Source: a virus. From it: a stretch of 30,499 nt of DNA. The position numbers and the translations under genes are program-made. Positions within the stretch are counted from its first letter, which is position 1; each line of letters opens with the position of its first letter. Under the pieces are notes generated by a model that made no database searches, was not told the origin of the DNA, and was given only the letters and a program-made list of their open reading frames with translations. Positions 1 through 30,499 of the stretch are shown in pieces. The stretch covers positions 1-30,499 of IMG/VR virus record IMGVR_UViG_3300031598_000016, one strand, 5' to 3'.

Positions 1-213
1 AAAAGTTCTTTTCTCACCAACATATTGATATTCACCTGATTCATAAACTTCTTGTAGTAATTGTGATATTTTTTCTTTTATCATATCGATTGCTACTTCT
101 TGGTGATGTATCTTATGTAAGTCTTGTTCTTTCTTAAAGAAGAACAACTTTATGTTTTCTGTTATCAGTCTATCGAAGTATGCTGATAACGTATCTATGT
201 TAGATAGTCTCAT
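1..213 (-). CDS. Hypothetical protein, partial (N-terminal 71 residues)
   Basis: The gene starts at the ATG at 213, directly after the TAA of the aminotransferase gene (TAAATG), with a GAGGA Shine-Dalgarno upstream. It runs off the window at base 1, so only the first 71 residues are visible. These begin MRLSNIDTLSAYFDRLITEN and are predicted to be helical and charged, rich in Lys, Glu and Ile, with no catalytic motif I recognise. The immediate junction with the aminotransferase gene suggests the same transcript. No function is assigned. Confidence 0.75.
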   Translation of the reverse strand, partial: MRLSNIDTLSAYFDRLITENIKLFFFKKEQDLHKIHHQEVAIDMIKEKISQLLQEVYESGEYQYVGEKRTF

Positions 214-1359
214 TTATTCCTCAAAGTATTTGTTAACCCAATAGATAACATAGTCTATGTCTTCATCTGTCATAGCAGGATGACATGGTAGACTGATTAA
301 AGACTCCCAAATATTATCTGCTACAGGATAATCTCTGTAGTTAGTCTGTCTCAAGATACCATACTTATGTAATGGTTTAAAGTGAACTGAAGTATGAACA
401 TTTTTACTACTTAGGTAATCAATCAACCCATCTCTACTAACACTCATAGCACCACTCTTATCAGGAGCATAGTTCTTGTATTTAGGAACTCTAGCAATAT
501 AATACTGAACTGTGTCTGAGTGTGGTGGTCTTTTAATTTCACTAAACAATCTTTCATTATACTGTGATTGAATATGTCTACGTCTTTCTAAGTGAGCAGG
601 TAGTTTCTTCATCTGCTCTAAACATATAGCTGCCATAATGTCAATCATGTAATATTTGTAACCAAGAATATCTACTTGATAATCCCAAGAATATCCTGGC
701 TTACCACTTTGTCCTTGAGCTCTACTCCAAGTAGAAGATACACCAAACCAAGTCATATCTCTTACTTTACAATATAAATCGTAGTCATCAGTTGTAATCA
801 TACCACCATCACCACAAGGCATTGTCTTCACTGCTTGGAAAGACCACACAGCAACATCACCTTTCTTACCAGCACCTTCTACATAACAACTATGAGCAGT
901 ATCTTCTATAATCAAACCATCATAGAACTCTCTAATCTCATCTATTGGTGCAGGAATACCAGCCATGTTAACTGCGATAAGTGCGTCTGAGTTTCTTTTT
1001 AATCTTTTCTTAACATCATCAGGATCTATATTCAAATCGTCTTCTCTAACATCAACGATATTAGATGTGCAATCATTCCATAGTGGAATGGTAGCAGTTG
1101 CTATGAACGACATGGTAGGGTTAATAACATCTATTCCTTTGAATCCCATAGCTTTCATAACTAAGTCTTGTCCATGTGAAGCCGATGTTACTGCTACTGC
1201 ATATTTAGCACCAACCATCTCAGCAAACTTCTGTTCGAACTCTGCAACTTTAGGACCTTTACCCCACCAACCACTTTCGATTACTTCACGTATAGCCTGT
1301 ACTTCTTCTTCACCACCAAGTGGTCTTAATACGGGCAACATTGTATCTCTAATTTTCAT
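214..1359 (-). CDS. DegT/DnrJ/EryC1/StrS-family PLP-dependent sugar aminotransferase
   Basis: This 381-residue protein matches the DegT/DnrJ/EryC1/StrS aminotransferases, which transfer an amino group to nucleotide-linked keto-sugars. Visible hallmarks are the N-terminal glycine-rich strand region (residues 13-16), the EDTAHS segment whose Asp (about 153) would contact the PLP ring nitrogen, and SFQAVK with the Schiff-base Lys at about 178, followed by the GDGG turn. The open frame extends to a TTG at 1383, but the better start is the ATG at 1359: a perfect AGGAGG lies at 1366-1371, six bases upstream. That start still overlaps the preceding gene by 11 bases. It closes a cassette of glycosyltransferases and probably makes an amino-sugar donor. 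Whether the product decorates DNA, the virion or a host polymer is not shown. Confidence 0.9.
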   Translation of the reverse strand: MKIRDTMLPVLRPLGGEEEVQAIREVIESGWWGKGPKVAEFEQKFAEMVGAKYAVAVTSASHGQDLVMKAMGFKGIDVINPTMSFIATATIPLWNDCTSNIVDVREDDLNIDPDDVKKRLKRNSDALIAVNMAGIPAPIDEIREFYDGLIIEDTAHSCYVEGAGKKGDVAVWSFQAVKTMPCGDGGMITTDDYDLYCKVRDMTWFGVSSTWSRAQGQSGKPGYSWDYQVDILGYKYYMIDIMAAICLEQMKKLPAHLERRRHIQSQYNERLFSEIKRPPHSDTVQYYIARVPKYKNYAPDKSGAMSVSRDGLIDYLSSKNVHTSVHFKPLHKYGILRQTNYRDYPVADNIWESLISLPCHPAMTDEDIDYVIYWVNKYFEE

Positions 1360-1570
1360 TATTTTCCTCCTGAAATACTTCAACCATTAATACATTGGGA
1401 TCGTGTATCAATACCATACGACCCTCTTTAGTAAAGAACTTAGTAAATTGTCCTTGTTCAATAGTATCTGTGTCTACATTTCTAATTGTTTTTCTGTAAC
1501 CACCCTTGAAGTGTATTATCTGAGTGACATACTTTCCTTGCTTGGTTACACTTGACTCAAGATTCTTCAT
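1349..1570 (-). CDS. Small hypothetical protein (73 aa)
   Basis: This small gene lies between the GT-A gene and the aminotransferase, overlapping both ends. Two starts are possible, a GTG at 1576 and an ATG at 1570. I prefer 1570 because an AAGG-type ribosome site lies just upstream. The product is short and polar, with a probable beta-rich core (YVTQIIHFKGGYRKTIRN, then MVLIHDPNVLMVEVFQ). I do not recognise a family. Its close coupling to both neighbours supports real expression and a link to the sugar cassette, but gives no function. Confidence 0.65.
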   Translation of the reverse strand: MKNLESSVTKQGKYVTQIIHFKGGYRKTIRNVDTDTIEQGQFTKFFTKEGRMVLIHDPNVLMVEVFQEENNEN

Positions 1571-2402
1571 TTTCACCTTTCAAATGTGCTATCATATTAT
1601 CTATATCTGTTTCACTTTCTATTTTTTCAAAAACTTGACTTGAAACTTCATGATTTTCTTTTGCTATATCTTCAACATCTTCACCTGTTTCTTGAGCTCT
1701 AAGTCTATCTGGTCGAGTAATCATATTTCTTGAGCCTGCCCAATGATGATAAATCAAATCATCATAGATTGCATAATACAATGGATGTAAATTAGTCTTA
1801 TTACTTCTTGTCAATGGATAGTAATCATATCCACGTTCTGTTAACCATTGCGTAGTTCCACCCCACCAATTACTATTCTTATCTTTAATAATTTCTCTAA
1901 GATAATCAGTTAAGTTATCCTCTATAATATGTTTAGCTTCAAACAACATAAACATTGGGTGTGGTATCAAGTATAGTGGATTTCTATCCCACTCATGCAT
2001 TGGTTCTTGTGCTGATACAAATGGATACTCTTTTAACTTCTCATCTAAGAAATCAGAGATAGGTGCTATTGGAAAAGCATCTGAATCTAACAATAATATC
2101 TTGTCGGTTGATTTTACTTCGTGATTCTCTAACATATAATCTATTAGTTTACCCATCGAATAAACCCAATGTTGTGACCCTGATATAGCATCATCAAACT
2201 TATCTTTGTGTTTATCATAAACTACTGTGGTGTCAATATACTTACCATTCTGAACATCTTTTTCATATTTCCATCCATCTAATCCAGGTTGGTCTCCTAA
2301 TCTTGCATAAACCTTATATGGTTCTGAAATAAATCTTGCTAATTCTCTTTTCTGAATATCAATCCACTTATCACCTAAATGTAATGTAAGTATATGTAAC
2401 AC
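1557..2402 (-). CDS. GT-A-type glycosyltransferase
   Basis: The 281-residue product looks like a GT-A fold glycosyltransferase. The hydrophobic strand ending in LLLDSDAFPI supplies a D-x-D metal/nucleotide-sugar site at about 106-108. Downstream are aromatic-rich segments (PHPMFMLFEAKH, WWGGTTQWL) typical of acceptor regions. The frame stays open to an ATG at 2435, but the better start is the GTG at 2402: AGGAGG at 2410-2415 lies seven bases upstream, and the TAG of the preceding gene shares its G with this GTG (TAGTG). That geometry points to translational coupling to the fusion gene. The donor and acceptor sugars cannot be read from the sequence. Confidence 0.75.
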   Translation of the reverse strand: MLHILTLHLGDKWIDIQKRELARFISEPYKVYARLGDQPGLDGWKYEKDVQNGKYIDTTVVYDKHKDKFDDAISGSQHWVYSMGKLIDYMLENHEVKSTDKILLLDSDAFPIAPISDFLDEKLKEYPFVSAQEPMHEWDRNPLYLIPHPMFMLFEAKHIIEDNLTDYLREIIKDKNSNWWGGTTQWLTERGYDYYPLTRSNKTNLHPLYYAIYDDLIYHHWAGSRNMITRPDRLRAQETGEDVEDIAKENHEVSSQVFEKIESETDIDNMIAHLKGENEES

Positions 2403-4042
2403 TATTGAACCTCCTGTATCAAGTCGAATCCCCATTGTTCTTGAGTAATCAAATGAAATGGATATCCTTTATAACTTTTCATCTCAATAAACTTATCAAC
2501 ACCAACCTTACCCTCTTGCTTTATCTTCCTATTCTCTTCTAAACTTCTATGTGCTGATGGTTTCACCATGTGCATCCTACTGAAATAAAATCTTGGTTCT
2601 GCAAAGTTATAACCACCAATGTTTACACTATAGTTATACACCAAATCATCATCATCTTCACAACCAAAGAATCTAAACTTACCACTATCTTTACCAAATG
2701 GATGTATCTCTTTTGGTAATTCTATATTCTCATCTTCGATTTGTTTTCTCAACTTACTACTGAATACTAAATCTAAATCACCATTCTTATTCTTTCTTGC
2801 ATCCACTCCCATGACTGCTAAAATAGAACTATTACATATTGCATACTCTTCTTTTGGAAATCCCATCACGTCCATTATCTCAAGGTAGTTTATGTGACGA
2901 AGTGGATTTTCTACATTTCCCTTAAATACCTCTTCTTTAGGCATATAAAATGGTATGTATTCTTTACCATTAATTAATCTACCAATCATAGAAACTGCTC
3001 TATGATATCCGTGTTTAAGAAAACCACCAAAGAAGTTTACAGGATCGTTTACTAATGCTACTTGTATCTCTTCATCTGTCATTAGTTCTAAAGAATCATA
3101 ATACTCTTTAGTCATATTTTCCCAACCTTTTTCATGGTGACCTTCAACATTTTTTCTAAACTCAGCCCACATACAATTCCAATACTGATGATTCTTATCA
3201 TTAAGTTTAGCTTCTGCTTCTTTTTTAGTCTTCTCATCTGAGAAATATTCTGTAGCTTCTCTTACAGTTTTAATTTTCTTGTCATTGTGAATTATTTCTT
3301 TACCACCACTACCATGTTGTAACTCCATGTCTAAAAAATACTCTAAGTTGATTGGTGCAGTAGCTAACAAGTTCCTAACAAAATTTTGATAATTACTTTG
3401 TGCCATAAAATTACTAAAAAACTTAGGTGATTCTAAATAATCTCCATCTACTCTATCGCCAGCATTTTCTCTTGTGTAAGTATTGTAGTGATGTTCATGT
3501 AAAGAATGATAATCTTTACAACTATAAACTCCCTCTAAGTCTATCAATGTTGGTTTACCCTCAAACTCATATGTGTGAAACTCACAAAAATCATAAGCAA
3601 AACTATTACTCTGTATAGTTTTGTATTTTATTTTTGTAAACATCTCATCAAAATGTTCATCTGATTTTGTAGTAAGCCTCATTAACTTTTGTTCAAAACT
3701 ATCTTCTTTTGTAAATAGTTGCTGACATTCTTCAGCTATATATCCTCTACAGATATTATCCTCATCATAAATCATACCAACAAAATTTGGAACGATTGTG
3801 CTGTCATAGAAACCATTTGCGAATGCAGTTGGTAATGTATTTGCTCTGATATAATCTTGATCCCATACTTTGACAAAGTACTTATCTGTTTGATAGATAG
3901 TTCTATTGTGGTTTTCACTACCCCAACGACTATCTTTGTGTTTGACTTGCTTGTAACTGTTAAAATCTAAATCTTCGTATTTGAAGACACCATAAACATC
4001 TCCAATCAAAGATTCAAATTCAAATATTTTTGTAAAATTCAT
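2402..4042 (-). CDS. Three-part fusion: kinase-like, ParB/Srx-like and nucleotidyltransferase-like regions
   Basis: This 546-residue protein shows three recognisable modules. Residues ~45-185 resemble a protein/small-molecule kinase fold: a strand with a candidate ATP Lys (YFVKVW, K58), a YDF segment near 151 in the place of a catalytic loop, and GKPTLIDLEG (D168) in the place of the DFG metal-binding Asp. Residues ~320-370 carry GFLKHGYHRAVSM followed by IPFYM, like the G-x-H-R core of ParB/sulfiredoxin-type domains. Residues ~395-430 carry ICNSSILAVMG followed by GDLDLVF, like the strand and paired Asp residues (422, 424) of nucleotidyltransferases. It overlaps the GT2 gene start/stop (TAATG) and precedes the GT-A gene. 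A role in activating or transferring a sugar or phosphosugar is inferred; each module is divergent, and none is certain from sequence alone. Confidence 0.55.
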   Translation of the reverse strand: MNFTKIFEFESLIGDVYGVFKYEDLDFNSYKQVKHKDSRWGSENHNRTIYQTDKYFVKVWDQDYIRANTLPTAFANGFYDSTIVPNFVGMIYDEDNICRGYIAEECQQLFTKEDSFEQKLMRLTTKSDEHFDEMFTKIKYKTIQSNSFAYDFCEFHTYEFEGKPTLIDLEGVYSCKDYHSLHEHHYNTYTRENAGDRVDGDYLESPKFFSNFMAQSNYQNFVRNLLATAPINLEYFLDMELQHGSGGKEIIHNDKKIKTVREATEYFSDEKTKKEAEAKLNDKNHQYWNCMWAEFRKNVEGHHEKGWENMTKEYYDSLELMTDEEIQVALVNDPVNFFGGFLKHGYHRAVSMIGRLINGKEYIPFYMPKEEVFKGNVENPLRHINYLEIMDVMGFPKEEYAICNSSILAVMGVDARKNKNGDLDLVFSSKLRKQIEDENIELPKEIHPFGKDSGKFRFFGCEDDDDLVYNYSVNIGGYNFAEPRFYFSRMHMVKPSAHRSLEENRKIKQEGKVGVDKFIEMKSYKGYPFHLITQEQWGFDLIQEVQ

Positions 4043-4686
4043 TAGTTTCTATGATTCATTTCTTTACTAAAATTTTGATTGTAGAACAAATTCTGTTGTT
4101 CTTGCTTTTTCATTGTTTTAGGGTGATACAAACTTAACTCTTCGTGTGGTGGTAGATGTGCATATGTTTTACAACCATCTATCAATTCGTGTAAAGGTCT
4201 TTTCCACCTTATACTTTTGTCTCTACGAAACACACGACTTTGGTAGTCAGGATAATTTACCCAATTATTCTCTGTGACTCTCCATCTCCATTTTTCAATG
4301 TCTTCTTGTGTCATACCTTCAACTGTATTTACACGTGGTATCCAAATCAAATCAACTCCATCATTCATTTCTATTATTTGTTTTAGTTGTTCTAATAATG
4401 TTTCGTGTGGATATTCATCAGCATCTATGTGAAAGATGTAATCGCCTGTTGATTTTTCTATAACTGAGTTTTTTTGGTCTGAAAAGTTACCATCGAGTTT
4501 TCTTTTGTAAGCTATGATTTGTTTATGCTGTTCATGTCTTTCTATGATTGACTGAATATCTTTATCATCACCATCAACACAAATAACTATCTCATCTTCT
4601 TCATCAATACGTGTAAGTAACATTTCTAATAACTTATTTAGTTCATCAGATTCATTATGAACTGTAATTCCGTAACTTATTTTCAT
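4042..4686 (-). CDS. Family 2 glycosyltransferase (GT2)
   Basis: This 214-residue protein has a standard GT2 layout: an N-terminal strand SYGITVHNESDEL, a second strand IVICVDGDDKD, and IFHIDADEY with the D-x-D at 88-90 that binds metal and the nucleotide-sugar diphosphate. It is close to the size of a minimal GT-A catalytic domain. A lysine- and glutamine-rich C-terminus without membrane segments suggests a soluble enzyme. The start is the ATG at 4686, one base after the TAA of the preceding gene. It belongs to the run of sugar-transfer genes that fills the low-coordinate third of the window. Confidence 0.85.
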   Translation of the reverse strand: MKISYGITVHNESDELNKLLEMLLTRIDEEDEIVICVDGDDKDIQSIIERHEQHKQIIAYKRKLDGNFSDQKNSVIEKSTGDYIFHIDADEYPHETLLEQLKQIIEMNDGVDLIWIPRVNTVEGMTQEDIEKWRWRVTENNWVNYPDYQSRVFRRDKSIRWKRPLHELIDGCKTYAHLPPHEELSLYHPKTMKKQEQQNLFYNQNFSKEMNHRN

Positions 4687-4687
4687 A

Positions 4688-5146
4688 TTATCCTATAAAC
4701 TTAGGAGATATTATTTTTGAATAATCATATGCCAAAAGTCTAACTTGACTCATATTTGACATTTTATATGTTCTGTAAGCTTTATCTACTAATCCACCAA
4801 CCTTTGTTAGTTTTACATCATAGAATTTAAGTGGGTCTCCTCTACGTTCTCCTAGCTCCCATTGCCCCTCTTGAATTGCGTCTGTTCCAACAATACTTGC
4901 TAACCTTCTTAGGTGTTGATCTGAAACTAAATCCATACTTAGAGCATGAAGTTTTCTAACACTAAAATTTCCACCATATGGATACATTCCTGTAACTATT
5001 GCTAAAACTTCTTGGTTTGGTTGAGCGTCTCCAGACTTAGCCACTTTTTTATATCTAAATTGTAACATTTGACCAGTTTCAATTTTAGTTCTTGGTATCG
5101 TTTTACGAGCCAGTACTCTTGATTTGTGTAATCCGATTAATCCCAC
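4688..5146 (-). CDS. Hypothetical protein (152 aa)
   Basis: The product is a mixed basic protein of 152 residues with a Gly-rich middle (MYPYGGNFSVRKLHALSMDL) and no membrane segment or catalytic motif I recognise. The start is GTG at 5146: an AAAGGG site lies six bases upstream, and the G is shared with the TAG of the preceding gene (TAGTG). It sits between glycosyltransferases, but nothing in it looks like a sugar enzyme. A small virion or DNA-associated protein is possible. No function is assigned. Confidence 0.7.
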   Translation of the reverse strand: MGLIGLHKSRVLARKTIPRTKIETGQMLQFRYKKVAKSGDAQPNQEVLAIVTGMYPYGGNFSVRKLHALSMDLVSDQHLRRLASIVGTDAIQEGQWELGERRGDPLKFYDVKLTKVGGLVDKAYRTYKMSNMSQVRLLAYDYSKIISPKFIG

Positions 5147-5631
5147 TATTTACCCTTTTTATCTAAGTCTTTTATTATTCCCATATCTTGACACGCTTTG
5201 AAAAATTCATATTTAGCATAAACTTTTGCATTTTCTACATCAAGTCTCTTATCATAATTATCATACTTAGCACGTTCTTCTTCTGGTATTTCTGCTACTT
5301 TAGCATATTTCCAAACATAGTTTTTCTTGTCTGTAGCCTTGAATGATGCTTTGTCTTGTGGATCTTCATCGGGATATATTATGCCCAACTCACCCATATT
5401 AATAACACAAGGAAACCAAACAATACCTTTAGCTTCATCAAAATATTGTAAATCTTGAACTAACTGTGGACTTTGGTTTAAGTTATCAAGTAACTCAACA
5501 CTACCAGCTCTGTATCTTGTATCACTCATAAAACCACAGTTGAAACACATATAACTACTAAAATGTTCTTGCATCTCTTCGAAACAAGTATCTGAATCTT
5601 TACATACTGGACAAACTATTACTCTTTCCAT
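5146..5631 (-). CDS. Zinc-finger-like hypothetical protein
   Basis: The N-terminus has paired cysteines, CPVC at about 7-10 and CFNC at about 29-32, spaced like a zinc ribbon or treble clef. The remaining ~125 residues are acidic and aromatic (WFPCVINMGELGIIYPDEDP; YVWKYAKVAEIPEEER) with no recognised fold. The ATG start overlaps the TAA of the upstream GT4 gene (TAATG). Metal binding is inferred from cysteine spacing only. Nucleic-acid binding is possible, but so is a purely structural role. Confidence 0.65.
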   Translation of the reverse strand: MERVIVCPVCKDSDTCFEEMQEHFSSYMCFNCGFMSDTRYRAGSVELLDNLNQSPQLVQDLQYFDEAKGIVWFPCVINMGELGIIYPDEDPQDKASFKATDKKNYVWKYAKVAEIPEEERAKYDNYDKRLDVENAKVYAKYEFFKACQDMGIIKDLDKKGK

Positions 5632-7004
5632 TACATCTTCCTCAACTTAGGTAGTTTTATAACATCTTTTACTTTAGGTGCTTTAGGTTGTGGTGGTTTT
5701 ATTGCTCCTGTTTGTCCACCTGATATTTTCTTTAGTTTTGGTAATTTAAGACTTACTGCTTGTGGAACTTCACCAATCATTCTATCAATAGTCTCTACCA
5801 ATTTTACACCCATCTTACTTTTTGTAAACTTAACCTTGTTTGATTTTGCTAACTGATTAAATATAGGTGTATATTTCTTATAGTTTAAGAATACATCTTT
5901 CATCTTTGCTGATGCTTTACTGTAGTTTACACCAAACCAAGCCATACCATCAACAAACATATCCTTTGGAAATGCTTTCTTTGGAACTTTTACCAGACTA
6001 CCCTCAAGCGCTGTGCTTAAACTTGGTGGTAAGAAATCTAAATGTCCACTCCATGCTGAATATATAATTGGTTTACCTGTTAGTGATGCTTCAAGTAATG
6101 GTCTACCAAATCCTTCACCGTGTGTGAATGTAACGTGTGCTTTTACTTTAGGATGATTATACAACTCATTCATTTCTTCGTCTTCAAAGTCACCGTGCAT
6201 CAGATAAATATTTGGAAATATCTTAGCATCTACACTATCTTTGACAGTTTTAATCTTACTTAATATTTCTTCTCTATCCATTACTGAGAATGTAGCACTA
6301 CTTGTTTTTAGGATTAGTGCTGGTCTTTTCTTCTTACCTTTATTCTTAAAGGTTTCGACAAATGTTTTAATCAACATACCAACATCTTTTCTATCTTCAG
6401 TAAGATTACCTGCCAACCAATGTCCTGTAAATAAAAAACAAAATGATTCTGATATTTTATTCATTTCAGTAACTAAGTCTTCACTAAACTCATTTGTCTT
6501 ACCATAGATTTTTTCATCATAACCCTCAAATAAGACTTCGATAGGTGTTTTAACACCATGAACACCAACTACTTCTTTACCCTGCTTTTCCTCATACTTT
6601 GTCTGTAATATCATTTCTTTTACAAACTCTGCAGGTACTATGTTCAAATCCATCCTATTCATACCATCAACCCAATGTTTTGGTATAGCAGTTGCTTCTA
6701 AACCTGCAGTAATGCCCAAGTTCTTCTTCCCAATCTTTTGAAATTCATTAGGAACTGTAACTTGTATGTGCAAATCAGGCTGTTTATCTAACTTACCCTC
6801 ATATATCATTCTATCTAATATAAGTTTGTGGTCAGGATTCTGTTCGTTTAGTGCATTCATCGGTGTATTTCCCCAACGAAGTGATGCAATTCTTAAATCA
6901 TACTTATCAGATTTTATTAACTCTAAAGCTAAATCTCTTGCGTGAGCGCCATAACCACTTCGTGTAGCTACTGGCCCTTGAAACAAAATAAAAGGTTTTG
7001 TCAT
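5631..7004 (-). CDS. GT4-type (GT-B fold) glycosyltransferase
   Basis: This 457-residue protein has the two-lobed GT-B organisation. The N-terminal lobe includes the SGYGAHARDLA glycine-rich loop. The C-terminal lobe has HGEGFGRPLLEAS, giving the E-x7-E pair (about 297 and 305) that binds the donor nucleotide-sugar in GT4 enzymes, followed by GKPIIYSAWSG. A basic, proline-rich tail (about 420-457, many Lys and repeated PKL/KLPKL) extends beyond the catalytic domain and may bind nucleic acid or a partner. The start ATG has a Shine-Dalgarno (AGGAG) that overlaps the stop of the upstream GT4 gene. Donor and acceptor are unknown. Confidence 0.85.
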   Translation of the reverse strand: MTKPFILFQGPVATRSGYGAHARDLALELIKSDKYDLRIASLRWGNTPMNALNEQNPDHKLILDRMIYEGKLDKQPDLHIQVTVPNEFQKIGKKNLGITAGLEATAIPKHWVDGMNRMDLNIVPAEFVKEMILQTKYEEKQGKEVVGVHGVKTPIEVLFEGYDEKIYGKTNEFSEDLVTEMNKISESFCFLFTGHWLAGNLTEDRKDVGMLIKTFVETFKNKGKKKRPALILKTSSATFSVMDREEILSKIKTVKDSVDAKIFPNIYLMHGDFEDEEMNELYNHPKVKAHVTFTHGEGFGRPLLEASLTGKPIIYSAWSGHLDFLPPSLSTALEGSLVKVPKKAFPKDMFVDGMAWFGVNYSKASAKMKDVFLNYKKYTPIFNQLAKSNKVKFTKSKMGVKLVETIDRMIGEVPQAVSLKLPKLKKISGGQTGAIKPPQPKAPKVKDVIKLPKLRKM

Positions 7005-7012
7005 TATAACTC

Positions 7013-8395
7013 CTATACCTTATATAAGGTGAATCGTTTACGTGGTGTCCACTCTTCGAATGCAGTGTCTATATCTTTGATGAATCGTTTACTCATATTT
7101 TCTGCTGTCATACCTATCTCTTCTGTCTGAACAAACTCCATTCCTTTTTCACCACACTCTTTTCTTTTTTCTTCACCCATATCATAAAAATGCTTTAATC
7201 CATCTGCAGCATCGTCATAAGTTGGTCTATCATCAAAAATGTATGGTGTTGGTGGTGAACCTTGTAAGGAAAGACTAGATGGGAATACTGGATATACCCA
7301 ATCACCATGCTCTTTGTATCTTCCTCTATGATTAGATTGAAACTCATCAGTATAATCATCTACTGTAAGGTAAGAACCATCTTCTTTTTTGAAACCACAT
7401 TGGTCTTGTAATCCACCTGTAACATTTACTACTATAGGTGTTCCACACATTAGAGATTCACAAGTTCCTAATCCAAATCCTTCATTAGATGCGATATTAA
7501 TTGTAACATCAGCTATATTATACATCCAACACATTTGGTTGTTGTCTAACTTTTCATTTGAAAATATAACATCATAATCAGGACACATTTCTTTTACCAC
7601 TGCTGGTAAATCTGTTCCATTGTCGTCTATTGGTTGAGTATGCATTATCAATGCACATTTTTTGGATTCGTCTTTAGGTAACATATCACAAAATGTTTTA
7701 AATGCCAGTACAACGTCACCAGGTAATTTTCTACGAATATTTCTATTGTTCCAAAATACCACAAAATCATATTGTTTGTTACCAAAAGCGTGTTGCTTAT
7801 ACTTCTTAACTTTATCGTGATTTTTATGTAAAGCATCTATTGGCATAAAAACATTATGATTTATACCATGAGGAACATAAGTGTTATCCCAATCAGTTCT
7901 TGGTTTCTTCTGACATACATTATCTACGATATTAACTGTTTGTCGTGATATGTTCATAATCAAATCACAACTCTCATAAAATGGTTCATTCCATCTTGGA
8001 TAAGGTAAATTATCCCAAATATTGTAATAGAATATGGGAATGTTCTGTCTTAACTCATGTTCCATACTATATAACCACTGCCAAAATCTTGGGTCTGTAT
8101 AGTGTAATATAGCATCTGGCTTTTCAATAGCCATTATGCTTCTCAATATTTCATCATTACCGTAACCACTTATCGGGTATATCTTTAGATATGCATCTTT
8201 AATACCATAATCTTTGGATACTGATTCTGATATGTCTACAACATTTCCCTGTTCGGGATGTTTTATTGCTCCACCTATCTGAACCCAATCATACCTATCT
8301 AATGTACCGACAACAAATTCTCTTGACATTGTTCCGACACCACTTGACATACGTAAATCGTCTGACAGTAGCATAATCTTTTTCTTTTTTGCCAT
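7013..8395 (-). CDS. GT4-type (GT-B fold) glycosyltransferase
   Basis: The second GT-B enzyme is 460 residues long. Its N-terminal lobe opens with KKIMLLSDDLRMSSGVGTMS, and the C-terminal lobe has NEGFGLGTCESLMCGTPIV with the E-x7-E donor site (about 305 and 313). The segment VPHGINHNVF is also typical of GT4 enzymes. The frame is open to a GTG at 8413, but the ATG at 8395 is preferred: it lies one base after the TAA of the preceding gene and begins MAKKKK. It is distinct in sequence from the neighbouring GT4, so the pair does not look like a recent duplication. The two may act one after the other on the same glycan. Confidence 0.85.
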   Translation of the reverse strand: MAKKKKIMLLSDDLRMSSGVGTMSREFVVGTLDRYDWVQIGGAIKHPEQGNVVDISESVSKDYGIKDAYLKIYPISGYGNDEILRSIMAIEKPDAILHYTDPRFWQWLYSMEHELRQNIPIFYYNIWDNLPYPRWNEPFYESCDLIMNISRQTVNIVDNVCQKKPRTDWDNTYVPHGINHNVFMPIDALHKNHDKVKKYKQHAFGNKQYDFVVFWNNRNIRRKLPGDVVLAFKTFCDMLPKDESKKCALIMHTQPIDDNGTDLPAVVKEMCPDYDVIFSNEKLDNNQMCWMYNIADVTINIASNEGFGLGTCESLMCGTPIVVNVTGGLQDQCGFKKEDGSYLTVDDYTDEFQSNHRGRYKEHGDWVYPVFPSSLSLQGSPPTPYIFDDRPTYDDAADGLKHFYDMGEEKRKECGEKGMEFVQTEEIGMTAENMSKRFIKDIDTAFEEWTPRKRFTLYKV

Positions 8396-8396
8396 A

Positions 8397-8588
8397 TTAG
8401 TACCTACTACCACTTTGTGTTAGGTTGCTGTAAGACATTATCTTCTCTTGAAATTTTAAATCTGAACAATATAGATCCATTGAACGATTAACTAATTTTT
8501 GAAGAGTAAATTCCTCTTCAATACTCAGACCTTTAAACTTCTTATACAAATCGGTGAGAACTTTCACCGATGTTAGTTTGCTTTCCAT
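8397..8588 (-). CDS. Ribbon-helix-helix-like small DNA-binding protein
   Basis: The 63-residue product starts with a short beta-type stretch (KLTSVKVLTDLYKKFK) followed by two predicted helices (EEEFTLQKLVNRSMDLY, then DLKFQEKIMSYSN). This is the Arc/MetJ ribbon-helix-helix layout, so a dimeric DNA-binding regulator is likely. The ATG at 8588 has a GGAG site seven bases upstream and a candidate promoter at 8615-8643. It is the first gene after that promoter and leads directly into the GT4 genes, a fitting place for a regulator of the sugar cassette. Target sites are not known. Confidence 0.6.
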   Translation of the reverse strand: MESKLTSVKVLTDLYKKFKGLSIEEEFTLQKLVNRSMDLYCSDLKFQEKIMSYSNLTQSGSRY

Positions 8589-8614
8589 ATAATAACTCCA
8601 TTCATATATATATA

Positions 8615-8643
8615 AATATAGATATACTAAGAAATAAACACAA
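8615..8643 (-). promoter_or_regulatory. Candidate sigma70-like promoter of the sugar cassette
   Basis: Minus-strand -35 TTGTGT (8638-8643) and -10 TATATT (8615-8620) are separated by 17 bases. The -35 lies in the last codons of the SLOG gene. Transcription would start near 8608, about 20 bases upstream of the ribbon-helix-helix ATG. The -35 match is weak and the region is AT-rich, so this is a moderate call. Confidence 0.4.
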
Positions 8644-9028
8644 CTTTTTTATTGTATTTCTTAGCGTGATTAACTGCATTTTTTGTTCCTGATGTCAACT
8701 CTCCGTCCTTGATAAAAGCAACGACTCCATCTGAATATTTAATAATAGATTCATTTCTGATAAAGAAATGTTTGACGTTATATTCTTTTCCATATTTAAA
8801 CTGACTTTCAATACAATAAGAGTTGTATGAATCGTGATAGGGTGGAAATTCAGTATATTTTATACCAAATTCAAGTGCATATTCTTTTGCATATTTATCT
8901 GCACCAAACTTAGCCCCACCACTAACTACTTCTATAAACTCACCATGTTCTTCTTTGAGTTTATAAACAAATTCTTTTATCTTTAGTTTGTTAGTATAGG
9001 TTCTTGAACCTATTATTGCTATCTTGAC
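8627..9028 (-). CDS. SLOG-family (YspA/DUF2493-like) protein with no canonical start codon
   Basis: An open frame encoding about 133 residues fills an otherwise gene-free gap. It begins VKIAIIGSRTYTNK, continues with EVVSGGAKFGADKYAKEYA and ends with FIRNESIIKYSDGVVAFIKD. The GSR and SGGA-x2-GAD motifs are the nucleotide-binding signature of the SLOG/YspA-like Rossmannoid family, proposed to bind or process nucleotide-derived ligands. No ATG, GTG or TTG occurs in frame between an upstream TAA and the domain. Coordinates here start at the GTC where family members have Met. An ATA at 9022, forming ATAG with the stop of the upstream gene, is another option, as is a -1 frameshift from that gene. 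The coding assignment is firm; the start is unresolved. Confidence 0.75.
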   Translation of the reverse strand, partial: VKIAIIGSRTYTNKLKIKEFVYKLKEEHGEFIEVVSGGAKFGADKYAKEYALEFGIKYTEFPPYHDSYNSYCIESQFKYGKEYNVKHFFIRNESIIKYSDGVVAFIKDGELTSGTKNAVNHAKKYNKKVVFIS

Positions 9029-9462
9029 GGTCTCGATGTTTCGTATGCCTTTTGTTGGTTAACACTTAAAATAAAATTAGATATTTTCATGTATTCATCT
9101 AATGCTTTTGGTATCAATTCTCCGACTTGGGATTCGTAACTAAATCTGTTCCTATTAAATCTTTTGTGATTTGGAAGTGGATTGTTAGGGTCTACAACTT
9201 CAAACAAAACATAATCGTTAGCATCTATTTTATCATTTGGTTTGAATGAAGTTCTATGTTTAAAAGTATCTTCATATTTTGCTGCAAATTCTACAACATC
9301 TTGAGCATCTACAATACCAGGATCCATCCAAAATTTTAATGTCCAAGATGTATTAATCTTAGAATAACATTCTTTTAACTTTTCAACAACCATTTGTTGA
9401 GATTTCTTATTAAGGAATAAGTGGATTGGTAATCTTAGACTTATGTTAAATCTATCATACAT
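9019..9462 (-). CDS. Hypothetical protein (147 aa)
   Basis: The product starts with MYDRFNISLRLPIHLFLNKK and is a mixed polar protein with several aromatic residues and no motif I can name. The ATG at 9462 follows the TAA of the nuclease gene by two bases. The 3' end overlaps the SLOG reading frame by at least four bases. If the SLOG protein were made by -1 frameshifting, this protein would be its N-terminal part; CAAAAG near the 3' end (about 9043-9048) is the only candidate slip site I see. No function is assigned. Confidence 0.7.
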   Translation of the reverse strand: MYDRFNISLRLPIHLFLNKKSQQMVVEKLKECYSKINTSWTLKFWMDPGIVDAQDVVEFAAKYEDTFKHRTSFKPNDKIDANDYVLFEVVDPNNPLPNHKRFNRNRFSYESQVGELIPKALDEYMKISNFILSVNQQKAYETSRPSR

Positions 9463-9464
9463 AT

Positions 9465-10328
9465 TTATTTGACTCCAGCATCACAATGTTCAGTTTGATT
9501 AAACTCACAGAATCGACAGTTCTTCTTTGATGCTTCTTTCCTATAAATATGTGATTGGTTATGTTCTCCATCAATAAAACATTCGTCTGTAAATGCTTTT
9601 ATGTTGTTAGTAACTTTGTTGATACTTGGTGTACCATTTGCAGGTATAAATGTCTGAATCCTACGTTGGGGAAAGTCTACCTTTTCATACAACTTGCGTT
9701 TTACGATAAAGTATTCTATATCTATCTTATCTAATGGTATGCTATGTTGAGCACCATAGAACTGTTTGTATAATAATAATTGGTCTGTCTTAGTCTTGTC
9801 ACCTTTAGCCCACTTATTCCAACCCATAGTAGAAGTCTTGATATCTATGATTTTATACTTTTCTCTTACAGTATCGTAGATTAAAACATCGATATAACCA
9901 ACAAACTTAATCTTGTTTGGTAAGTCATAATCAATAGGAACTTCTATACCAACTAACTCATAACCCTTCTTACTGAAATACATAGACCTTTTCTTGATGA
10001 ACCACTCTATTATAGCTAATCCATGTTCATAGAACTCTTGCATCTCTTCTTTAGTTGATATCTCTTCACCATGTAAATCTTCTACTATATCTTTGTAGTA
10101 GTTTTTCATCCTATGTAATAACATACTTGCTAATGGTAAAGCATCAGCTTTCTTGATATTATCATTATACATCACAGTTAGATATGTTTGTAATACATCG
10201 TGCATAGCTGAACCGAACAAGGTATGTATATTACCCTTGAATGTTCTTAACCCATCAATATAGTTCAACTTCCACTTGTGAGGACATACAGCCCATTGTG
10301 AATATTGACTGTAACTAATCTTTTTCAT
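9465..10328 (-). CDS. PD-(D/E)XK nuclease, Cas4/RecB-like with probable Fe-S cluster
   Basis: This 287-residue protein carries the RecB-type nuclease core: FGSAMHDVL with a conserved His at about 43, a Glu in GIEVP (about 129), GYIDV (D147) and KIIDIKTS (D162, K164), together giving the D...D-x-K metal site. A Cys at 15 plus C271-x2-C274-x7-C282 matches the four-cysteine 4Fe-4S arrangement of Cas4 and AddB nucleases. The expected activity is single-strand or end-directed DNA cleavage in recombination or DNA degradation. The frame opens at a GTG at 10343, but that lies upstream of the promoter -10. The ATG at 10328 is preferred and would be at or next to the transcript start, giving a leaderless message with no Shine-Dalgarno. 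Confidence 0.85.
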   Translation of the reverse strand: MKKISYSQYSQWAVCPHKWKLNYIDGLRTFKGNIHTLFGSAMHDVLQTYLTVMYNDNIKKADALPLASMLLHRMKNYYKDIVEDLHGEEISTKEEMQEFYEHGLAIIEWFIKKRSMYFSKKGYELVGIEVPIDYDLPNKIKFVGYIDVLIYDTVREKYKIIDIKTSTMGWNKWAKGDKTKTDQLLLYKQFYGAQHSIPLDKIDIEYFIVKRKLYEKVDFPQRRIQTFIPANGTPSINKVTNNIKAFTDECFIDGEHNQSHIYRKEASKKNCRFCEFNQTEHCDAGVK

Positions 10329-10333
10329 ATCTG

Positions 10334-10363
10334 AATATACCACTTTTTTTCATTATAAGTCAA
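10334..10363 (-). promoter_or_regulatory. Sigma70-like promoter of the nuclease gene
   Basis: Minus-strand -35 TTGACT (10358-10363) and -10 TATATT (10334-10339) are separated by 18 bases. It resembles the promoters at 13254-13283 and 18548-18577 in both hexamers and spacing. The -35 overlaps the last codons of the Mom-like gene. The bases after the -10 are CAGAT then ATG, so initiation six bases downstream would fall on the A of the ATG. Confidence 0.7.
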
Positions 10364-10992
10364 GCCTTTTTTAATCTTTTTATCTTCTTTTTAATACCCT
10401 TATTCAAATAATAAACATATTTGTTTTTACTCTTTCTCTTCTTAAAGAACACATCAGGATCCTTTGCTTCCCATCTTGAACGTATTCTTCTACTGTATGG
10501 TTTCATTGGTTGGCTTAGAGACCTACTATGATACTCCTTACCATCAACCATCAGAACTCTACCTGCGCCAGTCTCACCAAGAAACTCAAAGTTACTAGCT
10601 CTGTAGATAACACCTGTATGTCCATGATGTTTATCTGCAAATGAAACAATGACTTCATAATTTGTATTCTGTTTTAACCATTTTATAGTTTGAGATATAA
10701 AGAAACTCTCACTATTCTTAGGCGATTCATCTAAACAGACTAATCTTCTTAGTTCGACACATCTATCAGGATTTATAGGATTGTATGCTTTTGCAGTATT
10801 TGGCATAGAAGGTATAGCATACATCATAGCACCTACCATTCTTGGTATACCAAACTTACCTGGTGAGAATAGTGCGAAACATTCTAAACCTTGTATTCCG
10901 TTAGTGCTATGGCTATAGTGATGTTTAGCTATAAACTCTTGTATAGCCATTCGGGGAACTAACTCAACTGTGTAGTCTTTGAAATCAGCCAA
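10360..10992 (-). CDS. Mom-like DNA-modification protein (GNAT fold), copy 1
   Basis: The 210-residue protein resembles the Mu Mom family, GNAT-fold enzymes that add a methylcarbamoyl group to adenine in phage DNA. Visible features are KHHYSHS (residues 23-29), CVELRRLVCLDESPKNSESFFISQTIKWLK, a VSFADKHHGHTGVIYRASNFEFLG segment, and a very basic C-terminus (about 175-210) suited to DNA binding. The start is a TTG at 10992: it keeps the first strand of the fold and overlaps the gp62 stop by eight bases. The next Met (residue 15) would remove that strand. It is not closely similar to the second Mom-like gene at 14468-15232. DNA modification is inferred from family resemblance; substrate and base are not shown. 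Confidence 0.7.
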   Translation of the reverse strand: MADFKDYTVELVPRMAIQEFIAKHHYSHSTNGIQGLECFALFSPGKFGIPRMVGAMMYAIPSMPNTAKAYNPINPDRCVELRRLVCLDESPKNSESFFISQTIKWLKQNTNYEVIVSFADKHHGHTGVIYRASNFEFLGETGAGRVLMVDGKEYHSRSLSQPMKPYSRRIRSRWEAKDPDVFFKKRKSKNKYVYYLNKGIKKKIKRLKKA

Positions 10993-11491
10993 TTGTTCTT
11001 ATGTCTGTTCCACTTGATTCAAAATACAACCCAACTGATTTAAGTTTTTTGTTATCTATACCAAACTTTTTTAGTCCAGCTGATAGTTCCATCTGACCTG
11101 CTTCAGTTAGCATATACATTTCAATAGCATCTACTGCTTCTCTAACACTAACTTCTAAGTCATTACGAACTACATTTACCATCCATTGTGGATAATCCAT
11201 ATTTTTCTTCTTCTTTCCCTTGATATATCTCAAGTAGTAATTTCCTTTTGGAATGATATCCATGTAAGTCTTGTAAATCAATTCTGGTTTCAAGCTATAC
11301 TTCTGAACTTCATTCACTATGGGTAGGAAATCTGATCTCATTGAAAGGAATCGGTTTACAAGAAATGTAGACCAACCCTTTTTGTCTTCATCAGAAAGTG
11401 ATTCCCAAAATCCTTTTTTCTGATGCTTTGTGATTTGATTTAAATAATCAAATACACCTTTTCGTTTAACCGTCTGTTTTTTCTTCGCCAA
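10985..11491 (-). CDS. 62: Clamp loader small subunit (T4 gp62-like)
   Basis: The 168-residue product fits the T4 gp62 family (clamp loader A subunit): FDYLNQITKHQKKGFW near the N-terminus, then FLVNRFLSMRSDFLPIVNEVQKYSL and a basic segment PKGNYYLRYIKGKKKK. gp62 joins four gp44 subunits to load the gp45 clamp on primed DNA. The frame is open to a GTG at 11554, which would give 189 residues but overlap the zinc-ribbon gene by 89 bases. I chose the TTG at 11491 (MAKKKQTVKRKG) because it resembles family N-termini, has an AGG eight bases upstream and cuts the overlap to 26 bases. The start is uncertain; the assignment also rests on the position just after gp44 and one small gene. Confidence 0.75.
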   Translation of the reverse strand: MAKKKQTVKRKGVFDYLNQITKHQKKGFWESLSDEDKKGWSTFLVNRFLSMRSDFLPIVNEVQKYSLKPELIYKTYMDIIPKGNYYLRYIKGKKKKNMDYPQWMVNVVRNDLEVSVREAVDAIEMYMLTEAGQMELSAGLKKFGIDNKKLKSVGLYFESSGTDIRTIG

Positions 11492-11750
11492 GTTCTTTAC
11501 CTGTAATGTCAGTTCCTTCAAGTAGTTTTGATGGAACGTGTCCACAATTACCACAACTATAGACCTGAATAGGAACTATTCCTTCTTGTCCATTTGGTGA
11601 CATAAGTGCTGATAGTTTCTTTAGTACATATGATTCTATGAACAAATAATTAGTACATTTTTCACACTTCATAGTGTCTGCTTGCGACAAATCAACTTTT
11701 ACCTGTGTTTGTTTTGGTTTAGGTAATCTACCTTTTGGGTGCATACTCAT
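11466..11750 (-). CDS. Zinc-ribbon-like small protein between gp44 and gp62
   Basis: The 94-residue product has two cysteine pairs, CEKC at about 29-32 and CGNC at about 71-74, which would form a zinc ribbon around a predicted helix (LFIESYVLKKLSALM). The N-terminus is basic and proline-rich (MHPKGRLPKPKQTQ). The ATG overlaps the gp44 stop as ATGA and has an AGGAG site seven bases upstream. Insertion between the two clamp-loader genes suggests co-expression with the loader and possibly a role with it. The function is unknown. Confidence 0.7.
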   Translation of the reverse strand: MSMHPKGRLPKPKQTQVKVDLSQADTMKCEKCTNYLFIESYVLKKLSALMSPNGQEGIVPIQVYSCGNCGHVPSKLLEGTDITGKELGEEKTDG

Positions 11751-12664
11751 TTTATTACTCCTAATAATTCAATTAACATAGCCATAAAGTTTATTTCTTT
11801 ATCAACAACTTGCATATCGGACTGTTCGTATCTGGCTAATATCAATATAACAGCTGCCATATTACCTGCTGCAAACTCATCCACATTATCATACAATAAT
11901 CTGAAACAATCTGAATAATCTCTGATAGCATTATCAGCAAGTAGTTGTCTTAAATTTGAGAAAGCAGTTTTCTTATCTTGTGTTTTAAGAATATCCAACA
12001 CTTTTAATTTGTAGTCATTCTGAATAGTACTTTGCTTATCCATAACAATCTCATTGTCAACCACACTTCTTTGTGTAGCATTGATAATCTTTCTAACATC
12101 AGGATAACTACTGTCGATTAAAACCTTGACATCTCCAGCATTATACTTTAATTTTTCTTGTTCTATTATCTTGACAAGATGAAGAGCTACATCTTTTTTA
12201 CTTGGCGGTATAATCTCAAATACTTGACAGCGACTTTGTAGTGGATCGATTATTCTTTCTACAAAGTTACAAGTCAAGATAAACCTACAATGTTTACTAA
12301 AGGTTTCCATAAGGTTACGTAAAGCGGCTTGTGCGTTAGGTGTGATGTAATCACACTCATCCAATACAATCACTTTCATATCCTTAAAACCAATCGTAGA
12401 TGCGAATTGTCTCACCTTATTACGAACTGTATCTACACTATTCTCATCAGATGCGTTAATGTATAGATAATCACACTCAATATTCTTAACAATCAGTTTA
12501 GCAAGTGTGGTTTTACCTGTTCCTGCTCTTCCATATAGAAGTAGATGTGGAACATCATTAGTTTTGATGTATCTCTCTACTTTTGCTTTTAAATGTTCGT
12601 TGCCAACATAATTTTCTAACTTTGTTGGTCTAAATCTTTCTACCCATAATGAATGTTCAGCCAT
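11747..12664 (-). CDS. 44: Clamp loader large subunit (T4 gp44-like AAA+ ATPase)
   Basis: This 305-residue AAA+ protein has Walker A GRAGTGKT (45-52), Walker B VIVLDECD (about 98-105) and the SRC arginine-finger motif (144-146). This is the pattern of T4 gp44 and eukaryotic RFC small subunits. It opens the gp45 sliding clamp with ATP and works with gp62. The opening LWVERFRPTKLENYVG is the family's usual N-terminus. It overlaps the upstream HAD gene by eight bases (ATGGCTGA) and is followed by the zinc-ribbon and gp62 genes. The length is close to that of T4 gp44 (319 aa). Confidence 0.95.
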   Translation of the reverse strand: MAEHSLWVERFRPTKLENYVGNEHLKAKVERYIKTNDVPHLLLYGRAGTGKTTLAKLIVKNIECDYLYINASDENSVDTVRNKVRQFASTIGFKDMKVIVLDECDYITPNAQAALRNLMETFSKHCRFILTCNFVERIIDPLQSRCQVFEIIPPSKKDVALHLVKIIEQEKLKYNAGDVKVLIDSSYPDVRKIINATQRSVVDNEIVMDKQSTIQNDYKLKVLDILKTQDKKTAFSNLRQLLADNAIRDYSDCFRLLYDNVDEFAAGNMAAVILILARYEQSDMQVVDKEINFMAMLIELLGVIK

Positions 12665-13223
12665 TTATTATTTCCTTTATCTGTTTTAATTCTTTTATTC
12701 TACAATTTGATTTAATATGTCCGTTGTAAGGTTGATTCATTAAGATAAATCCTTCTTGCATTCCACGTCCTTTAACCCAATTCTCAAAGTTGTTAGGTGA
12801 ATCATCCACAAGATAATCAACATCAACCATCCACTTCTGCCAACCTTTTCTAAAGTATACCGTATCGAAATTTAATCCATATTTACCTAACCAAGATAAA
12901 GTGTGGTGTCTTGCGTGAAGTTTTTGGGATGTAACACAAACAAGACTATGACCTTTTTCTTCAGCCCAATCCATCAAATCATACATCTGCTCTATAGCAC
13001 CTTGTATTGGATTACTATTACCCATAATCTCATCAGCATAATCATGCCAATAGATTTGCTGTAAATCTTCTTTGGTGCAATTAAAGTTATTAGCTAACTT
13101 CCAATCATTGACTTCTACGAAATCATCTTTCATATATTGAGGATAATGTTCACGAACTACCTTAGTAAGTCCATCACAAAAATCTCTCAACACACCATCT
13201 ACATCTATTCCTATCTTCTTCAT
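12657..13223 (-). CDS. HAD-family 5'(3')-deoxyribonucleotidase-like enzyme
   Basis: The 188-residue protein starts MKKIGIDVDGVLRDF, giving the HAD nucleophile/acid pair D7 and D9. Other HAD motifs follow: motif II in VCVTSQ (T98), the Lys near 126 (FRKGWQK) and LVDDSPNNF (D140, D141). The size and small cap match NT5C-type deoxyribonucleotidases, which remove phosphate from dNMPs and could adjust nucleotide pools or protect a modified-base pathway. The frame opens at an ATG at 13241, but that would leave only a few leader bases after the promoter at 13254-13283. The ATG at 13223 leaves about 25 bases and gives the typical N-terminus. Confidence 0.8.
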   Translation of the reverse strand: MKKIGIDVDGVLRDFCDGLTKVVREHYPQYMKDDFVEVNDWKLANNFNCTKEDLQQIYWHDYADEIMGNSNPIQGAIEQMYDLMDWAEEKGHSLVCVTSQKLHARHHTLSWLGKYGLNFDTVYFRKGWQKWMVDVDYLVDDSPNNFENWVKGRGMQEGFILMNQPYNGHIKSNCRIKELKQIKEIING

Positions 13224-13253
13224 AACTATATTTTTTCCCATTTATAAGACCAG

Positions 13254-13283
13254 AATATACGAATAAAGACCAGTATATGTCAA
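13254..13283 (-). promoter_or_regulatory. Sigma70-like promoter with repeated CTGGTCTT operator candidates
   Basis: Minus-strand -35 TTGACA (13278-13283), 18-base spacer, -10 TATATT (13254-13259). The 15 bases TTTATTCGTATATTC across the -10 are identical to those of the gp43 promoter. The octamer CTGGTCTT occurs in the spacer and again just after the -10, with start points 20 bases (about two helical turns) apart, which looks like a pair of operator half-sites. It would drive the HAD gene and the clamp-loader genes. Confidence 0.75.
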
Positions 13284-13291
13284 GTCTTTTT

Positions 13292-14134
13292 TCAACTATC
13301 TCTTCCCATTATTTTTTTAAGGTCGTTACCCCGATAGAAATCAGTTTGTGATTCTTCCAAGTTTTCATAATTATCCAATATTTTCCCTCTAGCACATTCA
13401 TATATCCAATCGGAACGTAAGTATTTAGTTGATAAAAACCCTACTTGATTATAGTCAAATAACCTATTGTATTTGTAATTGTTTAGATTAGGAAACTCAT
13501 TTCCCCAGCTACTCAACCCTTTACCACCTCTGTAACCATACTCACTTGTTTCTTCATTTACTAACTCTGCTGAAACATATGCATCATATCTTGGTTCAAA
13601 TCCACCTATCTCCTTAACAGTTTTGTATTGCATAGCTAAGAAACTTGGTCTAACACTTATAAGGTTTTTGATTGGTTTATTAAATATATGTCTATTCTCT
13701 TCCTTAACATAATCAACTGCTCTCATACCATCAAACTCTTCCTTAATACCAACATCAATAACCTTATTATAGTCATAGTTTTGAACAAGGTAGTTAGCAC
13801 CATTACCCATAATCTTGTATCCGTCTAAAGTAAGAGTATCAACAACTATTTTAATAAATTCAAAATCTTTTATGACTAAATCATCGTGCATAAAGAAACA
13901 CACATCTTCATCATCTATATCAAGATAGTTTATAGCTTGTTCGTATGCACCATACTCTTCTCCACCATTAGGGAATACCTTGTAATCAAAGTTTTCTTTT
14001 ATAAAATCTGTAGGTTCTTTATGACAAGACCAAAAAACGTGAACATTATCTGGATTGTATTCTTGTAATGTATTGAAACCATTTAATACTGTGTCTTGAT
14101 TCATGTGCCAACCACATATTATAAATCTAATCAT
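13292..14134 (-). CDS. GT-A-like glycosyltransferase
   Basis: The 280-residue protein begins with a strand MIRFIICGWH, has VHVFWSCHKE, and shows EDVCFFMHDDLVI with an acidic pair (D84, D85) in the place of the GT-A D-x-D. Its C-terminal half is aromatic and asparagine-rich, as in acceptor-binding regions. It lacks clear membrane segments. It lies downstream of the small membrane protein gene (one base apart), among replication genes and well separated from the main sugar cassette. Its neighbours include a Mom-like gene, so a role in glycosylating modified DNA is possible but unproven. The assignment rests on fold-level motifs only. Confidence 0.6.
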   Translation of the reverse strand: MIRFIICGWHMNQDTVLNGFNTLQEYNPDNVHVFWSCHKEPTDFIKENFDYKVFPNGGEEYGAYEQAINYLDIDDEDVCFFMHDDLVIKDFEFIKIVVDTLTLDGYKIMGNGANYLVQNYDYNKVIDVGIKEEFDGMRAVDYVKEENRHIFNKPIKNLISVRPSFLAMQYKTVKEIGGFEPRYDAYVSAELVNEETSEYGYRGGKGLSSWGNEFPNLNNYKYNRLFDYNQVGFLSTKYLRSDWIYECARGKILDNYENLEESQTDFYRGNDLKKIMGRDS

Positions 14135-14135
14135 G

Positions 14136-14471
14136 TTATGTATTTGTCAACTGAAGTAAAATAATCATCAATGCTAATCCTAAACATATAAATGTTTTTG
14201 TATTTGGAATTTCATTTAATAATCCCCAAGTCATTAGTGCAAATATTAAATTACCAAGACCAAATCCTATCAATCTGATATTCCACACGTAACCAAAATG
14301 TTCATATGAGAATCTCGTTGAATAGTAGAATAGATAACTGATTGGTAATCCTGCTAAAACTATCCACCATTGAGATTTCATAAATTCCCATCTGAATTGA
14401 CCATTCATGTGAAAGAATGCTATTATGTGTCCTACTACACTAAGACCAATTGCTACTAATAACTTATTCAC
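14136..14471 (-). CDS. Small integral membrane protein with four predicted helices
   Basis: The 111-residue product has four hydrophobic stretches at about 4-20, 34-51, 63-84 and 91-108, separated by short polar loops with conserved-looking aromatics (NGQFRWEF, RFSYEHFGYVW). It would lie in the host inner membrane. The start is GTG at 14471, overlapping the TGA of the Mom-like gene as GTGA, so translation is probably coupled to that gene. It could be a transporter-like, anchoring or exclusion protein. The sequence does not decide. Confidence 0.7.
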   Translation of the reverse strand: MNKLLVAIGLSVVGHIIAFFHMNGQFRWEFMKSQWWIVLAGLPISYLFYYSTRFSYEHFGYVWNIRLIGFGLGNLIFALMTWGLLNEIPNTKTFICLGLALMIILLQLTNT

Positions 14472-15232
14472 AATCTATTCTCCACTTCAATCTCATCTAT
14501 TGGGGGAAGATATTTTTCAGCGTTTGTTGGATATGGTTTTAGTTCGTATTTCAAATTTTTCATATATTTTTTGTTTTCTTTTCTATTTCCTATAAAATAG
14601 ATATAACGGTGCTTTTCTGGCTCTTTTCTTCTCCAAAAAGTGTGTCCCACAGCAGCCTTTAACTTTTCTATGTTATGGCTTCCAAAAGTTGCTGATACTG
14701 TTCTACTATGTATCCACTCATATGGTTCTTTGGTTAATGATATTGAATGATTTGGCATAAGATTCAATCCTGCTCCTTGATATAACCAATTGGTAGCTTT
14801 ATAAATACCACCTAAGTGTAATCTATCAGGATCTGCATAGCTGATTAGTACCTTAACATCTTTATCCCACTTTTTTAACCATTTGAATGATTGTGAAATA
14901 CAATAAGATTCTATATTCTTACCATAATCATCGTGGATGAATAATCTTGTCAACTCCAAAATATTTTTTGTTTGTAAGATTTCTTCATCTTTGAACATAG
15001 ATTTCATAACCGATCTTCCTACAGGGTAGCCATAAGTCATACAACCAATAAGTTTTTCTTCAATCATATCCTTAAAAAAAGGATGTGGATTTTCTGACTT
15101 ATAATATATACCTATGGCATACCTACAAGAAGAGAACTTGTGCGAATAATGATTTTTTATAATCATTCTTTTCGCAGTTTTCTTGTCTATCTCTTGCAGA
15201 TAAACTTTTGATTTATCTACATATTCTTCCAT
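14468..15232 (-). CDS. Mom-like DNA-modification protein (GNAT fold), copy 2
   Basis: This 254-residue protein shares the Mom-type pattern: IIKNHYSHKF (about 24-33), IGCMTYGYPVG, ILELTRLFIHDDYGKNIESYCISQSFKWLKKW, and VLISYADPDRLHLGGIYKATNWLYQGAG. The C-terminal region is basic (about 200-240). Compared with copy 1 it is longer and differs at most positions outside these motifs, so it is a diverged relative and not a recent duplicate. Its ATG overlaps the gp45 stop (TAATG), placing it at once downstream of the clamp. The expected role is acetyl- or carbamoyl-type modification of DNA bases or a related small-group transfer. The substrate is unknown. Confidence 0.65.
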   Translation of the reverse strand: MEEYVDKSKVYLQEIDKKTAKRMIIKNHYSHKFSSCRYAIGIYYKSENPHPFFKDMIEEKLIGCMTYGYPVGRSVMKSMFKDEEILQTKNILELTRLFIHDDYGKNIESYCISQSFKWLKKWDKDVKVLISYADPDRLHLGGIYKATNWLYQGAGLNLMPNHSISLTKEPYEWIHSRTVSATFGSHNIEKLKAAVGHTFWRRKEPEKHRYIYFIGNRKENKKYMKNLKYELKPYPTNAEKYLPPIDEIEVENRL

Positions 15233-15963
15233 TAGTCTACAGTAGTTTTAGCCACTAATACGTAACTTGAATCGAAATTATCTACCTTAAAACTAACCTT
15301 AGCCAACCCTTGACTTGAAACATAAAGAGTTGCTGATTCACAATCTTTATTTGCAGTTAGAACTTCTTTGAAAGTATCTGCATCAAAATAGATAGCATCA
15401 TCAAGAGAAGATATTTTCTTAGCTTCTACAGGAATAGTTACCTTATTTGATTGTGTGGTTGAACTATAACCAATAACTATCTTTGCTTCTTCACCATCTG
15501 ATAATATTGCGAAAGTAGAAACATCACTCAAAGCACCTTTACCTGATATAAAAGAACTGATAAATTGTTTATCTATCTTTAGTTCTAAATCAAAATCAGG
15601 AACATTTGACAAATCTGGTTTTTTTGAAACCACATCAAGACGTGCTAATCCATAATTTACTTTAGTGTTATTGCTCTTTTGACTAATAACCAATTGAGAC
15701 ACAACATCACCAACTTCATTAGCTTCAACAACCAACTCTCCATCCAAGACATTAAGTAACTTGATTAAGTCTTGTATCTCATAGAGACCCATTTCATAAT
15801 CACCGAAACCATTCTTAGATAGAACAATATCACCAACACAACTTTTTGCTGAATTGATGAATGAACAACTAAGAGTATCTTTTGTTGAAACTATAGGGGC
15901 AGATTGTGTCTGACCGCCCAAGTAAAACCTGTTGACAAATCCCATCAACGTTTGTTTATCCAT
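15232..15963 (-). CDS. 45: Sliding clamp (T4 gp45-like)
   Basis: The 243-residue protein fits the T4 gp45 trimeric clamp family in length (T4 is 228), in its acidic beta-rich repeats (GDIVLSKNGFGDYEMGLYEIQDLIKLL; KIVIGYSSTTQSNKVTIPVEAKK) and in its position just after gp43. It tethers gp43 to DNA and in T4 also activates late transcription. The ATG at 15963 has AAGGAG at 15971-15976, seven bases upstream, and its own candidate promoter at 15988-16016. gp43 ends in FGFNKFF, a plausible clamp-binding tail for this protein. Confidence 0.9.
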   Translation of the reverse strand: MDKQTLMGFVNRFYLGGQTQSAPIVSTKDTLSCSFINSAKSCVGDIVLSKNGFGDYEMGLYEIQDLIKLLNVLDGELVVEANEVGDVVSQLVISQKSNNTKVNYGLARLDVVSKKPDLSNVPDFDLELKIDKQFISSFISGKGALSDVSTFAILSDGEEAKIVIGYSSTTQSNKVTIPVEAKKISSLDDAIYFDADTFKEVLTANKDCESATLYVSSQGLAKVSFKVDNFDSSYVLVAKTTVD

Positions 15964-15987
15964 TATGTAACTCCTTCTTTATATACA

Positions 15988-16016
15988 TATATATAAGTAT
16001 CATTTTATTTTCTCAA
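15988..16016 (-). promoter_or_regulatory. Candidate promoter of gp45
   Basis: Minus-strand -35 TTGAGA (16011-16016), 17-base spacer, -10 TATATA (15988-15993). Its ATACTTATATATATGTAT stretch is nearly repeated upstream of gp32 (25289-25304). Transcription would start near 15981, a few bases before the Shine-Dalgarno. Confidence 0.45.
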
Positions 16017-16018
16017 AA

Positions 16019-18520
16019 TTAAAAGAATTTATTAAAACCAAAATCATCATTTGGTTCTTCCCACTTTAATGCTTCGTATAACATCTTAATTTTCTTAGCT
16101 AATGCTTGTTTATAGATTTTATCCGTATCAATATATTGTTTTATATAATCCAATACTTCTTTTGGGTCTTCATGACCTTTATAACACAAAGTATCAAATT
16201 TCAACGGATTGTCTTTTAAATAAGTCCACTTAATTTTTTCTCCATTACCAACTGCAGGATATTTTTTATTTAATTTATTGATAACTAAAAAGTTATTATA
16301 GTTTATTGCTGACTTAACATGAACAGGAGCTCCTTTTTTTGGAGTTATAAAACCATCAGTAATTTGAACAAACTTTTTCACATTTTTAACTGAAGTTGGC
16401 ATTGCTATCGTGTCATATTTTTTTAACTTCATAGATTTCTTAAAGTTAAGAATAAACTCATTAATCTTTAACATTGGAACACCAGCTAATATATCTTCCA
16501 ATACCTTAGTTAGACATTCCTTGAATGCTCCAGGGAAACTTGAACGAACTATATCTAAACCTTTTACATGAAGTTTATTTACCTTAACACCATTATCATT
16601 GATAATCTTCATACCATATCGTTTCTTAGTAACAAATAAACCACTTTTAGCAATCAATTCCTGCTTAATCTCAAACCTATGTTTATCTATATTACAAAAC
16701 TTCTTAGCAAATAAGTCATATGAATTGTTAAGATACTTTTGAACCTCTGATGCAATCTCTAATATTTTACTTGTCATCAACGTTTCATCTTTGATGTCTA
16801 CGTGTGGGTATTTCTTCTGAATGATAGGAATAGCAGAATAGAAAACTGAATCTGTATCGATGTATATACAATAATCCTTTTTATCTCCCACTATTGAATT
16901 GTAGAAATGATTAGACATCCTCTTAGTATATTTAATCAACTCAACACCTGTTGTGGTAGTTGCTTCTGCATTATCTAAATCATAGAAACGAAATATAGGT
17001 AATCCCAACACACCATACAATGAGTTTAGAACAACCTTTTGAATGTATTGTCGTCTATCAAAGTATGCATATTTCTCTTTATCACCTTGATCAGCAAACT
17101 TCTTAGCTAACTTTCTAAACTGAACTCTATCATTAAACCAATTTTCTAATAATGTTGGTATTAAACCTTTTCTATCTTGTGTGTATAATATACCATTTGA
17201 AGATACAGAAACGTTGTGAGTTTCTAAAAAGTTCTTGAACTCACTTGTAGTTAGTTTAGCACTATCTTTACCATTCTTATCTTTAATACTGTATGTTCTA
17301 TCTACACCTTTAAGAAATGGTTCTACATCCCAACTATCTAGCTTACCCAACTTAGTTTCAGGAGATATATTTAAACTCATAATGATAGATGGATACATAC
17401 TTGTAATATCTAAATCATATACCCATTCGTGTTTACCCTTTTGTGGATCCTGAACATATGCACCTGCAAACTTATCTTTACCATCCATCAACTCTCTGTT
17501 TGCTCTTATTTTATTTGGTGCTACAATACCAATCTTTTTCAGATATACAAGAATAGCACCCTCAAGAAATCGTGACGAGTAATAAACATCTTCATAAGGA
17601 ACGTGTCCCAAATGACATATAGCCCTAGCAATACCGATGAAATCTAATTTTGCATCAAGTTTTTCAAGAATAAGAACGTCATTTATATTATATTCTACAA
17701 ATCTGTTTCTATCACCATCATATAACTCATTAAGTGTTCCCTCATAAGATACTTTATTTATACCAACTTCTAACTCACCAATATCATCTAATCGATATGA
17801 AGACCTCTCACCAAATGTAAGTTTTCTATATAACTCAAGATAATCAAGTGAAGCCACACCCGCAATCTTATATGTTCCTTTATATTTTTGCCATTCTACT
17901 ATACCGATTGGTGATAGACAGTTTGCAGTTTGTTGTCCTAATAATCTTAGGGTGCGATTATAAAGATAGGGAACATCAAATCTATCACTATTCCAACCAC
18001 TAATGATTGAAGGTGATATCTCAAGATATTTTGTAAAAAATGCAGTCAGTAGATCTCTCTCATCTTTGAACTTAATAACAGTTGTTTCACCAAACTGATT
18101 TGCATTAACCTTATTTTCTTTGTCAAGAACATAACAATAATATTTTCGTGTTAAAGCGTCATAAAATGCAATAGATGTGATTGTATTTTCAGCTTTACTT
18201 ACATCAGGAAAACCTTGCGTAACCTCAACCTCAATATCAAAAAACATAACACGATGACCCTCAGATACCTCATCCGAATCTGTATAGTTATCAACCAAAT
18301 ATCTAATCTCTGGCGCAACATCAGATTCAAAAGGTGTATCAGTTTCATCTATTCTACTGATAGGTAGCTTACGTAACTTATCACCATACAATGATGTATG
18401 AGTTCCCTTACCGTCTTTTACGTAGGCGTATTGACTGAAAGGTACAACGGAGTATCCTTTTTTGTCATCCCAAATATGTATTCTTCGTCTTTTAAATTGA
18501 TAAAAGATGTTTTGATATAT
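16019..18520 (-). CDS. 43: Replicative DNA polymerase, family B (T4 gp43-like), probable ATA start
   Basis: The full product is 833 residues, with 3'-5' exonuclease and polymerase domains. Visible motifs are Exo I FFDIEVE (D95, E97), Exo II WNSDRFD (D179), Exo III YNINDV (D281), motif A DLDITSMYPSII (from D369), motif B KVVLNSLYG (495-503), motif C YIDTDS (D555, D557), KKRYGMK, and a clamp-binding-like tail FGFNKFF. The first ATG/GTG/TTG-type start in frame is the TTG at 18391, which would cut off a conserved N-terminal strand region (IHIWDDKKGYSVVPF then YAYVKDG, leading into LYGDK). Between an in-frame stop and that TTG the only well-placed start is ATA at 18520: AAAGAGG lies seven bases upstream and a promoter starts transcription about 20 bases upstream. 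An AUA start is therefore inferred. Confidence 0.95.
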   Translation of the reverse strand: MYQNIFYQFKRRRIHIWDDKKGYSVVPFSQYAYVKDGKGTHTSLYGDKLRKLPISRIDETDTPFESDVAPEIRYLVDNYTDSDEVSEGHRVMFFDIEVEVTQGFPDVSKAENTITSIAFYDALTRKYYCYVLDKENKVNANQFGETTVIKFKDERDLLTAFFTKYLEISPSIISGWNSDRFDVPYLYNRTLRLLGQQTANCLSPIGIVEWQKYKGTYKIAGVASLDYLELYRKLTFGERSSYRLDDIGELEVGINKVSYEGTLNELYDGDRNRFVEYNINDVLILEKLDAKLDFIGIARAICHLGHVPYEDVYYSSRFLEGAILVYLKKIGIVAPNKIRANRELMDGKDKFAGAYVQDPQKGKHEWVYDLDITSMYPSIIMSLNISPETKLGKLDSWDVEPFLKGVDRTYSIKDKNGKDSAKLTTSEFKNFLETHNVSVSSNGILYTQDRKGLIPTLLENWFNDRVQFRKLAKKFADQGDKEKYAYFDRRQYIQKVVLNSLYGVLGLPIFRFYDLDNAEATTTTGVELIKYTKRMSNHFYNSIVGDKKDYCIYIDTDSVFYSAIPIIQKKYPHVDIKDETLMTSKILEIASEVQKYLNNSYDLFAKKFCNIDKHRFEIKQELIAKSGLFVTKKRYGMKIINDNGVKVNKLHVKGLDIVRSSFPGAFKECLTKVLEDILAGVPMLKINEFILNFKKSMKLKKYDTIAMPTSVKNVKKFVQITDGFITPKKGAPVHVKSAINYNNFLVINKLNKKYPAVGNGEKIKWTYLKDNPLKFDTLCYKGHEDPKEVLDYIKQYIDTDKIYKQALAKKIKMLYEALKWEEPNDDFGFNKFF

Positions 18521-18527
18521 AGCTATA

Positions 18528-18534
18528 CCTCTTT
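18528..18534 (-). promoter_or_regulatory. Ribosome binding site deciding the gp43 ATA start
   Basis: AAAGAGG on the minus strand ends seven bases before the ATA at 18518-18520. No ATG, GTG or TTG lies within normal reach in the polymerase frame, so this site supports ATA as the initiation codon. Confidence 0.7.
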
Positions 18535-18547
18535 AATTTGATGTGTG

Positions 18548-18577
18548 AATATACGAATAAAATAGTATATAAGTCAA
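18548..18577 (-). promoter_or_regulatory. Sigma70-like promoter of gp43
   Basis: Minus-strand -35 TTGACT (18572-18577), 18-base spacer, -10 TATATT (18548-18553). The 15 bases TTTATTCGTATATTC at 18547-18561 are identical to those of the HAD-gene promoter. It starts just after the RNR stop codon and gives a leader of about 20 bases that contains the gp43 Shine-Dalgarno. Confidence 0.75.
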
Positions 18578-18580
18578 GCT

Positions 18581-20566
18581 TTATTTTATTTCTTCGCCTG
18601 GTATTTCACAAGAATCGTTATTACAGAATTTATCTATTTCTGCTTCTTCGTTTTTGATTACACCGAAGGTAAGTTTACCAAGTTTTTTAATTTGACTATT
18701 GTATGTCTTCTCATCAATAGCTTCATACGGCATTTGTTTGTAAGCACCATAATCGTGTCTTGGTAATAGTGAAATACCTTTCAAATGATATTGAAAGTAG
18801 TTTAAAGCAGGTGCTATTTCATCAGCTTCTGTTTTAGGATCGAATGTTACTGTACAACTTACTTGATTGTCAGCCCAATGTCTTTGCATAAATGCTGCTA
18901 AACTGAACTGTTCCCATATAGATAACTCACTCGCAGTTCTTATACCCTCACCTACATCAACAGGAACTTCAACAACCATTGTCGTATCTTCTGAACCAAA
19001 TGCAGGTTCTAACTTATAACCTGCTTTTTGTAATGGTTCTATTAATTCTGAATGCTTTGAAAGTCTTACTCTCCTAGTATAGAAACGGCTTTCGGGATAA
19101 TGTAAGCCTGGAGTAGCACCAGCCAATAATGAGACTGTACCACTTGGTTTAACTGAAGTAGTTTTAATGGAACGTGGAATAGCAAACCAATCACTATACA
19201 TCTTATCCCATTCTTGTATTGTGTCATAGCCATTCTCCAACCAATTTTTAAACTCATCTAAACCACGATTAGTAACAAACTGAGCAACACCACTTACACT
19301 ACAACCTATTCTACGATTTCGTAACATAACTCTGTTAGTGTCTGACCAATGTGTTCTACCAAGTGTTACCGATTTGGCATACAGATAAGCATATTTTAAT
19401 GTTCTTTGATAATCCTCTAACGAATCGTGATTGTTTGGAAATGTCTCTACTAAACAACACAACTCATATGATTCAAGTGATTGTTCAAGACAAGGATTAC
19501 CACCCATAACTCTATGGTCTTTGTTATCTCCACCGTTTTTCATACGAGAATACGTTCTCATATTTTCTAACCAAGCAAAACCTGGTTCACCATTGTCTAC
19601 GATTCTTTTTGCAGCTTCTGTATAGTCCATACCAAGTTCTGCAAAGATAGAGTTATTAGATGTCCAACCATACATTTCTCTGTGTGGATTTACTTTATAA
19701 TTCTTTAAGTCTAAGTATTCTTCTGACTCGGGATCACCAAAAACTATTTCAGCTGTTCTACGAACATTACCTGCTACGACACATTTACCGATAAGATTCA
19801 TTATATCTACGATCGTAGTTACTGTAATTGGTTCTCCACTATTTTTCTCTAATACACCTGTGACACTTTCGTGAACTTCTTTTAATGGTTCGGGGCCTGA
19901 ACTCACTCCACCAAAACCTTTGATTGGTTCACCTGCAGCTCTTACTAAACTATAATCAAATTTTATAGAACCTGCACCATGAAAATAACTTTCTAATAAT
20001 AGTCTAAGTGATTCTACCCAACCCTCTCTTGTATCAGGAATTTCAAATATTTCTTCATTTCTATCACGATTTACACCTTTGACTACTATTTCACCTGCAC
20101 CCTTACAATCAAATCCAACACCGACACCTAACATAGAGGCATCCATGAGGAAACAGAATGGTTTTGAGTAATCTTCTTTAATTGTTTTAGTGGATACGAA
20201 TGCACAGTTATTTAATGCTGCATATAATCCTTTTTCTTCTGTGATTGCTGTTCCCATAGCCCATAAACCACGGCCAGGAGGTAAGAATTTCATATTAAAA
20301 ATTCTATCATACATTTCTTGTGCTGATTTTTGAGCTTGCCATGCATTCCAACCTAACTGATAATTATCAATATGGTTTTTTTGCATTGAGTATGTTCCTT
20401 CTACAACTCTTTGAACCGTTTCCCACCATCTCTCATTTTTACCATCTTCTTTGAGACGTGAGTAGGTTCTCATATAAACTAATTCACCTAAACCATTAAA
20501 ACCAAATGGTGCTTTCTTTCTCTTATACTTACTAACAAAATTTTCCGATAACTTAAACTTTTCCAT
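18581..20566 (-). CDS. nrdJ: Adenosylcobalamin-dependent ribonucleotide reductase (class II, RTPR-like)
   Basis: The 661-residue enzyme reduces ribonucleotides to deoxyribonucleotides using a B12-derived radical. Catalytic residues align with Lactobacillus RTPR: NNC (C121, for C119), NPCLE (C359, for the thiyl-radical C408, with N357 and E361) and C370 (for C419; the 11-residue spacing is identical). The C-terminal pair C648-x4-C653 corresponds to the swinging C731/C736. It is shorter than RTPR (about 739 aa). No nrdA/nrdB-like gene is in the window. The start ATG at 20566 has an AGAGGAG site about 11 bases upstream, rather far. It lies between gp41 and gp43, so dNTP supply is co-encoded with the replisome; the host must supply cobalamin. 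Confidence 0.93.
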   Translation of the reverse strand: MEKFKLSENFVSKYKRKKAPFGFNGLGELVYMRTYSRLKEDGKNERWWETVQRVVEGTYSMQKNHIDNYQLGWNAWQAQKSAQEMYDRIFNMKFLPPGRGLWAMGTAITEEKGLYAALNNCAFVSTKTIKEDYSKPFCFLMDASMLGVGVGFDCKGAGEIVVKGVNRDRNEEIFEIPDTREGWVESLRLLLESYFHGAGSIKFDYSLVRAAGEPIKGFGGVSSGPEPLKEVHESVTGVLEKNSGEPITVTTIVDIMNLIGKCVVAGNVRRTAEIVFGDPESEEYLDLKNYKVNPHREMYGWTSNNSIFAELGMDYTEAAKRIVDNGEPGFAWLENMRTYSRMKNGGDNKDHRVMGGNPCLEQSLESYELCCLVETFPNNHDSLEDYQRTLKYAYLYAKSVTLGRTHWSDTNRVMLRNRRIGCSVSGVAQFVTNRGLDEFKNWLENGYDTIQEWDKMYSDWFAIPRSIKTTSVKPSGTVSLLAGATPGLHYPESRFYTRRVRLSKHSELIEPLQKAGYKLEPAFGSEDTTMVVEVPVDVGEGIRTASELSIWEQFSLAAFMQRHWADNQVSCTVTFDPKTEADEIAPALNYFQYHLKGISLLPRHDYGAYKQMPYEAIDEKTYNSQIKKLGKLTFGVIKNEEAEIDKFCNNDSCEIPGEEIK

Positions 20567-20686
20567 TTATTTTCTGGCTCCTCTATACTCTGTAAACTTT
20601 ACACAATCATAACTATAATATATATCAGGTTAAAAACTAACTATCTAATTTTTTTATGATTTTTAAATAATTTTTTCTTTTTAGTT
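20567..20686. other. AT-rich intergenic region between gp41 and RNR
   Basis: This 120-base spacer contains no gene. On the minus strand it holds AAAACTAA and TTAGTTTT, a long-loop AT-only inverted repeat, then a TATATT (a possible -10 without a convincing -35) upstream of the RNR Shine-Dalgarno. I do not call a terminator or promoter with confidence. Confidence 0.4.
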
Positions 20687-22063
20687 TTATTCGAAGCCTT
20701 CTACATCATTATTCTTCATATCTTTATACTTACTTGCTAATAATTGTCTCTTAAATTCTTCACTATTATCCATTTTACCTTGTTGTTCTCTACCTGATTG
20801 GGTTGTTGATTCATATATTTCTATCTTACCAAGATTGGTATTCATATTCATTGGATAAGTTATACCATCAATACCAAATCTATTCTTAATGATATGACAT
20901 CTTGCAGTATGACTTAACTTATCTTCTGCTTTTCTACTGATACTCAATACGAAATCAGCTATCATAATCTTACTATATGCTTCTGCAATCTTTGTTGCTT
21001 CTATCACATCTTCTTCAAGTGCTGAACGATTTGCTTGTGATGCAGTCCATATTGGAACTTTGAACTCACCAGCCATTCCTCTTAAATCTTCATATACAGC
21101 ACCTAACTGATGTCTTACTTCTCTCATACCACTACTATCTTTCAAGATGTCAGCATAATCAACTATAACTAAATCAGGTTTTATTGCTTTCAATTCTAAT
21201 TGTTTTAGATGTGCTGCTAGTGTATTTACTGATGCTGCCCGTGTTGGGTAGTATTTAATAATCATTCTACCTTCGATCGAATCAATTATTTTTTTAACTT
21301 CTTCTTTTTGAAACTTGATGTTTTGTGTGGATATACCACTAAAAATTGTATCATACCTTAAACCAACATATGTTTCATTTAACTCTAATGTATAATGAAC
21401 TACAGTAAACCCTCTTTTTAAAGCACCTGCAGCTATAGTCTGAAGTAACCACGTTTTACCAACACCTGCTGGCGCAACTACAACACCCAACTCACCCTCA
21501 CCAAGACCACCATCCATAATATCATTTGTTATATCCCACGGCGTTTTTATTGTAATTCTTGTAGATTTAGTTAATCTTTCTTCTATACCTACATTATAAT
21601 CATGTCCAATATCAACAGCAGTTCCAGCTTTCATAGCATTATCTATAACTGTTTTTATACCATCATAGTTTTGATTTTCTAACAGACTTACAGATTCCAT
21701 AATAGCAGATTTTAAAACTTGATTTCTACAGAAATCTAATGTTTTTTCTTGAACAAACTGTAAATCAGTTGCTTCTCTATGTCTCCAAGCATCTTTAAGT
21801 GCTTCTACAACTGCTATCTTTAATACATCATTCTCAACATCATCTATTGCTATCTTTATAGCTTCTAATGTAGGTGTGGTTTTATACTTTATAAAATAAC
21901 TATGAATTTCCTCAACTAACCATTTATTTGAATCAGATTCAAAATACGCTGGCTCAAGAACTTCCATAACAGTTTGTAAGAATATTGTATCTGTCAAACA
22001 AGATGCTATGACTTTGGATTGAAACGAAGTTCCAAATTCTACTAAAGAACTTTTACTCTCCAT
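20687..22063 (-). CDS. 41: Replicative DNA helicase (T4 gp41/DnaB-like)
   Basis: The 458-residue protein has the DnaB-type helicase layout. The N-terminal region (about 1-150) is helical. The RecA-like motor has Walker A APAGVGKT (198-205), TVVHYTLELNE, LVIVDYADIL (Walker B region) and a Q-containing IWTASQANRSA motif, with a late ISRKAEDK/IIKNRFG arginine-finger-type segment. T4 gp41 is 475 residues and unwinds the lagging-strand template as a hexamer with primase. The ATG overlaps the 59-residue basic gene by 11 bases. No gp61 primase gene lies within the window. Confidence 0.93.
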   Translation of the reverse strand: MESKSSLVEFGTSFQSKVIASCLTDTIFLQTVMEVLEPAYFESDSNKWLVEEIHSYFIKYKTTPTLEAIKIAIDDVENDVLKIAVVEALKDAWRHREATDLQFVQEKTLDFCRNQVLKSAIMESVSLLENQNYDGIKTVIDNAMKAGTAVDIGHDYNVGIEERLTKSTRITIKTPWDITNDIMDGGLGEGELGVVVAPAGVGKTWLLQTIAAGALKRGFTVVHYTLELNETYVGLRYDTIFSGISTQNIKFQKEEVKKIIDSIEGRMIIKYYPTRAASVNTLAAHLKQLELKAIKPDLVIVDYADILKDSSGMREVRHQLGAVYEDLRGMAGEFKVPIWTASQANRSALEEDVIEATKIAEAYSKIMIADFVLSISRKAEDKLSHTARCHIIKNRFGIDGITYPMNMNTNLGKIEIYESTTQSGREQQGKMDNSEEFKRQLLASKYKDMKNNDVEGFE

Positions 22064-22232
22064 ATATCTCTTTCGTAAGTCTTGTTTTTGATAAGTTTAA
22101 CTTTTTCTGTCTATACTTATCTTTCATCTTTTTCAAAATGGTGTCTTTATTTTTATAGTAGTATTCCATTTGCCATTTTTTTTGAGCTTCTTGTTTTTGT
22201 TTATCCGTAAAGTATTTCTTTTTTCTACCCAT
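22053..22232 (-). CDS. Small basic protein (59 aa)
   Basis: The product starts MGRKKKYFTDKQKQEAQKKW and is dominated by Lys, Gln and aromatic residues (MEYYYKNKDTILKKMKDKY). The YY-x-NKD-x-I-x-K-x-K-x-Y pattern resembles the basic helical stretch found beside some phage homing and HNH nucleases, but there is no nuclease core here. It is most likely a small nucleic-acid-binding protein or a nuclease remnant. The ATG at 22232 overlaps the stop of the 5' nuclease gene, and the 3' end overlaps gp41. A longer start at 22292 would lie deep inside the upstream gene and is less likely. Confidence 0.6.
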   Translation of the reverse strand: MGRKKKYFTDKQKQEAQKKWQMEYYYKNKDTILKKMKDKYRQKKLNLSKTRLTKEIYGE

Positions 22233-23286
22233 TGGTTTGCTCTGCGTACTTATCCATAGTGGTAAAGGTTTGTGCCAACCAACTATTAACATTTGGTAGA
22301 TTTTGAAATAATCTATCTTCCATAAACATAGATTCGAATTTAAATTTTACTAAGCGTCTGATAGGACCTCTGATAACATCGATTAATTTTGTCTTAGTTG
22401 AAGCACTTATATTTACATCTTCTAACTGCATCAACTTATAGTTACGTTCAAGTAACTCCTTATTCTGTAATATTTTCACAAAGAAGTTTCCATCATCATC
22501 TTTGTGTTTGTGTGCGTATTTATATATCTCTTGTAAACTATAACTATTATTCTCTTTACTCAAAGTTGGTATATTTTTTACCAATGTCTTGGTAGCTATA
22601 CCTTTTACGCCATTTATATTATCAGATTTGTCTCCCTCAAATATCTTAGCCATAATAAAGTTCTCTGCAGTTATACAATACTCTTCTAAAACTGCTTCTT
22701 TATCATATAGTTTCTTTTTTGTAGGAGACCAAACCTTAATATCATCAGATACTAACTGTAAGAAATCCTTGTCGGTTGACATAATGATTTTTTCACCATC
22801 TGGTATTACACTCTTTGCGATATAAGCTATAGCATCATCTGCTTCAATACCATCTACGGATATATTGGTTAGTGGTAATAGTTCAAGATACTCTGCAACT
22901 CTTCTAAGTTGCAAATACATATTCCGTCTCTCATCTTCTACGTTTTCTAAACCTGCTACCCTATTAACTCTGTAAGATGTTCTACGTTTGTTTTTATAGT
23001 CTGAATATAATTTACGGCGGCGGTTGCTCCCACCCTTACCATCAAATACTATGATGACACGGGTGGGATTGAACATATTAATAGCAAATCCTATGCTTTT
23101 AAGGAAACCAACAATGCCACCAACATGAATACCGTTATCGTTTAAAGTTGGCATTACGCTGAATACTCTGATAAAAGTATTCAAGCCGTCAACTATTAAG
23201 ACTTTTTTATTTGTATCCTGAAAGTCAACACTACCACCTTTTTTCTTTATCTCATTCAGTATGGAAAGATATCTGGCGTTTGACAT
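22225..23286 (-). CDS. rnh: 5'-3' exonuclease / flap endonuclease (T4 RNase H-like)
   Basis: This 353-residue member of the FEN/5' nuclease family removes RNA primers and flaps. Metal-site acids are visible at VLIVDGLN (D33), VIIVFDG (D82), GIEADD (E149, D150, D151) and STDKD (D172, D174). They are followed by the H3TH region EGDKSDNINGVKGIATKTL (about 218-237). The basic segment RRRKLYSDYKNKRR (about 89-102) fits the helical arch. T4 RNase H is about 305 residues. The ATG overlaps the uvsX stop (TAATG). The position between recombinase and helicase suits primer removal during phage replication. Confidence 0.92.
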   Translation of the reverse strand: MSNARYLSILNEIKKKGGSVDFQDTNKKVLIVDGLNTFIRVFSVMPTLNDNGIHVGGIVGFLKSIGFAINMFNPTRVIIVFDGKGGSNRRRKLYSDYKNKRRTSYRVNRVAGLENVEDERRNMYLQLRRVAEYLELLPLTNISVDGIEADDAIAYIAKSVIPDGEKIIMSTDKDFLQLVSDDIKVWSPTKKKLYDKEAVLEEYCITAENFIMAKIFEGDKSDNINGVKGIATKTLVKNIPTLSKENNSYSLQEIYKYAHKHKDDDGNFFVKILQNKELLERNYKLMQLEDVNISASTKTKLIDVIRGPIRRLVKFKFESMFMEDRLFQNLPNVNSWLAQTFTTMDKYAEQTNG

Positions 23287-24383
23287 TAGTCGCCAATTAC
23301 CTCATCCGTCTCAACTACATCATCAATTCCCATATTTTTCATATCGTATTTTAATATAACTTTTTCACATATCTGTTCATAAACGAATGATTTAAAATCG
23401 GGATCTGATAGTTTTTCTCCGAACTCTTTTGATTGAAACTTGTGTTCTGCTCCTAAATGATCGGTTATAGTGTACCAAGCACCAGCTTGTTTTACTATAC
23501 TATGATCTTTCATCACTTTTAACCAACTACCTACATCATCAATTCCACTCTCAAAGTATAGAGGGAACTCACAACTTCTCAAAGGTGGACCTAAACGGTT
23601 CTTGATAACTTGTGCAAGTATCGTCATACCAATTGTATTCTTCTTAGCATCCTTGATTTGACCTTTATTCTTCACTCTGATTCTTGTAGATGCGTGGAAT
23701 GGTAATGCTTTACCACCACTTGTAGTCCAAGGATCTCCAAACATAACACCAAGTTTTTGTCTTAACTGATTTGTAAACACAAGAGCTACTTTCTGTCTAC
23801 CAATCATTTGTGTTATTTTTCTCATAGCTTTAGATATGATGATAGCTTTACTCGTAGCCCAACCATCCTTATCAAAGTCAGCTTCCATCTCTACATTTGT
23901 TGATGCAGCTGCAAGTGAATCTACAAGAATGGTTACTAACCTATCTTTATCTGATTCTCTTACTTTTGCAACAATCTCTTCTATTGCTTGGAATATATCC
24001 TCTACAGTTTCTAAATGCAAATACAACATACTATTGATATCAACACCAATTACCTTTAGAAAATCTTGACTTACTGCAGTTTCAGTATCAATGTAAACTG
24101 CTACACCACCTTTTTTCTGAGTCTCAGCTAAAAGATGTGCACCAACCAAAGATTTACCACTTGATTCCAACCCATTGATTTCTGTAATTCTACCTACAGC
24201 AATTCCACCATTAGGTTTATTAGCAATTGCTAAATCTAATAATGTAGAACCTGTTGAAATAAAGTCTTTTATATCTGTAGGTGTTGTATCAGAACCATCA
24301 AGAAAGTAAGCGACTTTAGTATCTTTGAAAGTTTTATTTAAACTAGCGGCAAGTTGCCCTGCCAATTCGTCTCTTGTTGACAT
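23286..24383 (-). CDS. uvsX: RecA-like recombinase (T4 UvsX-like)
   Basis: The 365-residue protein has a RecA-type core: Walker A GLESSGKS (71-78), VYIDTETAVS, VTILVDSLAA (Walker B) and ALVFTNQLRQKLG (loop-2/sensor region). It forms filaments on ssDNA for recombination-dependent replication and interacts with gp32. The frame extends to 24443, but the ATG at 24383 has AGGAGA six bases upstream and gives the family-like start MSTRDELAGQ. The longer start would also run through the hairpin at 24412-24441. Confidence 0.93.
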   Translation of the reverse strand: MSTRDELAGQLAASLNKTFKDTKVAYFLDGSDTTPTDIKDFISTGSTLLDLAIANKPNGGIAVGRITEINGLESSGKSLVGAHLLAETQKKGGVAVYIDTETAVSQDFLKVIGVDINSMLYLHLETVEDIFQAIEEIVAKVRESDKDRLVTILVDSLAAASTNVEMEADFDKDGWATSKAIIISKAMRKITQMIGRQKVALVFTNQLRQKLGVMFGDPWTTSGGKALPFHASTRIRVKNKGQIKDAKKNTIGMTILAQVIKNRLGPPLRSCEFPLYFESGIDDVGSWLKVMKDHSIVKQAGAWYTITDHLGAEHKFQSKEFGEKLSDPDFKSFVYEQICEKVILKYDMKNMGIDDVVETDEVIGD

Positions 24384-24411
24384 ATAATGTCTCCTAAATT
24401 TGTATAACATA

Positions 24412-24441
24412 GGGGAGCAAAAGTCGAAACTCTCACTCCCC
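24412..24441 (-). terminator. 13-bp hairpin with UUCG loop between gp32 and uvsX
   Basis: In the minus-strand transcript GGGGAGUGAGAGU pairs along its full length with ACUUUUGCUCCCC around a UUCG loop, giving 13 pairs, three of them G-U. There is no U-run after it, so it may be a processing or stability element, or a weak attenuator, and not a full terminator. UUCG-capped hairpins are known between T4 genes. It lies between the gp32 stop (24459) and the uvsX Shine-Dalgarno, where it could set the gp32:UvsX ratio. Confidence 0.75.
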
Positions 24442-24458
24442 AACTTATTAGTCTTCTA

Positions 24459-25217
24459 TTAGTTATTAAACAGATCGTCAAATGCTGCTGAAACATCCTC
24501 AGTTGATTTTACATCTTCTTTAACTTCGGATTTAGTTACAGATTGCTCTTCTGATTCTTCTTCGCCTTCTTCTGGATTCAACCAAGCATTAAGAACTTCA
24601 GTTAGTTCTTCGTAGGTTTGTTCCTGATATATCTCAGTAATATCCTTTTGATTGTCGATTAGATTCTCAAGAAGAGTAGCATCTTCCGTAATCGGGGTTT
24701 GATTTGGTTTAACCCTGATGTTTGTTTTTGGAAACGAAGCTCCAACTTCTTCTGCTGTCTTGAACTCTACCGTAATATCACGACCATTCATTGAGTCAGT
24801 AATATCACCATAATCAGGATCAGCAATAATGGAAAGCAGTTCTTGATAAACTGTTTTACCAAAACCCCAAAACTTAACACCTTGATTCTCTTCACCACGA
24901 ATTACTACAGGAGCAAACGTTCTCATTTTAGATTCGATCTTACGAGCTAATCGGTAGTCTTCCTTGTTACCCGAAGATTTGAGTTTTTGAGAAAACTCTT
25001 CGATTGGGTCAGGACGACCAAATGACATTGGTGAGAGATAAGATTTTCTACCTAAATCATAATGGAAAAATAACTCGATGAAAGGGTTGTCCTTATTGTG
25101 TTTATAAGGTACGATTCTTACTTGAGTTGTGCCGGGTGACGGCTTCCATAGATTTGAGGTACGATTGTTTGTGATTTGAAGTTGACCTAGACGCTTCTTC
25201 AGTGCGTTAATATCCAT
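24459..25217 (-). CDS. 32: Single-stranded DNA-binding protein (T4 gp32-like), without cysteines
   Basis: The 252-residue protein has the gp32 pattern: a basic N-terminal LAST-like start (MDINALKKRLGQLQ), an OB-fold core with FIELFFHYDLG and GVKFWGFGKTVYQELL, and an acidic C-terminal tail (about 205-252, many Glu and Asp, ending FDDLFNN) for partner binding. T4 gp32 holds a zinc ion with His and three Cys. Here the corresponding stretch reads LSPMSFGRPDPIEEF, and the protein has no cysteine at all, so the zinc site is missing. The ATG has AGGAGA upstream. It would coat ssDNA and organise UvsX and the replisome. Confidence 0.92.
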   Translation of the reverse strand: MDINALKKRLGQLQITNNRTSNLWKPSPGTTQVRIVPYKHNKDNPFIELFFHYDLGRKSYLSPMSFGRPDPIEEFSQKLKSSGNKEDYRLARKIESKMRTFAPVVIRGEENQGVKFWGFGKTVYQELLSIIADPDYGDITDSMNGRDITVEFKTAEEVGASFPKTNIRVKPNQTPITEDATLLENLIDNQKDITEIYQEQTYEELTEVLNAWLNPEEGEEESEEQSVTKSEVKEDVKSTEDVSAAFDDLFNN

Positions 25218-25291
25218 TAGATATCTCCTATTTGTTATTTATTAAGTTTAATTGTTTAATTGTTACTATTCTTTTTGTAACTGTTTTCATA

Positions 25292-25320
25292 CATATATAA
25301 GTATGATATATATTCTCCAA
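25292..25320 (-). promoter_or_regulatory. Candidate promoter of gp32
   Basis: Minus-strand -35-like TTGGAG (25315-25320), 17-base spacer, -10-like TATATG (25292-25297). Both hexamers are imperfect, but the stretch ATACTTATATATGTAT matches that of the gp45 promoter closely. The leader to the gp32 ATG at 25217 would be about 70 bases. Confidence 0.35.
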
Positions 25321-25328
25321 AATACAAT

Positions 25329-25751
25329 CTATTTTTGTTCAATATCAGATTTCCATGTTTTTGTATGTATTATTGAATATACCCTTGTTGGTATTTCATA
25401 CAGCCCCTCTTCGTTTGTTAATAACATACGATTTCTGTAGTTCTCCCAGGGTATTGGGAATGAGTTATCCAATACACCATTGTTCAATGTCTTCACTAAT
25501 TCATTAAGTGCGTTTATTGTGTACAATGAATTTGATTGTTTCTTTCTGTGTATAGAAATTGTATCTACTGAACTCTCAATATAATCATCAGTTGCTTCTA
25601 CATTATATGTGCATATCAATTGATGATAATCGTTCTCGTTCTGAAATACATATATCTTGCTAAATACTATATCATTACAAGCTATAATTAAATCTATTGT
25701 TTCGTATAATCTATTTCTTTTGCAAAATGTTGCTAATAATTGTGTTTTCAT
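25329..25751 (-). CDS. Hypothetical protein (140 aa)
   Basis: The product starts MKTQLLATFCKRNRLYETID and contains IYVFQNENDYHQLICTYNV, then SIHRKKQSNSLYTINALNEL. The latter reads like a beta strand, basic turn and helix. No catalytic or binding motif is recognised. The ATG at 25751 has AAAGGA upstream and follows the 803-residue gene by 16 bases. Its position just before gp32 suggests expression with replication genes. No function is assigned. Confidence 0.75.
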   Translation of the reverse strand: MKTQLLATFCKRNRLYETIDLIIACNDIVFSKIYVFQNENDYHQLICTYNVEATDDYIESSVDTISIHRKKQSNSLYTINALNELVKTLNNGVLDNSFPIPWENYRNRMLLTNEEGLYEIPTRVYSIIHTKTWKSDIEQK

Positions 25752-25767
25752 TTGTTTTCCTTTGAAA

Positions 25768-28179
25768 TCATTTTATTTTATTACCAGTTTTTGGATCTAT
25801 TCCTATGATAGCTGTAGGATTGGTATTTTCTGGAGATATTTTTTTCTTTGGTGGTTTTGCAATAGTAAAACCTTGATCACAACTAAAGTTCATTCCTGAT
25901 ATGATGTTTATACCATCCATCTCCTGAGTTTTATACTTACCACTACCTCTTATAATCTCTTTTGTATCTTTGTCTTGTTTTTGACCTTCTACTTTATGTG
26001 AAACATTACTGAATTTTTGATATTCTGTGTCTTTATTATTAATAGCAGCCATTGTTTTTCCATGAGCACAATGTTTCTTAAAACTCTCTTTCACTAATGC
26101 TAATTCTGGTTGTGTAAATCCTGCTTCAGTAAGTTTAGATTGATTTTTTTTCAAAAATGATTCAAATGCTTTTTCACCTGTTTTCATTCCATCTTCATAA
26201 ATCTCATCATATTGTTCTTCTGTCATAATACCATCACTCACAACTTGAGATTTAACAGTATCTCTTACTTTATCCAATTCACCTAAAACTTCTTGACTTG
26301 GTGGATAATCATCACCGTTATAAATTTTCTCATATGTGTCAAGTAATGATATTATAGAAGACCTTGTCTTTTTATTTTTATAAACGGTTTGCTTTACTTT
26401 TGCAGCAGATGATGACCTTGCTCCCTGATCATATTTAACACTTTCTCCACCAGATACTTCTACACTAACTAATATTTGTTGTATAGATTCTGCTACTTTC
26501 TGAGGATCTCTAGTATCGCCAGGATCTTTTAAAGCCCAAATATCTGTTACTTGAAAAGTTGCAGAAGCTGGTAATATACAATTAAACCCCTGAGATGCTC
26601 TGTGCATAAAAGTTATCGACTCTGCTACTTCTGCTCTCGAAGTCTTCATATCATCCAATTCATTCATTTTAACCAACATTATACCCATCTCTTCATTAAA
26701 TTGTTTTGATTTTTTTTGTTGTTCTTCGAAAGGTAACGATTCCCAATCAGGATCATCTAATGGATTTTTAATATTTTTAATATATTCTACTAATTCATAA
26801 TGTTCTTCTGTAAGTGGTGGGTGTGGTGGAATAGTTCTCTCTAAAGCCTTTTCTAATCCTTTAGAAACATCTTCTAAACATTGGCTAATAGCAGCTTGTC
26901 TTCCTTCGTGTGTAGTTAAATCACCATAATCAACCGCTTCTAAATCACCCTCTATTTCTGCTAATGAGTCAATTTGATCATTATATCTTCGTATTCCCAA
27001 CTCTGCACTTCTTGCTTTTCTTTTTGCATCTTCCTCAGACATATTCTGAGGCGGCCCCATCAACTTTTTCTCTACATCTTTCCTTTTTGGTACAGATCTT
27101 TTTACAAGTTTCTGACCTCCTATTGTAACTTCAGTAACTTTACCACTTGAATTTCTTTTTACAGCAACTTCTACTTTTTTTCTTTTTGTGTTGATAGTAG
27201 TAGGTGCCATTGCTGTTGATGAGGTTCTTGAATTTTTCGGCGATGCACTTTTTAAACCAATTGCTTCTCTAAATTTTTGTATCTCATCATAAGGCTTTTT
27301 GCCTTTTCCGCCTACCATCGTAACTTTTTTTCTTGCTTGCCTGGCTGGCTCATCATCACTAACTTTAGTAGGACCATATCTCCAATCGTTAGGTCTAACA
27401 TCTGCTAGATAAAATTCAGCACTACGTTTATTTTCATCAGGTTGACCCGATTGGTCTTTAACTGCTATCCATCTCCTCATAGCATTAATCTCATCATCTG
27501 ACATTTCATCTACTTTTTCATCTTTACATTTTTGAATAGCAGAGGCAATATTCTTTTTATCTTTATCAGGAATAACCGTTGATTCTTGAACAGAATCGTT
27601 AACATTATCAAGTCCATCGTGTACCTTGACTACACCTCTACTTGCAACACTTAAATCTAAATTAGGATTTTCAGGTTTTTTAGTAGGAACGGTGTTTTTA
27701 TCTAAACCCTGTTTTTTAAATTCTTTGGTTTGATTTTCTATTTTCTTTTTGATATTCTTATCAATTTTTGCTTTCTCTTGATTTTCTGTATCTTTTTCAG
27801 GTTCACCACCAGTCTCAGGATCTTCACTATCTTTATCTACTTTTGTGTGTGTACCTTTTTGTATTGCAGCATCTCTAGTCTCTTCTGACCCAAAGGTAGT
27901 AACTTTTCCACTTTGAGCTCGTGCTGTAAACTTACCTTCTGCTTCAGATACTCTTTCTTCTTCATCTTTACGATGTATTTCTCTTTCATTCCAAGCATTT
28001 TTTGGTCTTGGGATTCCTTCACCCAAAAGAGTTTTGATAGCATAGTCAACATCTTCTGTTAACATACCTTGTTCTATTAGATAGTTTTGCAGGGCATAAA
28101 CGTGTTGTTTATTATTGAAATCAGGCACTGCATAGTACCTGTCTGCAAAATCATTGAAAAAGTTTTTCCAATCAATCAT
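25768..28179 (-). CDS. Large hypothetical protein with a low-complexity charged region (803 aa)
   Basis: The N-terminal 55 residues form a compact module (WKNFFNDFADRYYAVPDF, then YALQNYLIEQGMLTEDVDYA). A highly charged, Glu/Lys/Asp-rich and probably disordered region follows to about residue 180. Basic segments come next (about 290-390, with RKKVTMVGGKGKKP and KRKKVEVAVKR), then a helical C-terminal half with ILPASATFQVTDIWALKD. I see no enzyme motif, membrane segment or coiled-coil repeat strong enough to name. The ATG overlaps the stop of the family A polymerase gene (TAATG). The size, disorder and basic stretches would fit an internal head or DNA-associated virion protein, but that is a guess. 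Confidence 0.8.
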   Translation of the reverse strand: MIDWKNFFNDFADRYYAVPDFNNKQHVYALQNYLIEQGMLTEDVDYAIKTLLGEGIPRPKNAWNEREIHRKDEEERVSEAEGKFTARAQSGKVTTFGSEETRDAAIQKGTHTKVDKDSEDPETGGEPEKDTENQEKAKIDKNIKKKIENQTKEFKKQGLDKNTVPTKKPENPNLDLSVASRGVVKVHDGLDNVNDSVQESTVIPDKDKKNIASAIQKCKDEKVDEMSDDEINAMRRWIAVKDQSGQPDENKRSAEFYLADVRPNDWRYGPTKVSDDEPARQARKKVTMVGGKGKKPYDEIQKFREAIGLKSASPKNSRTSSTAMAPTTINTKRKKVEVAVKRNSSGKVTEVTIGGQKLVKRSVPKRKDVEKKLMGPPQNMSEEDAKRKARSAELGIRRYNDQIDSLAEIEGDLEAVDYGDLTTHEGRQAAISQCLEDVSKGLEKALERTIPPHPPLTEEHYELVEYIKNIKNPLDDPDWESLPFEEQQKKSKQFNEEMGIMLVKMNELDDMKTSRAEVAESITFMHRASQGFNCILPASATFQVTDIWALKDPGDTRDPQKVAESIQQILVSVEVSGGESVKYDQGARSSSAAKVKQTVYKNKKTRSSIISLLDTYEKIYNGDDYPPSQEVLGELDKVRDTVKSQVVSDGIMTEEQYDEIYEDGMKTGEKAFESFLKKNQSKLTEAGFTQPELALVKESFKKHCAHGKTMAAINNKDTEYQKFSNVSHKVEGQKQDKDTKEIIRGSGKYKTQEMDGINIISGMNFSCDQGFTIAKPPKKKISPENTNPTAIIGIDPKTGNKIK

Positions 28180-29456
28180 TAAAATTTCTCCGTAATATCA
28201 GCAAGCTCATCATAGTTGTTTCCCCATGCAGCTTTAACTGGATACTTACCTCTTTCCAAAACTTCTTTTATTTCTGTAAGAAGTGGTAATCCATCATCTA
28301 TGTGCATATCAAAAAGGAATGAATCGTAACTATATAAAACTAACTTGCTCTTATATTTTCTCATCAACTTCCTTACATCCTTTATAACTAATACATTTGA
28401 TTCTGTCTCAAGTAACTGAATATAATAGTTAAACAACTTATTTGCGTTAAAATTATTTCCTCTTATTTCTCTACTATAAATATCGGATTTAATAAAATTT
28501 TCTTGTTTATATAGTTGCCAAAGTTTGTCTGTAAATTCTTTTACCTTACCAAAGTATTCTATATTCTCTGCTATCTCATCAGGAATAAAACCGTATAAAT
28601 ATTGGAATGAAAGAGTCTTTGCTTCTTTATAGGTTATGTCAAATAAATCTGCAAAGTGTTGGTGAACTGATTCGTCTGAAAATTTATAACCCACTTTATC
28701 TGCAATCAATCTCAAGTGATATGCATCATAATCAAACTCAACTAATTTACCTTTACCACCAAACCTACTAATAAACTTTGCTCTACTACCATCACTTTTG
28801 TTTAAGGCTGCGAAGTTGATTCCACCAAATCTGTTGGATGGACGACCTGTAGCCGTGAATGGATTATACTCTGAATACACAACCCCATCGGTTGTTTGTA
28901 ATCCATTTTTTTCAATGTATGTAAAGTTGTCAAACATATCGTTGTTGTATGTCAAGATGTCAGGGGTGGGGTATTTTGAGACGATAACCTGCATTTCTGT
29001 TGCTATCTTGTATAGGTGTGAGGTAAATGTCATTATGGGAATAGATGTATTTATATCTGTTTTTTCATAATGTTTCATATGATAATGTCGGATTATATCA
29101 TTAGAATGTAAATCCAATTTAGTTTTATCACCTGTATTCCAATAGTTCAGTAGATTTACATCGATAAGATTATTTAATCCTGTGAGATGGTATGTTTGTT
29201 TTTTATCAAGGGTGTATATTGGTTTATCTTTACGATTGAGAATACCCAAATCACCTATATTAAGACATAATGCGTCTGTGTGGTTGAATGGTAAGATATA
29301 ACATTTGCTATCAAGCATTAAAAAAACAAAGGATAGTTTTGTTTCTATCGGGTGTTTTTTGTGATCTATAGGAATTGGTATTGCTATGATTTCATCTGCT
29401 GATTCGTAATCATACAATAGAGCATTAAACTCTGAACTATTCTCTATGAATTTCAA
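28179..29456 (-). CDS. Divergent family A (Pol I-like) DNA polymerase palm protein
   Basis: The C-terminal ~230 of 425 residues carry the order of family A polymerase motifs. TATGRPSNRFGGINFAAL (201-218) matches the TGR...NLQNIP region. Motif A is DYDAYHLR (D242). The O-helix/motif B is KEAKTLSFQYLYG (277-289), keeping Lys280, Phe284 and Tyr288 (K758, F762, Y766 of E. coli Pol I). Motif C is LYSYDSF (D378). The two catalytic Asp are kept, but the motif A steric-gate Glu (E710) is His247 and HDE is YDS. The N-terminal ~180 residues resemble no exonuclease clearly. The start is TTG at 29456 with AAAGG seven bases upstream. A phage palm enzyme or inactive derivative acting beside gp43 is inferred. 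Confidence 0.8.
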   Translation of the reverse strand: MKFIENSSEFNALLYDYESADEIIAIPIPIDHKKHPIETKLSFVFLMLDSKCYILPFNHTDALCLNIGDLGILNRKDKPIYTLDKKQTYHLTGLNNLIDVNLLNYWNTGDKTKLDLHSNDIIRHYHMKHYEKTDINTSIPIMTFTSHLYKIATEMQVIVSKYPTPDILTYNNDMFDNFTYIEKNGLQTTDGVVYSEYNPFTATGRPSNRFGGINFAALNKSDGSRAKFISRFGGKGKLVEFDYDAYHLRLIADKVGYKFSDESVHQHFADLFDITYKEAKTLSFQYLYGFIPDEIAENIEYFGKVKEFTDKLWQLYKQENFIKSDIYSREIRGNNFNANKLFNYYIQLLETESNVLVIKDVRKLMRKYKSKLVLYSYDSFLFDMHIDDGLPLLTEIKEVLERGKYPVKAAWGNNYDELADITEKF

Positions 29457-29465
29457 TATATAACC

Positions 29466-29481
29466 TTTATTAGGTAATAAA
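29466..29481. repeat. 16-bp perfect palindrome upstream of the family A polymerase gene
   Basis: TTTATTA and TAATAAA flank two central bases, forming a perfect inverted repeat that ends at the Shine-Dalgarno of the TTG start at 29456. It could be an operator or a weak AU hairpin controlling translation. Short AT-only palindromes are common by chance in such AT-rich DNA. Confidence 0.35.
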
Positions 29482-29492
29482 TATTAAGCTTT

Positions 29493-30044
29493 TTACTGAA
29501 ACTCTACAAAATTATATATTTTCATACGGATTTGTGGGAATGTCTTCTCTGCGAATAAAACTGATTTTTGATTTAACATTTCCATCTCTAAGATGTCTCT
29601 ATTTAGAGACCAAGTTATTACTTGTTTAGTGTAGATAGAATCTGCTTCATTAAAACTTTTTTTAGAAACTTCAATTATTGACGAATTATCATCCGATGCT
29701 AACTTCATGAAATATCTTTTAAATGAACCTTTTTTATAATCTCCTTGAGTCGGTGTTACTTTTTCATTTTTAAAATACTTTGATACGGGTGGTTTCTGAG
29801 AGGTTGCTATTAAGTAACCCTCTTCTGGTGATAAGTTCTCTTTTCTAAAAAGTTCTTTTGAATATTTTTGTGGTGAACTTAAAGTTTGATAAATTACTCT
29901 TTTACTTTTAGTAATAATTTTATGGTATGGTGTTCCTACAGTAACAAATATATCTTCATTATCACCAAAAACAAATTCTCTGACAGATGTTATACCATCT
30001 GTTTCTATTCTTTCTACTGTTGGGTCGTTTTGTAATATAGCCAT
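29493..30044 (-). CDS. Hypothetical protein (183 aa), possibly virion-associated
   Basis: The product starts MAILQNDPTVERIETDGITS and looks beta-rich in its first half (VREFVFGDNEDIFVTVGTPYHKIITKSKRVIYQTL), with a mixed second half ending KIYNFVEFQ. No named motif is seen. The ATG at 30044 overlaps the stop of the upstream hub-like gene by one base. The context next to a baseplate-like C-terminus suggests a structural role, by position only. Confidence 0.7.
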   Translation of the reverse strand: MAILQNDPTVERIETDGITSVREFVFGDNEDIFVTVGTPYHKIITKSKRVIYQTLSSPQKYSKELFRKENLSPEEGYLIATSQKPPVSKYFKNEKVTPTQGDYKKGSFKRYFMKLASDDNSSIIEVSKKSFNEADSIYTKQVITWSLNRDILEMEMLNQKSVLFAEKTFPQIRMKIYNFVEFQ

Positions 30045-30499
30045 TATCTATTTGCTCCACTATTTATTTTACTAGCTTCGGATTTTACTTTTCCTTTTGG
30101 TTTTCCTGGAGTTGCGTCTATAGAGTTAGGTACACCATCATTATCCCAATCATCACTTGAAGGTGTTTTATTTGATTTTGATACTTCTTCTGGAGATTTT
30201 TGTTGACTATCCAACTCTTTCTTTAAATCAAACTGATAATCGCCAACTTTTCCAGCCATAGCTGTTAAATACTCTGAGAATGATAGGTATGGTGGTTTAT
30301 TCGCATCACCTTCTTTACCTTTAATAGAGTTAAATATATCTATCATCGTTGTAACGTCTGTTTTTTCATTATTATTTACACCCTTACCCATACCATAGTC
30401 TATTCTCATCAATCCTTTTATGGTTGTTTTCCAACTTCCAGCATCAATAGAATGACTGACATTTACTATTTGAAAAACAGTCATATCTCTATATCTTTG
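30044..30499 (-). CDS. C-terminal part of a baseplate-hub-like protein (partial at window edge)
   Basis: The frame is open from the window edge with no stop before the ATG at 30484, and reads RYRDMTVFQIVNVSHSIDAG across it. The downstream SGxW-type segment VNVSHSIDAGSWKTTIKGLMRI is typical of the last domain of phage tail hub and late-control proteins, so the visible 152 residues are most likely the C-terminus of a longer gene beginning outside the window. Near residue 111 (from the ATG) DDWDNDGVPNSID matches the D-x-D-x-D-G calcium-loop pattern seen in thrombospondin type 3-like repeats. The tail is basic and serine/lysine-rich. Confidence 0.55.
   Translation of the reverse strand, partial: QRYRDMTVFQIVNVSHSIDAGSWKTTIKGLMRIDYGMGKGVNNNEKTDVTTMIDIFNSIKGKEGDANKPPYLSFSEYLTAMAGKVGDYQFDLKKELDSQQKSPEEVSKSNKTPSSDDWDNDGVPNSIDATPGKPKGKVKSEASKINSGANR

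Follow-up and report, generated by a model that had tools for sequence, protein, structure and literature searches.

A predicted AUA start on the gp43 polymerase gene of a T4-like phage and its alternation with other start codon and Shine-Dalgarno combinations

The gp43 locus and its predicted start

We analyzed a 30.5-kb virus record (IMGVR_UViG_3300031598_000016), referred to in its whole length as the window. Pfam analysis identified T4-like replication genes on the minus strand, and the products assigned were a RecA-like protein, a 5'-3' exonuclease, a DnaB-like helicase, a B12-type ribonucleotide reductase, a family B polymerase, and an AAA clamp-loader ATPase. The T4 gene names used for window genes are labels that we assume to apply; the product of 15232 to 15963, which has no Pfam match, is presumably gp45-like. 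The gp43 product matched DNA_pol_B (PF00136, E = 1.5e-35) and DNA_pol_B_exo1 (PF03104, E = 2.3e-20). The features around its gene are as follows.

18581 to 20566, minus strand: B12-type ribonucleotide reductase gene, upstream of gp43, with an ATG start
18548 to 18577, minus strand: putative sigma-70-like promoter, TTGACT-18-TATATT (10 of 12 consensus bases; recurs in relatives)
18533 to 18535, minus strand: in-frame stop TAA, five codons upstream of the AUA
18528 to 18534, minus strand: Shine-Dalgarno sequence AAAGAGG, seven bases before the ATA
18518 to 18520, minus strand: predicted AUA start codon, aligned with ATG, TTG, ATT, and ATC starts of relatives
18514 to 18529, minus strand: putative hairpin GGUAUA[GCUA]UAUAUC, a predicted fold covering part of the Shine-Dalgarno sequence and the AUA
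18389 to 18391, minus strand: TTG codon of Leu44, taken as the start by the ORF caller and rejected here
16019 to 18520, minus strand: gene for the gp43-like family B DNA polymerase, 833 aa from the AUA, stop included (Pfam and alignment with relatives)
15232 to 15963, minus strand: putative gp45-like sliding clamp gene, downstream of gp43, with an ATG preceded by AAGGAG, in contrast to gp43

The minus strand reads TAA (18535-18533) AGA GGT ATA GCT ATA (18520-18518) TAT CAA AAC ATC, and the frame from this second ATA is open over 833 residues up to the stop at 16021-16019. An earlier note, made from the window alone, had stated that no canonical start lies between the in-frame stop and the TTG at 18391. 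Reading of the frame confirmed that ATG, GTG, and TTG are absent from this interval, and also confirmed the 833-residue product and the seven-base distance from AAAGAGG to the ATA. The paired Shine-Dalgarno core is GAGGU (AAAGAGG plus the T at 18527), located 6 bases before the AUA, with a duplex energy of -7.2 kcal/mol against the anti-Shine-Dalgarno sequence. In other members with the window's leader type, the upstream in-frame stop is TAA or TGA. At the strong promoter proposed in the same note, TTGACT-18-TATATT is present, and relatives also carry TTGAC and TCGTATATTC in their leaders, with a variable spacer between them. However, promoter-like matches in the scanned stretch were fewer than in shuffled sequences (9 versus an average of 16.5), so the scan by itself is no proof of a promoter.

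Elsewhere in the window, positions 14468-15232 (minus strand) encode a Mom family protein (PF25680, E = 2.6e-48), which suggests DNA modification, and the product of 10360-10992 appears similar to it by eye.

Scanning viral contigs at the protein level identified 55 loci, five of which lack the N-terminus. In the 50 readable loci, the aligned start codon was ATA in 20, ATG in 20, and TTG in 10, followed by a conserved YQxI...WDD segment. The gp43 N-terminus was collinear with those of relatives from the start codon on, and in Microcystis phage Mel-JY01 the annotated polymerase (46.5% identity) begins with ATG at the position of the window ATA. The leader pattern GAGGTATAG-NN-NTN-TAYCARAA, in which the first and third codon bases were left open, matched 25 stretches, comprising 23 gp43 genes and two unrelated sequences. 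ATA was found in all 23 gp43 matches, which lay on contigs from many metagenomes. Since the same codon recurs in many contigs of relatives, a sequencing error at the ATA was rejected. Among 13 members of the ATA clade, the start was always ATA, and of 27 invariant isoleucine columns, only one was fixed as ATA and three were fixed for a single codon; as several of these members are near-copies of one another, the argument is a mild one.

Translation might instead start at the TTG at 18391, the first ATG, GTG, or TTG in the frame, which would yield a 790-aa polymerase lacking 43 N-terminal residues. We regard this as very improbable. The Leu44 codon is TTA, which is not a start codon, in 7 of 12 close relatives of the window's clade, and the TTG was rejected as a start on this ground. 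Five of eight representatives have no ATG, GTG, TTG, or CTG within the first 60 codons, and relatives with an ATG or TTG start carry it at the ATA position, not at that of the TTG. Moreover, most change in codons 2-43 is synonymous (347 synonymous versus 165 non-synonymous codon differences, summed over pairs of the eight representatives), in a proportion like that of the gene body (2750 and 1464), which also argues against a start at 18391.

There is likewise hardly any chance that a changed code reads AUA as Met or that the phage encodes an initiator tRNA or IF3 of its own. Where the window gp43 has an internal ATA codon, the aligned residue in other sequences is Ile in 780 cases and Met in 132, indicating an ordinary code. 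Neither Rfam nor tRNA scans detected anything in the window, the tRNA genes of a 216-kb relative are those for Glu, Tyr, Ala, Cys, and Thr only, and the IF3 C-terminal domain was detected in none of nine phage records, all of these being records that may be incomplete.

Judging from these comparisons, it is close to certain that the AUA at 18520-18518 is the gp43 start. This start had been proposed in the earlier note and is supported by the ATG or TTG found at the ATA position when the gp43 N-termini of sister lineages were aligned, by the conserved ribosome-binding site and in-frame stop, by the mainly synonymous change in codons 2-43, and by the loss of the alternative TTG in relatives. With ORF callers restricted to ATG, GTG, and TTG, the N-terminus of gp43 genes of this kind will be truncated or misplaced, as happened in the window.

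Start codons and leaders across relatives

Four further protein and profile scans extended the set to 272 sequences searched (271 loci and the window). A recognizable N-terminus was present in 248, of which 138 were distinct by the last 30 leader bases and the first 150 gene bases. The starts of these distinct forms were ATG in 58, TTG in 44, ATA in 22, ATT in 13, ATC in 1, and GTG in none, so that 36 of 138 were near-cognate (ATA, ATT, or ATC); since some contigs contributed several loci and the sequences were collected from near relatives, these counts are not population frequencies. Four forms counted as ATA (L128, L165, L306, and L318, the last from the contig of L128) are ambiguous: each also has a TTG in frame, four codons further upstream, which overlaps its Shine-Dalgarno sequence. 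A second pattern scan, blind to the leader and start codon and unable to match the window's own clade, gave at least 118 matches and at least 89 distinct forms among the matches listed. Among these listed matches, the distinct forms were ATG in 44, TTG in 29, ATT in 8, ATA in 6, ATC in 1, and a Met-Ala form in 1, with near-cognate starts in 15 of 89.

We then compared gp43 with control genes. No ATG, GTG, or TTG was found between the upstream stop and the N-terminal anchor motif in 14 of 131 gp43 sequences, a conservative count because a Met just before WDD is taken as a start, versus 0 of 325 distinct control ORFs (gp45, 97; gp44, 97; fam4, 47; nrdA, 25; fam6, 15; gp62, 21; fam10, 23). Sequences without the anchor motif had been dropped (gp43, 1; gp45, 45; gp44, 6; fam4, 9; nrdA, 24; fam6, 31; gp62, 10; fam10, 2). 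In the 216-kb relative, 7 of 214 ORFs had no canonical start in the first 25 codons, and these were gp43, an ORF at a contig end, four minus-strand ORFs, and one 107-aa ORF. A search of this relative for a Shine-Dalgarno sequence followed by an ATH codon found two genes, versus one to four for control codon sets. The 107-aa ORF (G001:C1:193326-193649, plus strand, on the 216-kb contig that holds L016) lacks ATG, GTG, and TTG throughout its first 45 codons and carries an ATC behind AGGA; it is either another near-cognate start or a spurious ORF.

The history of the start codon was examined on a FastTree tree of 115 gp43 proteins from which the start residue had been removed. The five start codons require 36 changes on this tree, and near-cognate versus canonical requires 20; counting strongly supported branches only, ATA must have changed at least 8 times and ATT at least 11 times. 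Near-cognate starts are scattered over the tree, where gains and losses are indistinguishable, and ATA rows are more clustered than shuffled labels, whereas ATT rows are not. Over the last 45 leader bases, L059 is 91% identical to the window, with gp43 proteins that are 61% identical, and the 99% identical proteins of L156 (ATG) and L160 (TTG) lie behind leaders that are 38% alike. These sequence comparisons suggest that leader exchange is part of the start-codon history, as if the gp43 leader were a frequent exchange site. L108 and L109, like L156 and L160, have nearly identical gp43 proteins and quite different leaders.

Several searches bore on the host. The photosystem families searched for were absent from all nine phage records, and the window gp43 had no match in genome contigs. 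A gp43 profile found 10 loci in genome contigs, two of them of the window gp43 family (59% and 54%) and both with ATG; these two lie in MAGs called Flavobacteriales and Pelagibacter and are too weak a basis to name a host. Beside one phage gp43, a gene for a TonB-dependent receptor-like protein was observed (L272:145-2886, plus strand), with Pfam plug, barrel, and carboxypeptidase-like domains. The ORF family of this protein near gp43 in other loci has 27 members, and its Pfam scan covered the L272 copy only. The gene is unusual phage cargo and possibly a clue to the host.

Start codon, Shine-Dalgarno core, and leader structure

The Shine-Dalgarno core was defined as GGAG, GAGG, or AGGA at -15 to -5 and scored in 140 leaders that differ from one another between -30 and +12; this set omits the window and any locus with fewer than 40 bases upstream. 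The core was present in 15 of 15 ATA, 13 of 13 ATT, 29 of 45 TTG, and 1 of 3 ATC leaders, and in 0 of 64 ATG leaders, which cannot be counted as independent because many are of one type. In gp43, strong start codons and Shine-Dalgarno cores thus exclude each other, and the three ATC leaders fit this exclusion less well. Duplex energies agreed: all 35 near-cognate forms with enough leader reached -5.9 kcal/mol or better, versus a median of -5.5 for ATG (p = 7e-13, without kinship correction). Of 13 phylogenetically independent near-cognate/ATG pairs, an average of 12.7 had the core with the near-cognate start and none showed the opposite (sign test, p = 0.0002, n = 13). In TTG versus ATG pairs, the core was with TTG in 9.7 of 16 and never the reverse (median p = 0.002), and near-cognate versus TTG pairs did not differ significantly (3.4 one way, 1.0 the other).

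By contrast, the gp45 clamp gene combines ATG with a core in 92 of 104 forms, as it does in the window (AAGGAG). Together with the ATG result for gp43, this gives indirect support to the suggestion of the earlier note that the AUA could limit polymerase synthesis. In other ATG control genes, the core was found in 24 of 114 (gp44), 12 of 41 (gp62), 2 of 26 (fam10), and 1 of 15 (Mom-like); over all controls the count was 131 of 300, with nrdA and fam4 giving no rows and standing outside these totals. Since control ATG genes are often without a core, its absence is neither rare in itself nor unique to gp43.

These counts bear on the possibility that the AUA is a start without regulatory meaning, the outcome of drift in an AT-rich phage with a host tolerant of weak starts. 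The 31% G+C of the 216-kb relative and the frequent use of TTG in gp43 fit such drift. We nevertheless consider it unlikely, because gp43 and control ORFs differ in the absence of canonical starts and because the core is present in all 28 ATA and ATT leaders but in no ATG leader. A competing mechanical reading is that AUA and AUU may need a Shine-Dalgarno sequence simply to work; this explains the ATA and ATT half of the pattern, but not the lack of a core before ATG.

We also folded the leaders. The hairpin of the window was predicted alike in four leaders of its type, in which only the loop differs (z = -2.1, -1.2, -3.3, and -2.3), and the stem was invariant in these four, giving no covariation. 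The ATA leader could be mainly an RNA operator, with gp43 binding a hairpin at the ribosome-binding site and the AUA retained as a stem pair. The common predicted stem with loop-only variation favors this explanation, as does the repression by T4 gp43 of its own mRNA via a leader hairpin, described in a review (PMC3014915). Still, it appears rather improbable: the stem lacks covariation among the leaders folded, and no fold was obtained for L123, an ATA leader of a different type, and none of significance for L168, an ATT leader, so the hairpin is no general reason for near-cognate starts. The hairpin may add control in the window's clade.

ATG-type leaders (L009, L015, L023, L111, and others) share GGGAttTTACAAYCTAAATG at about -18 to +3 and lack a normally spaced Shine-Dalgarno core. 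In 32 of 34 such leaders, two being left out as unlike the rest, no informative covarying pair was found. A similar element occurs about 20 bases further upstream in the ATA and ATT forms L306, L318, L321, L378, and L329, before GGAG and the near-cognate start. This element is possibly a gp43 operator.

Limited initiation and comparison with known systems

The reading that we favor, with a probability of roughly three in four, is that low gp43 initiation, of which the AUA start is one form, is selected across this family of marine T4-like phages and is reached by interchangeable combinations of start codon and Shine-Dalgarno sequence. In the window, translation would start with fMet at the AUA, aided by the well-placed GAGGU, as comparative sequence suggests. 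Use of AUA via fMet-tRNA would involve a third-base mismatch, which IF3 disfavors, and we infer a low yield and IF3 dependence for this start. The weak codon would hold polymerase synthesis low relative to its operon neighbor, the clamp, with its AUG and strong Shine-Dalgarno sequence, and a low polymerase-to-clamp ratio is a plausible reason for limited gp43 initiation. Across the family, the gp43 start region would be selected for a limited initiation rate, and the routes would be interchangeable: AUG without a core, UUG with or without a core, AUA or AUU with a core, and rarely AUC. Each would give a modest rate, and the leader and start codon would be exchanged between lineages as a short module. 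Weak gp43 starts, used repeatedly in related phages, thus probably keep the polymerase scarce.

A more far-reaching version is tentative and rather doubtful. In it, the gp43 start would be a fast-evolving translational rheostat under stabilizing selection, with start-codon strength traded against the Shine-Dalgarno sequence and leaders exchanged as modules; lineages with AUA or AUU would tie synthesis to host IF3 or growth state, in replacement of an RNA operator. Because the exclusion between AUG and the core is clean, simple reporters could test for selection on the initiation rate.

AUU starts that limit expression occur in E. coli infC and pcnB. AUA and AUU starts are known from few bacterial genes and here are found repeatedly in a single essential gene of marine T4-like phages; an abstract-level literature search, covering few subscription journals, found no phage DNA polymerase reported to start at AUA, AUU, or AUC. 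In Staphylococcus aureus, infC, ccpN, and citZ start at AUA and cvfC1 at AUU, with limited expression (PMC13009471). The same study reports that AUA and AUU behind an extended Shine-Dalgarno sequence gave reporter output of ~10% of that of AUG in poor medium, and that the ccpN AUA reached up to 30% of AUG output in rich medium. As in these genes, the window gp43 AUA sits behind a strong Shine-Dalgarno sequence. The S. aureus cases are bacterial genes with measured output, whereas the present one is a phage replicative polymerase known from sequence comparison, and near-cognate gp43 starts, unlike those of S. aureus, recur over many lineages and alternate with ATG without a core.

In E. coli, an ATG-to-ATA change in rpoS gave functional protein at up to 5-fold lower levels, and that report (PMC12864459) cites Hecht 2017 for AUA at up to 1% of AUG efficiency. 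The rpoS ATA is a laboratory mutation, whereas the ATA of the window gp43 is a conserved natural start. The review cited above (PMC3014915) describes autogenous translational repression of T4 and RB69 gp43, in which T4 gp43 binds an RNA hairpin ~40 bases upstream, and states that some T4-related polymerases do not autoregulate. The same protein would be limited at translation initiation in the window, whose leader has only a predicted hairpin, with an invariant stem, whereas T4 has a hairpin operator bound by gp43. Near-cognate starts behind strong Shine-Dalgarno sequences are already known; what appears to be new is the gene, the recurrence, and the exclusion between AUG and the core.
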